64,000 bases of DNA from Flavobacteriales bacterium. GTDB taxonomy: Bacteria; Bacteroidota; Bacteroidia; Flavobacteriales_E; Vicingaceae. The stretch lies in NCBI GenBank assembly GCA_013359255.1, contig JABWCF010000001.1, positions 1-64,000 of the forward strand, written 5' to 3'. The notes beneath the pieces are model-generated. The model searched no databases and had not been told where the DNA came from. It saw nothing but the letters and a program-made list of their open reading frames with translations. Positions 1 to 64,000 of the stretch are shown one piece after another (position 1 is the stretch's first letter; each line of letters starts with the position of its first letter). The position numbers and the translations under genes are program-made.

Positions 1-452
<452 letters not shown>

Positions 453-519
453 TTGTGTTCCCTAAAATTTTTTTTCTTGGTTTTTCTTTCTTTTGATGTC
501 TTTTAAAGTATTTAAGACT

Positions 520-630
520 TATGGTGACTATAGCGGTGGGGATCACCTCTTTCCATTCCGAACAGAGAAGTTAAGCCCATCAGCGCAGATGGTACTAGGG
601 TAACACCTGGAAGAGTATGTCGTTGCCAGT
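520..630 (+). rRNA. rrf: 5S ribosomal RNA
   Basis: About 107-111 bases with the typical 5S core (CCATTCCGAACAGAGAAGTTAAGCCC near 562-587). The terminal helix is visible: TGGTGAC at 522-528 pairs with GTTGCCA at 622-628. It lies directly after 23S and is followed at once by a terminator, so it closes the rRNA operon. Confidence 0.95.
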
Positions 631-633
631 TTT

Positions 634-665
634 AGCCCTAACTATTTCTAGTTAGGGCTTTTTTA
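634..665 (+). terminator. Intrinsic terminator of the rRNA operon
   Basis: AGCCCTAAC (634-642) and GTTAGGGCT (651-659) form a perfect 9-bp stem with an 8-base loop, followed by a T run. It sits three bases after the 5S helix. Confidence 0.9.
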
Positions 666-699
666 TTTATCATTGTATTCAACTTTTTAACTTAAGATA

Positions 700-2565
700 G
701 TGAAAAATAGAATTTTTTCTTTTTTTCTTGTTTTGCTGATAAACACGCTCAGCCTTTCATCGCAAGTAGTTTATGATACCATTCTAAAAGGAGATTCTCT
801 TTTGGTGAAAAAGATATCTGAAGAAGGGAGATTATTAGATTTGGATGAGGAGAAATGGGAAAGTGATACGTTTCTTTTCTCGTTAGATAATTTTCAGAGA
901 TATAAATTTTTTAATAATGAGTTTCCTTTTATAAGTTTAGGTAATATTGGTTCACCTGCTTATAATTTTAATTTTTTTACTGGAAATTTTATACAATCTT
1001 CTTTTTTGTCTGCTTTTGATGTTTACACATCTAAGCGATGTGGTTTTTATTCAGTGAGTAGGCCATTTACTTCTATTCAGTATACAAATGGGTACAAGGC
1101 GGAGCAGACTTTGAATGTTTTTCATAGTCAAAATTTTTTACCTCTTTTTAATATTGCTTTTGGTTTCAATAAAATAAATTCTACTGGATTTTATTCCGGA
1201 CAAAAAACAGATGTTACTGGATTTTTTATTTCCTCTCACTATACGACTAAAAATAAGAGATATGCTTCGAGATTAATTATTGATGCAGATAATTTAAAAT
1301 CTTCTGAAAATGGGGGTATTAGGTATTTAGATGATTTCTATGACGATATTTTTGAAAATAAAGAGTTGCTAGAAACAAGATTAGACGTTGATTTAAATAA
1401 GGCAATAACTACTGGTATTAAGAGAAATTTGAAAATGATACAACAGTTAGGTGTTTTTAAAATTCGTTCCGATTCTTTATCAACTCCTTTATATAGATTA
1501 AAATTTGTTTATGAATTTACTTACAATAAGAGTATAAGGCGTTATGAGGATTTATATCCGAACAGTGGTTATTACGATGCGGTATTTATTGATTCAATAA
1601 AGACTAATGATTTTATTTCTGTAAATCCGTTGAATAATAATCTAAAAACCAATATTTATCTTGGAGGTGGGAATAGTATTGTATTTATGGGAGGACATGA
1701 ATTATGGAAACATAAGCAAAATGGGATTATTGATACAAACTTCAATAATATTTATACTGGAGTAACATGGAGCACACATCGGGATTATTTTGTTTTTAAT
1801 GCAAACGCTAAAACTGTTATTGATGGGTATAATAAAGGAGATTTTGAAGTAAAATCTAATATGGAGATTAGGAATAATATAGGAAAGGGGTATATTAATT
1901 TAGAAATTAGAAACGAGGAGGCTCCTTTTTTTTTGAAGAGGTATTATTCTAATCATTTTGATTGGGAGTACAATGATTTTAGTAAGAGAAATTTTCATTC
2001 GGGTTGTTTAGGGTATTTGTTAAATCGGTTTTCGCTTAATACGTATGTGCAGGGAATTTCAATGAGAAATATTTTTTACATAGATGCGTATGGTTACCCT
2101 AAGCAATATTTGTATGATTTGTATTCTTTTAAAGTGGGTATTTCGGGCAAATTGAAGTGGTGGAGATTTAATTTGTTCCCGCATGTATACTATCAATCTA
2201 TCAGTGAAAAGAATATTGTACCAGTTCCAGATGTGGTTAGCGTAACCAGTTTGTTTTATAGCAGCAAATTATTTAAGTCGGCTTTATTACTGCAGGTTGG
2301 TGCAGATGTGTTTTATTATTCAAAGTATTATGGATATGGATATATGCCTGCTACAGGCATGTTTTATTTGCAAAATGAAATGGAAGTTGGTAATTATCCT
2401 TATGTAGATTTGTTTATGAATGTTAAAATTAAGAGGGTGAAATGTTTTATAAAGTATGAACATGCTAATGCCGGCATGAATGGATATAATTTTATGTCAG
2501 TTCCCTATTATCCAAATTCAGGAAGGGCTTTGAGGGTTGGATTATGGTGGGGTTTTTTGAATTAA
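700..2565 (+). CDS. Putative outer-membrane beta-barrel porin (Porin_10-like)
   Basis: A 621-residue protein with a Sec signal peptide (about 1-22, ending near SLSSQ). The rest is rich in aromatic residues and alternating short strands, as in a large outer-membrane beta-barrel. Length, the N-terminal motif around DSLLVKKISEEGR, and the C-terminal aromatic ending WWGFLN fit the Bacteroidota 'putative porin' family. The start is GTG; no in-frame ATG lies nearby upstream, and the signal peptide follows directly. It is monocistronic, between the 5S terminator and a bidirectional terminator at 2591-2628. Codon use is strongly AT-biased (TTT, ATT, AAT). The cargo of the pore is unknown. Confidence 0.75.
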   Translation: MKNRIFSFFLVLLINTLSLSSQVVYDTILKGDSLLVKKISEEGRLLDLDEEKWESDTFLFSLDNFQRYKFFNNEFPFISLGNIGSPAYNFNFFTGNFIQSSFLSAFDVYTSKRCGFYSVSRPFTSIQYTNGYKAEQTLNVFHSQNFLPLFNIAFGFNKINSTGFYSGQKTDVTGFFISSHYTTKNKRYASRLIIDADNLKSSENGGIRYLDDFYDDIFENKELLETRLDVDLNKAITTGIKRNLKMIQQLGVFKIRSDSLSTPLYRLKFVYEFTYNKSIRRYEDLYPNSGYYDAVFIDSIKTNDFISVNPLNNNLKTNIYLGGGNSIVFMGGHELWKHKQNGIIDTNFNNIYTGVTWSTHRDYFVFNANAKTVIDGYNKGDFEVKSNMEIRNNIGKGYINLEIRNEEAPFFLKRYYSNHFDWEYNDFSKRNFHSGCLGYLLNRFSLNTYVQGISMRNIFYIDAYGYPKQYLYDLYSFKVGISGKLKWWRFNLFPHVYYQSISEKNIVPVPDVVSVTSLFYSSKLFKSALLLQVGADVFYYSKYYGYGYMPATGMFYLQNEMEVGNYPYVDLFMNVKIKRVKCFIKYEHANAGMNGYNFMSVPYYPNSGRALRVGLWWGFLN

Positions 2566-2590
2566 CGACAAGAAATTTTAATAGCATGAA

Positions 2591-2628
2591 AAACAAAAAG
2601 CCAACATCAATTTGTTGGCTTTTTGTTT
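2591..2628. terminator. Bidirectional terminator between convergent genes
   Basis: AAACAAAAAGCCAACA (2591-2606) pairs perfectly with TGTTGGCTTTTTGTTT (2613-2628) around a 6-base loop. The stem carries an A run on one side and a T run on the other, so it can serve both the porin gene (plus) and the FKBP operon (minus). Confidence 0.88.
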
Positions 2629-2647
2629 TAACTTTTGTTTTTATTAG

Positions 2648-3460
2648 TTAGTGAACTTTTACTAATTCAACATCAAAGATTAAAGTAGCTTTTGGTGGAA
2701 TGGCTCCTGGATAACCTTGTTCTCCGTAGGCTAATTGGTAAGGTATGATAAGTCTAGCTTTTTCTCCCACTCTAAGTAAGGAAATTCCTTCGTCCCAACC
2801 AGGAATTACTCTGCCTACACCCAAAGGGAAAGCAATAGGTTCGCCACGTTCAACGGAAGAATCAAATATTTTTCCATCTTCGAAGTAGCCAGTATAATGT
2901 ACACTAACGGTTTTTCCTTTTTCGGCCTTAGGGCCTTGTTCATTTGTATTTACCATAATGTATTTTAGCCCAGAATGGGTAGATAAGGTGTCTTTTCCTT
3001 TTACCTCAAAGGGTTTTGGAGGTTCAATAATACTGATAAGTTCCACTTCAAAAATAAGAGTAGCATTTGGAGGAATTGTTCCCGCACCTCTTTCTCCGTA
3101 GCCAAGTTCTGAGGGGATAGTAAGAACGGCTTTGTCTCCAATATTCAAAAGTGCAATACCCTCGTCCCACCCTTTTATCACTTGTCCTGCACCTAATTTA
3201 AATTTAAAGGGTTGCCCTCGCTTTACCGAACTGTCGAAAATAGTATCGTTTGTTAGTTTTCCGGTGTAATGAACAAGTACATTATCTCCGGCCTTTGCTC
3301 TTTGGCCTGTTCCATTCTGAATAATTTTGTATTTCAGACCGCTTTCGGTTGTGAATTCCTTTTCCACTTTGGTGTTGTTTTTATTGTTATTTTTTTTCTG
3401 TGCCATGGTAGTTGATATAATACACAAAGCAAGCAGAGATAAAATTATTTTTTTCTTCAT
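2648..3460 (-). CDS. FKBP-type peptidyl-prolyl isomerase, two complete domains
   Basis: A 270-residue exported protein with a signal peptide (about 1-20, cut after TTMA). An Asn/Lys-rich linker leads into two tandem FKBP domains (about 38-135 and 155-270). Both keep the family core: VHYTG, IFDSS, GWDEG and IPP. They therefore look catalytically competent, helping proline isomerisation or folding in the periplasm. It is the last gene of the nrnA-gldI-FKBP operon, 7 bases after its neighbour, and ends at the 2591-2628 terminator. It is the least degenerate of the four FKBP genes. Confidence 0.92.
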   Translation of the reverse strand: MKKKIILSLLALCIISTTMAQKKNNNKNNTKVEKEFTTESGLKYKIIQNGTGQRAKAGDNVLVHYTGKLTNDTIFDSSVKRGQPFKFKLGAGQVIKGWDEGIALLNIGDKAVLTIPSELGYGERGAGTIPPNATLIFEVELISIIEPPKPFEVKGKDTLSTHSGLKYIMVNTNEQGPKAEKGKTVSVHYTGYFEDGKIFDSSVERGEPIAFPLGVGRVIPGWDEGISLLRVGEKARLIIPYQLAYGEQGYPGAIPPKATLIFDVELVKVH

Positions 3461-3467
3461 ATATCGT

Positions 3468-4340
3468 TTATTTTACTTCTAGTAGTTCTACCTCGAACAC
3501 CAAAGTGGAGAACGGTTTAATGACCGGTCCGCGTTGTTGTTCTCCGTAGGCTAAAAACGAAGGGATAATGAGTTTGGCTTTTCCTCCAGCTTGCATGTAT
3601 CCTATTCCTTCTTCCCAACCTCTAATCACTCCTCCTTGCCCAAGAATAAATTCAAAGGGTTCATTACGGTCTACAGAAGAATCAAATTTGGTGCCATCTA
3701 GTATGGTTCCGGTGTAATGTACTTTTACAGATTTTCCGGGTTCTGCTTTTGCTCCTTTTCCTTTTTGTAGTTCAATATAGTAAAGGCCACTTTGTGTGGG
3801 CGGAGTGCTAATTTTATTTTCAGTAATGTAGTTTTTGATATTTTCATTTTCCACGACAGCCATTTTTTCTGCTTCTTGTTGTGCTTTCGCTTGTAATTCT
3901 TCAATGGTGCTAATATCGGTAAGTCTTAGTTCGAACGTAAGGTTTGTGGCAGGTTTAATAAATGGGGGCAATTCTGCCATCACTACTTTTTTAAAAAAGG
4001 AATCGGCACTGGTAATAAAGGTAGCACTATCTCCTAAGGAGAGCATTAAAAAGCCTTCTGCAATATCACCTTTGTAGAGGGGTTTGTCAACTTTTAATTG
4101 CATACCGCCACCTCTTTCAGAGGTATTGAATACAATGGAGTCGTCAGAATTTTTGTATATTAGATTTAAAGTAATGATGTCGCCCTCTTTTACTTTACGA
4201 GCGTCTGGTTTTGTTTCATGAATTTTAAAGTATAATCCGTTTTCGGTTTTTGTGAAACCCGGGTATGGTGTTTTTTCTCCGCATGAGGTTATAAGCAGGA
4301 GAGTGGTAGGGATAAGAGCAAGTAAGATTTGTTTTCTCAT
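3468..4340 (-). CDS. FKBP-type isomerase lipoprotein, degenerate plus intact domain
   Basis: A 290-residue predicted lipoprotein; the signal ends LLLITSC, giving a lipobox Cys at residue 20. The N-terminal half (about 27-150) keeps the FKBP outline (NGLYFKI, GDIITLNL, LTFELRL) but lacks the FDSS and GW active-site motifs. A charged helix (about 150-185) joins it to a canonical FKBP domain (about 185-290; VHYTG, KFDSS, GWEEG). The N-terminal half probably serves as a scaffold or dimerisation unit, as known for other FKBP chaperones; that is inference. It lies 7 bases from the next gene and 10 from the previous one in a single operon. Confidence 0.88.
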   Translation of the reverse strand: MRKQILLALIPTTLLLITSCGEKTPYPGFTKTENGLYFKIHETKPDARKVKEGDIITLNLIYKNSDDSIVFNTSERGGGMQLKVDKPLYKGDIAEGFLMLSLGDSATFITSADSFFKKVVMAELPPFIKPATNLTFELRLTDISTIEELQAKAQQEAEKMAVVENENIKNYITENKISTPPTQSGLYYIELQKGKGAKAEPGKSVKVHYTGTILDGTKFDSSVDRNEPFEFILGQGGVIRGWEEGIGYMQAGGKAKLIIPSFLAYGEQQRGPVIKPFSTLVFEVELLEVK

Positions 4341-4350
4341 AAATTGGTTT

Positions 4351-5202
4351 TTAGTTTTTAATGTTTACTATTTCTAAATCGTAAATAAGTGTGGTATAAG
4401 GAGGAATTATTTCCGGAGAACCAACGCTGCCAAATGCCAACTGCGAAGGTATGATAATTTTTGATTTTTCGCCTTTTTTCATTCCTTTTAAGGCTATTTC
4501 GAGTCCTTTTATAATTTGCAGGGGTTTTCCGTAAACGATTTCTAATGGTTGATTTCGGGCATAAGTAGAGTCGAAAATTTTTCCGTTAAGAAAAACACCT
4601 TTGATATGAATAGAAACAATGCTTCCTGCAACAACAGAATCAGTTTCTATTACATTATTTACAGGTAGAATATATATTCCGGATTTGAAATATTGGCTTC
4701 CATTGATATTATTTTCTTTGAGAAAAAGATTTAGCAGTTCTCTTTCTTTCATTTCAGGGTCCTCTTGCTCCCAAATTTTTTCGTATTCGTAGGCTTCTGC
4801 GGTTCTAATTTTTTTAATGGAAATCTGTACGAGCAGTTCTACATTATCTATGGGTATTTTTAAATCTATTCCGGTGGAATTATTCCTAAATTTTTCACTG
4901 TTAAGTATAAATTCTGCACTATCTCCTTCATTTAGCATGGAAATAAATTCATCGGCATAGGGTTTGGCTTCGTATAAAAAGGTAATTGGTTTTTGAGAAT
5001 GAAAAACCGTGTCTTTATCTCTGCTGAATATAGTAATGAGGGCTGTTATTATTTCTCCTTTTTGGGGTTTATTCCCTTCGCCCATTATGAGTAGACGGTA
5101 ATATAAGCCTGTTGGGGTTTGGGTAAAATCCTTGTATTTATTGTTTACGCAGGCAAGCTGAATTAGAAATATATAAAAGAAAAGAATGTATGCTTTTTTC
5201 AT
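4351..5202 (-). CDS. FKBP-like lipoprotein with two degenerate domains
   Basis: A 283-residue predicted lipoprotein (signal ends LIQLAC). Two FKBP-like units can be traced (about 25-140 and 170-283). The first lacks all active-site motifs. The second keeps KIFDST and IIPPYTTLIYDLEI, but the active-site Trp of the usual GWDEG turn is replaced: the text reads KGLEIALKG. Isomerase activity is therefore doubtful and a chaperone or binding role more likely (inference). The start overlaps the gldI-like stop by four bases (ATGA), so translation is probably coupled. Confidence 0.82.
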   Translation of the reverse strand: MKKAYILFFYIFLIQLACVNNKYKDFTQTPTGLYYRLLIMGEGNKPQKGEIITALITIFSRDKDTVFHSQKPITFLYEAKPYADEFISMLNEGDSAEFILNSEKFRNNSTGIDLKIPIDNVELLVQISIKKIRTAEAYEYEKIWEQEDPEMKERELLNLFLKENNINGSQYFKSGIYILPVNNVIETDSVVAGSIVSIHIKGVFLNGKIFDSTYARNQPLEIVYGKPLQIIKGLEIALKGMKKGEKSKIIIPSQLAFGSVGSPEIIPPYTTLIYDLEIVNIKN

Positions 5203-5711
5203 TTTAGCGAAACGAGTTCTAAGTCGTAAACAAGAGTTGAACGAGGAGGAATTTTATTCATATCACCGGCCAATCCGAATGCAAGATGTATAGGGATTAT
5301 TACTTTGGCTTTATCTCCTATTTTTAAATAGGTAAGTGCTTCGTGTAATCCGCTTTCTACATTGTCGTGACCAATGGTAAATGCTTCAGGTTTGTTGTTG
5401 CTACTGTACACAGTAGTGCCATTTAATAGGCTTATTTCAAAATTAATTTGAGCAATGTTGCCTGTTTTTGCTTGTACTCCATTTCCGTTTTGATATATCA
5501 TGTATCTCAGGCCGGTTCCGGTTTCTTGCATATTCCAATTTCTACGTTTTATATATTTATCAATTTGCTCGGATTCGGTTTCAGAAATTTCTTTATTAAG
5601 TTTTATTAAAGGTTCTTTTAATTTATTTGCTTCGTTTTTGTTTTCCTTTTCGGGTGTATTTGAGCAGGCCACCAGTATAAATAAAAAAATTATGTAAGCC
5701 GTAATTTTCAT
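5199..5711 (-). CDS. gldI: GldI-like FKBP lipoprotein (gliding-motility associated)
   Basis: A 170-residue lipoprotein (signal ends ILVACSN) with a charged helical linker (about 20-60) and one FKBP domain (about 62-170). GldI of flavobacteria is a lipoprotein FKBP of this size needed for gliding and T9SS function, and as I recall is often found next to a DHH phosphoesterase gene, as here. The active site is altered: FDSS reads VYSS, and the Trp turn reads SGLHEAL. It overlaps both neighbours by four bases. The gldI name rests on size, lipobox and context, so a GldI-like paralogue remains possible. Confidence 0.65.
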   Translation of the reverse strand: MKITAYIIFLFILVACSNTPEKENKNEANKLKEPLIKLNKEISETESEQIDKYIKRRNWNMQETGTGLRYMIYQNGNGVQAKTGNIAQINFEISLLNGTTVYSSNNKPEAFTIGHDNVESGLHEALTYLKIGDKAKVIIPIHLAFGLAGDMNKIPPRSTLVYDLELVSLK

Positions 5712-6718
5712 TTTAGTATTTCTTCTGCGTATTGTTTAAACAAGTTCTTTAAAAGTTGTATGGTTTCATTGTAAGATAAAGTAGAGATAGCCCCTGCTGC
5801 GTTAGCATGTCCTCCTCCGGTAAAATGTTTTCGGGCCATATCGTTTACCGAGAATTTTCCCTTCGAGCGGAGCGATAATTTTATTACACCGTCTTTTTCT
5901 AATACTAAAACAGAAAGTTTTATTCCTTCAATACTGAGTGGATAGTTTACTATACCTTCGGTATCGCCTTTCGTAAAAGCGAATTGGTTAAGTTCGTTAT
6001 TAGAAAGACAAATAAGAGCTGCTCCCGATTCTTTATATACTTCCATTTTGTGTTGTAAGGTATACCCTAACAATCGTAAACGGTTTTCAGAATAATTATC
6101 ATAAATAGATTCATAAATAAGGGCATTTTCGGCACCACATTCTATTAAATGGGCGGCTATTCGGAGAGTATCGGCTGTGGTAGATGGAAATCTGAAAGAA
6201 CCAGTATCAGTTACTATTCCAGCATACAAACAAGTTGCAATGTGTTTGTTTATCAAATCAATTTTTTCCATCGATGCGATAAATTCATATATCAGTTGTG
6301 AGGTAGAACAGGCATTTATATCAACGTAAGAGTAGGCTGTAAAGTTTTCGGGTTGTCTATGGTGATCTATTAATATTTTGGTAGAATTAGATTTTTGAAT
6401 AAGATCTCCAAGTTGTTTAATTCGGCTCAGGGCATTAAAATCTAGGCAAAAAATAATGGCACTTTCGGAAATGTATTTTTGTGCAATATCAGGTTGGTCT
6501 GAAAAATTAATAATGGTGCTATTTCCTGGCATCCATTGTAAAAACGGAGGATACGCATCGGGTACTATTACATTTACCTTGTGTTTCATTTGTAAAAGAA
6601 AGTGCATTAAACCAAGCGATGAGCCAATGGCATCTCCATCGGGCGACTGATGAGTGGTTATTACAATATTGGCGGGCGAATTTAATATTGATTTAAGCGT
6701 ATCGTGTATTTGAAGCAT
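5708..6718 (-). CDS. nrnA: NrnA-type DHH phosphoesterase (oligoribonuclease/pAp phosphatase)
   Basis: A 336-residue cytoplasmic enzyme of the DHH/DHHA1 family. The N-terminal DHH domain has the metal-binding motifs HQSPDGDAIGSS (about 23-34) and LIDHHRQPENF. The C-terminal DHHA1 domain carries GGGHANAAGA (about 301-310). Family members degrade nanoRNAs of 2-5 nucleotides and dephosphorylate 3'-phosphoadenosine 5'-phosphate. It is the first gene of a five-gene operon with four FKBP genes and starts 13 bases below the terminator of the upstream unit. No SD is needed to explain the ATG, since ATGA overlaps dominate this operon. Confidence 0.9.
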   Translation of the reverse strand: MLQIHDTLKSILNSPANIVITTHQSPDGDAIGSSLGLMHFLLQMKHKVNVIVPDAYPPFLQWMPGNSTIINFSDQPDIAQKYISESAIIFCLDFNALSRIKQLGDLIQKSNSTKILIDHHRQPENFTAYSYVDINACSTSQLIYEFIASMEKIDLINKHIATCLYAGIVTDTGSFRFPSTTADTLRIAAHLIECGAENALIYESIYDNYSENRLRLLGYTLQHKMEVYKESGAALICLSNNELNQFAFTKGDTEGIVNYPLSIEGIKLSVLVLEKDGVIKLSLRSKGKFSVNDMARKHFTGGGHANAAGAISTLSYNETIQLLKNLFKQYAEEILK

Positions 6719-6730
6719 ATTCTTTAAATT

Positions 6731-6765
6731 AAAACGCCCCGATGTTTTTCATCAGGGCGTTTTTA
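6731..6765 (-). terminator. Intrinsic terminator
   Basis: AAAACGCCC pairs with GGGCGTTTT, with an inner GATG/CATC stem separated by one C/A mismatch. On the minus strand it follows the stop at 6783 and is followed by a T-rich tract, separating the 6783-8263 unit from the nrnA operon. Confidence 0.8.
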
Positions 6766-6782
6766 TACAAATAGATATTTTT

Positions 6783-7355
6783 TTAAAACCCTTTTTTAGG
6801 GGTAGGCATGTGCTGAATTAATACGCCTATGCATCCCATTTCTCCAGCTCCTGCACTTGGAGTAAGTTCTAAAACTAATTTTTTAGAGGCTACCATACTA
6901 AATTCTACTTCCATGGCATTATTATCTTTAGAGTTATCATAAAGAACTTCTACCTTTTCTTCGTAGGTTGTTTCTGTAATGGTATTCACTACTTCTTTGG
7001 TTTCACCCGTGGGATTTCCATCGCTGTCGTATACATCTTCCACTACTTTTTCCTGACGCTTTTTTTCTACAGGTACTTTTTTGGTTTCGAGAATTCTCAC
7101 TTTTACATCGCCAAGAACCTTGTCGGCACAGATGGTTACTCTGTAATCTTGCCCTTTATAGGTAACAATTCGCAATTCAGAGGTTTGTCCACCCTCAAAT
7201 AAGGCACTTCTAGATTGCCCGTTGTAGGTAAACACATCGTCTTTTTTTGTTTTACAGAATTTTTTATGGTAATTCATGCAATAGTTCTGCGTATTTCCGG
7301 TAAATGGAACGACAAAGAGCATGCACACAATAATTATTTTAACGGCTATTTTCAT
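6783..7355 (-). CDS. Secreted protein of unknown function
   Basis: A 190-residue protein with a clear signal peptide (about 1-22, ending GNTQ). The mature part begins with two Cys (NYCMNYHKKFC), then a beta-rich domain, a strongly charged central stretch (about 90-135, VPVEKKRQEK and TITETTYEEK) and a C-terminal MGCIGVLIQ segment. The family is not recognised. It starts 11 bases after the lipoprotein gene 7367-8263 and shares its terminator, so the two are probably co-transcribed and may act together at the envelope. This is inference from position only. Confidence 0.65.
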   Translation of the reverse strand: MKIAVKIIIVCMLFVVPFTGNTQNYCMNYHKKFCKTKKDDVFTYNGQSRSALFEGGQTSELRIVTYKGQDYRVTICADKVLGDVKVRILETKKVPVEKKRQEKVVEDVYDSDGNPTGETKEVVNTITETTYEEKVEVLYDNSKDNNAMEVEFSMVASKKLVLELTPSAGAGEMGCIGVLIQHMPTPKKGF

Positions 7356-7366
7356 TGTAAGAATTT

Positions 7367-8263
7367 TTAACTTAATTGGTTAGATGTAATTTTATTACGT
7401 AGCTCGGTAATGGCTTTTTTTATCGCTTCATATTGCTCGGCAGTAATGGTGGTTGATGGTTCACTAGAACCAAAAATTAATTTGTTTTCTTTTTTTTCAG
7501 AAGTAGATGTTCCCTCTGTTTGTTTTAACTGGTCGAAGGCATTTTTAATACCACTAAAGTCTTCTATGGTGGAGACTACAGAATTGTCCGAAGTATATTT
7601 GTTCATGTACTCAATAAGATTATCTAATGTTAGCTTTTGATCTGCTAAGCGTTCTATGGCAGGGCTACTGGCATCAAACTTATTAATAGAATTTACCACT
7701 ATATACATGCTTTCTAACCATCCTCCAGCGGCCATTAAGGCTAATGTTTTACCGCGTCCGTTTTGTTCCAGATAATCAACAATAGTAAAATAAGAATCAC
7801 CGGTTATAGAAACCAACGAGTCGGAACTGCTTAGGTTATTTTGAATACGGGCAACCATCGACTCATCAAAAGCAGAGGCAATACCTAACTGATCGGCTAG
7901 TTTTCGAACTGCTCCAAAGTATTTTATTGTGCTTTGGTATTCCTCGAATGCTGCGGTGTATGCTAAATCTCCTGTGTAAATGCCAAAATTTAAAGCCTGA
8001 CTTTTTGGAGAAACGTACTTGTTTAATTCTTCGGTAGGGTTTATTAAGGATTTGTTGTATTTAAAGCCTCCTTGTTTTATAAACGCAAACATTTCATCGG
8101 GTGCTGGAATTTGATAAAATTTTTCTACTTCGGGTTTAACTTCTGTTGTAGTATCAACAGGAGTATCGGTTGGAATTTCATCATCAGATCCTCCGCATGC
8201 AGGAGCCAATAGAACAGCACAGCAAATGCATGCTACAGAAAAATATCGGGTTGTTTTATTCAT
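7367..8263 (-). CDS. Lipoprotein of unknown function, helical
   Basis: A 298-residue protein from the ATG at 8263; the frame is open further upstream to a TTG at 8386. ATG 8263 is chosen because a lipoprotein signal starts there (MNKTTRYF ... LLAPACGG) and a TATTTTTG box lies 24 bases upstream. An acidic Thr/Asp-rich linker is followed by an all-helical region with no recognisable motif. Similar Bacteroidota lipoproteins are known only as hypotheticals. It is the first gene of a pair with 6783-7355. Confidence 0.65.
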   Translation of the reverse strand: MNKTTRYFSVACICCAVLLAPACGGSDDEIPTDTPVDTTTEVKPEVEKFYQIPAPDEMFAFIKQGGFKYNKSLINPTEELNKYVSPKSQALNFGIYTGDLAYTAAFEEYQSTIKYFGAVRKLADQLGIASAFDESMVARIQNNLSSSDSLVSITGDSYFTIVDYLEQNGRGKTLALMAAGGWLESMYIVVNSINKFDASSPAIERLADQKLTLDNLIEYMNKYTSDNSVVSTIEDFSGIKNAFDQLKQTEGTSTSEKKENKLIFGSSEPSTTITAEQYEAIKKAITELRNKITSNQLS

Positions 8264-8286
8264 TGGAATAGTTTTTACTTTAGTTG

Positions 8287-8294
8287 CAAAAATA
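8287..8294 (-). promoter_or_regulatory. -7 promoter box for the 7367-8263 lipoprotein gene
   Basis: On the minus strand TATTTTTG matches the Bacteroidota -7 element TAnnTTTG. It lies 23 bases before ATG 8263. No good TTG is seen at the -33 spacing, so this is a half match. Confidence 0.4.
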
Positions 8295-8397
8295 ACAATA
8301 TTTTTAAGGCTTAAAAGTAATTGTTTTTTTGAAAGGACAGAAATTTGGATTAAAAAAAAAGTATTTAAAGAAAGTTGTTTGCGCAAATATTTGATAA

Positions 8398-10422
8398 TTA
8401 GATTTTTATTCCAATTACACAGATGTCGTCAACCTGTTCAATATTCCCTTTCCAGTTTTCGAGAGTTTGAATTAAAATTTCTTTCTGCTGAGGGATAGAC
8501 TTGTCTTGAACGGAAAGCAAGAGTTCCTTGAGTTTAGGGGTTTTAAATTTTTTGCCTTTTTCGCCACCAAATTGGTCGGCAAAGCCATCGGAGAAGATAT
8601 AAATGGTATCGTTTTTTTGAAGTTGTACCACATGGGTATGGTAAGGTTGGAGTTTGTCAAATTTTCCGATGGGCTGTTTGTCGGCATAAATTTCAATAAG
8701 CTCATTGTTTCGAATAATCCAAAGGGGGTTGTTTGCTCCTGCATATAAAAGTTCGTTGTTAGAGAGTGCACATAAAGCAATGTCCATACCGTCTTTTACT
8801 TCGTTATCACTTTTTTCAAATTCCTGAATGATAATTTCTCTTGTTTTGTCGAGTATTCTACCTGGATTGGCTAATCCGTATTCTCTTACAGCTCGGTTTA
8901 GCGCGTTGTTGCAGATAACACTTACCATTGCTCCAGGCACTCCATGTCCGGTACAGTCGGCAACAGCAAATAGAATAGAGGTTTGGGTGGGCTCTATCCA
9001 GTAAAAATCTCCTGCAACAATATCTTTCGGCAAATAAAGAATAAAAGAATTTTTGAGGTGTTCTAATACTGTTTTTTGTGGTGGAAGAATGGCTGTTTGA
9101 ATGCGTTTTGCATAGTTGATTGAGTCGGTTATTTCTCTGTTTTTTTGCTCTACAATTTTGTGTTGTAATTCTAAATAGTTTTTTTGAAGTTGAATGGTAT
9201 TTTGTTGTTGCTGGCTTATTTTAAAACGATTGTAAATAAAACCGGCAAATACTAATAAAAAAAGAATGCTTCCATATAGCATAATACGCTGGGTTTTTTC
9301 TTTTGCCAGTTGTTCTTTTTGTGTTTGTAGGCGAGCCTCTGTAACTTTAATAGCTTCGGAAGCTTTTATGCTGTCGGCATGTGTTTTTTTCTCGAAATCG
9401 TATTTAAACTGAAGTTTCAATAATTCGTCTAAGTTGTTTTTTTCTAATTGTTGTTCTTTTAGTCGGGTAGATAATTCTAACATTTTCATTGCCTCATTTA
9501 TTTTTCCCAGTTTTTTATAAGCACTGTAAAGAGTTCTAGATGCGTTTACTTCTTCGTAGATAATTTCGAATTCGTTTGCAATTTGTAAGGATTTGCTTGC
9601 AAAGGCTATTGCCTCATTATATTTTTTTAGATTTAGATACGAGTATGCGATACCGCTGTAGGCATTTGCTAAACCTTCTTTGTCGCCCAACTCCTCAAAA
9701 ATTTCTATACAGCGTAGAAAGAATTCTACGGCCTTTTCAAATTCATTTTTAAAATTACGGGTGTAAGCGATATTTCCCAATGCTCGGGCTGCTCCACTTT
9801 TATCCTTTAGTTCATTTCTAATAGATAAGCACTGGTTATAATATTCAATGGCTTTGTCATAATCGCGTTCTTCGCTATAAACTCTTCCTAAGTTATTATA
9901 CATACGGGCAATGCCATTTTTATCATTGTTATCCACGTAATACTTTAAGTTTTTAGAGTAATACTCCATGGCTTTTTTTGTATTATGTTGTTGTACGTAT
10001 ATGTTTCCAATTCCAATTTGAACATCTGCAATACCATTTTTATCTGCAATTTCTTCGTATAGTTCTAGACTTTCGATGTATAATTTTAAGGAAGATGCAT
10101 AACTGCTTTTCAGGTAGTGTATATAGGCTTTGGCAGATAAAGCGGAGGCCATATATTTTTTTAGCTTTTTTTCGGAAGCAAAATCAAACTGCAATTCGGC
10201 ATAATAAAGGGCACTGTCAGGCACTCTGCGAAGGTAGATGTCTTTTGCAATGGTGTTAATGGCATTGAGGCGAACGGTATCCGGAAGAGATTTATTTAGC
10301 CAAGTATTGAGGAGGGCGTTTAAATTGTTTTCGTTTGAGTTATTGGCTTGCGTGTTCCCTTTTCCAAAAAGAGGATAAAGGCCGCAAACGAGCAGTAAGA
10401 GATATGTAAAATATTTTTTCAG
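8398..10422 (-). CDS. TPR sensor with SpoIIE/PP2C-type serine phosphatase output
   Basis: A signalling protein of about 674 residues. In order: signal peptide or N-terminal hydrophobic segment, five or more TPR units (about 85-320), coiled coil, one membrane helix (about 379-400), a second coiled coil, and a SpoIIE-type PPM phosphatase domain (about 460-674) with AGDFYW, DCTGHGVPGAMVS, DGMDIAL and a terminal DDICVIGI. Such proteins link extracytoplasmic TPR sensing to dephosphorylation of a cytoplasmic target, often an anti-sigma antagonist. The first in-frame ATG/GTG/TTG is GTG 10224, which would cut off the signal peptide and the usual N-terminus (LPDTVRLNAINTIAKDIYL). The frame is open back to the icmF stop at 10435, and the only plausible start giving a signal peptide is CTG at 10422, 12 bases after that stop. 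Translational coupling to icmF is likely. Confidence 0.82.
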   Translation of the reverse strand: MKKYFTYLLLLVCGLYPLFGKGNTQANNSNENNLNALLNTWLNKSLPDTVRLNAINTIAKDIYLRRVPDSALYYAELQFDFASEKKLKKYMASALSAKAYIHYLKSSYASSLKLYIESLELYEEIADKNGIADVQIGIGNIYVQQHNTKKAMEYYSKNLKYYVDNNDKNGIARMYNNLGRVYSEERDYDKAIEYYNQCLSIRNELKDKSGAARALGNIAYTRNFKNEFEKAVEFFLRCIEIFEELGDKEGLANAYSGIAYSYLNLKKYNEAIAFASKSLQIANEFEIIYEEVNASRTLYSAYKKLGKINEAMKMLELSTRLKEQQLEKNNLDELLKLQFKYDFEKKTHADSIKASEAIKVTEARLQTQKEQLAKEKTQRIMLYGSILFLLVFAGFIYNRFKISQQQQNTIQLQKNYLELQHKIVEQKNREITDSINYAKRIQTAILPPQKTVLEHLKNSFILYLPKDIVAGDFYWIEPTQTSILFAVADCTGHGVPGAMVSVICNNALNRAVREYGLANPGRILDKTREIIIQEFEKSDNEVKDGMDIALCALSNNELLYAGANNPLWIIRNNELIEIYADKQPIGKFDKLQPYHTHVVQLQKNDTIYIFSDGFADQFGGEKGKKFKTPKLKELLLSVQDKSIPQQKEILIQTLENWKGNIEQVDDICVIGIKI

Positions 10423-10434
10423 TTTTTTAAAGGA

Positions 10435-13400
10435 TTACATGTTTCTTCTGTACTGTCCGCCTACTTCAAAGAGAGCTTTGGTAATTTGCCCTAACGAGCA
10501 GTATTTAGCGGCAGTCATTAACTGTTCAAAAATATTTTTATTTAGAATGGCCGCTTGCTGTAACAGCAGAAGTTGTTTTTTGCTTTCTTCTGTGTATTGT
10601 TTATGCAGAGAAACAATGGTGTTTATTTGTTGTTGTTTTTCTTCTTCTGTGGCACGTATTACTTCAGCAGGAATAATTGTGGGAGAGCCTTTGGAGCTTA
10701 AGAAAGTATTTACTCCTATGATTGGGTATTCTCCGGTATGCTTTAAAGTTTCGTAATAGAGGCTTTCTTCTTGAATGCGGCTTCGTTGATACATGGTTTC
10801 CATGGCTCCTAACACACCTCCTCTTTCGGTAATTCTATCGAATTCGGCTAATACAGCGGCTTCTACAAGATCGGTAAGTTCTTCAATAATAAACGAGCCT
10901 TGCAGTGGGTTTTCATTTTTAGCCAAACCTAGTTCTCGATTTATAATAAGCTGAATAGCCATGGCTCTTCGAACGCTTTCTTCGGTGGGAGTAGTAATAG
11001 CTTCATCGTAGGCGTTGGTATGAAGTGAGTTGCAGTTGTCGTAAATGGCATAGAGGGCTTGTAGGGTGGTACGTATATCGTTAAAGTCTATTTCTTGAGC
11101 ATGGAGCGAACGCCCAGATGTTTGAATGTGGTATTTTAGCATTTGTGAACGAGCATCGGCTCCATATTTTTCGCGCATGGCTTTGGCCCATATTCTTCGG
11201 GCTACTCTTCCAATTACGGCATATTCAGGGTCGATACCGTTGCTGAAGAAGAAAGAAAGGTTAGGTCCAAAGTCGTTTATATTCATTCCTCTGCTCAGAT
11301 AATATTCTACATACGTAAATCCATTAGCAAGCGTAAAGGCTAGTTGTGTTATGGGATTGGCTCCCGCTTCGGCAATATGGTAGCCGCTGATGGATACTGA
11401 GTAGAAGTTTCTGACATTGTTCTGAATAAAATATTCTTGTACATCACCCATCATACGAAGTGCAAATTCGGTAGAAAATATGCAGGTGTTTTGAGCCTGA
11501 TCTTCTTTTAATATGTCGGCCTGAATAGTGCCCCGAACCTGAGAAATAGTGTCGGATTTAATTTTTTCGTACACTTCAGGGGGAAGTACTTCGTCTCCGG
11601 TTATGCCGAGTAGGAGTAGGCCTAACCCATCATTGCCTTCGGGTTGTTCTGCGTTGTATTTTGGGCGATTATTGTTTTTGTATTTTTCTTTTAGTCGTTT
11701 TTCAACATCAGCTTCTAAGCCATTAGTCCTAATATATTTTTCACAATTTTGATCAATAGCCGCATTCATAAAAAAGGCAAGCATCATGGGTGCAGGGCCG
11801 TTAATGGTCATAGATACCGATGTTTTAGGGTTGCATAAATCGAAACCGCTGTAAAGTTTTTTTGCGTCATCGAGGCTGCAAATGCTAACGCCAGAATTTC
11901 CGATTTTTCCGTAAATATCAGGTCTGAAATCGGGATCGTTTCCGTAAAGGGTTACACTATCAAATGCGGTAGAAAGGCGTTTTGCAGGCATTCCTTTACT
12001 AACATAATGAAATCGTTTGTTGGTTCTTTCCGGCCCGCCTTCACCGGCAAACATGCGGGTAGGGTCTTCTCCTTCTCTTTTGAATGGGTAGATTCCGGCT
12101 GTGTAGGGGAATTCTCCCGGAACATTTTCTTGTAAACTCCATCGTAGTATTTCGCCCCATGCTTTGGCACGGGGAGTGGCTACTTTCGGAATTTGTGTAT
12201 GAGAGAGAGATTCGGAATGTGTTTCTATTTTTAATTCTTTATTGCGAACTTTAAACGCATAATATGTATCCTTGTACAGTTTAATTTTTTCCGGCCACTT
12301 TTCAATTATTTCCCAATTCAGTGGGTGTAAATATTTTCTTAGTTTGTTAAATTCTAATTGTAACGTGTTTATTACAAGTTCGTTTTCGGAGCCAATTAAA
12401 GTACTTTCTGTAATAATTTTAAGAGCATAGAGTTGGTCCGCTATTTCGGTTTGCTTGGCTGCCCAAGCATCGTATTTACGGTTATTTTCGGCAATTTCTG
12501 AGAGATAACGGGTGCGTGCCGGAGGAATGATGAATATTTTTTCGAAAGATTCGTTTGAAGCTGAAACGTTTGAAGTTAAGTCGGCTTTTGTTTTTTGAAC
12601 AATGGTATTTATAATGGCTTTGTAAAGTCTGTTCATTCCCGGATCATTGAACTGCGAGGCAATGGTTCCGAAAACGGGAAGTAACTCCTCATTAGTATCA
12701 AAAATCTTATGATTGCGTTTGTATTGTTTTTTTACATCGCGTAGTGCATCTTGAGCCCCTTTTTTATCGAATTTATTGATGGCAATTACATCTGCAAAAT
12801 CGAGCATGTCAATTTTTTCTAACTGAGTGGCAGCTCCGAATTCGGGAGTCATTACGTATAAAGCTACATCGCAGTAATCCATTATTTCGGTATCGCTTTG
12901 GCCAATTCCGGAAGTTTCTAAAATAATTAAATCGAAGTAGGCGGCTTTTAGGATTTCAACGGCTTCGCCAATGTGTTTAGAAACGGCCATATTGGCTTGA
13001 CGGGTAGCTAGCGAACGCATATAAACTCGTGGGTTGTTTATGGAGTTCATGCGAATTCTATCGCCAAGCAGTGCACCTCCCGTTTTTCTTTTAGAGGGGT
13101 CAACCGATACGATGGCTATTTTTTTGTTTTCGAAATCCAGTAAAAATCTTCTTACTAATTCATCCACTAATGATGATTTTCCTGCACCGCCTGTGCCTGT
13201 AATGCCGAGTACTGGAATACTTGTGTTGGCAGCAACTTTTTTTATTTTATCTAATTCGTTCTGGGTTTCTGAAGGAAAATTTTCGGCCGCAGATATAAGG
13301 CGAGCAATAGCATTAGTATTGGAGTTTTTAATTGCTTGCTCTGTTTCGTTGGTTAATGTGTTTCCGATAGGGAAATCGCATTTTTGCAGCATATCATTTA

Positions 13401-13806
13401 TCATTCCCTGCAAACCTAACACTCGCCCGTCATCGGGATGGTAAATTTTACAAATACCATATGTTTCTAATTCTTTTATTTCATCGGGCAAAATGGTGCC
13501 ACCACCACCACCAAAAATTTTTATATGCGAAGCCTTTTTTTCTTTCAGTAAGTCGTACATATATTTAAAATATTCAATATGGCCTCCTTGATAACTGGTT
13601 AGTGCAATAGCATGAGCATCTTCCTGAATGGCACAGTTTACTACTTCTTCTACGCTTCGGTCGTGCCCCAAATGAATTACTTCGGCTCCGGTAGATTGAA
13701 TAATTCTTCGCATAATGTTAATGGCGGCATCGTGCCCATCAAACAATGATGCGGCTGTAACTACTCGTATTTTATTTTCGGGCTGATATGCTTTTACTTC
13801 CTCCAT
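10435..13806 (-). CDS. icmF: Fused isobutyryl-CoA mutase IcmF (B12 domain, GTPase chaperone, mutase)
   Basis: A 1123-residue cytoplasmic enzyme joining three parts: B12-binding domain (about 12-145, LFDGHDAA), MeaB/ArgK-like GTPase (about 195-440; P-loop [12 protein letters not shown] at 201-212, NKFD near 345), and the acyl-CoA mutase barrel (about 540-1123). This order is the IcmF arrangement, not that of methylmalonyl-CoA mutase. Two specificity positions support it: Phe586 in RMFAGEG and Gln772 in AQNTCIF occupy places where methylmalonyl-CoA mutase has Tyr and Arg. IcmF interconverts isobutyryl- and n-butyryl-CoA, with its own G-protein guarding the cobalamin. The start at ATG 13806 follows a TATATTTG box by 24 bases. 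Related branched substrates such as isovaleryl-CoA cannot be excluded. Confidence 0.92.
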
Positions 13807-13830
13807 TTGTTAGCGTCTTTAATGAACTCA

Positions 13831-13838
13831 CAAATATA
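13831..13838 (-). promoter_or_regulatory. -7 promoter box for icmF
   Basis: Minus-strand TATATTTG matches TAnnTTTG exactly and ends 24 bases before the icmF ATG. A TTG lies only about 12 bases upstream, closer than the usual spacing, so the -33 element is not convincing. Confidence 0.45.
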
Positions 13839-13862
13839 GGGTTTTGATAGCAAAAAGGGGAA

Positions 13863-13908
13863 AAGACAAAAAAAGAGGGCTGAAATTTCAGCCCTCTTTT
13901 TTTGTCTT
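13863..13908 (-). terminator. Strong intrinsic terminator
   Basis: A nearly 23-bp perfect inverted repeat: AAGACAAAAAAAGAGGGCTGAA against TTCAGCCCTC followed by T7GTCTT. It lies just after the stop of the T9SS cargo gene (minus, 13918) and upstream of the icmF promoter. Confidence 0.9.
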
Positions 13909-13917
13909 GGTTCTATT

Positions 13918-15444
13918 TTATTCTACTACTATTTTGCCACTTAGCAAAGTAGTAGTATCTTGTTTTATTGTGAAATGATACAAACCCGAAGGGATATTGT
14001 CTTTTTCTATTTGAAGAGAAGATTGATTGGTTGTAATTTGTTTTATAACTGCTCCAATAGAGTTTATAATGGTAATAGTAACATTGCCCTCAACACCTTT
14101 TGTTTCAATATTTAAACTTTGTTGCATTGGATTTGGATATACTTTTATGCTGAAATTTTCATTTTGATGGGTAATAGCTCCTGCACAAACTTCTACGGTA
14201 ACATTGTATTCGCAGGTATCGGAATTATTTGCAAGGTCGGAGGCTTTTAACTTAATCGTATAAGTGCCGGCTGTTAAAGAAGTGCCGGAACTTGGCCCGG
14301 AAATTTGTGTTACGGTAGCTCCGGGACAGTTATCATTTGCTGCAGGGAGATTAAAATGGAATGGGCCTTCGCATACCGTTGTATCGTTAGGGCAGATTGC
14401 AAAAGTTGGCTTCTCGTTGTCTGTTACAGTAATTGTAAATGAGCAAAAAATGGAATCGCCATTTTGACTAACAGCTTTATACGTTTCGGTAGTAGTACCA
14501 ACCGGAAAGTTGGCTCCGGTTCCTAAACCAGATACTAAAGAAGTAGTAACAGTGGGATTTCCTTTGTATAATAAAATAATTTTTCCGTGTCCAATTTGAA
14601 CACCATTGCTCATGGTTACGTTTTGTAAGCCGGGTAAAACATAGCCGCTACCTCCTCCTCCTCCTCTGCAATTGCCACTTCCGGCTCCACCCCACCAACC
14701 TCCTCCACCGCCATATCCTTCACATCCGCACGAAGAAGGTGCTCCTCCGTAGCCAAACCCTCCTGCACACACAGGGTTATTAAGACTAACACAGGTTCCG
14801 TTTCCGCTTGATACTTGTGTGCCGGGGTCTCCTCCGGGGGTGCCCGGATTATCTCTGTAACCGGGGCCTCCACTTAATCCGCCTCCGTAGCCACCCACTA
14901 CATGCAACCCTGACCAGTATCCTGCACCTCCTGCACCTCCTGCTACAATAACCCTATCGTTTAATGAAGTTCCTCCTTTTCTGATATCTGAGGCCCCGCC
15001 TCCGCCTTTTCCTCCTGTTTCTCCATTTCCTCCTCCATTCCAGCCTCCGGTTAATCCGGTTGGTTTTTCACCTACATAGAGATAAAGTGTATTTCCCTGA
15101 GTAACGGGGATATCGGCTTGCACAAAGCCCCCATAATTCGTATTGTTTATCCAGTTTGCACCTCCTTGTGCTCCATACACTTTTGCGGTAATAGTGTCTA
15201 CTCCTTGGGGTACAATAAATGTTTGAACACTACCTGTAAAATTAAAAGTATCGGTATAAAAGAAAATACAAGTGTCTGTACCTACTGGTGGAGTATAAGA
15301 AATAGGTGCTTCGCATGTCCCGGGCAATGCCGGTATGGTAATGTTGGGTGGGCAATTTAATTTTACACATTGTGCAAAAGATAAAGATTCTTTAAGAAAA
15401 GAAAAAAGGAAGATGACGGAAGAAAAAAGGTAAATTTTTTTCAT
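13918..15444 (-). CDS. T9SS-secreted glycine-rich/HYR-domain protein
   Basis: 508 residues from ATG 15444; the frame stays open 13 codons further but the signal peptide MKKIYLFSS begins here. After the signal come a short Pro-rich segment, a glycine-rich domain (about 110-285, with repeated GG(N/G) runs and SGYVLPG, like the Gly_rich family), a HYR-type Ig-like domain (about 340-425, ICPNDTTVCEG and AANDNCPG), and a type A T9SS sorting domain (about 430-508; VYPNPMQQSLNI, IPSGLYHFTI). It is probably a secreted or surface-attached adhesin-like protein; no catalytic motif is visible. A promoter match at 15456-15483 supports the chosen start. Confidence 0.82.
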   Translation of the reverse strand: MKKIYLFSSVIFLFSFLKESLSFAQCVKLNCPPNITIPALPGTCEAPISYTPPVGTDTCIFFYTDTFNFTGSVQTFIVPQGVDTITAKVYGAQGGANWINNTNYGGFVQADIPVTQGNTLYLYVGEKPTGLTGGWNGGGNGETGGKGGGGASDIRKGGTSLNDRVIVAGGAGGAGYWSGLHVVGGYGGGLSGGPGYRDNPGTPGGDPGTQVSSGNGTCVSLNNPVCAGGFGYGGAPSSCGCEGYGGGGGWWGGAGSGNCRGGGGGSGYVLPGLQNVTMSNGVQIGHGKIILLYKGNPTVTTSLVSGLGTGANFPVGTTTETYKAVSQNGDSIFCSFTITVTDNEKPTFAICPNDTTVCEGPFHFNLPAANDNCPGATVTQISGPSSGTSLTAGTYTIKLKASDLANNSDTCEYNVTVEVCAGAITHQNENFSIKVYPNPMQQSLNIETKGVEGNVTITIINSIGAVIKQITTNQSSLQIEKDNIPSGLYHFTIKQDTTTLLSGKIVVE

Positions 15445-15455
15445 AATAAATATTT

Positions 15456-15483
15456 TAAATATACGTAAGGCGAAGATAGTCAA
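15456..15483 (-). promoter_or_regulatory. Two-part Bacteroidota-type promoter
   Basis: On the minus strand TTG (15483-15481), 17 bases, then TATATTTA (15463-15456), ending 11 bases before ATG 15444. The last base is A where the consensus has G. The same TTG-N17-TAnnTTTA form precedes dnaA. Confidence 0.45.
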
Positions 15484-15486
15484 TCT

Positions 15487-16644
15487 TTATTCGAAATCTT
15501 CGTAAAGAAGGTATTTTTTTCGAATTAATTTATACTTATCAATAGCAGGTTTCCATTCTTTTTTTATTTCATCCTCGGCTTTTCCTTCTAGTATAGCCAA
15601 ACGTATTTGCGATGTTCCGGCCAGTTTGTCGAAAAATGAATTAAAAAAAGTATCGTGGTTTGGGTACAGCAAATATGCCATTAGCAACCAGCGGAGGGTA
15701 AAACCTACCTTAGGCGTACCCGCTCTTTTTACATTGTATCCATAACAAATTTGCCCTTTGAGTAGAGGGTCTTTGGCTCCTTCTCTGCTTTCTGGAGTAA
15801 AGGAATGTGAGGATCCTTTTATGGCAGGATGTCCAAATTGTTGAAATGGAAAATCGGTGCCTCTGCCCACACTCATTACAGTTCCTTCAAACAAACAAAG
15901 AGAGGGGTATAAATAAATGGCTTCTTGATTTGGCAAGTTCGGAGAAGGGGGTATGGGTAGCGTGTAGAGAGTGGTGTGTGAATAGTTTTGGCATGGAACA
16001 ATCGTAAGCGAACATTTCTTTTTTCCGGTAAGCCAGGCTTCTCCGTTTATCATTTGGGCGTATTCTCCAATGGTTAGTCCATGCACAATGGGCACAGGGT
16101 GCATTCCAACAAATGATTTAAATTTTATATCGAGCACCGGACCATCAATGTAGTGGCCATTTGGATTAGGCCTGTCTAACACAATTACTTGTTTGTTGTT
16201 TTCTGCAGCAGCTTCCATAACGTAGTGCAATGTAGAAATGTAGGTGTAAAAACGTACCCCCACATCTTGGATATCGAACAAAAGAATCTCTACATTTTTA
16301 AGTTGCTCGGCATTGGGTTTTTTGTTTTTTCCGTAAAGTGAAATCACTTCGATTCCGGTTTGCTTGTCGATGTGTGAAGGTACAGATTCGCCAGCATCGG
16401 AGGTTCCTCTAAATCCGTGTTCGGGAGTAAATATTTTTACAACTTTCATATTCAATGAACGCAGCGTATCTAGCAGGTGCACATTTTTAATGACAGAAGT
16501 TTGATTAACCACTAAGGCTATATTTTTATTTTCTATTAGCGAAATATATTCAGCGGTATTCTCGGCTCCTGTGATTACCTGAGCATTAGAATAAAGCGAA
16601 GAAAGAAAAAATGAGAGAAGAATACAAAGGTTTAGCTTTTTCAT
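15487..16644 (-). CDS. namZ: NamZ/DUF1343-type exo-beta-N-acetylmuramidase
   Basis: 385 residues from ATG 16644, where a signal peptide begins (MKKLNLCILL ... YSNAQ); the open frame extends 13 codons further. The body matches the DUF1343 family (PF07075) throughout: TSVIKNVHLLDTL, FTPEHGFRG, LLFDIQDVGVRFYTY, VLDRPNP and EGTVMSVGRGTDFPF. Characterised members remove N-acetylmuramic acid from the non-reducing end of peptidoglycan fragments, so a role in wall recycling is likely. It is transcribed away from the LolC-like gene, with only 50 bases between the starts, and ends 42 bases before the downstream gene. Confidence 0.82.
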   Translation of the reverse strand: MKKLNLCILLSFFLSSLYSNAQVITGAENTAEYISLIENKNIALVVNQTSVIKNVHLLDTLRSLNMKVVKIFTPEHGFRGTSDAGESVPSHIDKQTGIEVISLYGKNKKPNAEQLKNVEILLFDIQDVGVRFYTYISTLHYVMEAAAENNKQVIVLDRPNPNGHYIDGPVLDIKFKSFVGMHPVPIVHGLTIGEYAQMINGEAWLTGKKKCSLTIVPCQNYSHTTLYTLPIPPSPNLPNQEAIYLYPSLCLFEGTVMSVGRGTDFPFQQFGHPAIKGSSHSFTPESREGAKDPLLKGQICYGYNVKRAGTPKVGFTLRWLLMAYLLYPNHDTFFNSFFDKLAGTSQIRLAILEGKAEDEIKKEWKPAIDKYKLIRKKYLLYEDFE

Positions 16645-16661
16645 AACACGGTTAAAATAAT

Positions 16662-16669
16662 TACTTTTG
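16662..16669 (+). promoter_or_regulatory. -7 promoter box for the LolC-like gene
   Basis: TACTTTTG matches TAnnTTTG. It makes translation from the in-frame TTG at 16671 unlikely, because that codon would sit at or before the transcription start, and so favours GTG 16695. Confidence 0.45.
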
Positions 16670-16694
16670 TTTGCAAATAACACTCCAAAGATAC

Positions 16695-17918
16695 GTGAAT
16701 ACCGAATTTTTTATTGCAAAAAGAATTATTAAAGGAGAAAAGGGAGTGAGTCGTTTTTCAAAACCCATTATCCGTATATCTATTTTAGCTATTGCATTGG
16801 GTATTTCGGTAATGATATTATCGGTAAGTATTGTTCAGGGGTTCCAAAAAGAAATACGAAATAAAGTAATTGGTTTTGGTTCGCATATCGTAGTGCAAAA
16901 TTTTGACTCGGGAAATTCTTTTGAAAATTTACCCATTAGCAAAGAGCAAGATTTTTATCATACTATTCATAAAATTAAAGGAGTAAGGCACATTCAGGTA
17001 TTTGCTACAAAAGCCGGCATTATTAAAACGAACAATGAAATGCATGGCGTAATTCTAAAGGGTATAGATAAAGATTTTGACTGGATTTTTTTTAAAAATA
17101 AAATGATTGAAGGTCGAAATTTTACCGTTACCGATACAGGGAAAAGCAATGAGATGGTGGTATCTAAAGTGATTGCAAAAAAGCTTCATTTAAAAGTGGG
17201 CGATGAACTTGTTATGTATTTTATTCAGCAACCGCCACGTGTAAGAAAGTTTACCATTTGTGGTATTTACGAAACCGGTTTGGCACAGGCCGATGAATTG
17301 TATGTACTTGCCGACATTCATCATGTTCAGAAATTAAACGACTGGAGCGAAGAACAAATAAGTGGCTTCGAGATTTTATTGGATAAGTACGATGATTTGG
17401 ATAAAATGGACGAAATAATTTATAATTACATTCCATACAATTTAAATTCGGTTACCATTGCAGAAAAAAATCAAGATGTTTTTAACTGGTTGGAGTTACA
17501 AGATTTAAATGTAATTGTAATTATTGTACTCATGGTATTAGTAGCAGGAATTAATATTATATCGGCTCTGCTTATTTTAATTTTAGAGAGAACCAACATG
17601 ATAGGAATCTTAAAGGCTTTAGGAACCAGTAACAAGAGCATTCGAAAAATTTTTATGTATAATGCCGCTTATTTAATAGGCTTGGGTTTAATGTGGGGTA
17701 ATTTATTTGGTATAGGGTTATCACTTCTTCAAAAACATTTTAAACTGATTACCTTGCCTCAGGAGTCCTACTACTTATCGCATGTGCCTATTGAAATGAG
17801 TGTGTGGACGATTATGGCGTTAAATCTTAGTACATTCGTGGTGTGTTTACTTATGTTAGTATTGCCATCGTATGTGGTAACTAAAATATCTCCTGTAAAA
17901 GCCATTCGGTTTGATTAG
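16695..17918 (+). CDS. LolC/LolE-like ABC transporter permease (FtsX family)
   Basis: 407 residues from GTG 16695; the frame opens at TTG 16671, but the promoter box at 16662-16669 and the usual family start (NTEFFIAKRII) favour the later codon. Four membrane helices are visible: one near 25-50, then three in the C-terminal third (about 275-300, 322-345, 370-400), flanking a large periplasmic MacB-type domain. This is the topology of LolC/E, which extracts lipoproteins from the inner membrane with LolD. No LolD gene is adjacent; the nearby ATPase is LptB. A general FtsX-family export role cannot be excluded. Confidence 0.8.
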   Translation: MNTEFFIAKRIIKGEKGVSRFSKPIIRISILAIALGISVMILSVSIVQGFQKEIRNKVIGFGSHIVVQNFDSGNSFENLPISKEQDFYHTIHKIKGVRHIQVFATKAGIIKTNNEMHGVILKGIDKDFDWIFFKNKMIEGRNFTVTDTGKSNEMVVSKVIAKKLHLKVGDELVMYFIQQPPRVRKFTICGIYETGLAQADELYVLADIHHVQKLNDWSEEQISGFEILLDKYDDLDKMDEIIYNYIPYNLNSVTIAEKNQDVFNWLELQDLNVIVIIVLMVLVAGINIISALLILILERTNMIGILKALGTSNKSIRKIFMYNAAYLIGLGLMWGNLFGIGLSLLQKHFKLITLPQESYYLSHVPIEMSVWTIMALNLSTFVVCLLMLVLPSYVVTKISPVKAIRFD

Positions 17919-17939
17919 TAAAACAGAAAAAACATTGAA

Positions 17940-18665
17940 CTATTTTCTTAATTCAAAGTTTTTTCCCAAATATACTTTTCGTACTTGTTCGTCAGCTGCC
18001 AGTTCTTCGGAAGTTCCTGCTTTAAGAATGCTGCCTTCAAAAAGCAGATAGGCACGGTCGGTAATGGTAAGGGTTTCGTGTACGTTGTGGTCTGTAATTA
18101 ATATACCTATGTTTTTATTTTTTAATCCGTATACAATTTGCTGGATGTCTTCAACGGCAATTGGGTCTACACCGGCAAAAGGTTCATCGAGTAAAATAAA
18201 TTTAGGGTCGGCAGCAAGAGCTCTAGCAATTTCTGTTCTGCGTCTTTCGCCACCCGAAAGCAAATCTCCTCTGTTTTTCCGAATATGTTGCAAACCAAAT
18301 TCGTTCAGTAATTCTTCTACACGTTGAGTTTGTTCTTCTTTGCTTTTTTTACTCATTTCTAACACCGCTTTTATGTTATCTTCTACACTGAGTTTCCGAA
18401 ACACCGATGCCTCTTGTGCAAGATAACCTATGCCATTTTGTGCTCTTTTGTACATAGGCATATCGGTAATGTCTAAATCATCGAGAAAAATATGTCCGGA
18501 GTTTGGTTTTATCAGTCCGGTAATCATATAAAAAGAAGTGGTTTTTCCTGCACCATTAGGGCCAAGTAAGCCTACTATTTCTCCTTGATTTACTTCAACC
18601 GAAACGCCTTTTACAACCGTTCTTTTTTTATATTTTTTTACAATATTTTCAGCTCTTAAACGCAT
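17940..18665 (-). CDS. lptB: LPS export ABC transporter ATPase LptB
   Basis: 241 residues, the normal LptB length. Walker [10 protein letters not shown] (35-43), Q-loop [16 protein letters not shown], signature LSGGERRR, Walker [14 protein letters not shown] and switch His in [10 protein letters not shown] are all intact. The [13 protein letters not shown] segment is typical of LptB. It powers extraction of lipopolysaccharide from the inner membrane with LptFG. It is the last gene of the tatC operon, nine bases after the DUF5686-type gene, and ends 21 bases from the convergent LolC-like gene with no terminator between. Confidence 0.94.
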
Positions 18666-18674
18666 ATATAGCGG

Positions 18675-21128
18675 TTAGAATTTTATTTCAAAAGTGCCAC
18701 GGATACCATATTTTGCAATATCGGGATGATCGTGGTGGGTTAATCTCCAAAGCAAATCTACTCTAAAAATACGGAATATGTTTTCTACTCCGGCAGCCAC
18801 CTCTATATAGGGTTCGGTAAGTTGAAACATATTTGCAGGGAGTGTTAATTCTTGCGAATGTTTGTTTACATCAAGCGAGCCGATTACGGCTTTTCCACTG
18901 GCCACCTCTCGCCACTTTAACTTTCTGAAGAGAGGCATTTTATTTAAAAAATATCCATCGAAGTGGTGGGTTAGCATGAGTGATGCGTATTGGTCACTGG
19001 CAAATTCAAAGTAATTCATCAGGTTAAAAGCTTGCACATCGTAAAAATAGGTTTCGTTTCCTTGGTGCAATTCCAAAAGAGGGTAGGGGAGAGAACCGAA
19101 AATTTTTCCACCTAGCAGTTTCCAGTCGGTATAGCCTTTGGTTCCAAAGCGAATACGGTCTTTTACGGAGGCTTCAATTTTGTCGTAATTATATTGGCCA
19201 CTTAAAAAGTTTTTTATTCCTTTGGTGTATTGTGCTTCTAATATAGGAAATTTAGTTCCCATACTAACTCTAGAAAATTCACCGGTTACGTATTTTTCTT
19301 TGTAGGCAAAACGCAAGTAATATGAAAATTCAGAAACCTGCAGGTGGCTTACTTCAACGGATTCTGTGTTACTATTTTTGTGGTAGTGTAATTTACCTCT
19401 TGCACTCAGTTTTCGGTTTGAATAAATAAATTGATTGTTGAACCCCTGAAACCAGTCCCTATCATAGTACGCATAATATTTTTCAATCATGGTTAATTTA
19501 ATATTAGGAGAACGCCTTAGGAAAGAAGCCAAAAAGTTATCGGCCTGAAATGCATTTTGGCTTTGCCCCAGTTGTTCCAAATCTTTTTTGTAATTAAAGC
19601 CGACTATTTGTCTGGGTTCCTTAGAAATTCGCATTCTAAATCCTCCTTCATATTTCATTTCTTCGTCTTCTACTCCATAGGCGGCATAGCCCGAAAATTC
19701 GAGCCATTTGGCAAATTGATTACTAGTTCTGCCTCCAAACTTAAAACGGGTTCCTTCTATTTGGTTGTAGCTTAAAAAGGTAAAATATTGTCCTAATTCC
19801 ACATAACCATACTCTTTGTAACCCGAAAGAATCATTGAGACTAAATCGATAACGGTTTTAACTGCCGGAACCTCTTTTAACGTATCAATCATGTGGTAAA
19901 TTTCTTTTTCTTGTTCGCTAAGTTTTTCGAAGCGGTTTTCGTCCCAGAATTCGTTGTTGTATTGATTGGAATTTTGCTCTACAATTATATCATCTACTCC
20001 TGAAAATATTTTTTCGGGTATGGTGTCGTTTACGCGAATATCTTTATACATGGTGGTTTTACGTCCGTATAGCCCCATGGTTTTGTTGCTAATTACAAAA
20101 TCTACAACTAGCTTATCTTTGCTTAGCATCCAGTATTTACCGTCTACCATTTTGTATTCTTGTTCAACAGAAAAATCATTTACGAAATTGATATTGGTTT
20201 TTTCGGCAATATTCATTTTAATCGATTTGATGGCGTATGTAGTATCGTGTATCCACATATGCCCATCAAAAACGGGTTCTTGGCGATGTCGGGGTTTAAA
20301 TTCTAATTTATAGCACCATTGGTTGTCAATCAATGTGCTATCAGTTAAATAGTATTTATAAAAGCGTAAACCCGAGTTAGAAATAGGGCTTACAAAGGTT
20401 TTTCCGAAAACCAAAATGTTATTTTCGTAAATATTTACGTTTTGGTACATATCACCTAAAAATTGCGAAACGCTTTCGTTATTTATCCCAGAAACTTTAG
20501 ATGCTTTAATAAATTCTCGTTGTGTTTTTGGGTTTTGTCTGTAAAAATATTCTGAAAGCGATTCGGTTATAAACATAGGTAAATAAGGTTTTTCGGCAGT
20601 AGTGTCAATGTTGTCGAAAATAAACTGAATGGGTTTAAATACTTTTTTATTTCTAAATTCTTCATCGATATTGTTTAAATCGAATTCTACTTTGTTGTAA
20701 ACATTGTATTTGTAGTAGCTGTATTTTTTGCGGTTGTTTACTTTTTTGTAATCAATAATTTTTTCCAGTAAATCTTCGGCAGGGTTTCCTTTATATTTTA
20801 CCACAAATTCTTCCATTATGATAGAAGAAGTAGAAAGTTCGAAGTTGACTATTTGTTTTATTTCTTTTTTAATTTTTTTTGCTTGGGGTGTATATCCAAT
20901 AAAGGAAGCCACCAGACTGTCAGAAGCATAATAAGTTTCAATTTTATAGTTGCCATTAATATCAGTAGTGGTTCCTGTTTTGGTGCCCTTAAACTGAATA
21001 TTGGCAAAGGGCATTGGTTCTTTGGTTTCTTTGTCTATTACTTTTCCACTCACAATAGTCATTTGGGCTTGGCCAAAATGAAAGGCAAATAATAAAAAAA
21101 GGATAAGTAGTAAACGGTATTGCTTCAT
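18675..21128 (-). CDS. Outer-membrane protein with CarboxypepD_reg domain and DUF5686-type barrel
   Basis: 817 residues with a signal peptide (about 1-21, ending FHFGQA). A carboxypeptidase-regulatory-like beta-sandwich follows (about 24-110; GKVIDKETKEPMPFANI, TTDINGNYKI), then a long region typical of DUF5686 proteins with a C-terminal barrel ending GIRGTFEIKF. The family is common in Bacteroidota and its function is unsettled. It lies between the AhpD-like gene and lptB in one operon, which fits an outer-membrane role but does not define one. Confidence 0.82.
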   Translation of the reverse strand: MKQYRLLLILFLLFAFHFGQAQMTIVSGKVIDKETKEPMPFANIQFKGTKTGTTTDINGNYKIETYYASDSLVASFIGYTPQAKKIKKEIKQIVNFELSTSSIIMEEFVVKYKGNPAEDLLEKIIDYKKVNNRKKYSYYKYNVYNKVEFDLNNIDEEFRNKKVFKPIQFIFDNIDTTAEKPYLPMFITESLSEYFYRQNPKTQREFIKASKVSGINNESVSQFLGDMYQNVNIYENNILVFGKTFVSPISNSGLRFYKYYLTDSTLIDNQWCYKLEFKPRHRQEPVFDGHMWIHDTTYAIKSIKMNIAEKTNINFVNDFSVEQEYKMVDGKYWMLSKDKLVVDFVISNKTMGLYGRKTTMYKDIRVNDTIPEKIFSGVDDIIVEQNSNQYNNEFWDENRFEKLSEQEKEIYHMIDTLKEVPAVKTVIDLVSMILSGYKEYGYVELGQYFTFLSYNQIEGTRFKFGGRTSNQFAKWLEFSGYAAYGVEDEEMKYEGGFRMRISKEPRQIVGFNYKKDLEQLGQSQNAFQADNFLASFLRRSPNIKLTMIEKYYAYYDRDWFQGFNNQFIYSNRKLSARGKLHYHKNSNTESVEVSHLQVSEFSYYLRFAYKEKYVTGEFSRVSMGTKFPILEAQYTKGIKNFLSGQYNYDKIEASVKDRIRFGTKGYTDWKLLGGKIFGSLPYPLLELHQGNETYFYDVQAFNLMNYFEFASDQYASLMLTHHFDGYFLNKMPLFRKLKWREVASGKAVIGSLDVNKHSQELTLPANMFQLTEPYIEVAAGVENIFRIFRVDLLWRLTHHDHPDIAKYGIRGTFEIKF

Positions 21129-21157
21129 GGTTGGTAAAGAGCCAAGGTAATCTTTTT

Positions 21158-21508
21158 TTAAAAATTAGAATTTTCTAGTTCTTCCCAAAATTCTAAAGCT
21201 CTTCGGGTATGGGGAATTACAATGGTACCACCCACTAAATTAGCAATGGCAAAAATTTCAAAGAGTTCGGTTTTAGAAACATTTTGCAGGTAACATTTTT
21301 CTAAGTGGTATCGAATACAATCATCGCAGCGTAGTACCATAGAAGCTACTAAGCCCAACATTTCTTTGGTTTTTGCAGGCAATGTTCCATCGGAGTATGC
21401 ATGGGTGTCGATGTTAAAAATTCGCTTTAATATTAGGTTGTTTTCTGCCAAAATTTTATCGTTCATTTTTTTACGATAATCATTAAATTCGTTTACCTTG
21501 TTACTCAT
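21158..21508 (-). CDS. Carboxymuconolactone decarboxylase/AhpD-family protein
   Basis: 116 residues, one all-helical CMD domain. The CxxC motif with trailing His (LRCDDCIRYH, about 73-82) marks the AhpD-like redox branch instead of true carboxymuconolactone decarboxylase. Members act as thiol-dependent peroxidase or disulfide partners. The start overlaps the tatC stop by four bases, so translation is coupled. The physiological substrate is not evident. Confidence 0.88.
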   Translation of the reverse strand: MSNKVNEFNDYRKKMNDKILAENNLILKRIFNIDTHAYSDGTLPAKTKEMLGLVASMVLRCDDCIRYHLEKCYLQNVSKTELFEIFAIANLVGGTIVIPHTRRALEFWEELENSNF

Positions 21509-22314
21509 TTTCTAATTGTTTTTTTATTTACCGATGCAGAAATAAAAATACTTATTTCGTATAATACCAAAAGGGGTAGGGAAACTAAAATTTGGCTGGT
21601 TACATCGGGTGGGGTAATAATAGCCGATACAATTAAAACCACTACCACTGCATGTTTGCGAAACTTACGCATAAACTGCGGAGTAAGCAAACCCAGTTTA
21701 GAGAGAAAAAAAACCAATAAAGGTAATTCAAATACAAAAGCACACGATAGCGTTACCAAGGTAACCGTAGAGATATACGAAGATAAATTAATGCGGTTGC
21801 TTACCAAATCACTTACCTGATAGTTTCCTAAAAATTGAACAGAAAGGGGGGCAATGAGGAAATAACCGAATAATGTTCCCATGCCGAAAAGCAGGGAACC
21901 CCAAAACACAGTTCCTTTGGCATAGTTTGATTCTTTATTGGTTAAGGCGGGTTTAATAAATGTCCAAAATTCAAACAAAATATAGGGGAAGGCAAAAACA
22001 ATTCCTGCAATAATTGAAGTAGAAACGTGTGTGGTAAATTGCCCGGACATATCGGTGTTTATTAATTCAAACTGCAAATCTTTTCCAATACAAAGAGCAT
22101 CTCCAAAATTTAGAAAATAAGATAATTTGCAAAACATACGATATGTCCAAAAATCAGCGTTTTTAGGGCCAAGTAAAATAGAATCAAAAATAATATTTTT
22201 AAAAACAAAAGCCAATACAGCGAACAATAATATGGCAATGGCCGAACGAACCAAATGCCAACGAAGCACTTCCAGATGCTCTAAAAACGACATTTCTTTT
22301 TCCGCCTTCGACAT
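21505..22314 (-). CDS. tatC: Twin-arginine translocase subunit TatC
   Basis: 269 residues from ATG 22314 (MSKAEKEMSFLEHLEVLR); the frame stays open 17 codons upstream, but TatC proteins begin just before the MSFLEHLEELR-like motif. Six membrane helices can be traced, and the cytoplasmic FxEFWxFIKPAL motif is intact (FEFWTFIKPALT). TatC recognises twin-arginine signals; a Tat substrate lies in this window at 60643-61566. No tatA is visible nearby. It is the first gene of an operon with the AhpD-like, DUF5686-type and lptB genes. Confidence 0.95.
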   Translation of the reverse strand: MSKAEKEMSFLEHLEVLRWHLVRSAIAILLFAVLAFVFKNIIFDSILLGPKNADFWTYRMFCKLSYFLNFGDALCIGKDLQFELINTDMSGQFTTHVSTSIIAGIVFAFPYILFEFWTFIKPALTNKESNYAKGTVFWGSLLFGMGTLFGYFLIAPLSVQFLGNYQVSDLVSNRINLSSYISTVTLVTLSCAFVFELPLLVFFLSKLGLLTPQFMRKFRKHAVVVVLIVSAIITPPDVTSQILVSLPLLVLYEISIFISASVNKKTIRK

Positions 22315-22578
22315 ATTTATTGCTTTGGGCGAAAATACGCTTTTAGCATCAATTTTAGTAAGCAAATGCCGAATATTAATTTTTATATAAAAACCCCTTT
22401 TGGTTTGTGTCCAAGCTCCTTTTCCTATTGAATACGCTGGAAAGAAAAATTATTTCTTTTGTAGTTCGGTATTTTCGGAGTGTTTACCCGGCTTTACAAT
22501 ACCAAAAAGAATAATAAATTTTGTTTAGTGTAAGCATTTTAAAATGAGGAAGTATTACCTTCGCAAAAAAAATAAGAA

Positions 22579-23616
22579 ATGAAAAGAAAATTATTCATTG
22601 TCGGAACATTATTTGTGTCTCTGTTTATTATTTCATGCAAAAACGAAGTAGAAAAACAAGTAGAGGTTGAAGAAAAAGAAGAACCGAGCGAATTGTGGCA
22701 AAAGGCAAAAACTTTTTTTGGCGAGTTTCCCGTTATAGCAGAGAATCCTGAAAATACTATAACAGAAGAAAAAGCGTATTTAGGAAAAGTGTTGTTTTTT
22801 GATAAGCGACTTTCCAAAGACAATACTATCAGTTGTAATAGTTGTCATAATCTCTCAACGTATGGAGTCGATAATTTATCTTTTTCATCCGGAAACGATG
22901 GTGCCTTAGGAGGTAGAAATTCGCCAACGGTACTTAATGCAGCACTTCATATTGCCCAGTTTTGGGATGGCAGGGCAAAAGATGTAGAAGAACAGGCAGG
23001 AGGGCCTATATTAAACCCGGTAGAAATGGCCATGCCGAATGAAAAAGCAGTTGTCGAAAGGCTTTCTAAAATAGAAGAATATAAAACCCTTTTTGCAAAA
23101 GCGTATCCTAATGAAACGAGCCCAATTACATACTCCAACTTACAAAATGCAATTGGTGCATTTGAACGTAAATTAATTTTTCCTTCAAAATTTGATGTGT
23201 ATTTAAGTGGAGAGGAAAAGGCGTTGAATGAACAAGAGAAAAGAGGATTAGAAACTTTTTTATCGGTGGGCTGTGTTTCCTGTCATTCAGGAAATATATT
23301 GGGCGGGCAGATGTTTCAGAAATTTGGATTGTTTGGAAATTACTGGGAGCTAACCGGAAGTAAAAAGATAGATGAGGGGAAGTTTGATGCAACGAAAAAT
23401 GAATCTGATAAATATGTTTTCAAAACACCTTCATTGCGAAATATAGAAAAAACATATCCTTATTTTCACGATGGTAGTGTTGAAAAACTGGAAGATGCCG
23501 TAAAAATTATGGCAAAAGCACAGTTAAACAAAGAACTTACAGAAAATGAAATTTCCGACATCGTGGTATTTTTAAAAACATTAACTAGCGAGGTGCCGGA
23601 AGAGTACAAAAAATAA
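22579..23616 (+). CDS. Di-heme cytochrome c peroxidase (CcpA/MauG family) lipoprotein
   Basis: 345 residues with a lipoprotein signal (ending LFIISC). Two haem-c sites are visible: CNSCH at 86-90 and CVSCH at 232-236. The family landmarks LGKVLFFDKRLSKDNTISC, RNSPTVLNAA, FWDGRAKDVEEQAGGPI and the late HDGSVEKLEDAV are intact. Such enzymes reduce hydrogen peroxide with electrons from small cytochromes. The 213-base region upstream contains no gene; a TACCTTCG box at 22556-22563 is a weak promoter candidate. The convergent gene ends four bases away. Confidence 0.9.
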   Translation: MKRKLFIVGTLFVSLFIISCKNEVEKQVEVEEKEEPSELWQKAKTFFGEFPVIAENPENTITEEKAYLGKVLFFDKRLSKDNTISCNSCHNLSTYGVDNLSFSSGNDGALGGRNSPTVLNAALHIAQFWDGRAKDVEEQAGGPILNPVEMAMPNEKAVVERLSKIEEYKTLFAKAYPNETSPITYSNLQNAIGAFERKLIFPSKFDVYLSGEEKALNEQEKRGLETFLSVGCVSCHSGNILGGQMFQKFGLFGNYWELTGSKKIDEGKFDATKNESDKYVFKTPSLRNIEKTYPYFHDGSVEKLEDAVKIMAKAQLNKELTENEISDIVVFLKTLTSEVPEEYKK

Positions 23617-23620
23617 TTTT

Positions 23621-24823
23621 TTACTCACTAACGTAGTCGGAAAGATAGCTAAAATTGGCGGTTAACAGACCCTTTTCAGCTATGGTCGCGTTTTTAATAA
23701 TATCTTCTGCATCGCTGTTTAGCAAATGAGGTAAAACATTTTGTATAATTTCTTCTCCAAAACCATACGAGGCATCTTTGGGTAACTCACAGGGAAGGTT
23801 ATCTACAGCCATTACGGTAATAGCCGCAGAATCATCGTAGTTTACCTCTTTTTCGGTAATAGGATTATATCCATACAAAGGTTGCTGAATGGTAGAGGCA
23901 CGAATGGTAGAAGCAATAGGGCCATTTACATCGCAACTTATATCTGCAATTACTTTTATCTGGAAGTTTTCTGAGCGGGCATCTTCCTTCGTAAAAAGAA
24001 CAGGGGCTTTATTATCCCAGAAGTGGCAGGCCAAATAGAGATCGGCTACCTTTGCATAGGGCATAAAGTTAGATTCGTATCCTTCCGGATTTTTAAAAAA
24101 ATCGGTTTCCTTCCAGTTTGTTTCATCGCTGCGTTTTACATATTCTTTTACATCTAATTGGGTAAACACCGGCTCGCTATACGTTTGAGTTAAAAAGTCG
24201 GAAGGCGAAACTTTTTTTATTTTCATGGCATCGAGTATTTCTGTGGCCCCTTTTGCTACACGACCACTACCGGTTAAGGCAATTTTTATGGGTGGAAGTG
24301 TAATGCGGCTAAGTTCTTTAATGAGTTCCTGCCGGTCGTTACATAAATAAGCTCTCTTTAGTGTAAAAGTTTTATGTTTCATTCCCCATGCGTACATAGC
24401 GTTGTAGCAGCCAACTATTCCTGCATAGAAGCCGAAACCAATTAGGCGTATTCCGTTTTTATTTTTTAGCGTTTCCCAGTCTACCAGAGTTATGTTTTTT
24501 TTTAATATGGCCTGCAATAATTTTTTGTTGTACGGTTGTTTTTTTATAGTGTGCGAAAAGAAAAAATAGGTTTTATTTTCTATCAACATTTCTAGGGGAA
24601 TTTCTTTTACTCCCAACAGAATATCGCAATCGGAGAGGTCTGTTTTTACTTCTATACCTTCAGAAATATAGTCTTCATTTTTAAATCTGCGAACCATACT
24701 TTCTTGTACATAAATTTTTATTTGAGGAAATAGGTGCATTATTTTTTTACATTGAATGGGAGCAAGGGGAACACGTTCATCGGGAGGGTTTTTGCCTTCT
24801 TTTATAATTCCAATCTTTAGCAT
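23621..24823 (-). CDS. Saccharopine/alanine dehydrogenase-like NAD(P)-dependent oxidoreductase
   Basis: 400 residues from ATG 24823 (MLKIGIIKEGK), preferred over the ATG four codons upstream because the family starts at the GIIKEGK strand. The N-terminal half has the AlaDh/PNT fold (PPDERVPLAP, CDILLGVKEIP, FFFSHTIKKQ), and a Rossmann segment follows (IKIALTGSGRVAKGATEIL, about 185-203). HIKKQ and DISCD features resemble lysine-forming saccharopine dehydrogenase (LYS1-type) more than alanine dehydrogenase. The true substrate cannot be set from sequence alone. It stands between the fumC terminator and a convergent peroxidase gene. Confidence 0.75.
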   Translation of the reverse strand: MLKIGIIKEGKNPPDERVPLAPIQCKKIMHLFPQIKIYVQESMVRRFKNEDYISEGIEVKTDLSDCDILLGVKEIPLEMLIENKTYFFFSHTIKKQPYNKKLLQAILKKNITLVDWETLKNKNGIRLIGFGFYAGIVGCYNAMYAWGMKHKTFTLKRAYLCNDRQELIKELSRITLPPIKIALTGSGRVAKGATEILDAMKIKKVSPSDFLTQTYSEPVFTQLDVKEYVKRSDETNWKETDFFKNPEGYESNFMPYAKVADLYLACHFWDNKAPVLFTKEDARSENFQIKVIADISCDVNGPIASTIRASTIQQPLYGYNPITEKEVNYDDSAAITVMAVDNLPCELPKDASYGFGEEIIQNVLPHLLNSDAEDIIKNATIAEKGLLTANFSYLSDYVSE

Positions 24824-24873
24824 GGAGTGTAACATTTTATTTTACGAGCAAACTTACGCTTTCTGTAAGAACT

Positions 24874-24906
24874 AAAAAAGGCGAGATGTTTCCTCGCCTT
24901 TTTTTA
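24874..24906 (-). terminator. Intrinsic terminator of fumC
   Basis: AAAAAAGGCGAG and CTCGCCTTTTTT form a 12-bp stem with a short loop, just past the fumC stop on the minus strand. Confidence 0.88.
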
Positions 24907-24919
24907 AAGGGTAAAAAAA

Positions 24920-26320
24920 TTATTTTTCTAAAGAGCCTATCATTTTACCGGGGTCAACCCATTGGTCAAACTGTTCATTGGTAAGCAGTCCTAATTCAAT
25001 AGAAACGTCTCTTAGTGTTTTATTTTGTTTGTGAGCTGTTTTGGCAATTTTAGCGGCATTTTCGTAACCAATGTGAGGATTTAACGCAGTGACTAACATT
25101 AAAGAATTTTCCAAATGTTTTTTTATTACATCGTGGTTGGGTTCAATACCAAGGGCACATTTATCATTAAAAGAAACGCAGGCATCGCCTATTAATCGTG
25201 CCGATTGCAGCACATTGGCCGCAATGAGAGGTTTAAAAACATTAAGTTCAAAATGGCCCATGCTTCCACCTACGGAAACCGCCACATCATTTCCGATGGC
25301 TTGTGCACATACCATGGTTAATGCTTCGGGCTGTGTGGGATTTACTTTTCCGGGCATTATAGACGATCCTGGTTCATTATCGGGAATTACAATTTCACCA
25401 ATTCCGCACCGTGGGCCCGAGCTGAGCATACGAATATCGTTTGCAATTTTCATAAGAGCAACGGCTGTTCTTTTAAGAGCTCCCGAAAGTTCTACCATGG
25501 CATCGTGTGCGGCAAGAGCCTCGAATTTGTTGGGAGCAGAAACAAATGGCAATCCGGTAAACTCGGCTATTTTTTTGGCTACCAACACATCGTATCCTTT
25601 GGGAGTATTTAGGCCTGTGCCAACGGCTGTTCCGCCCAATGCAAGTTCTTTAACAGCGTTTAGAGCGTTATGGAGGCAGCGAATGCTGTTATCTATTTGT
25701 TGTACATAGCCCGAAAATTCTTGCCCAAGCGAAAGTGGGGTGGCGTCCATAAAATGAGTTCGCCCGGTTTTTATAATGGAGGAGTATTCTGTGGATTTTT
25801 GATGCAGCGTGTTACGTAGTTTTTGAAGCCCCGGAATAGTAATGTCGTTTACTTGCTTGTAAGCGGCAATGTGCATGGCGGTGGGGTAGGTGTCGTTTGA
25901 TGATTGAGATTTGTTTACATCATCATTGGGGTGTAATATTTTTTTTTCGTCAGTCAATTTTCCTCCCGAAAGTACGTGGGCACGGTAGGCAATTACTTCG
26001 TTTGCATTCATATTACTTTGTGTACCTGAGCCAGTTTGCCAAATAACAAGGGGAAACTGATCGTTAAGTTTCCCGTCTAAAATTTCTTCGCACACAGTTG
26101 ATATCAGGTCGCGTTTTTCGGCACTTAATACGCCTAGTTCGCAATTGGCATGTGCAGCAGCTTTTTTAAGATAGGCAAAGGCATGTATTATTTCTATAGG
26201 CATCGATGCTTCCGGACCAATTTTAAAATTATTTCTGGAGCGTTCGGTTTGGGCTCCCCAGTATTTGTTGGCGGGTACTTTTACTTCACCCATGGTGTCT
26301 TTCTCAATTCGGTGTTCCAT
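24920..26320 (-). CDS. fumC: Class II fumarate hydratase
   Basis: 466 residues, full length for FumC. The superfamily signature [15 protein letters not shown] and the upstream [13 protein letters not shown] and [11 protein letters not shown] motifs are present, with all active-site regions intact. It converts fumarate to malate in the TCA cycle without an iron-sulfur cluster. The gene is last in a prfB-arsC-fumC run (gap to arsC 36 bases) and is closed by the terminator at 24874-24906. The start [13 protein letters not shown] is normal for the family. Confidence 0.97.
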
Positions 26321-26356
26321 TTTTTTATTTTTAAGAATTTAACATGATATATTTGG

Positions 26357-26698
26357 TTAGAGCAATTCTACTATTTTTTCGGTAGGGCGAGCGATAAGGG
26401 CTTTATAATTTTTTTCAACAATAGGTCTTTCTAATAAAATGGGGTGTTGAACAATAATATCAATCCATTCTTCATCGGTAAAGTTTTTGTTTTTGAAATG
26501 AGTTTTAAAAAGTTCTTCGTTTTTCCGGATTACGTCTATGGGTTTGCAATGGAGTTTATTCAATAGTGTTTTTAGTGTGTTTTTATCGGGAGTTTGTTTT
26601 AGGTATTCTACTATTTTGTAGGGTACCTTTTTTTCATCGAGAAATTTAATAGCTTCTCTGCTCTTGCTGCATCGGGGGTTATGGTAAATGGTTATCAT
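26357..26698 (-). CDS. arsC: ArsC/Spx-family thioredoxin-fold protein (arsenate reductase-like)
   Basis: 113 residues. It has the ArsC landmarks: nucleophile Cys9 in IYHNPRCSKSRE and the LERPIV motif near residue 91 that places the cis-Pro. This fits glutaredoxin-coupled arsenate reductase, but no ars operon gene is nearby, so the YffB/Spx-like branch with another role is also possible. Its ATG overlaps the prfB stop (TAATG), so it is translated from the RF2 mRNA. Confidence 0.8.
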   Translation of the reverse strand: MITIYHNPRCSKSREAIKFLDEKKVPYKIVEYLKQTPDKNTLKTLLNKLHCKPIDVIRKNEELFKTHFKNKNFTDEEWIDIIVQHPILLERPIVEKNYKALIARPTEKIVELL

Positions 26699-27808
26699 TA
26701 TAAGGTGTTTTTGGGTTTATTTCCTTCTCCATATAGCATTAAAAAGGCTTTCAGAAAGGGGTCTATTTCTCCGTTCATTACGGCATCTACGTTTGATGTT
26801 TCTATGTTGGTTCTAACATCTTTTACTAATTTATAGGGATGCATAACGTAGTTTCGTATTTGAGACCCCCATTCTATTTTCTTTTTATTTCCTTCTATTT
26901 CGGCACGTTTTTCTAGTTTTTTGCGCATTTCTACTTCGTACAATCTTGATTTTAATAACTGCATGGCCTTGTCTCGGTTGGCGTGTTGCGAACGCGATTC
27001 GGTGTTTTCTACTACGATACCACTAGGTAGATGCCGAACCCGTACTCCGGTTTCTACTTTGTTTACATTTTGCCCTCCGGCTCCGCTGGAACGAAAAGTA
27101 TCCCATTCTAAATCGGCAGGATTCACCGTTATTTCTATGCTATCGTCTACCAAAGGATAAACATAAACCGAGGCAAAAGAGGTGTGGCGTTTTGCATTCG
27201 AATCGAAAGGAGAAATGCGTACCAGCCGATGTACTCCGTTTTCTCCTTTCAGATAACCGAACGCAAACTCTCCATTTACTTCAAAGGTTACAGATTTTAT
27301 TCCTGCTACATCTCCGTTTTGTAAATCGAGCAATTCGGTTTTAAAATTATTTTTTTGTGCCCACATAAGGTACATGCGGTGTAGCATGGAAGCCCAGTCG
27401 CAGCTTTCTGTTCCTCCTGCTCCTGCGGTAATTTGTACTACAGCGTTTAGGGGGTCCTCTTCTTCGCTGAGCATGTTTTTAAACTCAAGATTTTCTAGGT
27501 GGGTACAAATTTTAAAGAATTCGGTTTCAATTTCCTGCTCAGTCGTTTCGCCTTCTTTAAGAAAGTCTTGTAACACAAGAAGGTCTTCATATTGTCTCAC
27601 AAGAGAATCATACTCATTTACCCAACTTTTTAAAGCCCGAAGTTTTTTCATTATTTTTTCGGCTTCTGTGGTATTATCCCAAAAATTAGGGGCTTGTGTT
27701 TTTATTTCTTCTTCTTCAGATTCAATTCTTTTTCGGTCAATGTCAAAGATACCTCCTTAGAGACTCTATTCTTCCCTTTAAATCCTTTAGCTGTTCTTGT
27801 GTAATCAT
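26698..27808 (-). CDS. prfB: Peptide chain release factor 2, with programmed +1 frameshift
   Basis: About 369 residues made from two frames. ATG 27808 opens 21 codons (MITQEQLKDLKGR ... RRYL) that end at an in-frame TGA (27745-27743). A +1 slip at CTT-T leads to GAC (27744) and 348 more codons to the stop at 26698. The second frame holds the RF2 body with the catalytic GGQ (SSGAGGQNVNKV) and the SPF motif for UGA/UAA recognition (RISPFDSNAKR). The release factor thus controls its own synthesis: low RF2 favours the slip. A TATTTTTG box lies 22 bases above ATG. Reading only the second frame from its first Met would drop the N-terminal 52 residues. Confidence 0.95.
27743..27757 (-). promoter_or_regulatory. 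prfB programmed-frameshift signal
   Basis: On the minus strand the order is AGGAGG (27757-27752), TAT, then CTTTGAC (27748-27742). It is the classical RF2 recoding site: an internal Shine-Dalgarno three bases before CUU, a slippery CUU-U, and UGA followed by C. Reading switches from frame zero to +1 here. Confidence 0.95.
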
Positions 27809-27830
27809 TACGGAATTATAATTTTAAGAG

Positions 27831-27838
27831 CAAAAATA
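27831..27838 (-). promoter_or_regulatory. -7 promoter box for prfB
   Basis: Minus-strand TATTTTTG matches TAnnTTTG and ends 22 bases before the prfB ATG at 27808. A clear -33 TTG is not seen. Confidence 0.42.
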
Positions 27839-27873
27839 CGTATAAGAAACATATGCTTATGTAAATTAGCCGG

Positions 27874-28449
27874 ATGAATTGTACTCCTTCTGAAAACAAT
27901 CCAATCAAACCGAAGTTTCGTTCGCCTTCCGCCACTCATGCTGAACGCATTTCTGTTAAGTATGTTATGATGGTATTTGTGTTTTTTGGAGGATTTATTT
28001 CTATTGCTTATGTAGGGCATTATACTTTAATTTCTGTTTTTTTTATCTCTAAAGTAATAGCGTTTTTTTTAGTTGTTTTTATGCTTTTTCCTTTTAGGTG
28101 GTACAAGCGTTTTTTAAGTTTCAATATTTATGAAATACTCTTGTTTAATGTATTAACCGTTGGGCCCGGAATGACGGCATTATTACTCTGGATTAATTTT
28201 TTAATATGTACCGAAATTAAAACCGAAGTGTACTTTATTCGTTCTAAACAGCTAGAAACCGTAGGAACATTTAATGCCAATAAACATACCATAATACTTG
28301 AAAATAATGCTTACGAAGAGTATCCTGAAATAAGAATTTTTGAAAACAGCAATTACCCGTTGCTTGCAAAGGCTACTGCAATTCGCTATAAAATGGGTAA
28401 TGGAATATTGGGGTATAAGGTGGTATTGGAGTACGAGTTTTTAGAATAA
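27874..28449 (+). CDS. Small membrane protein of unknown function
   Basis: 191 residues. A polar N-terminus (about 1-28) is followed by three hydrophobic helices (about 30-53, 56-74 and 85-108). A soluble C-terminal half (about 110-191) has beta-strand character and ends ILGYKVVLEYEFLE. The family is not recognised. It is divergent from prfB, with 65 bases between the two starts, and lies 66 bases before lnt. No catalytic motif is visible. Confidence 0.6.
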   Translation: MNCTPSENNPIKPKFRSPSATHAERISVKYVMMVFVFFGGFISIAYVGHYTLISVFFISKVIAFFLVVFMLFPFRWYKRFLSFNIYEILLFNVLTVGPGMTALLLWINFLICTEIKTEVYFIRSKQLETVGTFNANKHTIILENNAYEEYPEIRIFENSNYPLLAKATAIRYKMGNGILGYKVVLEYEFLE

Positions 28450-28502
28450 TGATTTTCCTTGAATTGATTATAAAACAACCGAAGGAGTTATTATACATTT
28501 CG

Positions 28503-28510
28503 TATTTTTG
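28503..28510 (+). promoter_or_regulatory. -7 promoter box immediately before lnt
   Basis: TATTTTTG matches TAnnTTTG but ends only five bases before ATG 28516, which would give an almost leaderless mRNA. It may be chance in AT-rich DNA. Confidence 0.3.
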
Positions 28511-28515
28511 GCCAC

Positions 28516-30153
28516 ATGCCTAATCTAACCAAGTACAAGTTTTTTATTTATTCTGTTTTAAGCGGAGTAATGTTGGGTGTTTCATTTCCGGCTTCAGGAG
28601 GTTTCTATGGGCTTGTTTTTTTTGGTTTTGTGCCTCTTCTTTTGCTCGAATATGAAATAGCAAGAAGCGAGCAAAAACCCTACAAATTGTTATTGTACTC
28701 TTTTTTTAGCTTTTTAATTTTCAACTTTATTTCTACCTGGTGGATTTACTACGCTTCGTTTGGTGGCATGTTAATGGCGGTTTTATTCAACTCTCTTTTT
28801 ATGGCCTTGGTATTTCAGTTTTTTTATTTTTCCAAAAAATACCTAGGCAAAAAGGTGGGGCATATCTGTTTCGTTATTTTTTGGTTAGGTTTTGAATGGT
28901 TGCATTTAAACTGGGAATTATCTTGGACTTGGCTTACTCTGGGAAACTTTTTTGCAAATGAAACATACCTTATTCAATGGTACGAGTATACTGGAGTATT
29001 GGGCGGTTCGCTATGGATTTTAACCCTAAATATTTTATTTTTTACGATGATTAAAAGTCGTATAAACAAACGTAATATAAGTATTTTAAGAGGGGGAGTA
29101 ATACTCTCTCTTTTTATTTTCCCTTCGCTTGTATCCGTCTTAATTAGAAAAAATTTTGTGGAAGAAGAAAATTCTATCAATATATTAATTGTGCAACCCA
29201 ACATAGATCCTTACAACGATAAGTTTGGAGGAATGGAAGACCGAGAGCAGGTACGAAAAATGTTACAATTAGCTGAAGAAAAAATGGACTCTGCAGTTCG
29301 TTTTGTTGTATTGCCCGAAACCGCTTTACCTAATGGATACTGGGAAGAAGAGTTAGATAGCATAGATTTGATTTTAATGCTGAAAGATTTTGTATCACGC
29401 TACCCAAAGGTACGTTTAGTGGCAGGAATGTCATCTTTTAAAGAATATAAAAACGGAGAAGTAATTCCTTCTACAGCAAAACCTTTTAGTGATAACAGCG
29501 GCTGGTATGATGCTTTTAATACCGCCATACAAATAGACGCAAGCCCTAAAATACAAATTTATCATAAATCGAAATTAGTGCTTGGCGTAGAAAAACTGCC
29601 TTTTCCATGGTTATTAAAACCATTAGAAAAATTTGCCATAGACCTTGGAGGTACGGTTGGCAGTTTGGGAACACAACCCATTCGTTCTGTTTTTACCCAA
29701 AATGCAGGAGAAACAGAAAAGAATTTGCCCAATGTAGCACAGATAGCTCCCGTTATCTGTTACGAATCGATTTACGGAGAATTTTGCACAGAATATGTAC
29801 AAAATGGAGCCAACGTAATATTTATAATTACCAACGATGGGTGGTGGGAGGATACGCCCGGATATAAACAACACCTTGCATTTGCCCGCCTCAGAGCCAT
29901 TGAAAATCGCAGAAGCATTGCTCGATGTGCCAATACAGGCACATCGGCTTTTATTAATCAAATGGGCGATGTGTTTAATGAAACCCCTTGGTGGACTCCC
30001 ACCGTAATAAAAAATACCATTAACCTAAATAATAAAAATACATTCTATACTGTTCATGGAGATTTTTTGGGTCGCATAGCGGCTTCTCTCTCTGTATTGT
30101 TATTGTTTTGGGCATTTTCAAAAAAAATTATAAAAACAAAGAGATTGTCTTAG
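28516..30153 (+). CDS. lnt: Apolipoprotein N-acyltransferase
   Basis: 545 residues. Six or more membrane helices in the first 210 residues are followed by a nitrilase-fold periplasmic domain. The catalytic triad is visible: Glu268 (VVLPETA), Lys351 (IYHKSKLVLGVE) and Cys415 (VICYESIYG). Lnt adds the third acyl chain to lipoproteins, many of which are encoded in this window. The gene starts 66 bases after the unknown membrane protein, and lpdA follows 32 bases later on the same strand. Confidence 0.95.
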   Translation: MPNLTKYKFFIYSVLSGVMLGVSFPASGGFYGLVFFGFVPLLLLEYEIARSEQKPYKLLLYSFFSFLIFNFISTWWIYYASFGGMLMAVLFNSLFMALVFQFFYFSKKYLGKKVGHICFVIFWLGFEWLHLNWELSWTWLTLGNFFANETYLIQWYEYTGVLGGSLWILTLNILFFTMIKSRINKRNISILRGGVILSLFIFPSLVSVLIRKNFVEEENSINILIVQPNIDPYNDKFGGMEDREQVRKMLQLAEEKMDSAVRFVVLPETALPNGYWEEELDSIDLILMLKDFVSRYPKVRLVAGMSSFKEYKNGEVIPSTAKPFSDNSGWYDAFNTAIQIDASPKIQIYHKSKLVLGVEKLPFPWLLKPLEKFAIDLGGTVGSLGTQPIRSVFTQNAGETEKNLPNVAQIAPVICYESIYGEFCTEYVQNGANVIFIITNDGWWEDTPGYKQHLAFARLRAIENRRSIARCANTGTSAFINQMGDVFNETPWWTPTVIKNTINLNNKNTFYTVHGDFLGRIAASLSVLLLFWAFSKKIIKTKRLS

Positions 30154-30185
30154 TTGTTAGCTTTATTTTTAAAACTTAAATAGAT

Positions 30186-31586
30186 ATGACCATTTATGAT
30201 GTAGTAATTGTTGGTTCTGGCCCCGGAGGCTACGTGTGTGCTATACGTTGTGCACAACTTGGATTAAAAACAGCCTTAGTTGAAAAATACAAAACACTGG
30301 GAGGAACTTGTTTAAATGTGGGTTGTATACCGTCTAAAACGCTGCTCGATTCTTCCGAACATTTTTATAATGCCAAACATCACTTTGCAGAACACGGCAT
30401 TGAACTTTCGGAACTAAAACCCAACCTTTCACAAATGATTAAACGAAAAAATACTGTAGTTTCTCAAACCTGTGCAGGTATTGATTTTTTGATGAAAAAA
30501 AATAAAATAGATGTTTACAATGGCATCGGAAGTTTTGATTCTCCCAATATCGTTTCTGTTAAAACCGAAAAAGAAACAACTAAAATAGAAGGAAAGAACA
30601 TTGTGATTGCCACCGGTTCTAAACCTTCTACATTACCCGGTATAGAAATAGATAAAAAAAGAATAATCACTTCTACCGAAGCTCTTAGTCTAAACGAAAT
30701 ACCTAAACATTTAGTGGTAATTGGTGGTGGTGTAATAGGTTTGGAGTTAGGCTCGGTATACATGCGTTTGGGAGCCAAAGTAAGTGTGGTAGAATATGCA
30801 GACTCTCTCATTCCGGCCATGGATAAAGCATTAGGAAAAGAACTTCAGCGAGTGCTGAAAAAACAGGGCATGGAATTTATTATGCAATGTAAGGTAAAAG
30901 AAGTAAAAAATACAGGTAAAGAGGTAGTGCTGAAAGCCGAAGATAAAAATGGAAAAGAAATACAACTGCTTGGCGACTATTGCTTGGTTTGCGTAGGAAG
31001 AAAACCTTTTACTGAAGGTTTGCAATTAGAAAAAGCAGGAGTAAAAATTACTGAAAAGGGAATAATAGAAACCAACGAACATTTACAAACCAACGTGGCA
31101 ACTATCTACGCAATTGGCGATGTAGTAAAAGGCCCCATGTTGGCCCATAAAGCCGAAGAAGAAGGTGTTTTTGTAGCCGAAACCATTGCCGGACAAAAAC
31201 CGCATATCCATTATCATTTAATACCCGGAGTGGTTTACACTTGGCCCGAAGTATCGGCTGTAGGATATTCCGAAGAACAACTAAAAGAAAAAAACATTTC
31301 GTACAACGTAGGCAATTTCCCTTTTCGTGCTTTAGGCAGAGCCAGAGCCAGTATGGATATTGATGGTTTTGCAAAAATATTGTCCGATTCAACCACCGAT
31401 GAAGTATTAGGAGTGCATATTATTGGCCCTCGTGCAGCCGATTTAATAATGGAAGCCGTTGTAGCAATGGAATACAAAGCAAGTGCCGAAGACATTGCAC
31501 GCATGTGTCATCCGCACCCAACCTTTACCGAAGCACTTAAAGAAGCGGCTTTAGATGCTACCTCTAAACGTGCATTACATATGTAG
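30186..31586 (+). CDS. lpdA: Dihydrolipoyl dehydrogenase
   Basis: 466 residues. FAD-binding GSGPGGYVCAI (10-20), redox disulfide Cys42/Cys47 in GGTCLNVGC, NAD-binding GGGVIGLELGSVY, and the C-terminal catalytic HPHPTFTE motif are intact. It is the E3 subunit that reoxidises dihydrolipoamide in 2-oxoacid dehydrogenase complexes and the glycine cleavage system. E1 and E2 genes are not in the window. It is followed by hemH after a single base, so the two are surely one transcription unit. Confidence 0.96.
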   Translation: MTIYDVVIVGSGPGGYVCAIRCAQLGLKTALVEKYKTLGGTCLNVGCIPSKTLLDSSEHFYNAKHHFAEHGIELSELKPNLSQMIKRKNTVVSQTCAGIDFLMKKNKIDVYNGIGSFDSPNIVSVKTEKETTKIEGKNIVIATGSKPSTLPGIEIDKKRIITSTEALSLNEIPKHLVVIGGGVIGLELGSVYMRLGAKVSVVEYADSLIPAMDKALGKELQRVLKKQGMEFIMQCKVKEVKNTGKEVVLKAEDKNGKEIQLLGDYCLVCVGRKPFTEGLQLEKAGVKITEKGIIETNEHLQTNVATIYAIGDVVKGPMLAHKAEEEGVFVAETIAGQKPHIHYHLIPGVVYTWPEVSAVGYSEEQLKEKNISYNVGNFPFRALGRARASMDIDGFAKILSDSTTDEVLGVHIIGPRAADLIMEAVVAMEYKASAEDIARMCHPHPTFTEALKEAALDATSKRALHM

Positions 31587-31587
31587 T

Positions 31588-32610
31588 ATGAAGGAAAAAA
31601 CAGTCATACTGCTGGTAAATTTAGGTACACCGGATAGCCCTTCAGTATCGGATGTGCGGAAATATCTTTCAGAATTTCTGAACGATCCTCGTGTAATTGA
31701 CATCGCCTGGTTGCCAAGAAAGTTGTTGGTTAATGGTATCATTGTTCCGTTTCGTTCTCCGAAATCAGCAAAAATATATAAGCAACTTTGGACAAGCAAT
31801 GGTTCCCCTCTTCTATACTATAGTCTAAGAGTAAAAGAACTTTTACAGCAAAGGTTTTTAAATCAAAACGTAAAAGTAGAATTGGCTATGCGATATCAAC
31901 ATCCTTCTATTTCATCAGTGTTAAAAAAAATGAAAAAAGAAGGATACACTAAAGTAATCGTATTTCCGATGTTTCCACAGTATGCCTCATCTACCACCGG
32001 AACGGCTTTTCAGAAAATAATGGAAGAAATGGGCAAATGGTGGGTTATTCCCTCACTACATTTCGTTGCACAATACTACAATAACGAAACATTTGTTAAA
32101 GCCTTTGCAGAACAAGGAAAAAAATACCTTCCAGAAAAATTTGAACACATTTTATTTAGTTTTCATGGATTACCCATAAGGCATTTAAATAAAAACTACG
32201 AAGACGGAAAACCATGTTCCGAACACAATTGTGATGTTGAAATAAACGAAAATAATGCGTTTTGCTATAAAGCTACTTGCTACGAAACCGCAAAACTTAT
32301 AGCTCTCTACCTTAATATTCCAAAAGAAAAATACTCCGTTGCATTTCAATCTAGATTAGGTAAAGACCCATGGATAGAGCCATATGCCGACCAACTGATT
32401 GTGGAAAAAGCTAAACAGGGTATCAAAAAAATGCTTGTCTTTAGTCCTGCATTTACAGCCGATTGTTTAGAAACAAATATTGAAATTGGAGTAGAATACA
32501 AGGAGTTATTTATACAACATGGCGGAACTTCGTTTCAGCTCGTAGAAAGTTTAAATGACAGCTTATTGTGGATAGATACCATAGAAAAGATGGTCCGAAA
32601 ATTTCTTTAA
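31588..32610 (+). CDS. hemH: Ferrochelatase
   Basis: 340 residues from ATG 31588; the frame is open 11 codons upstream inside lpdA, but KTVILLVNLGTPDSP is the normal HemH N-terminus and its ATG follows the lpdA stop by one base. The metal-binding His193 sits in FSFHGLPIRHL, and AFQSRLGKDPWIEPY is conserved. Several Cys (PCSEHNCD, FCYKATCYE) are present; some ferrochelatases hold an iron-sulfur cluster, but its presence here is not shown. It inserts ferrous iron into protoporphyrin IX. Confidence 0.95.
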   Translation: MKEKTVILLVNLGTPDSPSVSDVRKYLSEFLNDPRVIDIAWLPRKLLVNGIIVPFRSPKSAKIYKQLWTSNGSPLLYYSLRVKELLQQRFLNQNVKVELAMRYQHPSISSVLKKMKKEGYTKVIVFPMFPQYASSTTGTAFQKIMEEMGKWWVIPSLHFVAQYYNNETFVKAFAEQGKKYLPEKFEHILFSFHGLPIRHLNKNYEDGKPCSEHNCDVEINENNAFCYKATCYETAKLIALYLNIPKEKYSVAFQSRLGKDPWIEPYADQLIVEKAKQGIKKMLVFSPAFTADCLETNIEIGVEYKELFIQHGGTSFQLVESLNDSLLWIDTIEKMVRKFL

Positions 32611-32617
32611 TATTCAG

Positions 32618-32625
32618 TACATTTG
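32618..32625 (+). promoter_or_regulatory. -7 promoter box for the SBBP-repeat protein gene
   Basis: TACATTTG matches TAnnTTTG and ends 17 bases before ATG 32643. It supports the choice of that ATG over an upstream one inside hemH. Confidence 0.42.
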
Positions 32626-32642
32626 TTTCATTAAATCGAAAA

Positions 32643-34979
32643 ATGTATAAAAAAGTTTTATTTGTATTTCTACTTTTTCCGTTCATTCTTCATGCCGAAA
32701 ATGGTTTTGTGAAGAATACAGGTTTTGTGCTAAATACAAACATTGAGTACGCTACAGAAGTGCTGGCTTTTGCTTCTATTCCCGAAGGAAAAGTATTTTT
32801 TTTAAAAGATAGATTCAGTTATGTTTTTTATCAAAACGATTCTATTACAGATTCAGAATTAATGCCCCATATCAAAAGAAAAAGAATTACTCGCTCGCAG
32901 CGTTTGGATTTTGTATTTCATAACGCCAATTTAAATGGAAAAACAGAGTTATTATTACCATCAGAAGAAAATTTACATTTCATAAAACAAAGCAATGAGT
33001 TTGCTACATCATCTTATAATGCCATTAAATACACCAATATTTGGAATGGCATAGATATTATTTTTTATTTTTCCGAAACTGGAAGTATTAAATATGATAT
33101 TTTGGTAAAACCAGGAGCAGAGGTGAATAAAATACAATTTTTAATAGATGGAGCAAATAATATAGAATTAAAAGACAATACTCTTCAAATAAAAACATCC
33201 TTAACGGAGATAAAAGAAACATTGCCGATTTCTTACCAAGATGGAATTACGAAAAGAAAAAAAGTGCGAAAAGAATTAGAGGTAGATTATGTATTTGAAG
33301 AAAATATTTTAACCTTCCGTGTTCATAAATACAATCCACAATTACCCTTGATTATTGACCCTTGGGCAACATTTATAGGGACCCCCGACAGCGACCAGGC
33401 AGAAGATGTGGCAATGGATAATTTTGGCAATGCCTATGTAACGGGTTATACCCAATCACTCAATTTTCCGGTTAGTCCGGGTGCTTTTCAAGGAAATTCG
33501 GCAGGCGATTACGATGCTTTTGTATTTAAACTCAATGCCACCGGACAAAGAGAGTGGGCAACCTATTACGGTGGTAGTGCCTACGATTTTGGCTATCAGA
33601 TAAAAGTAGATTCAAAGGGTAATCCCTTTATTTCTGGATACTCTTATAGCAATAATTTATTTGTTAGCAACGGAACATTTTCTGGGGTTTTTGATACCTA
33701 CATTTTAAAATTAAAAAATGATGGAACCTTTAAATGGGCACGCTATTTTGGAGGTTCCGGTGGTGAATTTACAGTAGGAATGGGAGTAAGTAAAACGGAT
33801 AGAATAGTTATTGCAGGATTTACTTCTAGTCAAGATATTCAAACTACTCCGGGAGCCTTTCAGGCTGCACATGCAGGAGCATTAGATATTTTTATTTCTG
33901 TTTTCGATTCTTCGGGAAATGTATTATGGACTACCTATTATGGAGGCTCTGCCACCGATGATGCTCATGCCGTAAACTTCGATGCAAATGAAAATGTGAT
34001 TGTGGGAGGTGAAACGTATAGCACTAATTTTCCGGTTAGTCAGGGGGCATATCAGTCTAATAACAATGGTAATTCCGATGTGTATGTGCTAAAGTTTGAT
34101 TCTCTCGGAAACCGCTTGTGGGCCACATTATTAGGGGGCACTGCCAATGAAGATATTAACGGTATTGCTGCCGATACATTGGGGAATATATATGTTGCCG
34201 GATTTTCACAAGGAACCGATTTTCCAATGATTGGAACGCCTTTTCAGCCGGTAAAAAAAGCATCGAGAGATGTTATACTCGTTAAATTTTTACCGAGTGG
34301 ATTACCTGAATGGAGTACTTTTTTTGGTGGTGACAGCACCGATGTGGCAAGGGCTTTAACGATAACTCCCGATCAGTTTATTCTGATTGGAGGAGAAACG
34401 GTAAGCTCTGATTTCCCCATTTTTGGTAATGCTTTTCAAAACACGAAAGCCGGAGGCTCCGATGTTTTTTATGCCGCTTTTGATACGACTGGCACACCCG
34501 TTTTTTCCTCTTACAGAGGAGGTACTTCTTCGGAAATTTTACTGGGAATAAGTGCCGATACGAATTACCGGGTAACGATGTGTGGTTATACTTATAGCAA
34601 TAATTTTCCTGTAACTCCTGGTGTTTTCCAAACAACTTATTCCGGCAACGAAGATGTGTTTGTATGGCAAATAGACAGTACACAAGGTGTTCCGGTAGAC
34701 ACTACAAATAAAGGGAGTGGAGATGGAATAATAAATATTAAAAACAAAAGCGATATCCAAGTAGTATATCCGAATCCTGCTACAAACCATATTGCAATAA
34801 AACAAGACGTATCTGCACTAAAAATATTTAATATAAATGGAGAGATAGTACATATCTACAATAAGGTTCTTTATAAGAATGAATTACTGGATATTTCTTT
34901 TTTAACTCCCGGCATATATCACCTAGAGGTTGTCCAATCCGGAGTACCTAATTTTTACCGAATGATAGTTATAAAATAA
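32643..34979 (+). CDS. T9SS-secreted SBBP beta-propeller protein
   Basis: 778 residues from ATG 32643, where the signal peptide (MYKKVLFVFLL ... LHA) begins; the frame extends upstream into hemH without a better start. The N-terminal domain (about 30-250) resembles the DUF7948 region that usually precedes SBBP repeats (IKYTNIWNGIDIIFYFS). About eight SBBP repeats follow (about 260-680), each with a GNAYVTGYT-like strand and a YGG-type turn. A type A sorting domain closes the protein (about 700-778, VYPNPATNHIAI). It is probably cell-surface or released; the ligand is unknown. Confidence 0.88.
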   Translation: MYKKVLFVFLLFPFILHAENGFVKNTGFVLNTNIEYATEVLAFASIPEGKVFFLKDRFSYVFYQNDSITDSELMPHIKRKRITRSQRLDFVFHNANLNGKTELLLPSEENLHFIKQSNEFATSSYNAIKYTNIWNGIDIIFYFSETGSIKYDILVKPGAEVNKIQFLIDGANNIELKDNTLQIKTSLTEIKETLPISYQDGITKRKKVRKELEVDYVFEENILTFRVHKYNPQLPLIIDPWATFIGTPDSDQAEDVAMDNFGNAYVTGYTQSLNFPVSPGAFQGNSAGDYDAFVFKLNATGQREWATYYGGSAYDFGYQIKVDSKGNPFISGYSYSNNLFVSNGTFSGVFDTYILKLKNDGTFKWARYFGGSGGEFTVGMGVSKTDRIVIAGFTSSQDIQTTPGAFQAAHAGALDIFISVFDSSGNVLWTTYYGGSATDDAHAVNFDANENVIVGGETYSTNFPVSQGAYQSNNNGNSDVYVLKFDSLGNRLWATLLGGTANEDINGIAADTLGNIYVAGFSQGTDFPMIGTPFQPVKKASRDVILVKFLPSGLPEWSTFFGGDSTDVARALTITPDQFILIGGETVSSDFPIFGNAFQNTKAGGSDVFYAAFDTTGTPVFSSYRGGTSSEILLGISADTNYRVTMCGYTYSNNFPVTPGVFQTTYSGNEDVFVWQIDSTQGVPVDTTNKGSGDGIINIKNKSDIQVVYPNPATNHIAIKQDVSALKIFNINGEIVHIYNKVLYKNELLDISFLTPGIYHLEVVQSGVPNFYRMIVIK

Positions 34980-35022
34980 AATAATCTTTTTATATAAGCA
35001 ATTGTAGAAAATGGTTACATTT

Positions 35023-35050
35023 ATGCTGTTAATTCGCTGATTAATAGCAT
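35023..35050 (+). repeat. Inverted repeat just upstream of the 35055 gene
   Basis: ATGCTGTTAAT (35023-35033) and ATTAATAGCAT (35040-35050) are inverted copies with one G-T pair, around a 6-base loop, ending four bases before the ATG. It could be an operator or an mRNA hairpin. A T run is absent, so it is not an intrinsic terminator. Confidence 0.5.
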
Positions 35051-35054
35051 AAAT

Positions 35055-35420
35055 ATGATTTGTGTCGAAAAAATACTACTAATGTTTTTGCTTGGAATGT
35101 GTACTCTTTTTGGCATTCATGCACAAATACTGCAGAAAAAAGACTTAAATCAGCAATTAAATACCAAGGTTGTTTACTTTGGAATTCCGGGTATTAATTC
35201 TTCACAACAAACGCTAGTAAAAAATGCACTAAATCAAAATACTTGTGTAACAGGCAATAAATTTTGCGAGGCACAATTTGTTTTTCGAATTAGTTTTAAT
35301 CCGAACACCTGTACCACAAATGATTTAAAAATTATTTTAGAGAACTCTGTCCCTTTGCCTGTTTACGAAAAAGTAGTTCAAAACCACTGGGAAATTAATA
35401 ACTATTGCAAATTTGAATAA
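35055..35420 (+). CDS. Small secreted Cys-containing protein of unknown function
   Basis: 121 residues with a signal peptide (about 1-23, ending FGIHAQ). The mature protein has four Cys (NTCVTGNKFC, PNTCTTND, NNYCKFE) that could form two disulfides. No family is recognised. It is eight bases before the interrupted T9SS protein gene on the same strand, so the two are probably one unit. The length and clean signal peptide argue for a real gene. Confidence 0.55.
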   Translation: MICVEKILLMFLLGMCTLFGIHAQILQKKDLNQQLNTKVVYFGIPGINSSQQTLVKNALNQNTCVTGNKFCEAQFVFRISFNPNTCTTNDLKIILENSVPLPVYEKVVQNHWEINNYCKFE

Positions 35421-35428
35421 AGTATAAC

Positions 35429-37600
35429 ATGAGAAAGGCTTTTAAATACTTTCTTTTTGTTTCAGCAACAATAAATCATGTTTTTGCTACGGTACTAATT
35501 AATCCTACTACACAAGGCGGGTTTGAAGCAGGTACTTCTTTTGCTGCGAATGGCTGGACAGAGGTAAACGGGGCACAAACCAACAAGTGGTGGAGCAAAA
35601 CACCCGGAAATCCGGCAACCCCATTTGCAGGAAGCAATTGTGCCTATGTATCCGATCATGCAAGTGGAAACACTTACAATTACAATATAGGTACTTCGTC
35701 AGTGGTTCATTTTTATAGAGATATTACCATTCCTGCCGGAGAACCCTATCTTTCTCTTTCTTTTTACTATAAGGGGCAGGGAGAATCTTCGTATGATTAT
35801 ATAAGAGTATATAATGTTTCTACCGGAGTTACGCCCGTTGCAGGAACTCAAGTAGGAAGCGGGCAAATTGGGGGCGATTATAACTTGGTTGGAAATAGTT
35901 GGACTTTAGTAACCCAAACCTTTTGTGCAATCCCAGGAACCACTATTCGTTTAGTTTTTTCGTGGATAAATGACGGATCAGTTGGAACACAATTTCCAGG
36001 AGCCATTGATAATATTTCTCTACAATCTTCTTCCGTTGCTCCTCCCTGTAATTTAGGAACAGGGGTTACCAATGTAGTTGCTCTACCCTATGCCTCGGGT
36101 GCGGGCACTACTTGTGGTGCAATAAATGATTTAACACCCGGAAATACTTCAGTATGCGGAAGTTCATTATACCTTGATGGCGAAGACAGAGTATGGATTT
36201 TTACTCCACTTACTTCGGGAACTATTACCATTAATCTAACTTCTTCAGGAACCTATACCGGCTTAATGTTGTACGATGGCTGCCCCTTATTAGGGGTTTG
36301 TACTCCCGGAGGAACGGCTGTCTGTTGTGCCGGTAATGCAACGAGTAGTTCTGGAGATAAAACCATCTCGTTTTGTGCCAAAGCAAATCAAACGTATTAT
36401 CTTATCTTAGATTCGTGGCCGGCACCAAACTGTAACCCATACTCTAATTTAACTATATCAGCACCCACGGGCTCATGTGTTACAAATACCGATTGCACTC
36501 AGGGAACTACAGTTTGTAATAGTTCTCCTTTTACAGGAAATGCTTCAGGATACGGTTGTAACCAAGAACTAAACGCAGGCAACCAAGGTTGCCTATCACT
36601 AGAACACCAATCTTCTTGGTATTTATTTTCTCCTGCAACCAGTGGTAATTTGGGTTTAACTATTGCACCTAATTCCGGAATTGATTATGATTTTGCCATT
36701 TGGTGACCGTATCCTCCAGGTTCTAATTCAGGAACTATTTGCCCGCCAGCTGTTCCTCCTATTCGTTGTTCTTATGCTTCCGGTGGTGCAACCTTTGGTC
36801 AAACAGGCTCATACGATACGGGTATTGGACATTCAGTTCATTCAGTTCCGCAATTTGCCCCTCCAGCTCCGGCATTTACCGATGGTGTAGGAAATACATT
36901 AAATGGCTGGGTGCCCGGAATTCAAGCAACGGCCGGACAGGTTTATATTTTACTGATTGATAATTTTACTGCCAATACTACACCATTTAATTTAACATGG
37001 TCGCTTTCGGGAGGTGTTACTCTCAGTTGTGTACCACTATCTGTTGAAATGCTCAGTTTTACAGGAGTAAATATGGGAAGTAAAAATATGTTAGACTGGG
37101 TAACGGTAAGTGAAAAAGAGTTTAATTATTTCGAAATTCAACGTTCGGCCGATGCGGAAAACTTTGTCACTCTTGGCAGAATGAAAGCGATGAATAATAA
37201 GAATATTCATTTTACCTATGTGTTTAATGACGATTCTCCTGCGGAAGGTGTTAATTACTACCGGCTGAAACAGGTTGATTTAGAGGGTAAGTTTGAGTAT
37301 TCTGAAATTATTTCAATCCAAATGGGGAGTAACGAGAAACTAAGTGTTAAAAATATTTATCCGAATCCAACATCAGGACAGATAAACATTGATGTTTTTT
37401 CCGATGCTGAAACGGCATTAGAAATTAAGTTAACTGATTTATTAGGCAAGACGGTATATACAGAAATGGTACAAACTGCAAAAGGATTGAATGTGTTTCG
37501 CATTTCGGAAGAAAAGATACCTGACGGAATGTTTTTTTTGAGCCTCGTTTCTTCCGATGAAGAAGGATTTAAATACACCCAAAAAATAATCAGAAAGTAG
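35429..37600 (+). pseudogene. T9SS-secreted surface protein interrupted by one in-frame TGA
   Basis: A single reading frame of 723 sense codons plus one internal TGA at 36704-36706. The first part (35429-36706, 425 residues) has a signal peptide, a MAM/jelly-roll-like domain (about 30-200) and two PPC-like domains (GEDRVWIFTP, CNPYSNLTIS). After the stop the same frame continues without another stop through PYPPGSNSGT to a type A sorting domain (VKNIYPNPTSGQINI) ending at 37600. The site reads FAIW-stop-PYPP; related proteins usually have Gly after FAIW, so GGA to TGA is the simplest change. Both halves would be useless for T9SS export if split: the first lacks a sorting domain and the second a signal. 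A sequencing error or readthrough is also possible. Confidence 0.8.
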
Positions 37601-38893
37601 TTATCTGTTTAAAAAAAACTTTTTTGAAACCTTTTGGAAATCGTTTTGTACACTAAAAAAATATACCCCGCCTGAAATTTTAGAAATATCTAATGGCAGA
37701 GGAAGCACGCCCTTTTGCAAATAAAGTGTTTTCTCGAAAAGAAGAGAGCCTTTTAAATCGTATATATTAATGGTGTAATTGCCGATAGTCGGAATTTGCA
37801 GATAGGCAATAACCTGCTGATTAGAATTATAATTGACCGTAATAATTTCGAGTGGCAGGTATTCTTCGCAAGAAGCCAACACTAAATCATACGATGTTGT
37901 TTTTCCGTCAAAATCGGTTTGAGAGAGTTGGTAATATGCTTTTTCCTGATAGGCTTTATCTACAAATAAATAATTTCTAATTGTGTTGGAATTTCCATTT
38001 CCAAGCACCGTTCCAATGGGAGAAAAAGTATACCCATCAAAAGATTTCATAACCGTAAAATAATGGTTGTTTTGTTCCGAAAGAGTAGTCCATTTTAATA
38101 ATATGTTGTTTTTTTCGCAACTTGCATTGAAAGAAAGTAAGGAAACAGGGAGTGGGTCGTTCGAATCGGATAAAGTCCATGCAGCAAAAAAGTTGGCGGC
38201 AGAAATAGCGGGAGTAGTAACTGTGTTAGAAAGAGTGTTTACAAGACCAATGGGCAGCATATCGCCCCACTGATTGGTGCCATTATTAAAGCGTTGAGCT
38301 CCTAAAACAGACTCAGTAATGCTGTTACCTCCGGCCGTATGTTCGTTGTCTATGTATGTAAAAACCATAGAACTTGGGGTAGGTTTGGTAACATACCCTT
38401 GTGCATTTAAAAGCCAAAAGCGGTCAATTGCTTTCTGAGAATTATTGGGTGCGTTGGGAGATAAGTATTGTCCCATGTGAGTAACCATGCTGGGCATATA
38501 CAAGGCATTGTTCCATGTGGCTCCGTCATAGGTAGAAAAATCTACGAATCCAGCACCTGTACCCGAAGTGCCTATGGTAAGGGTTAATGGAATTTTTGTT
38601 CCGCCTTCCGCCAGGTTATCGGCAAAGGGTAGCGTATAGGTTCCAGTAGAAGTTCCTATGTTCCACCTGATTTTGTTGTTTTCGGCTTCCGAAACAATTC
38701 TGCCACCAAAACCTGCAAGAGTTATTGCATTTGCATTACTGTTGCCAAGTACAATGTAGGCATTGTTGTTCATTACAATCCAAGGGTCGTTGTTTAATAC
38801 AAGGCGAGATTGAGAGTATAGGTAGTTTGTAGATAAAATAATTACTAACATGATTATATAAACACTCCTATTGCTATATTTATCTCGCTTCAT
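37601..38893 (-). CDS. T9SS-secreted protein of unknown function
   Basis: 430 residues from ATG 38893 (MKRDKYSNRS), with an uncleaved-looking polar start before the hydrophobic core IIMLVIILS; ATG 38905 is the alternative. After the signal, a domain about 25-240 is common to Bacteroidota surface proteins (WIVMNNNAYIVLGN, RWNIGTSTGTYTLPF). A linker with PLPVSLLSFNA leads to a fibronectin-like domain and a type A sorting domain (to 430). Its stop abuts that of the interrupted gene on the other strand with no base between. It follows the 38917-40071 gene by 23 bases. Confidence 0.75.
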   Translation of the reverse strand: MKRDKYSNRSVYIIMLVIILSTNYLYSQSRLVLNNDPWIVMNNNAYIVLGNSNANAITLAGFGGRIVSEAENNKIRWNIGTSTGTYTLPFADNLAEGGTKIPLTLTIGTSGTGAGFVDFSTYDGATWNNALYMPSMVTHMGQYLSPNAPNNSQKAIDRFWLLNAQGYVTKPTPSSMVFTYIDNEHTAGGNSITESVLGAQRFNNGTNQWGDMLPIGLVNTLSNTVTTPAISAANFFAAWTLSDSNDPLPVSLLSFNASCEKNNILLKWTTLSEQNNHYFTVMKSFDGYTFSPIGTVLGNGNSNTIRNYLFVDKAYQEKAYYQLSQTDFDGKTTSYDLVLASCEEYLPLEIITVNYNSNQQVIAYLQIPTIGNYTINIYDLKGSLLFEKTLYLQKGVLPLPLDISKISGGVYFFSVQNDFQKVSKKFFLNR

Positions 38894-38916
38894 TATTTTA
38901 AACAAGGATAAAAAAA

Positions 38917-40071
38917 TTATTTCTTTCTTTTTGATTCAACTATATTTTCAATTCTGCTAGGTGCTTTATCAAATCTTGAATTATATTTTGCAATTCTTTT
39001 TGTTCCATCTTGTCCGTAGTACTCCTCATTTCCTCTAGTAGCAATTAATGAGTAAGAGAAACTAACATTAGAGGTTCCTCCATTAAGTTCAATAACTTCA
39101 AATCCTTCCGATGTTTTATTTTTCACATATACTCCATTACATTCACCTTCTAACTGTATAAAAACTTTTAGGGGGTGTTCCTCATTTACTATTATATTCT
39201 TTGATAGAATAGGGTCAATCTTAATAGAGGTTCTGCCATTTTCTAATTTTCCTATACCAAAATCTTGGAATAAATTTTCGGGAGTTTCTATGCAATTCAA
39301 TACAACATATTCATCATTTAAGTCCTTAATTATAGTGGACACAGTGCCGTTGCCTATTATTTTACGATATTGTGTGCCAGACCAATATCCAACTAGCCAC
39401 TGTGCACCAAAGCCGTCTTGCAGCACTTCTGCTTGCCCAACTCCAGGTGTGGTATAATAAACGTAAAGACCATTTGTTACAGCTGTTATAGCACCTCCAC
39501 TTCCTGCTACTAAGCCGTTTAATATAGCGTTTTGACCTGTAGCCAAAAATCCCGTGCCTGTGGCGTTTGTATTAATTTGCAGACTTGTAGCATAATTGCC
39601 TATACTTGAGGCAAAATTATCACGAGTATCAATTGTTCCCTCAATAGTTAATGTATTAACACCAATTCTTCCCGTGCCCAAAACCCGTATCCTTTCTGTA
39701 TTGTTTGTTCTCAATACTAATGCCTGATTGTCTGTGGTACCTAAAAAATTTGTAGCCGGATTTGTTCCTGTATTTCCGGTTATGCTCCAGCCTGTATTAT
39801 TAGAAAACAAGGGAACCCAAGTAGATCCATTGTAGTAGTAATAACCACTTGTTCCATCGGTTTGGTAAATTAATAAACTCGTGGCGGGAGTACCAATGGC
39901 GTTTCTTTGTGCTTGTGTCATTCGGGGAATTAATACTCCGCTTGTGGTTGATGTAACATCAAGCATAGCACTGGTATTTGCAGTTGCACCGGTAGCGTTA
40001 ATAGCTACATTTTGCGAATATAAAATACTTGATGTGAGCAGTGCCAAAAAAGTGCCGAAAATCTTTTTCAT
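38917..40071 (-). CDS. Secreted protein with Bacteroidota tail-fibre-like N-terminus
   Basis: 384 residues with signal peptide (MKKIFGTFLALLTSSILYS). The N-terminal segment NVAINATGATANTSAMLDV and the following SGVLIPRMTQAQRNAIG and GYYYYNGSTWVPL are frequent in Bacteroidota extracellular proteins of unknown role. The centre is rich in Thr/Asn/Gly, and the C-terminal 130 residues form a beta-rich domain ending in a basic tail (ESKRKK). No sorting domain is seen. It has the best-formed promoter in the window and leads a two-gene unit with 37601-38893. Confidence 0.72.
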   Translation of the reverse strand: MKKIFGTFLALLTSSILYSQNVAINATGATANTSAMLDVTSTTSGVLIPRMTQAQRNAIGTPATSLLIYQTDGTSGYYYYNGSTWVPLFSNNTGWSITGNTGTNPATNFLGTTDNQALVLRTNNTERIRVLGTGRIGVNTLTIEGTIDTRDNFASSIGNYATSLQINTNATGTGFLATGQNAILNGLVAGSGGAITAVTNGLYVYYTTPGVGQAEVLQDGFGAQWLVGYWSGTQYRKIIGNGTVSTIIKDLNDEYVVLNCIETPENLFQDFGIGKLENGRTSIKIDPILSKNIIVNEEHPLKVFIQLEGECNGVYVKNKTSEGFEVIELNGGTSNVSFSYSLIATRGNEEYYGQDGTKRIAKYNSRFDKAPSRIENIVESKRKK

Positions 40072-40115
40072 ACTTTTGAATTAAAATTATTTTTATATAG
40101 AAAAAAACACCTAGC

Positions 40116-40145
40116 CAAAGGTAGGTAAAAAAGTGGAATTTGCAA
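40116..40145 (-). promoter_or_regulatory. Two-part Bacteroidota-type promoter for the 38917-40071 gene
   Basis: On the minus strand TTG (40145-40143), 19 bases, then TACCTTTG (40123-40116), an exact TAnnTTTG match at the known spacing. It overlaps the 5' end of pabB on the other strand. Confidence 0.6.
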
Positions 40146-41272
40146 AAAAAAATAATGAGATAAATAGCTGGAAATACGCTGTTTGGCTATCTTCGGAATT
40201 TAATTGCGGAATTTATTCCCCAAACATATATTATTCTAATTCTTCAACAAAAAAGTATCAAGTAGAAAATAATATTTTGTTCCCAATTTTAGGGTATAAT
40301 CTAAAAAATAATTTTGAAGCGTTAACTACTTATCGGGCAGATTTTATTGGGTTCCCCAATCAACTGTTTATACAGCCCGAAACAAGCGAAAAGTTTAACC
40401 CTTTGGATTTTACGGGAAAAATAAATAAGCTAGTTAAGTTAAAAGTGCGAACAACTAAAAAGCAATACATCGAAAAGGTAAACGCACTGAAACAGCATAT
40501 AAAACGTGGCGATGTTTACGAAATAAATTATTGTATAGAGTTTTTTGCCGAAAATGTTTTAATAAATCCCATGGAGGTTTTCTGTAAACTGTACCAAAAA
40601 ACCAAGGCTCCCTTTTCATGCTTTGTAAAGTGCAACGATTCGTATTTGATGTGTGCCAGTCCGGAGCGATTTTTAAAAAAAGACAACAATAAACTAACCT
40701 CTCAACCCATAAAGGGTACAATAAAAAGAGGAGAAAATTTAGCAGAAGATTTGCTACTAAAAAAGTTGCTTCTGCATAATATTAAAGAACAGTCAGAAAA
40801 CGCTATGATTGTAGATTTGGTTCGAAACGACTTGTCTCGCTTAGCGAAAAAAGCAAGTGTAAATGTTGAAGAACTTTTTGGAATTTACACATTTGAAACG
40901 CTGCATCAAATGATTTCTACTATAAGCTGCGAACTAAAGGAAAATATCAACTTTGACGATATTTTAAAAGCCACTTTTCCGATGGGTTCTATGACAGGAG
41001 CTCCTAAAATACGAGCCATGCAATTAATAGAACAATACGAAGAAATAAACAGGGGAATATATTCCGGGTCGGTAGGTTGCATTTTGCCAAACGGTAATTT
41101 CGATTTAAATGTAGTGATACGCAGCATTCAGTATAATGCCGCAAACCGATACCTTTCTATAATGGTAGGAAGTGCCATTACCGATATGTGTAATGCCGAA
41201 GATGAATACAACGAGTGCCTGCTTAAAGCCCAAGCACTTTTAGAAACACTGAATGCAGAACTAGTATGCTAA
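40133..41272 (+). CDS. pabB: Aminodeoxychorismate synthase component I
   Basis: 379 residues of the chorismate-binding family, with a shortened N-terminal region. The motif PIKGT with Lys194 marks aminodeoxychorismate synthase; anthranilate synthase has Ala there. ENAMIVDLVRNDLSR and SMTGAPKIRAMQLIE are intact. It makes 4-amino-4-deoxychorismate for folate synthesis with a PabA amidotransferase, which is not in the window. GTG is the likely start; no in-frame ATG is nearby. The stop overlaps the tilS ATG by seven bases. Confidence 0.9.
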   Translation: MEFAKKNNEINSWKYAVWLSSEFNCGIYSPNIYYSNSSTKKYQVENNILFPILGYNLKNNFEALTTYRADFIGFPNQLFIQPETSEKFNPLDFTGKINKLVKLKVRTTKKQYIEKVNALKQHIKRGDVYEINYCIEFFAENVLINPMEVFCKLYQKTKAPFSCFVKCNDSYLMCASPERFLKKDNNKLTSQPIKGTIKRGENLAEDLLLKKLLLHNIKEQSENAMIVDLVRNDLSRLAKKASVNVEELFGIYTFETLHQMISTISCELKENINFDDILKATFPMGSMTGAPKIRAMQLIEQYEEINRGIYSGSVGCILPNGNFDLNVVIRSIQYNAANRYLSIMVGSAITDMCNAEDEYNECLLKAQALLETLNAELVC

Positions 41273-42588
41273 AAGAAACCGAAAAATATATTTCGCAAAA
41301 TAGCCTTTTTGAAAAAAAGAGCAACATTTTGGTTGCATTAAGTGGCGGAATAGACTCAATGGTTCTATTGCATATACTCAAAGAATTAGGGTATAATATA
41401 TCGGCAGCTCATTGTAATTTTAAATTAAGAAATAGCGAATCGGACGATGATGAGAAGTTTGTAACCAATATTTGTAAACAGTGGAATATCGCGCTGTTTG
41501 TGAAACAAGGGGATGCCAAAATCTATTCTCAGAAACACAAATGCGGCATTCAAGAAGCTGCCCGAGAAGTACGCTATGCATGGTTTAACGACCTATCAAA
41601 AAAGAAATTATTTGATGCGGTAGCCGTTGCCCATAATGCCAACGATAATATTGAAACCTTTTTAATAAACTTGATAAGAGGAAGTGGAATAAAAGGCCTA
41701 ACCGGCATACCTATTAAGAATCAAAAAGTGGTACGCCCTCTTTTGTTTGCCTTTCGCAATGAAATAGAAGAATACGCTAAAAAAAACAAAATTCCGTACC
41801 GAACGGATAGTAGCAATGCCTCATTAAAATATACCCGAAACAAAATCCGTTTACAAATTATTCCGCAATTAAAAGAACTAAATCCTGCTTTTGAAGAAGT
41901 GGTGTTGAGAGAAATAAACCTGATGCAGCAAGCTGATGCATTTATTGAAAAACACATTAACCGGAAATTAAAAACATTTTGTATTCAAAAAAACAACGCA
42001 TTAAAAATCGATATAGCCTCAATAAAAAAAACTCAATCATCCCAACTCGTGCTATTTCATTTGCTAAGTAAATATCATTTTTCCTCCTCAACCATTAACG
42101 ATGTAAATGAAGCGTTGTCATCACAATCGGGTACAATATTTTTCTCGCCTACACACGAACTGCTTAAGGATAGGAGCAGCCTGATATTAACAGAAAGAAA
42201 ACAATCAGAAAAAAAAGCAGAGAAAAAAATAAGCTATACACCCCAACGTATAAGTAATCCGCTAGCTCTTCAATTTTCTGTACACAAGAAGCCTCTCAAT
42301 ATTTCAAGAGATTCCCATGTGGCGGAAATGGACGCAGAAAAAATATCTTTTCCTCTTACGGTTAGAAAATGGAAAGCTGGCGATCGTTTTGTGCCACTTG
42401 GTATGAAAGGGAAAAAAAAGGTAAGCGATTTTTTAGTAGATTATAAAACACCGCTGAACGAAAAACACAGTGTATATGTTATGGAATCGGGAGGAGAAAT
42501 AGTGTGGCTTATAGGCTATCGAATCTCAGAAAAGGTTAAAATTACCGACCAAACAAAAAACATACTTAGGGTTGTTTTAAAAAAATAA
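41266..42588 (+). CDS. tilS: tRNA(Ile) lysidine synthetase
   Basis: 440 residues. The N-terminal PP-loop ATPase motif SGGIDS (26-31) and GIQEAAREVRYAWF are characteristic. The C-terminal TilS domain has VRKWKAGDRFVPLGMKGKKKVSDFL and ends VKITDQTKNILRV. It modifies C34 of the minor tRNA-Ile (CAU) so that it reads AUA; the gene is normally essential. It overlaps pabB by seven bases. Confidence 0.95.
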   Translation: MLKETEKYISQNSLFEKKSNILVALSGGIDSMVLLHILKELGYNISAAHCNFKLRNSESDDDEKFVTNICKQWNIALFVKQGDAKIYSQKHKCGIQEAAREVRYAWFNDLSKKKLFDAVAVAHNANDNIETFLINLIRGSGIKGLTGIPIKNQKVVRPLLFAFRNEIEEYAKKNKIPYRTDSSNASLKYTRNKIRLQIIPQLKELNPAFEEVVLREINLMQQADAFIEKHINRKLKTFCIQKNNALKIDIASIKKTQSSQLVLFHLLSKYHFSSSTINDVNEALSSQSGTIFFSPTHELLKDRSSLILTERKQSEKKAEKKISYTPQRISNPLALQFSVHKKPLNISRDSHVAEMDAEKISFPLTVRKWKAGDRFVPLGMKGKKKVSDFLVDYKTPLNEKHSVYVMESGGEIVWLIGYRISEKVKITDQTKNILRVVLKK

Positions 42589-42657
42589 CCAAAGTTTATG
42601 TAACTCAAAAACAAAGGTTTCGTACAACCTATAAGTTGCTAAAAAAAATCCCAAAGT

Positions 42658-42963
42658 ATGTTATCTAATAGTTCGCCTCAACCAGTGGTTTGCTTGGTAG
42701 AAAAAGAGCAAATACCACAATTTAAATTTCCCGCAAAAGAAGTGATAAGTGATGAAGCAGCCCGGAAAGAAAGATTACAAACTCTTTTTACCGGATTAAC
42801 ACTTGGAAACGGACACAGAAGAAAAGTTAAAATTATTTTTGAAGATAGCGAGGGACTAAAACAGGTGGAAACTACCATTTGGGCAGTAACAGAAAAAAAT
42901 GTAATATTAAAGCAGGGAGTGTGTGTGCCTATACACAGAGTACACAAAGTAAATTATTATTGA
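42658..42963 (+). CDS. Small conserved-looking cytoplasmic protein of unknown function
   Basis: 101 residues, no signal or membrane helix. A basic helix (VISDEAARKERLQ, about 35-47) precedes a strand-rich C-terminal half (KVKIIFEDSEG, ETTIWAVTEKNVILKQG, CVPIHRVHKVNYY). The strands look like a small beta-barrel domain. I recall similar proteins in other Bacteroidota, as hypotheticals. It lies 69 bases after tilS and is followed by the hairpin at 42991-43018. Confidence 0.65.
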   Translation: MLSNSSPQPVVCLVEKEQIPQFKFPAKEVISDEAARKERLQTLFTGLTLGNGHRRKVKIIFEDSEGLKQVETTIWAVTEKNVILKQGVCVPIHRVHKVNYY

Positions 42964-42990
42964 AAGATTGAAAAATAAAATCCAATTTTG

Positions 42991-43021
42991 AAAAGCAATG
43001 AAATCCATTCATTGCTTTTTT
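42991..43021 (+). terminator. Intrinsic terminator abutting a start codon
   Basis: AAAAGCAATGAA (42991-43002) pairs with TTCATTGCTTTT (43007-43018) around a 4-base loop, then three more T. The T run ends directly against ATG 43023 of the queuosine-precursor transporter gene. It closes the upstream unit or acts as an attenuator. Confidence 0.82.
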
Positions 43022-43022
43022 T

Positions 43023-43709
43023 ATGAGCGAAAAAAATAAAAATTCAGCCTCTTTTGTTTACCTCATTTTGGCAGCTATATTTATTGCTTCATTGGTTTCG
43101 TGCAATCTTATTTTTCAAAAATTCTTTTATTGGAATCCCTTCGGTTGGTATCGCTTTGAACTGTCGGTAGGCATCTTGCCTTACCCAATTACTTTTTTAG
43201 TAACGGATATTATCTCTGAAATATATGGTAAAGAAAGAGCCAATCAGGTAGTAAAAGCCGGATTGGTAGCTACTGTATTTGTAATGCTGGTAGTGTACTT
43301 TGCCAATGCAGCATCAGCCACAGAATGGTCTCCCGTAAACAATATTCTTTTTAGTCGTGTATTCGGTTTAACAGGAGTGGCGGTTGGGGCTTCAATGGCC
43401 GCATACCTTTTGGCTCAATTTGTAGATATACGTCTTTTTCATTTTTGGAAAAAACTTACAAAAGGCAAGCATCTGTGGTTAAGAAACAATTTTTCTACCA
43501 TCTTATCTCAGTTAGTAGATACGGCTTCGGTGTTACTGCTGCTGTGTTTATTTAAAGCTATTTCTTGGGAAAACTTTTTTCTGTTATTTTTAAACGGATT
43601 CTTATTCAAAGTATTGATAGCGATTTTTGATACTCCCTTTTTTTATATCGCGGTATATATTTTCAGAAAAAAATTCCAACTTAAAGAAAATGAAGAAGTG
43701 CTGTTTTAG
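43023..43709 (+). CDS. Queuosine precursor transporter (YhhQ/VUT family)
   Basis: 228 residues with six membrane helices. The family marks VSCNLIFQK and LPYPITFLVTDIISEIYGKERA are present near the N-terminus. YhhQ-type proteins import queuosine precursors such as preQ0 and preQ1. A de novo gene, queE, lies 6 kb downstream, so the organism may both make and salvage precursors. ATG 43023 is the only reasonable start, though it touches the T run of a terminator hairpin. Confidence 0.9.
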   Translation: MSEKNKNSASFVYLILAAIFIASLVSCNLIFQKFFYWNPFGWYRFELSVGILPYPITFLVTDIISEIYGKERANQVVKAGLVATVFVMLVVYFANAASATEWSPVNNILFSRVFGLTGVAVGASMAAYLLAQFVDIRLFHFWKKLTKGKHLWLRNNFSTILSQLVDTASVLLLLCLFKAISWENFFLLFLNGFLFKVLIAIFDTPFFYIAVYIFRKKFQLKENEEVLF

Positions 43710-43759
43710 AAGCAATATAGAAATCCAATAATTTGAATGTAAATACCCTTTCAAACCGT

Positions 43760-43767
43760 TATTTTTG
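43760..43767 (+). promoter_or_regulatory. -7 promoter box for the dsbD-like gene
   Basis: TATTTTTG matches TAnnTTTG, 42 bases before ATG 43810. A TTTG lies about 24 bases upstream, slightly too far for a typical -33 element. Confidence 0.4.
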
Positions 43768-43809
43768 TTTAGTTTTACGATTTCCTAAAAAAAAAGATTT
43801 TTAGATACT

Positions 43810-46242
43810 ATGAGGAACCTTGCATTAACTTTATTAACCCTGCTACTTACTGTTGTTTTTCCGGCTTTTGCAGAAATATTAGAGCCCGTAAAGTGGTCGT
43901 ATTCTATAAACTACCTGCCAAACGATGAAGCGGAGTTAGTTATTACGGCCAAGATAGATAAGGGTTGGCACTTGTATTCTCAGGTGTTATCTACAGATGA
44001 GGGCCCGGTTCCTACCTCTTTTAGTTTTAAGAAAAGTGAGGATTACCAAAGAGTTGGAAAAGTATTAGAAGGAAAACCTATCACTGAAAAAGAGCCGGTT
44101 TTCGACAACATGGAACTAAGCTACTTCGCAAACCAGGCCACCTTTAAACAGAAAATCAAAATTAAATCGGATAAAGATTTTACACTAAAGGGAAATCTTG
44201 AGTTTATGGTTTGTAACGATAAACAGTGCCTCCCTCCCGATGTTGTAGATTTTGAATATAAAGTAAAAGGAAAACTAAGCGATAAATCGGCCCCTGTTAC
44301 ACAAATCGAATCTTTAGAAAACAACCCGATAATTCCTGTTAATCCGGTACAAACACAACTGCTAGATCCCAGCAAATGGGCTGTTACAATTAATAAAATA
44401 TCAGATACCGAGTCCGATATAACGATTACTGTTACACTCGATAAAGGCTGGCATATCTATTCGCAAAAATTACCCTCTGAAGATGGACCCTTTCCAACCA
44501 AAGTATACTTTGAAAATTTACAAAATATTGAATTAATTGGCGAGGCTAAAGAAGTGGGGGATATGAAAAGCGAGTACGACCCCAACTTTATGCTTACTCT
44601 AAATTTTTATGCCGATAAAGTTAGCTTCGTACAAAAAGTGAAAATTTTAGGAAAACCTTCTAAACTTACTGCTTTGGTTGATTTTATGCTCTGTGATGAT
44701 GAAAAATGTTTACCCCCCGATACCTACGAAACAGAAATAGACTTAGACGATACTCAATTAACCAGCGTTTCGGCTGTAGGCACTTTCGATAGCAACAAAA
44801 TGAAATGGTACGAACTTTTTGTTTTTTGTTTTCTAGGCGGTTTACTGGTACTGTTTACCCCCTGCGTTTTTCCTATGATTCCAATGACGGTAAGCTATTT
44901 TACAAAACAAAGTAAAACAAAAAGCGAAGGTATACGTAACGGACTTTGGTATGCACTAAGCATCGTTATCATTTATGTAATACTAGGTACCGTAGTAACC
45001 GCCATTTTCGGATACGATGCGTTAAACGCTCTTTCTACCAACGTTTGGTTTAACCTATTCTTTTTTGTGTTACTGCTTATTTTTGGAATCTCTTTTTTAG
45101 GAGCTTTTGAAATTGTACTACCCTCTTCTTGGATTAATAAAGTAGATAAAGCCTCTGAAAAAGGAGGTATGATAGGTATTTTCTTTATGGCATTTACACT
45201 AGCCTTGGTTTCTTTTTCCTGTACAGGCCCGGTGGTAGGCCCTCTTTTAGTACAAGCTGCATCTATCGGGGGCTCAGGGCCAATCATCGGAATGTTTGGT
45301 TTTTCTCTTGCACTTGCTCTTCCTTTTGGTTTGTTTGCTGCATTCCCTGGCTGGCTTAATACACTTCCTAAATCGGGTGGTTGGCTAGTAACCGTTAAAG
45401 TTTTTCTAGGATTTGTAGAATTGGCATTTGCCTTTAAATTTTTATCCAATGCCGATTTGGTAGTGCAGGCAGGTTTATTGAAACGAGAGTTGTTCATTGC
45501 TATTTGGATAGGCATATTTGGAGCTTTAGCAATGTATTTATTTGGCTTATTTCGTTTACCGCACGATTCCCAAAACGATAAACTTTCGGTAGGAAGGAGT
45601 TTGTTAGCAACACTTACTCTAATTTTTACCATCTACTTAATTCCTGGAATGTGGGGAGCCCCATTAAAACTGATTAGTGGTTTTCCGCCCCCTTCTTTTT
45701 ATAGCGAATCACCCAACGGATTTGGCAATAATGTTCAGGTGGTTTCTTCGGCCGGAGGTGCAGAAGTACCCGAAGGAGCACACCCCGAAACTTGCCCCCA
45801 TGGATTAAACTGTTTTCACGATTACAACGAAGGATTGGCTTATGCTAAAAAAGTGGGCAAACCGGTTATGATTGATTTTACAGGGTGGGCCTGTGTTAAC
45901 TGCCGTAAAATGGAAGAACAAGTTTGGTCAGATAACCGCGTGCTTAAACGCCTGCGAGAGAATGTAGTGTTGGTATCTCTTTATGTTGATGAAAAAATTG
46001 AACTTCCAAAAGACCAGCAGATTGAAGTAGAAATAGGCGGAAAGAAAAAGAAACTAAAAACCGTAGGGAATAAATGGAGTCATTTTCAGGCCTCCAAATA
46101 CGGAACCAATTCGCAGCCTTACTACGTTATTATAGACAATAATGAGAACGCCCTCGTTGAACCTGCTGCTTACGACCCGGATATAGACAAATTTATAGAC
46201 TGGTTAGATCGAGGAACTGCCGAATTTAAAAATCAAAAATAA
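43810..46242 (+). CDS. dsbD: DsbD-like thiol:disulfide interchange protein
   Basis: 810 residues. Signal peptide (1-22); two tandem DsbD-N-like domains of PF11412 type (about 25-155 and 185-315, each with KGWHLYSQ or KGWHIYSQ and CLPPD); eight or so membrane helices (about 335-620) with TPCVFPMIPM and SCTGPVVGPL Cys; and a C-terminal thioredoxin domain with CVNC (Cys695, Cys698). This is the full DsbD layout, but with the N-terminal domain doubled. It carries electrons from cytoplasmic thioredoxin to periplasmic thiols. The internal duplication is common in Bacteroidota relatives. The acceptor proteins are not evident. Confidence 0.92.
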   Translation: MRNLALTLLTLLLTVVFPAFAEILEPVKWSYSINYLPNDEAELVITAKIDKGWHLYSQVLSTDEGPVPTSFSFKKSEDYQRVGKVLEGKPITEKEPVFDNMELSYFANQATFKQKIKIKSDKDFTLKGNLEFMVCNDKQCLPPDVVDFEYKVKGKLSDKSAPVTQIESLENNPIIPVNPVQTQLLDPSKWAVTINKISDTESDITITVTLDKGWHIYSQKLPSEDGPFPTKVYFENLQNIELIGEAKEVGDMKSEYDPNFMLTLNFYADKVSFVQKVKILGKPSKLTALVDFMLCDDEKCLPPDTYETEIDLDDTQLTSVSAVGTFDSNKMKWYELFVFCFLGGLLVLFTPCVFPMIPMTVSYFTKQSKTKSEGIRNGLWYALSIVIIYVILGTVVTAIFGYDALNALSTNVWFNLFFFVLLLIFGISFLGAFEIVLPSSWINKVDKASEKGGMIGIFFMAFTLALVSFSCTGPVVGPLLVQAASIGGSGPIIGMFGFSLALALPFGLFAAFPGWLNTLPKSGGWLVTVKVFLGFVELAFAFKFLSNADLVVQAGLLKRELFIAIWIGIFGALAMYLFGLFRLPHDSQNDKLSVGRSLLATLTLIFTIYLIPGMWGAPLKLISGFPPPSFYSESPNGFGNNVQVVSSAGGAEVPEGAHPETCPHGLNCFHDYNEGLAYAKKVGKPVMIDFTGWACVNCRKMEEQVWSDNRVLKRLRENVVLVSLYVDEKIELPKDQQIEVEIGGKKKKLKTVGNKWSHFQASKYGTNSQPYYVIIDNNENALVEPAAYDPDIDKFIDWLDRGTAEFKNQK

Positions 46243-46324
46243 AGAGTTCCCTCAGTTTGGAAATAGGATTTTAAGATTCCCAAATATTAAAAGGCTGTTT
46301 TTGGATAAATAATCTTAATTTTCT

Positions 46325-46339
46325 CGGAATTAAATTCCG
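46325..46339 (+). repeat. 15-base palindrome upstream of the S8 protease gene
   Basis: CGGAATT-A-AATTCCG is a perfect inverted repeat, ending seven bases before ATG 46347. A dimeric regulator site or short mRNA hairpin is possible; chance cannot be excluded. Confidence 0.4.
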
Positions 46340-46346
46340 CAGAACA

Positions 46347-49300
46347 ATGATTAAAAAAACACTCTTTTCAATTTTTCTTTTTGCAAACCTTCATACGTTT
46401 TCTCAAAGTTATTCCATACACCTTCAATCCGGAGTTTTTACGCCACTCGAAAATAACTTATCTGATGTGCGGTGGAGTAACGATGAACTCGTAAACGGAT
46501 ACTATTACCGATTTATTCAGTTTAAAACCATTCCCACCAACGAAGAGAAAAAATATTTTGCAGCACATGGAATATTACTTTATAACTATGTTCCAAACCA
46601 TGTTTTTATGGCAGCTATTCCTGCGGCATTTGATATTACTCTATTAAACGAAGAGAATATACGCTCTGTTTTTACCATAGAAAAAAACAATAAACTCGAA
46701 GTTTCTCTTGCAAAGAAACAATATCCGAGTTGGGCTTTAAAAACCAATCAGAAAATTGAATTGGTGGCCATGCAACATCCCAATGTTTCGTACAACCAAG
46801 TAAGCCAATGGCTTAAAAACGAAGGAGCCGATGTGCAGCATTCTCTTGTTCGCCAAGGGGCACACCGCATCATAATAAAAATATCCGAAATAGAAAAATT
46901 CGCTTCTTTACCATATCTCTATTTTTTAGAGCCTTTCGATTCAAACCCCCAGCCCGATAACTTAGTAGGCCGATCTGATCACCGTTCTAACATGATAGCA
47001 ACCGATTACTTCGGTGGATTAAAATATGATGGTACCGGAGTAAAAATAGCATTGAATGATGATGGAGTAATTGGGCCTCACATAGATTATCAGGGAAGAT
47101 TAATAAGCCAATTTATTGGGTTTAACAACGGAAACCATGGCGATCATTGTGCCGGAACTATTATGAGTGCAGGAAACAGAAACCCATTGGGAAGAGGAAT
47201 GGCATTTGGTGCAGATTTAGGCGTGTACGGAGTTTCCGGAATGTTTTCTACTTTATATCAGGCCTTCGACAGTATTTACTCGCATTATAACAAATACGAG
47301 ATTCGCATTACTTCTACTTCTTACAGTAATGGAAACAATGCCGGGTATACCAGCTTAGCTCAGTTAATGGATATTCACATAAACGATATGCCCGATTTAA
47401 TGCATGTTTTTTCGGCCGGAAATGCAGGTACATCAGATTTTGGATATGGAGCAGGTGCCGGATGGGGAAATATAACCGGAGGGCACAAGCAAGCCAAGAA
47501 TGTTATAGCTACAGGAAATGTAACATATCAAGATGTATTAGCAAATTCCAGTAGCAGAGGCCCTGCACACGATGGTAGAATAAAGCCCGACATTTGTGCA
47601 GTAGGCACCAACGTACTTTCTACCATAGACCCACATAATTACGCTAACTTTACAGGAACATCTATGGCTTGCCCGGGTATTGCAGGAACATTTGGGCAAC
47701 TTTATCAGGCATACAAAGAGTTAAATAACGGAAATAATCCCTCTTCCGCATTAATAAAAGCATGTGTTCTAAATACCGGAGATGACCTTGGAAACCCAGG
47801 CCCAGACTACAAACACGGATGGGGAAGAATAAATGCCCGAAGAGCTTATTCTATCATTAAAAACAATCAATACCTCAGCGATATGGTTTCGCAGGGTGGC
47901 AATAAAACGCATATAATTACGGTACCTAATGGTGTTTCGGAATTAAGAGTAATGGTTTATTGGCACGATTTTAAGGCAACCGTTGGAGTTTCTAAAGCTC
48001 TGGTAAATAATTTAGATTTTACCTTAACCACCCCCTCTTCTCAAATAGTGCAACCTTGGGTGTTAGATCCTACGCCCAATCCTGTTAATTTAAACACACC
48101 GGCTGTGCAAGGAGTAGATACACTCAATAATGTAGAGCAAGTTACCATTGCAATTCCTGTGGCCGGAAATTATACGGTTACCATTAATGGAACTCAAGTG
48201 CCTCAAGGCCCTCAAGAATACTACGTGGTGTATGAATTTGTATCCGATGATTTGGTTTTAACATACCCTAGCGGAGGAGAATCTATTGTACCTAGTACTC
48301 AGGAAACCATTCGTTGGGACGCCTTTGGAAACTCCGGCACATTTACATTAGAGTATTCTGCAGATAATGGAAATACCTGGAATACCATTGCTTCAGGAAT
48401 AGCTGCTGCACAACGCTATTACGACTGGAATCCACCCACGGTAGTTACAGGTCAAGCTCTTGTGCGTGTTTCGCGAGGAGGAAAAAGCGATGTTTCCGAT
48501 GCGAACTTTTCAATTATTGGGGTGCCTGTTAATATTATGGTAGATTGGGTGTGTATAGATTCTATGCAGGTAAGCTACGGAGCAGTTTCCGGTGCAACAG
48601 GTTACGTTGTTAGCATTCTTGGAAATAAATACATGGATTCTGTGGGCTACTCTACCACTACTACCTGTGTAGTAAAAAATATAAATACATTTAATCCGGG
48701 TTGGTTTAGTGTACATGCTTTAGGAGTAAACAATTGTGTAGGCCGAAGAGCTATAGCTCAACCCTATCAGGCAGTTCCGTATAATTGTGTTATTCCTGAT
48801 GATATTGTTATGTTGAATCATTTAGCGCCAAACAATACTACTATATTAAACTGTCAACCTATTGCTAATCCTTTTCCCGTAAGTGTTACCATTAAAAATG
48901 CAGGTTTAACACCCGCTTCAAACATTGCCGTAAAATATTCTGTAAATGGAGGAAGCCCGGTTGCCGAAGCGTATGCAGGGCCAATAAATGCCAATACATC
49001 GGTAGTGTATAATTTTATTCAGGGAGCTACGCTTTCATCTCCGGGTAATTACGAATTTAAGGCATGGATAGAGCATCCGAACAACCAAATTCCTACAAAC
49101 GATACCACCACATGGTACAAAAATGTAGTTTCTCAGCCGGTGTTGCCGCTCCCCTTTTTAGAAGACTTTGAAACCTTTTCTTTATGTGCCACCACCTCTA
49201 ATTGCAGTGCCGAAAATTGTGCAATGAGTAATGGATGGCTTAACGAATTTAATAACTTAACCGATAGTATTGACTGGAGAACCAACAGCGGCCCAACTCC

Positions 49301-49967
49301 CACAACGAATACAGGTCCGGCAATGGATTATTTGCCCGGAATACTTGATGGAAAATATGTTTACATTGAAGCATCTTCTTGCTTTAATAAACCGGCTGAA
49401 TTAATTTCACCCTGTATAGAAATTGCAAGCAATTTAATTGCACCCGAAATGAGTTTTGCTTATCATATGTGGGGCTCTGATATGGGCGAATTGCATATCG
49501 ATGTTTTTTCCGATGGAGTTTGGAACAATGATGTGATTCCTGTTTTTACAGGCGATAAAGGAAACACATGGAATACAGCGGTGGTACCTCTATCAACATA
49601 CATAGGTAAAACTATCAACATTCGTTTTAGAGGAATTTCCGGTACAAATTTTAATAGCGATATGGCACTCGATGCCATTTCTATTACCGATCCGGTAGGT
49701 TTAAATAATCAGGAACCTGAGATGATAATGCAGCTTTTTCCAAACCCTACCAATGGTTTAATTAATTTGGAAATGTATCGTGTGCCTTCCGAAACAGAAA
49801 TTTTGATTACCGATGTAAACGGTAAAATCATTTATAAAAGTAAAATACAGCCGCAGGGAAACACTATAAATACCACAATAAATCTTCAAAATACTAATGC
49901 AGGTATCTATTTTATAACGATTAAAAATAACATTGGAATTATAAATAAAAAGGTATTAAAGTTTTAG
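46347..49967 (+). CDS. T9SS-secreted S8 (subtilisin-like) serine protease
   Basis: 1206 residues. Signal peptide (about 1-20), inhibitor-like prodomain (to about 205), then an S8 catalytic domain (about 215-515): Asp in ALNDDGV, His in NHGDHCAGT, oxyanion Asn in SAGNAGTS, and Ser in GTSMACPG. A P/Homo B-like domain (HIITVPNGVSELRVMVYW), Ig/fibronectin-like domains, a CARDB-like segment and a MAM-like domain follow, then a type A sorting domain (about 1130-1206, LFPNPTNGLINL). It is probably a secreted or surface protease for protein degradation. All catalytic residues are intact. Confidence 0.92.
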   Translation: MIKKTLFSIFLFANLHTFSQSYSIHLQSGVFTPLENNLSDVRWSNDELVNGYYYRFIQFKTIPTNEEKKYFAAHGILLYNYVPNHVFMAAIPAAFDITLLNEENIRSVFTIEKNNKLEVSLAKKQYPSWALKTNQKIELVAMQHPNVSYNQVSQWLKNEGADVQHSLVRQGAHRIIIKISEIEKFASLPYLYFLEPFDSNPQPDNLVGRSDHRSNMIATDYFGGLKYDGTGVKIALNDDGVIGPHIDYQGRLISQFIGFNNGNHGDHCAGTIMSAGNRNPLGRGMAFGADLGVYGVSGMFSTLYQAFDSIYSHYNKYEIRITSTSYSNGNNAGYTSLAQLMDIHINDMPDLMHVFSAGNAGTSDFGYGAGAGWGNITGGHKQAKNVIATGNVTYQDVLANSSSRGPAHDGRIKPDICAVGTNVLSTIDPHNYANFTGTSMACPGIAGTFGQLYQAYKELNNGNNPSSALIKACVLNTGDDLGNPGPDYKHGWGRINARRAYSIIKNNQYLSDMVSQGGNKTHIITVPNGVSELRVMVYWHDFKATVGVSKALVNNLDFTLTTPSSQIVQPWVLDPTPNPVNLNTPAVQGVDTLNNVEQVTIAIPVAGNYTVTINGTQVPQGPQEYYVVYEFVSDDLVLTYPSGGESIVPSTQETIRWDAFGNSGTFTLEYSADNGNTWNTIASGIAAAQRYYDWNPPTVVTGQALVRVSRGGKSDVSDANFSIIGVPVNIMVDWVCIDSMQVSYGAVSGATGYVVSILGNKYMDSVGYSTTTTCVVKNINTFNPGWFSVHALGVNNCVGRRAIAQPYQAVPYNCVIPDDIVMLNHLAPNNTTILNCQPIANPFPVSVTIKNAGLTPASNIAVKYSVNGGSPVAEAYAGPINANTSVVYNFIQGATLSSPGNYEFKAWIEHPNNQIPTNDTTTWYKNVVSQPVLPLPFLEDFETFSLCATTSNCSAENCAMSNGWLNEFNNLTDSIDWRTNSGPTPTTNTGPAMDYLPGILDGKYVYIEASSCFNKPAELISPCIEIASNLIAPEMSFAYHMWGSDMGELHIDVFSDGVWNNDVIPVFTGDKGNTWNTAVVPLSTYIGKTINIRFRGISGTNFNSDMALDAISITDPVGLNNQEPEMIMQLFPNPTNGLINLEMYRVPSETEILITDVNGKIIYKSKIQPQGNTINTTINLQNTNAGIYFITIKNNIGIINKKVLKF

Positions 49968-49988
49968 CGATTTAATTTTTAAGTAAAC

Positions 49989-50023
49989 AAGAAAGGCATG
50001 AATTTTCTTCTCATGCCTTTCTT
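49989..50023 (+). terminator. Intrinsic terminator of the S8 protease gene
   Basis: AAGAAAGGCATGA pairs perfectly with TCATGCCTTTCTT around a 9-base loop, 22 bases past the stop, followed by TATTTTT. Confidence 0.88.
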
Positions 50024-50031
50024 TATTTTTG
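50024..50031 (+). promoter_or_regulatory. -7 promoter box immediately before queE
   Basis: TATTTTTG matches TAnnTTTG and ends four bases before GTG 50036. It overlaps the T tract of the terminator stem. The transcript would be nearly leaderless. Confidence 0.3.
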
Positions 50032-50035
50032 TAGA

Positions 50036-50689
50036 GTGAGTAATCAAAAAATATTTTTAAACGAAGCCAATCAATCTCTTCTAAACAATGGTAAAATTCT
50101 TCCGATTATGGAGGAGTTTTACACCATTCAGGGCGAGGGTTTTCATACCGGTAAGGCTGCGTATTTTATTCGAGTGGGAGGTTGTGATGTGGGTTGTCAT
50201 TGGTGCGATGTGAAAGAAAGCTGGAATTCTGCAATACACCCCCTTACCGAAATAAGTTCCGTGCTGGGTAATGTTCAGTTGTATCCAACAAAAACAATAG
50301 TAGTTACAGGCGGGGAGCCTACCGGGTATAATCTTAATTTTCTAACTCGGTTTTTCTCCGAACACCATTACTCTCTTCATCTCGAAACCTCGGGAGCTTT
50401 TGAAATAACAGGCAATTGGCACTGGATTTGTTTATCTCCTAAAAAAAATATGCACCCTACCTCCTCATCATACAATAAAGCCAATGAACTAAAAGTAATT
50501 ATACACAATAAAAACGATTTTGAGTGGGCAGAAATTAATGCGAAGAAAGTAAACAGTAATTGTACACTGTTTTTACAACCCGAGTGGAGCAACAGAAATA
50601 AAACAATTCCCCTAATCATTGATTATGTAATGAAACACCCCGAGTGGAACATTTCCTTACAAACCCACAAATATTTAAATATACCTTAA
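50036..50689 (+). CDS. queE: 7-carboxy-7-deazaguanine synthase QueE
   Basis: 217 residues, radical-SAM family. The cluster motif is CX3CX2C (Cys50, 54, 57 in GGCDVGCHWCD), as in QueE; EEFYTIQGEG and TGGEPTGYN are conserved. It converts 6-carboxytetrahydropterin to CDG in queuosine/preQ0 synthesis. The start is GTG at 50036; ATG 50108 would remove 24 residues that look family-like. The porE-like gene follows two bases after the stop. A queuosine-precursor transporter is encoded at 43023-43709. Confidence 0.92.
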   Translation: MSNQKIFLNEANQSLLNNGKILPIMEEFYTIQGEGFHTGKAAYFIRVGGCDVGCHWCDVKESWNSAIHPLTEISSVLGNVQLYPTKTIVVTGGEPTGYNLNFLTRFFSEHHYSLHLETSGAFEITGNWHWICLSPKKNMHPTSSSYNKANELKVIIHNKNDFEWAEINAKKVNSNCTLFLQPEWSNRNKTIPLIIDYVMKHPEWNISLQTHKYLNIP

Positions 50690-50691
50690 GC

Positions 50692-52638
50692 ATGAAAAAA
50701 TTTGGAATCTCTATTTTACCAATCCTTTTTTTAGTTTCATGTGCAAGTGCACAAAACTATTCGTCAACTAACAAAAAAGCCATAAAACATTACCAGGAAG
50801 CTGAACTGGCCTTTCAAAGCATGAATAATGAGTTGGCCATAGTAAATTTAAAACTGGCTATTGAAAAAGACCCCCGTTTTATAGAACCGCTTATTTACTT
50901 AGGCGATATCTATGCAATGATGCGAGAAAATAAACTGGCAGAAGAATACTATAAAAAAGCCATTTCTTTACAACCCGATTTTTTCCCGGCAGCCTATTAT
51001 ACTTTGGGGCAACTAGCTATGCTCAGAAGCGAATATGCCGAAGCAAAAGAGTATTTTAAAAAATTCCTGTCTTACCCCTCAAAAGGTCAAAATTTACAAA
51101 ACGATGCCCAAAAACAAATAGCCAATTGCGATTTTGCCCAAAAGGCTATGCAAAACCCTGTAAATTATAATCCCCGAAATTTAGGCCCCGAAATAAATAG
51201 TTCACTACCCGAATATTTTCCATGCATAACAGCCGATGATGAAATGCTTCTTTTTACCCGCAGGTTAAACGATAAATCTACCCCCTCGGGCTTTAACGAA
51301 GAATTTTATGTTACTTATAAAAACAATGGCAAATGGAGTAATGCTAAAAACATAGGTTTGCCAATCAACACTCAATATAATGAAGGGGCTCCCACTCTTT
51401 CGGTAGACGGCCAATCGCTGATATTTACAGCCTGCGAATTTTACGGAGAATATGGACCTAAAAGAAAAGGACAGGGTAGCTGCGATTTATTTTATACAAC
51501 CATGTTGGGTAATTCGTGGATTGTTCCTGTTAATTTAGGAGCACCCATTAATACATCTAACTGGGAGAGCCAGCCTAGTTATGCCGGAGACGGACGAACG
51601 CTTTATTTTGTAAGAGGTTTAAAAACTCGCTCCGGAGTTGCCGACCAAAATATTTATGTTGCTGTTCTTCAGGATAACGGCAAGTGGTCGGAGCCAAAAC
51701 TACTCAGTAATAAAATTAATACTCCGGGTAGAGAGGAATCGGTTTTTATACACCCCGATGGAAAAACGCTCTATTTTTCTTCTGATGGGCATACCGGAAT
51801 GGGAGGTTTAGATATTTTTGTTAGCCGAATGGACGAACAAGGAGAATGGGGAAATCCGGTAAACCTTGGTTATCCTATAAATACCTCAGGTGATGAAAAT
51901 AGTTTGCTTGTTTCAGCCGATGGAAAATTAGCCTACTTTGCTTCCGACCGTGAAGGCGGATACGGAGAATTAGATTTGTATGCTTTCGACCTACCTCTTG
52001 AATTTGCCCCTACTCCAGTAACTTACCTAAGAGGGTTGGTTTATGATGCTGAAACTAAAAAGCCTTTAGATGCTCGCTTTGAACTTATTGATTTATCTAC
52101 CGGAAAACAAGTTGCCGAAACCTTTTCAAATGCAGGAACAGGTTTTTATCTGGTAGCATTGCCTTCCAGCAAAGAATATGCAATCAATGCAAGCAAAGAC
52201 GGATATTTGTTTTTTTCGGAAAATTTTACACTTACAACCCCAGAAAACTTTAAACCATACGAAAAAGATGTGCCCATGAAACCCATTAAAGAAGGGGAAG
52301 CCGTAGTGCTAAAAAATATTTTTTTCGAAACAGCAAAATTTAATTTAGAAGAAAAATCAAAAGCCGAACTTGAAAAATTATTTATCTTTTTAAATAAAAA
52401 CCAAAGCGTTAAAATAGAAATTAGTGGCCATACCGATAATGTAGGCAACAAACAATCGAACATTACCCTCTCTGATAATCGTGCAAAAGCAGTGTACCAT
52501 TATTTAATAGAAAAGGGTATTGAAAAAACACGACTTAGTTACAAAGGCTACGGTGATGAAAAACCTGTTGACACTAACGATACCGAAACAGGAAGAGCCA
52601 ATAACAGAAGAACAGAATTTAAAATTACTGCAAAATAA
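50692..52638 (+). CDS. PorE-like lipoprotein: TPR, PD40 propeller, CRD and OmpA domain
   Basis: 648 residues from ATG 50692, where a lipobox signal starts (ILFLVSCAS). Domain order: TPR (about 30-150), PD40/WD40-like beta-propeller of five blades (about 160-430; LPEYFPCITADD, APTLSVDGQSLIF, GGLDIFVS), carboxypeptidase-regulatory domain (about 445-525) and OmpA peptidoglycan-binding domain (about 535-648; GHTDNVG, NRRTEF). This is the architecture of PorE, a T9SS component linking the machine to peptidoglycan. Several similar proteins occur in each genome, so it may be a paralogue. It follows queE after two bases and ends two bases from a convergent gene. Confidence 0.8.
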   Translation: MKKFGISILPILFLVSCASAQNYSSTNKKAIKHYQEAELAFQSMNNELAIVNLKLAIEKDPRFIEPLIYLGDIYAMMRENKLAEEYYKKAISLQPDFFPAAYYTLGQLAMLRSEYAEAKEYFKKFLSYPSKGQNLQNDAQKQIANCDFAQKAMQNPVNYNPRNLGPEINSSLPEYFPCITADDEMLLFTRRLNDKSTPSGFNEEFYVTYKNNGKWSNAKNIGLPINTQYNEGAPTLSVDGQSLIFTACEFYGEYGPKRKGQGSCDLFYTTMLGNSWIVPVNLGAPINTSNWESQPSYAGDGRTLYFVRGLKTRSGVADQNIYVAVLQDNGKWSEPKLLSNKINTPGREESVFIHPDGKTLYFSSDGHTGMGGLDIFVSRMDEQGEWGNPVNLGYPINTSGDENSLLVSADGKLAYFASDREGGYGELDLYAFDLPLEFAPTPVTYLRGLVYDAETKKPLDARFELIDLSTGKQVAETFSNAGTGFYLVALPSSKEYAINASKDGYLFFSENFTLTTPENFKPYEKDVPMKPIKEGEAVVLKNIFFETAKFNLEEKSKAELEKLFIFLNKNQSVKIEISGHTDNVGNKQSNITLSDNRAKAVYHYLIEKGIEKTRLSYKGYGDEKPVDTNDTETGRANNRRTEFKITAK

Positions 52639-52640
52639 TT

Positions 52641-54740
52641 TTAAAAACTTATACGAATTTGTGCCTTTATTTCGGTTTTTGCATTTCCGTTTATTAAATC
52701 CAATCCGCTGCCAATTTCTGTTTGGTTGTTATAAAAAGTTTGGGCTATGCGAAACCAAAAATCAACATTGCGAATGCCACTATATTTAATAATTAAGTAG
52801 CTACGACTACCACGGTAATAATAGGCCGGAATAGAAAAAGCGTACAACACATCGTTTTCGTAGGCATAAATGCGAGAATCGTACGAATCAGTTTCAAATA
52901 AAGTATATCGGAAAGTAAAGGTAAATGGACTTTTGAGGCTTTGATAAATCACATCTTGATACAACATAACCCCTTTTTCATTTTTCTCATTTTCGCCCAG
53001 TTTGTATTGAAGTAGTTCTATACGACTTTTAAGTTTAAGGGCATCGGTTACTTTGTAAGAAATATCGTACCGATAATTTATTTGATTTTGTTCTACAGGG
53101 TATAAAATAGTGTTTTCGGGAGTTTGTGTGTTTCTGAATTTGCTGCGTTCACGTACTCTCACATACATATCCAATTTTTTGCTTGGGGTATAGTTTAATT
53201 GTACTAAATATTCACTTCCTTCGGAGGGTGAATTTACCTGATATTTTAACCATGGAAATTTATATGTATCGAAATAAGCGGTTATAGCAAAGTATTTAAA
53301 AGGGTTTGATTTGATACCCAGATATAACCCTTGTTCATTGTAAGGAATCGTATTTTCTGCGATGGCGTTGCTTAACAATGTACGGTAGTTTCTCTGAAAA
53401 TTTCTGTGTAAAACAGAAAAGGTTAGTTTCGGATCTAGCATCATAATAGCTCCGTTAATACTGGCAAATCCGGCATTGAGGCTATGCGATGTTTCACCAA
53501 ATAAATTAATATTACGGTAAACGTAATTATAGTCTACACCAAGGTTTGTAAGAGAATTGGTATCTAAGTTAAATTGGTTGTAGTAAGATAAATTGGGTTT
53601 GTAATTTGAGTTAAAGGTAGAGTGGATGATTGTAGTACCTATATTCAAATTTCTTCTTTTATAAGCGAAATGCCCTCCTGCATCGGTTCGTTGAACCGAA
53701 TTTTTATCGGCTATTTCTCCGGGTGTTCTGTGAAATCCGCTTTGCTGAAAAGAGGTAATGGTTGTTACATCTTGGTCAACCGCAAAACTGGTATCGGGTT
53801 CCTGCACATTGGCATCTATTTTTTTTGAAGAATAGAATGCTGTAAGTTCAATATTATTAAATTGCCATGAGGAGCCCGCTCCTCTTAAAAAGCGATTTTC
53901 ATCAACTGAACTGTAAGGTAAAAGCCCGGTAGCGTTTCTTTTTATTAGTAAAATATCGACACCTTTTCCGAAAGCCAAACCCGACCAAAGCGTTAAACCT
54001 TGACCAAATTGAGCTTGATAATCGCCAATGGCAAGTTGTTTCATTTTGCCACGATTTCGTATAAAAAAGTGAGCCGAATAAAAATCGAATCCATTTTTCT
54101 GGGTTCCTTTAAGGAATTCTTCTCCAGGATCTTTTTCTGCTGTAATGCCTATGCTTAGTGTATTTCCGTAGGTGTAACGATACCGTGTAAAGAGGCGGGC
54201 TTTATTTCCAAGGTAACGAGAATTGGGTTTTAAAGCAAGCAAGGAATCTTCTATAGGGGCATATCCGGCTTGTTTTTCCAGTATTTGTTGGTAGCGTATA
54301 AAATAGCTGTGTTTTCCGTTGTTAAGCAACTCGTTCCATGATAGGCGGGCTTGTTCGGTAATGTACGAAATTTTAACAAAGGGTTTAATCAGTAAAATAG
54401 TTTCTAAAGTAAAACCTTCTATACTTTGCAATTCTTCCAATGCCATTAGTTTACCGTGCAAACGAATATGCTCCAACAAATAATTGATTTGTATTTCGTT
54501 TAGCAAAGAAAGGTCTTGTAATTCTTGTTTGTTGGTGTTATTTAAATTGATGGGGTTATCAAAAAAATACAAAAAACGGTCGAAAAGAGTAGAGTAATCC
54601 TCTTCGGTATCCTCAGAATTTTCGAGTAAAAATTCGATTCGTTTTTCAATAATTAAATTTTTGTCTGCTTCGTTTTTTTGAGCCGATAATTGGGTAGTTG
54701 CTACCCAAAACAGAAAAATATATAGTGTAAGTTTCTTCAC
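52641..54740 (-). CDS. HhH-domain/outer-membrane beta-barrel protein of unknown function
   Basis: 699 residues. Signal peptide (about 1-20), a ComEA-like helix-hairpin-helix region (about 55-125; INLNNTNKQELQDLSLL, ALEELQSIEGF), then a long aromatic, strand-rich region (about 140-699) ending AQIRISF, as in an outer-membrane barrel. HhH repeats normally bind DNA or act as protein adaptors. Joined to a barrel they suggest a surface pore or uptake role, but this is inference. The ATG overlaps the stop of the 54737-55552 barrel gene by four bases. The convergent PorE-like stop is two bases away. Confidence 0.78.
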   Translation of the reverse strand: MKKLTLYIFLFWVATTQLSAQKNEADKNLIIEKRIEFLLENSEDTEEDYSTLFDRFLYFFDNPINLNNTNKQELQDLSLLNEIQINYLLEHIRLHGKLMALEELQSIEGFTLETILLIKPFVKISYITEQARLSWNELLNNGKHSYFIRYQQILEKQAGYAPIEDSLLALKPNSRYLGNKARLFTRYRYTYGNTLSIGITAEKDPGEEFLKGTQKNGFDFYSAHFFIRNRGKMKQLAIGDYQAQFGQGLTLWSGLAFGKGVDILLIKRNATGLLPYSSVDENRFLRGAGSSWQFNNIELTAFYSSKKIDANVQEPDTSFAVDQDVTTITSFQQSGFHRTPGEIADKNSVQRTDAGGHFAYKRRNLNIGTTIIHSTFNSNYKPNLSYYNQFNLDTNSLTNLGVDYNYVYRNINLFGETSHSLNAGFASINGAIMMLDPKLTFSVLHRNFQRNYRTLLSNAIAENTIPYNEQGLYLGIKSNPFKYFAITAYFDTYKFPWLKYQVNSPSEGSEYLVQLNYTPSKKLDMYVRVRERSKFRNTQTPENTILYPVEQNQINYRYDISYKVTDALKLKSRIELLQYKLGENEKNEKGVMLYQDVIYQSLKSPFTFTFRYTLFETDSYDSRIYAYENDVLYAFSIPAYYYRGSRSYLIIKYSGIRNVDFWFRIAQTFYNNQTEIGSGLDLINGNAKTEIKAQIRISF

Positions 54741-55552
54741 TTAAAAGGTTGGTACGCCAATGAAACAGCAGGAGAAAAACCAAGTTTAGAATGATATCCT
54801 GTGGCAATATCAATTCTAAGTTCCTTGGTTTGTATGCCCAAGCCAAAGTTGTTTTGGGTTGGGTTGGTGGCTATTCCCATTCTAAAATATAAAATAGGAA
54901 TGGGGTGGTATTCTATTCCCGATTTTACTATGGGTTTTTCGTAAATATTTTTATCTATATCGGCAGCCAATAGCACTTTTTCCGAAAAGGCGTACATTAA
55001 CCCAATTCGCATAATAGTAGGAATTTTTTCGTTGTTGTAATCGGACAATTTGGTGCGTGTGGGGTTGTATAAGTGAGTGGCTAAAGTAAGTTCGTTGCTT
55101 AGTTTTGCCATAATACCTACTGCTCCGGTGAATGACTGGTGTTTGCCATAATTTTCGCCCAATTGTGTGCTAACGTAATTTAGCTGAATACCGGCAGAAA
55201 ATTTTTCACTGAATCTTTGTCCGTAAGAAATACCTGCTTTATTTTCGTTGTATAAATTAAATCCATACGAGGAAACACTTATTCCTAAAGCCCCTGATTT
55301 TATAGGGTATGCAAAGGCTCCAGCCTTAATACTCATTTCTTTTATACCAAAACGATTTTCGTAATACAGGCCTCCGCCTGCATCTTTTAAAAATCCGAGC
55401 CCTGCCTGATTGTTCTCTGCACTCCAAAAGTCCGATAAACTTACCGAAGCCCCACCCATACCAAGGGAACGAGCGCCTAATAAATAAAAAGAATTGCCGG
55501 CAAATAGAGTACGAGCACTAAAAAAGAGCACTAAAAAATATATTTTTTTCAT
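54737..55552 (-). CDS. PorV/PorQ-like outer-membrane beta-barrel protein
   Basis: 271 residues with signal peptide (MKKIYFLVLFFSARTLFA). The N-terminal GARSLGMGGASVSLSDFWSAENNQAGL matches the PorV/PorQ/FadL-like barrel families, in which the N-terminus plugs the pore; the rest is alternating strands ending VSLAYQPFK. It is shorter than PorV proper. It is first in a coupled pair with the HhH/barrel gene, so the two products may form one assembly (inference). Confidence 0.65.
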   Translation of the reverse strand: MKKIYFLVLFFSARTLFAGNSFYLLGARSLGMGGASVSLSDFWSAENNQAGLGFLKDAGGGLYYENRFGIKEMSIKAGAFAYPIKSGALGISVSSYGFNLYNENKAGISYGQRFSEKFSAGIQLNYVSTQLGENYGKHQSFTGAVGIMAKLSNELTLATHLYNPTRTKLSDYNNEKIPTIMRIGLMYAFSEKVLLAADIDKNIYEKPIVKSGIEYHPIPILYFRMGIATNPTQNNFGLGIQTKELRIDIATGYHSKLGFSPAVSLAYQPFK

Positions 55553-55700
55553 AGAATTATTTGCACCAATTTACAAGAATTTTTCTATTTGCGGCAATTC
55601 TTCAAATTGACAAAATAAATTTAGTATTTGGGTATAAAAAATAGAAAAGTGTTATCTTTTATTTCATATTGCATGGCAATTTCTTTAATTTCGTTTTGTT

Positions 55701-56246
55701 ATGATTAAAAAAATATCCGCATGGTTATTTACCACATTGGGCTGGAGAATGGTAGGAGAAATTCCTCCACATATAAAAAAATATGTGCTGGTTGCTGCTC
55801 CTCATACTAGTAATTGGGATTATCTATATGGGCGTTTATTTTTTTTTGCAAAAGGTATTCCGGTAAGAATGCTCATAAAAAAAGAATTATTTTTTTTTCC
55901 GCTAGGGTTTTTTTTAACAGCACTAGGAGGTATACCGGTTGACCGAAGTAAAAAATCGAACTTGACTTATGATTTAGTAAGAATATTTCAGCAATACGAA
56001 CATTTAGCCATATTATTTACACCCGAAGGTACACGAAAATATAGCCCTAACTGGAAAAAAGGATTTTATTACACAGCCGAAGCCGCTCATGTTCCTATTG
56101 TATTAGGATTTATAGATTACGAAAAAAAAATAGGTGGATTTGGCCCTGTTTTTGAGCCTACCGGAAACGTAGAGGCCGACCTAGAAAAAATAAAAGTGTT
56201 CTACAAAAACAAAAAAGGAAAGTATCCGGAGCAAGGAGTGAAATAG
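55701..56246 (+). CDS. PlsC-family lysophospholipid acyltransferase
   Basis: 181 residues, short for the family. The catalytic HX4D motif is present as HTSNWD in AAPHTSNWDYLYG (about 33-45), with the TPEGTRKYSPNWKKG acceptor motif near 113-127. A hydrophobic segment (PLGFFLTALGGIPV) lies between. It probably acylates a glycerophosphate-type or lysophospholipid acceptor at the inner membrane; the exact substrate is unknown. The 148 bases upstream, shared with the divergent barrel gene, hold a weak TAATTTCG box but no gene. Confidence 0.85.
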   Translation: MIKKISAWLFTTLGWRMVGEIPPHIKKYVLVAAPHTSNWDYLYGRLFFFAKGIPVRMLIKKELFFFPLGFFLTALGGIPVDRSKKSNLTYDLVRIFQQYEHLAILFTPEGTRKYSPNWKKGFYYTAEAAHVPIVLGFIDYEKKIGGFGPVFEPTGNVEADLEKIKVFYKNKKGKYPEQGVK

Positions 56247-56288
56247 ATTTTTTAACTCTATTTAACAAGCATTAATGCTTGGTTGGTA

Positions 56289-56316
56289 TAAATTTGGTAA
56301 TTAAGTTGTAATTTTG
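56289..56316 (+). promoter_or_regulatory. Two overlapping promoter-like boxes for tmRNA
   Basis: TAAATTTG (56289-56296) and TAATTTTG (56309-56316) both match TAnnTTTG. Transcription from the second would begin about 14 bases before the mature 5' end at 56334, leaving a short leader for RNase P. A TTG at 56283-56285 lies about 23 bases before the second box. Confidence 0.45.
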
Positions 56317-56333
56317 AATGTTCTTTAAAATAT

Positions 56334-56726
56334 GGGGCCGACAAGGTTTTGACAGCAAGATCGGGTAGGTAAATAAGCATGTAGGGCGTTGTGTGTTTGC
56401 CCTTTAAAACAATGCACAAGCCATAACTGGCGAAACAAATTACGCACTCGCTGCTTAATCGCTAAGCGATAAAAGCTTAATTCTACACGAATAATAGTAG
56501 TGTGAACGAGTATCTCGCGGGGGTTTTGTTTGGTAACGCCCGAATACGAGGTATCAAATTCCGAACTAATCGGTAAACGGCCTTGATTTATCGGTGAAAC
56601 TAAAAAGGCTAAGCTGTAATTAGGCTGCTTTTGGCCGGCTTGCAGTCGAAAATCAATTAAAAGATAAGCATGTAGAAAGTTTATTTGCTCCTTGTTTGGA
56701 CGTGGGTTCGAATCCCACCGGTTCCA
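56334..56726 (+). ncRNA. ssrA: Transfer-messenger RNA (tmRNA)
   Basis: About 393 bases. The 5' end GGGGCCG pairs with 3' CGGTTCC (56719-56725) as the tRNA-like acceptor, with two G-U pairs; a T-arm GTGGGTTCGAATCCCAC (56702-56718) precedes it. CCA is not encoded (ACAG follows). The tag frame reads GGC GAA ACA AAT TAC GCA CTC GCT GCT TAA at 56429-56458, giving tag (A)GETNYALAA. The product rescues ribosomes stalled without a stop codon and marks the peptide for proteolysis. Open frames across this interval are not genes. Confidence 0.96.
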
Positions 56727-56739
56727 CAGAAACACCTTA

Positions 56740-56777
56740 AACGAAAAAAGCTCCGGAATTCCGGAGCTTTTTTCGTT
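56740..56777. terminator. Bidirectional terminator between tmRNA and tRNA-Ser
   Basis: AACGAAAAAAGCTCCGG pairs perfectly with CCGGAGCTTTTTTCGTT around an AATT loop, with A and T runs on either side. It can end the plus-strand tmRNA and the minus-strand tRNA. Confidence 0.92.
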
Positions 56778-56779
56778 AG

Positions 56780-56864
56780 CGGAGAGGGAGGGATTCGAAC
56801 CCCCGGACCTATTACAGTCAACTGTTTTCAAGACAGCCGCAATCGACCACTCTGCCACCTCTCC
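56780..56864 (-). tRNA. tRNA-Ser (UGA anticodon)
   Basis: 85 bases on the minus strand. The acceptor GGAGAGG pairs with CCTCTCC, and the anticodon loop CTTGAAA sits in a GCTGT/ACAGT stem, giving anticodon TGA. A long variable arm and the T-arm GGGGGTTCGAATCCC are as expected for class II serine tRNA. CCA is not encoded. It is monocistronic and ends at the shared terminator. Confidence 0.97.
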
Positions 56865-56963
56865 GCTGCAAAAATAACAATTGATTTTATAAACGGCACA
56901 TTTTTAGCTTTTTTTGGTTAAAGTATCTGTATATAAATATGTAATTTAGCGTTTTAAAATTAT

Positions 56964-58418
56964 ATGAAGGGTTTTGTACTAGGCATCATATTCTTGTTTT
57001 CTATTTTTAATGGCATTTTTGCTGCCGGATTAAAAGCCTATTTTAGTTATGCTACTTTTTATTCTCCTGCAAACGGCCCCTACATCGAAACCTATCTTTC
57101 TGTAAATGGAGAGTCTATTCATTATACCAAAACAAAAGAAGGAAGCTATCAGGGAAGTCTAGAAATTACACTGCTCTTTAAAAAAGGCGATGAAATTAAA
57201 AACTTTAAAAAATACAATTTACTAAGCCCTGCGGTTGCCGATACATCCTTGCCAAAAAAAAACTTTTTAGACTTACAACGAATTTCACTGGCCAACGGAA
57301 CTTACGAATTTGAAATAATCATTAAAGACAACAACAGTTCCGAAAAGCCCTTTAAATCGGTGCAACTACTCGAAATAGATTTTTCTGCCAATACCATGCA
57401 AATTTCCGAGATTGAATTTTTTGAAAGCATGCAAAAAAGTGTCGAAAAATCAATGATTTCTAAAAATGGGTATGATATTGTTCCTTTTGTTTCTAACTAC
57501 TATCCTGCCTCAATAGATAAAATAGGGTTTTATGCCGAAATATATAACAGCAGCAAAGTACTGGGAGAAAATCAAAAATATTTAGTAAACTATTATATCG
57601 AATCTTTTGAAACATCGCATCCTTTTGCCAATTATAAAGCCTTTAGCAGGCAAACTGCCAATGAGGTAAATGTGGTGCTAAACTATTTTAATATAACCGA
57701 ATTACCTACCGGAAATTATAATCTTGTTGTCGAAGCAAGAAATAGAGATAACGATTTACTGATTTCTAAAAAGATGTTTTTTCAGAGAAACAACCCTCAA
57801 TACCAACCTATACTTACAGCCGAAAATATTGAAAAAACTTTTGTAGAAAATTTTAGCAACCGAGACACCCTGTGGGAAAACATTTGCTCTTTAGAGCCTA
57901 TATCTACAGGGATGGAAATTTCTTTTGCCCGAAACCAACTAAAAAATGGCGACTTAAAAACCATGAAACAATTTTTTCTGAATTTTTGGCTAACCCGAAA
58001 CGAAACTAACCCAGAGGAAGAGTGGAAAAAATATAGAACTAATGTAGAAAAAGTAAATAAAATATACGGAACCTCAATTCGTAAAGGATACGAAACCGAC
58101 AGAGGTAGAGCTTTTCTGAAATACGGAGAACCCAATACCATTTCAAAACAGTACAATGAGCCTAGTGCTTATCCCTACGAAATATGGCACTACTACAAAA
58201 TAAAAAATTTTAGTAACAAACGATTCATTTTCTATAATACCGATTTGGTTTCAAATGATTTTGAACTGCTGCATTCCGATATGGTGGGCGAAATAAACGA
58301 CCCCAATTGGAAAATGAAACTACACAAAAGAAATCATCAGTTACGAGACCCCTACGAAAACGACCCTGTAGACCATTTTGGTGGCCGTTCTGATGATTTT
58401 TTTAAAAACCCCCGTTGA
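56964..58418 (+). CDS. GWxTD-domain secreted protein
   Basis: 484 residues with signal peptide (MKGFVLGIIFLFSIFNGIFA). The N-terminal two-thirds is beta-rich without a recognised fold. The C-terminal region (about 335-450; FWLTRNETNPEEEWKKY, GRAFLKYGEPNTI, YEIWHYYKI) matches the GWxTD domain, a widespread Bacteroidota domain of unknown role. The basic tail ends FKNPR. It lies nine bases before a family-2 glycosyltransferase gene on the same strand. Confidence 0.88.
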   Translation: MKGFVLGIIFLFSIFNGIFAAGLKAYFSYATFYSPANGPYIETYLSVNGESIHYTKTKEGSYQGSLEITLLFKKGDEIKNFKKYNLLSPAVADTSLPKKNFLDLQRISLANGTYEFEIIIKDNNSSEKPFKSVQLLEIDFSANTMQISEIEFFESMQKSVEKSMISKNGYDIVPFVSNYYPASIDKIGFYAEIYNSSKVLGENQKYLVNYYIESFETSHPFANYKAFSRQTANEVNVVLNYFNITELPTGNYNLVVEARNRDNDLLISKKMFFQRNNPQYQPILTAENIEKTFVENFSNRDTLWENICSLEPISTGMEISFARNQLKNGDLKTMKQFFLNFWLTRNETNPEEEWKKYRTNVEKVNKIYGTSIRKGYETDRGRAFLKYGEPNTISKQYNEPSAYPYEIWHYYKIKNFSNKRFIFYNTDLVSNDFELLHSDMVGEINDPNWKMKLHKRNHQLRDPYENDPVDHFGGRSDDFFKNPR

Positions 58419-58427
58419 TTCTTTACA

Positions 58428-59441
58428 ATGAAAACTGCCGTTGTAATTCTAAACTGGAATGGCAAAAAGCTATTGCAAAAATTTCTGCCATCGGTAATTC
58501 AGTTCTCGCCCTCTGCCCCCATATACGTTATTGATAATTGTTCGAACGATGATTCCATTAGCCTGATAAAAGAACAATTTCCGAAAGTGCAGATTATACA
58601 GAACGAAAAAAATTTCGGTTTTGCAAAAGGGTATAACGAGGGATTAAAACAAATAAATGCTCCTTATTATTTACTCCTCAACTCCGATGTAGAAGTTACA
58701 GAAAACTGGATACCTCCGCTGGAAAAATTACTAAATGAAAATTTGGAAATGGCAGCCTGTCAACCTAAAGTTTTAAGTTTTTTACAACCCGATTATTTTG
58801 AACATGCCGGAGCAGCCGGAGGGTTTATAGATAAATACGGATACCCCTTTTGCCGAGGGCGTATTTTTACTGAAATAGAAAAAGACCAAAAGCAGTATGA
58901 GGGCAACTCAGAAATTTTTTGGGCTTCGGGTGCTGCCATGCTGGTGCGTTCCGATCTATTTGTTACAGCCCAAGGGTTTGACGAAAATTTCTTTGCACAT
59001 ATGGAAGAAATCGATTTATGTTGGAGGCTAAAAAATATGGGCTATAAAATAGGTTATACTTCACATTCAAAAGTTTACCATGTTGGAGGAGCTACTCTGC
59101 AGTATGATAGTCCAAATAAAACCTATTTGAATTTTAGAAATAACTTACTTACTCTACTTAAAAATTTGCCTCAGCAAAAATTGTTTTCTATTCTTTTAAC
59201 CAGAATGTTGCTCGATGGAACAGCAGCAGTAAAATTTCTTTTAGAATTAAAATTTTTGCATAGCTGGGCCATATTCAAAGCCCACCTTTCTTTTTACAAA
59301 AACTTTTATGACTATTATAAAAGAAGAACAAAAAAAGAAATTCTTCAAACAAATGGCATATTTAAGGGTAGTATTGTAGTTCAATTTTTTATAAAGAAAA
59401 CGAAAATATTTTCTCAGCTGGAGCCAACCAAATTCAGCTAA
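58428..59441 (+). CDS. Family 2 glycosyltransferase
   Basis: 337 residues, GT-A fold (about 1-225). The start TAVVILNWNG, nucleotide site VIDNCSNDDS, metal-binding-like LLNSDVEV, and acceptor-side GFDENFFAHMEEIDLCWRL are intact. These resemble dTDP-rhamnose transferases (WcaE/RfbF type), but the sugar is not proven. The C-terminus (about 240-300) carries a hydrophobic stretch that may associate with the membrane. The end overlaps the convergent thioesterase by eight bases. Confidence 0.92.
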   Translation: MKTAVVILNWNGKKLLQKFLPSVIQFSPSAPIYVIDNCSNDDSISLIKEQFPKVQIIQNEKNFGFAKGYNEGLKQINAPYYLLLNSDVEVTENWIPPLEKLLNENLEMAACQPKVLSFLQPDYFEHAGAAGGFIDKYGYPFCRGRIFTEIEKDQKQYEGNSEIFWASGAAMLVRSDLFVTAQGFDENFFAHMEEIDLCWRLKNMGYKIGYTSHSKVYHVGGATLQYDSPNKTYLNFRNNLLTLLKNLPQQKLFSILLTRMLLDGTAAVKFLLELKFLHSWAIFKAHLSFYKNFYDYYKRRTKKEILQTNGIFKGSIVVQFFIKKTKIFSQLEPTKFS

Positions 59442-59847
59442 GTAAGGTGGCTTCTGCAAGTTTTTTTAAAAAGTATTCGGGAGCCTGGATAGGTTTATTG
59501 GTAGAGGCACTTATAAATACTAAAGTAACTTTTGCCGTATTGAGCAACTCATTTTTTTCGTTTAATGTTTCGTAATCGAAAACCAACCGAACTCCGGGTT
59601 TTGTTTTTATAACGGTTCGAATGGTTAGTAAATCATCGTAAAAAGCGGGCTTAATATATTTAACCTGAAAATCGGCCACCGGTAAAAAAATGCCGGAATC
59701 CTCTAGCTCTTTATAACTAAGACCTAATTTTCTGAGCATTTCTACTCTGGCTACTTCAAAGTAGGTAGCATAATTTCCGTAGTAAACATATCCCATTTTA
59801 TCGGTTTCGGCATACCGAACTCTTATTTTAATATCGGCCAAAAGCAT
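59434..59847 (-). CDS. YbgC/FadM-type acyl-CoA thioesterase
   Basis: 137 residues, hotdog fold. The active-site motif RVRYAETDKMGYVYYGNY (about 9-26) is canonical, with the catalytic Asp in ETD. Such enzymes hydrolyse short to medium acyl-CoA. The 3' ends of this gene and the convergent glycosyltransferase overlap by eight bases. Confidence 0.9.
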   Translation of the reverse strand: MLLADIKIRVRYAETDKMGYVYYGNYATYFEVARVEMLRKLGLSYKELEDSGIFLPVADFQVKYIKPAFYDDLLTIRTVIKTKPGVRLVFDYETLNEKNELLNTAKVTLVFISASTNKPIQAPEYFLKKLAEATLLS

Positions 59848-59915
59848 ATCTTTCTTTTTTGTAAAATAACATAATTTTTAAATCCGATTTAAAGCAATTG
59901 GGTAGATTTATGCCC

Positions 59916-60650
59916 ATGAAAAAATTATTCTTTCTTTCTTTTTCTTTTATACTGCTACTTGCTGCTTGCAAAGCAAAACAAGAAACAGTTAAGTATGCAG
60001 GGGCTTCAAAAATTACAGCCGATATAGAAGAATATTCGCTTACCGATAGCATTATTTTACCCTACAAGAAAAAGTTAGAAAACGAAATGAATACCGTGTT
60101 GGTGTATGCCGAAGGCGAATTTACAAAGGCTATTCCCGAAGGCTCGTTAGGAAATTTAGTGGCCGATATTGCTTTACATACCGCACAGCAAATAACGGAA
60201 GTAGATTTTTGTATACTGAACAACGGAGGGCTTCGTACTATTTTGCCAAAAGGAAATATAACCAACGGAAAAATTTTTGAATTAATGCCATTTGAAAACG
60301 AATTGGTAGTAGTTTCCCTTTCTGCAGAAAAAACGAGCGAATTGTTTGAGTATATTGCCAGTAAAGGCGGGCAGCCCGTAGCCGGAACATCATTGACAAT
60401 AAAAAAGGATAAAACAGCAAAAAATATTCTGATAAACAATGAACCAATTAATGCAGCAAAAAAATACAACATTGTTACAACCGATTATTTGGCTAATGGA
60501 GGCGACCAAATGAGTTTCTTTAAAAACCCTCTTTCTATACAATATTTAAATATTAAACTGCGTGATGCTATTGTTCATTTTTTGATTGAAAAAAAGAATA
60601 AAAAACAAACCATCATTCCGTATACCGATAAACGGGTAGCTAATGAATAA
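59916..60650 (+). CDS. 5'-nucleotidase C-terminal-domain lipoprotein
   Basis: 244 residues from ATG 59916, where a lipobox signal begins (LLLAACKA); the frame opens six codons earlier but without a better signal. The body (about 60-235) is the 5_nucleotid_C domain of UshA-type nucleotidases: EGSLGNLVADIAL, CILNNGGLRTILPKGN, and the late TTDYLANGGDQMSFF. It holds the substrate-binding half and lacks the metallophosphoesterase half, which is the next gene. The ATG of that gene overlaps this stop by eight bases. Confidence 0.9.
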   Translation: MKKLFFLSFSFILLLAACKAKQETVKYAGASKITADIEEYSLTDSIILPYKKKLENEMNTVLVYAEGEFTKAIPEGSLGNLVADIALHTAQQITEVDFCILNNGGLRTILPKGNITNGKIFELMPFENELVVVSLSAEKTSELFEYIASKGGQPVAGTSLTIKKDKTAKNILINNEPINAAKKYNIVTTDYLANGGDQMSFFKNPLSIQYLNIKLRDAIVHFLIEKKNKKQTIIPYTDKRVANE

Positions 60651-61566
60651 CTCTAGAAGAAAATTTATAAAACAAACATTGCTAGGAGGCGGAAGCTTTA
60701 TTACTCTCGGAGGCGTTCCTCTAAGTGCATTTGCAAAAGAAGAGTTTGTAAAACTTACCATATTGCATACCAATGATGTGCATAGTCGCATAGAACCATT
60801 TCCCATTAACGACCCACTATACCCTGGTATGGGAGGGGCTTCTAAAAGAGCCAGCATTATCAACTCGGTAAGAGCGTCTGAAAAAAATGTTTTAATCTTC
60901 GATGCAGGAGATATTTTTCAGGGTACCCCTTATTTTAATTTCTATAAAGGCGAACTCGATTTAAAACTAATGAGCGCCATGCAATACGATGCCGCAACTA
61001 TTGGAAATCATGATTTTGATAATGGAATAGAGGGATTAAGCAATATGATGCCTTATGCCAATTTCCCCTTTATTAGCAGTAATTATATTTTTACTGATAC
61101 ACCCCTCTCAGGAAAAATACTACCTTATAAAATAATTGAAAAAGAGGGAATTAAAATTGGAGTAATAGGCGTAGGGGTACAATTAGAAGGTCTGGTAGAT
61201 AAAAAACTGTACGGTAATACCATACACATTAATCCTATAGAAAAAGCAAATCAAGTTGCAACATTCCTAAAGCACGAAAAACGGTGTAATATGGTAATAG
61301 TTCTTTCTCATTTGGGTTATAAATATAGTAGTACTGTGGTTTCCGATGTTGTATTGGCTAATGAATCTAAAGATATTGATATTATAATAGGAGGACACAC
61401 TCACACATTTTTAGAACAAGCCGTAATGGAAAAAAATAAAAAAAATAAGCCCGTTTATATTTGCCAAGCTGGTTTTGCCGGTTTACTTTTAGGAAAAATT
61501 GAGTGTTATTTTAAAAAAAACACCTCCGAAATGGCTGTAAATACTGATACAATAAAAATTTTTTAA
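60643..61566 (+). CDS. Tat-exported metallophosphoesterase (nucleotidase N-terminal half)
   Basis: 307 residues. The signal begins NNSRRKFIKQTLL with twin arginines at 5-6, so export is by Tat, folded. The calcineurin-like phosphoesterase motifs are intact: LHTNDVHSR, FDAGDIFQG, IGNHDFDNG, LSHLGY and GGHTHTF. It is the catalytic half of a UshA-like 5'-nucleotidase, with the C-terminal half encoded just upstream. The gene overlaps its partner by eight bases, implying coupled synthesis. The 193 bases after it hold the dnaA promoter. Confidence 0.92.
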   Translation: MNNSRRKFIKQTLLGGGSFITLGGVPLSAFAKEEFVKLTILHTNDVHSRIEPFPINDPLYPGMGGASKRASIINSVRASEKNVLIFDAGDIFQGTPYFNFYKGELDLKLMSAMQYDAATIGNHDFDNGIEGLSNMMPYANFPFISSNYIFTDTPLSGKILPYKIIEKEGIKIGVIGVGVQLEGLVDKKLYGNTIHINPIEKANQVATFLKHEKRCNMVIVLSHLGYKYSSTVVSDVVLANESKDIDIIIGGHTHTFLEQAVMEKNKKNKPVYICQAGFAGLLLGKIECYFKKNTSEMAVNTDTIKIF

Positions 61567-61715
61567 AAAACAATAGCCCAAGATTTTTTTTTTCACTTTT
61601 TTATCGAAATATTTGTTACGTTATTTGACGTTCTAAAAATATTTATGCTTAAAAACCTCTATTATTCAAAGGTTTTGGCTATTTTTAGAAACTGAATAAT
61701 AATAAAAAATTTAAT

Positions 61716-61743
61716 TTGGCAATTAACAAATTCACTAACTTTA
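61716..61743 (+). promoter_or_regulatory. Two-part promoter for dnaA
   Basis: TTG (61716-61718), 17 bases, then TAACTTTA (61736-61743), 16 bases before ATG 61760. It differs from TAnnTTTG at the last base, as the 15456-15483 promoter does. Confidence 0.5.
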
Positions 61744-61759
61744 AATACTAAAAAATAGA

Positions 61760-63193
61760 ATGGCAAAAGATCACTTAACCGTTTGGACTAATTGTTTAGA
61801 AGTTATAAAAGATAACGTAAGTTTACAAAGCTTCAAAACATGGTTTGAACCGATCAAACCCATTAAGCTCAAAAACAACATTCTTACTATTCAGGTGCCA
61901 AGCCAGTTTTTCTACGAATGGCTCGAAGAACACTATATTGGCTTACTCAAAAAAATAGTAAAAAAAGAACTGGGAACCGAAGGGCGTTTGGAATACAGTA
62001 TTGTTATGGAAAACAACCAAAGCAATGCCAAACCATATACCGTAAAAGTTCCTACTTCTAACCGGCAATCGGTTAAAAACGATCCTATCACCATGCCTTT
62101 AGATATCAATAAAGACAAAGGTATTCGAAATCCGTTTATTATACCCGGTCTGAAAAAAGTAAATGTTGAATCTCAGCTTAATCCCAATTACTCGTTTGCA
62201 AACTTTATTGAAGGCGATTGCAATAGGCTTGCCCGCTCTGCCGGTTTTGCTGTAGCAAACAATCCGGGTGGAACCGCCTTTAATCCTTTGTTTATATATG
62301 GAGGAGTAGGTTTGGGAAAAACACACTTAGCACATGCTATAGGTATCGAAACCAAAGATAAGCACCCAGAAAAAACGGTGCTGTATGTGCCTTCCGAAAA
62401 GTTTACACAGCAATTTATAGATGCCGTTAGAAATAATGAACACAACGATTTTATCCATTTCTACCAAATGATAGATGTACTTATTATAGATGATGTACAC
62501 TTCTTTGCCGGAAAGGAAAAAACTCAAGACGTATTCTTCCATATTTTTAATCACCTGCACCAGAATGGCAAACAACTTATTCTTACTTCTGATAAAGCTC
62601 CGGTAGAACTACAGGGTATGGAACAGAGATTGCTTTCCCGTTTTAAATGGGGGCTTTCAGCCGATTTACAATCACCCGATTTAGAAACGCGTATTGCTAT
62701 CTTAGAAAAGAAAATGTATGCCGAAGGAATAGATCTTCCAAAAGATGTAATAGAATACCTAGCCTACAGCATTACCACCAATGTCCGCGAATTAGAAGGA
62801 GCTCTGATTTCGCTAATTGCCCAATCTTCACTTAATAAAAAAGCCATTACCATAGAACTTGCCAAGCAAATGATTGACAAGTTTGTAAAAAATACGGCTC
62901 GCGAAGTTTCTATAGATTACATTCAAAAAGTAGTGTGCGACTATTTCGATTTACCTATCGATATGCTAAAATCGAAAACCCGTAAACGCGAAGTTGTTCA
63001 AGCTCGCCAAATTGCAATGTTTTTTGCAAAACAAATGACTAAATCAAGTTTGGCAAACATTGGTATGCATTGCGGAGGGAAAGACCACGCAACAGTTTTA
63101 CATGCCTGCAAAACTGTTAATAACCTGATGGATACTGATAAACGCTTTAGAGGATATATAGACGATCTTAAAAAGAAAATTAGTATCCAATAA
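61760..63193 (+). CDS. dnaA: Chromosomal replication initiator DnaA
   Basis: 477 residues. N-terminal domain I (LTVWTNCLEVIK), linker, AAA+ domain with Walker A GGVGLGKTH and Walker B LIIDDVHFF, box VII LSRFKWG, and the DNA-binding domain IV with KSKTRKREVVQARQ and GGKDHATVLHA. It is full length. It opens DNA at oriC. The 193 bases upstream show no DnaA-box cluster, so oriC is not obviously here. Confidence 0.97.
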   Translation: MAKDHLTVWTNCLEVIKDNVSLQSFKTWFEPIKPIKLKNNILTIQVPSQFFYEWLEEHYIGLLKKIVKKELGTEGRLEYSIVMENNQSNAKPYTVKVPTSNRQSVKNDPITMPLDINKDKGIRNPFIIPGLKKVNVESQLNPNYSFANFIEGDCNRLARSAGFAVANNPGGTAFNPLFIYGGVGLGKTHLAHAIGIETKDKHPEKTVLYVPSEKFTQQFIDAVRNNEHNDFIHFYQMIDVLIIDDVHFFAGKEKTQDVFFHIFNHLHQNGKQLILTSDKAPVELQGMEQRLLSRFKWGLSADLQSPDLETRIAILEKKMYAEGIDLPKDVIEYLAYSITTNVRELEGALISLIAQSSLNKKAITIELAKQMIDKFVKNTAREVSIDYIQKVVCDYFDLPIDMLKSKTRKREVVQARQIAMFFAKQMTKSSLANIGMHCGGKDHATVLHACKTVNNLMDTDKRFRGYIDDLKKKISIQ

Positions 63194-63212
63194 AAATGAA
63201 ATTAATCCTATT

Positions 63213-63248
63213 AAACAGGAATTAAAGGCCACTTTAATTCCTGTTTTT
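63213..63248 (+). terminator. Intrinsic terminator of dnaA
   Basis: AAACAGGAATTAAA (63213-63226) pairs perfectly with TTTAATTCCTGTTT (63233-63246), loop GGCCAC, then T run. It lies 20 bases after the stop. Confidence 0.88.
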
Positions 63249-63259
63249 ATTTTATAAAG

Positions 63260-63718
63260 ATGATAAAAGTTTTAATGGTTTGTTTGGGTAATATTTGCCG
63301 CTCGCCAATGGCTCATGGAATTTTAGAAGAAAAAGCAAAGAAGTGGAACAAACAACTAATTGTAGATTCAGCCGGAACGACTAACTTCCATATTGATGAA
63401 AAGCCAGACGAGAGAGCAATAAAAAAAATGAGAAATTATAACATTGATATAAGTAAACAAAAAGCTAGGCAATTTCATAAAAATGATTTTGAAACCTTTG
63501 ATTATATTTTTGTAATGGACGCCAATAACTACGAAAATATTATTCACATGACTAAAAGTGAAATTCACAAACGAAAGGTAGACTTCATCTTAAACGTCCT
63601 TTATCCACAACAAAACATGTCGGTACCCGATCCTTATTACGGAGAAGATTCCGGTTTCGAAAATGTGTACCAATTGTTGGATACCGCCATCGAAAAATTT
63701 ATAGAAAATATAAAATGA
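63260..63718 (+). CDS. Low-molecular-weight protein-tyrosine phosphatase
   Basis: 152 residues. The CX5R loop is Cys8-Arg14 in VCLGNICRS, and the general acid Asp is in PDPYYG near 122. It removes phosphate from tyrosines, typically in capsule or signalling systems. The stop overlaps the next ATG (ATGA), so they are coupled. Substrates are unknown. Confidence 0.94.
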   Translation: MIKVLMVCLGNICRSPMAHGILEEKAKKWNKQLIVDSAGTTNFHIDEKPDERAIKKMRNYNIDISKQKARQFHKNDFETFDYIFVMDANNYENIIHMTKSEIHKRKVDFILNVLYPQQNMSVPDPYYGEDSGFENVYQLLDTAIEKFIENIK

Positions 63719-64000
63719 AAGGCACTTTATATCTATTACCTTCACCTATTGCCGAAGGATTTAATTTAAATTACATCCCACCCATTACAATCAAAAAAAT
63801 TTCGGAGTTGTCTTTTTTTGTTGTAGAAGATATAAAACACGCCAGACGGTATATAAAAAAAGCCAATCCGAATGCGGATATAAATGAAATTACTTTTTTT
63901 GTTTTAAATGAACACACCCCTATAGAAAACATCGGTGAATATTTATCTCCTCTTTTGCTGGGAAACAACATGGGAATAATTACTGATGCCGGTTGCCCTG
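63715..64000 (+). CDS. Tetrapyrrole-methylase-family SAM methyltransferase (RsmI-like), partial
   Basis: The first 95 codons of a gene cut by the window end. The N-terminus MKGTLYLLPSPIAEG and the later VVEDIKHARRYIKK and GIITDAGCP match the RsmI/TP-methylase family, which methylates the 2'-OH of C1402 of 16S rRNA in its best-known form. It begins with ATG 63715, overlapping the phosphatase stop by four bases. Whether it is RsmI itself or the shorter Bacteroidota branch cannot be told from the fragment. Confidence 0.82.
   Translation, partial: MKGTLYLLPSPIAEGFNLNYIPPITIKKISELSFFVVEDIKHARRYIKKANPNADINEITFFVLNEHTPIENIGEYLSPLLLGNNMGIITDAGCP

Follow-up and report, generated by a model that had tools for sequence, protein, structure and literature searches.

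What is the role of a pair of overlapping genes encoding two outer-membrane barrels, one of which carries near its N-terminus a helix-hairpin-helix (HhH) domain of the type found in the competence protein ComEA? The pair lies on the minus strand of the window, by which we mean the whole 64,000-nucleotide stretch of Flavobacteriales DNA analysed here, and it joins ordinary parts, a FadL-type barrel and a ComEA-type domain, in a widespread combination of unassigned role. Both open reading frames lie where the first-pass annotation had placed them, with the 4-base overlap GTGA, and the signal peptide (putative, by reading), the HhH region and a strand-rich remainder are indeed all parts of one 699-aa protein. 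The features are as follows.

54737..55552, minus strand: ORF of the PorV/FadL-like outer-membrane barrel gene, 271 aa, first of the pair
52641..54740, minus strand: ORF of the HhH-barrel gene, 699 aa, GTG start
54737..54740, minus strand: 4-base GTGA overlap of both genes, from the sequence
54678..54740, minus strand: putative signal peptide of the HhH-barrel protein, residues 1-21 (ending LSAQ), read from the translation
54363..54557, minus strand: degenerate (HhH)2 domain, residues 62-126, from matches to HHH_3 and to a ComEA profile; helical in the AlphaFold2 model
52647..54314, minus strand: predicted 24-strand beta-barrel, residues 143-698, whose inferred lumen is conserved and basic, from the AlphaFold2 model and fold comparison

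The GTGA overlap suggests that translation of the PorV-like and HhH-barrel genes is coupled. A PHROG search gave no match for the pair, and the titles, abstract openings and term counts of open-licence PMC literature hold no description of a PorV-like/HhH-barrel pair. An iron-stimulon table does contain entries for 'PorV/PorQ' and 'helix-hairpin-helix' genes, matched here by annotation wording only and from the excerpted part of that paper (PMC10434189).

The HhH-barrel protein was matched in 57 of 60 relatives and its 271-aa partner in 52 of the 60. Of 120 loci, a set that includes duplicates and, among its named records, Cryomorpha ignava and Taishania pollutisoli, 112 have the PorV-like gene immediately upstream in the same orientation, so the two genes are conserved together, a point that the first-pass annotation had left open; of 115 same-strand pairs, 81 have an intergenic gap between -4 and +10 bases. 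The non-adjacent exceptions include contig ends and ORF-calling artefacts, and also two loci (L069 and L071) at which no PorV-like partner was found. Among the 113 loci with differing protein ends the partner is a neighbour in 108 and the next commonest gene (PurE-like by reading) in 22, and because the partner far outranks every other neighbour we take the pair to be the conserved unit. The barrel is usually present in a single copy per genome, as in the window genome, where there is one match, and it is spread across the phylum. Residue comparisons were made with 41 loci (the window and L035-L074), of which 38 enter the barrel alignment (A1) and 37 the partner alignment (A2); L047 and L050, from the genus of L037, were omitted from both, L062, whose frame is long and overlapping, was left out of A1, and A2 is without L069 and L071, which had no PorV-like match.

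Two irregularities were seen among these genomes. Genus g24 of family f9 (G044, G294, G320, G341 and others) often has two barrel matches per genome, with long open frames of 754-1228 aa around the barrel, and in G044 the frame covers the PorV-like gene. Two records with titles from other groups, the complete Glaciecola amylolytica genome CP034120.1 (L152) and the Verrucomicrobia record PAVT01000076.1 (L095), contain HhH-barrel genes typical of Bacteroidota, and their titles are probably wrong.

Barrels are predicted by AlphaFold2 for both proteins, which removes the first-pass reservation that none might be found. The model of the 271-aa partner (pLDDT 90.6) has a FadL-type fold, with Z scores of 32.5 to FadL and 30.7 to PorV over about 250 residues. 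Its match to the PorV family model NF033709 PorV_fam (E 3.3e-14, 53.2 bits) lies below the curated cut-off of 90 bits, and 34 of the 37 aligned PorV-like members match the same model at E ≤ 0.001. PorV is the auxiliary barrel of SprA, the translocon of the type IX secretion system (T9SS), and BamG that of the BAM complex of Bacteroidota; the pair resembles both arrangements in placing a FadL-fold auxiliary barrel beside a larger one, and differs in that the window partner has merely 271 aa, scores below the PorV/PorQ cut-off and is encoded by a gene that overlaps the HhH-barrel gene.

The model of the larger protein (mean pLDDT 85.7) has 24 long strands over residues 143-698, counted from the listed strands. 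By VIA-align it resembles AlgE (Z 16.3) and FimD/PapC (about 15), with OprD-type porins also near, and the top row in Foldseek is 6r2q_B, from an Mtr complex (E 4.2e-12, TM about 0.4); since these are generic large barrels, function cannot be read from the fold matches. FimD-type ushers are 24-strand barrels through which folded pilins pass, and by analogy a barrel of 24 strands might admit double-stranded DNA. When residues were assigned to the lumen by their alternation along the predicted strands, the inferred lumen had a net charge of +10.7 and the outward-facing positions +5.2, values that stand without a control barrel for comparison. At lumen positions conserved in at least 85% of rows, 17 are K or R as against 8 that are D or E.

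The HhH region of the larger protein is degenerate. Residues 63-122 match Pfam HHH_3 with E 0.0038 and 17.7 bits, which for the window protein alone is below the cut-off of 27 bits. We nonetheless regard the domain as real because 33 of 38 family members, each searched singly, match HHH_3 at E ≤ 0.01 and the family profile matches solved ComEA structures at 7.2e-8, so that an HHH_3-type (HhH)2 domain is shared with ComEA. The DNA-binding motif of HhH domains is the GIG hairpin, and in hairpin 1 of the barrel protein the corresponding GxG is absent from all 38 aligned members, with the first glycine retained in one; the mean net charge of the domain across these members is -3. The window genome also encodes a separate ComEA-like protein (G000:C20) with three strongly matching HHH_3 stretches; one of its domains retains GIG, and the three are charged +8, +1 and +5. 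With its GIG hairpin lost and its charge acidic, against a positively charged ComEA-like protein, the HhH of the barrel is probably not the DNA receptor, and the first-pass suggestion that it touches DNA itself finds no support in the residues. As judged from these residues, the domain is more likely a plug or docking module than a DNA binder, and we infer that it may sit as an acidic plug within a basic pore.

The barrel protein was also considered as the ComEA of this organism, a candidate that is ruled out by the separate triple-HhH protein with its strong HHH_3 matches. ComEA has DNA-binding GIG hairpins and no outer-membrane barrel, whereas in the window protein the hairpin is lost and a barrel is appended to the domain.

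A second combination of these parts occurs in families f31, f34 and f47, where single ORFs of 371-404 aa consist of a PorV-like barrel followed by a C-terminal HhH domain. This was seen at 10 of 10 loci (L185-L194), a biased rate because the loci were selected for long PorV-like open frames. The fusions in three families show that the HhH domain, the PorV-like barrel and the large barrel recur together. Several hairpins in these fusion ORFs are nearer to canonical (PGI, PGM) than is the HhH of the large barrel.

The strongest indication of function is the gene order in one large family of Bacteroidia, f25, in which the barrel gene directly precedes that for ComEC, the inner-membrane DNA importer that delivers single strands to the cytoplasm. 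We searched 81 genomes of this family, of which 69 have a barrel match at E ≤ 1e-18, and fetched all 69 loci. In 65 of the 69 the ComEC gene lies downstream of the barrel and on its strand, 52 of these with a gap estimated at no more than 40 bases, and every one of the 20 barrel-bearing genera has the link in one or more genomes. The four misses all belong to genus g117, in which four of seven barrel genomes lack an adjoining ComEC and three have it; the searched genomes of two further genera, g54 and g131, contain no barrel. Of 67 f25 loci compared for the PorV-like gene, 55 have it upstream of the barrel at a distance of 300 bases or less, and in the other 12 it is non-adjacent or not found; PorV-like, barrel and ComEC genes stand in a row in G136 and G178, and barrel and ComEC in G061. 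As a control for general conservation of gene order, 44 f25 loci with long flanks were compared; the ComEC cluster is present in 40 of them and the PorV-like cluster in 34, and the commonest gene other than these and the barrel (MerR-like by reading) reaches 11. Three of the barrel-linked ComEC proteins were confirmed by Pfam, and the f25 barrels are homologous to the window protein, with 37-38% identity in two (681 and 664 columns) and 34% in a third.

Outside f25, ComEC was not found in the flanks of the loci (1.5 to about 10 kb), nor at loci of f30, f88, f15 and f81, nor anywhere in the window's own 64 kb. The gene order thus rests on one family, and linkage to this core gene of natural transformation is a property of f25 and not of the window locus. 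ComEC (PF03772) itself is present in all 138 genomes of a phylum-wide sample, and as 49 of 256 genomes of the class have no barrel match at E ≤ 1e-18, ComEC does not depend on the barrel everywhere. The association with com genes that the first-pass annotation put forward as a check is seen in gene position, in f25. Its wider idea of an envelope device connected with DNA is supported by the ComEC order and the second set of HhH fusions, whereas contact between DNA and the HhH is not supported by the residues.

The basic inferred lumen and the resemblance to the alginate exporter AlgE and to OprD-type porins would also be expected of a nutrient porin, an importer or exporter of some polyanionic solute whose position beside ComEC in one family is a matter of history. 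We think this unlikely: unlike substrate-specific porins the barrel is usually single-copy and phylum-wide, its linkage to ComEC extends over 20 genera and is far above background gene order, and the barrel protein bears a ComEA-type domain.

A further alternative makes the pair an accessory of the T9SS, in which the PorV-like protein would do what PorV does and the HhH barrel would be a second barrel for export or anchoring. NF033709 matches put the partner in the PorV/PorQ superfamily, it has a PorV-like fold, and the window genome has SprA. We examined SprA in the 138 phylum genomes (each at least 90% complete, barrel cut-off E ≤ 1e-18). SprA is present in 109, and the barrel is present in all 29 that lack SprA; conversely, the 29 genomes with no barrel match all have SprA, although a few of them, such as G153, may hold a diverged copy of the barrel. 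Barrel and SprA thus occur independently, and we reject the T9SS as the main role; a T9SS component proper would be expected only alongside SprA, and the 29 SprA-less genomes argue against one. Where SprA is lacking, the PorV-like gene is either unlinked or was not found, which speaks for an auxiliary T9SS function, but overall we consider such a function very improbable.

Of the 29 SprA-less genomes, 28 belong to family f36, and all 28 carry the FMO bacteriochlorophyll protein, by which we identify f36 as green sulfur bacteria; FMO is also found in six genomes of f34 and f47. A PorV-like match of any kind is present in 7 of the 28, and in one of the green sulfur genomes (G119) some 54 kb separate an isolated PorV-like gene from the barrel. 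The model species of the green sulfur bacteria is naturally transformable. Among the genomes lacking the barrel, G083 has a SprA very close to that of F. johnsoniae (4870 bits, 2361 residues), which places its family, f27, in Flavobacteriaceae.

Because it directly precedes the ComEC gene in one large family, the pair may be the missing outer DNA gate, and we consider it reasonably probable that it serves as the outer-membrane gate of ComEC-dependent DNA uptake in Bacteroidota. DNA would cross the outer membrane through the pore of the 24-strand barrel, along an inner wall predicted to present conserved arginines and lysines. On the periplasmic side the acidic N-terminal HhH domain would either plug the pore or offer a docking site to the triple-HhH, ComEA-like protein, and the FadL-fold partner would serve the large barrel as a scaffold or side gate, in the manner of PorV with SprA and of BamG within BAM. 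The DNA would then be handed to the ComEA-like protein and ComEC. The inward direction, like the passage of DNA and the plug, is inferred, and the window copy, which has no adjoining ComEC, would play the same role.

The usual entry point of DNA through the outer membrane in Gram-negative transformation is the PilQ secretin with a type IV pilus or pseudopilus. The proposed gate would share with PilQ the task of bringing DNA through the outer membrane so that it reaches ComEA and ComEC, and differs in being a single 24-strand barrel with a FadL-type partner rather than a multimeric secretin; the searches reported here covered genes other than those of pili. More tentatively, Bacteroidota and green sulfur bacteria may share a gate that is free of secretin and pilus altogether, composed of the 24-strand barrel, its FadL-fold companion and an acidic HhH plug that DNA displaces, and coupled to ComEA and ComEC. 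If this is true, DNA would have a second, widespread way into the cell, in part superseded in Flavobacteriaceae by a barrel linked to DUF5689.

That other barrel is known from Riemerella anatipestifer, where a transposon screen reports that transformation requires the outer-membrane protein RA0C_RS04915 and RS04920, the DUF5689 protein encoded next to it; insertions in RS04915 abolish transformation, ComEC, DprA, ComF, RecA, a three-HhH protein and a DUF1343 protein are also needed, and the machinery is termed unique (PMC8459023). The triple-HhH protein of the window genome resembles RA0C_RS02645, which is said to have three HhH domains, a likeness drawn from description only. In a report sharing many authors with the Riemerella screen, R. 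columbina is competent and F. johnsoniae is not under the same conditions, according to the portion of the text available (PMC7965970). RA0C_RS04915/RS04920 and the window pair, in its proposed role, are alike as paired outer-membrane systems tied to ComEC-dependent transformation, and they differ in that RS04915 is of another family, with a CarboxypepD_reg N-terminus, about 900 aa and no HhH found. A Pfam search found neither CarboxypepD_reg nor DUF5689 in the window pair, which is thus not a CarboxypepD_reg barrel with a DUF5689 partner, and the window genome has no DUF5689 match.

We compared the distribution of the two systems in the class. DUF5689 is present in 26 of 49 genomes lacking the barrel and in 41 of 207 bearing it (Fisher p 7e-6, uncorrected for relatedness). 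In a smaller sample it had been present in 17 of 19 barrel-negative and 3 of 15 barrel-positive genomes, and with the contrast weakened in the larger one, strict mutual exclusion was discarded. The partial relation that is left fits, if loosely, two DNA-uptake systems that overlap in use. The Riemerella arrangement recurs, with a similar outer-membrane protein directly upstream of the DUF5689 gene in 10 of 12 fetched loci with strong DUF5689 matches. Adjoining this pair, in divergent orientation, is a predicted endonuclease/exonuclease/phosphatase (EEP) gene in 9 of the 12 loci (L208, L209, L210, L212, L213, L215, L216, L217 and L218; PF19580 in L215), and such a nuclease might process DNA before the barrel takes it up.

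A nuclease next to uptake genes is also what might be found if DNA were imported chiefly as a source of phosphate or nucleosides and not for transformation, and this reading of the window pair draws on the same gene evidence as the transformation gate. ComEC passes single strands into the cytoplasm, which argues against it, and we hold import for nutrition to be distinctly unlikely.

The proposed DNA gate bears on a gap in what is described for competent members of the phylum. In P. gingivalis, ComEA and ComEC are essential and the route of DNA to the periplasm is stated, in the excerpted text, to be unclear (PMC11532111). For naturally competent Bacteroidota the pair supplies a testable candidate for the step by which DNA gets through the outer membrane, and this step bears on the spread of genes, resistance genes included, in a major phylum of the gut, the mouth and the environment.

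Two other features of the window were noted near the pair. An ORF of 177 aa at 56325-56858 on the minus strand is probably spurious, as it sits on the tmRNA gene (56334-56727, plus strand) and a tRNA-Ser gene (56779-56864, minus strand). On the plus strand, 46347-49967 encodes a subtilase-like protein of 1206 aa, the end of which, by reading, resembles a T9SS type-A sorting domain.
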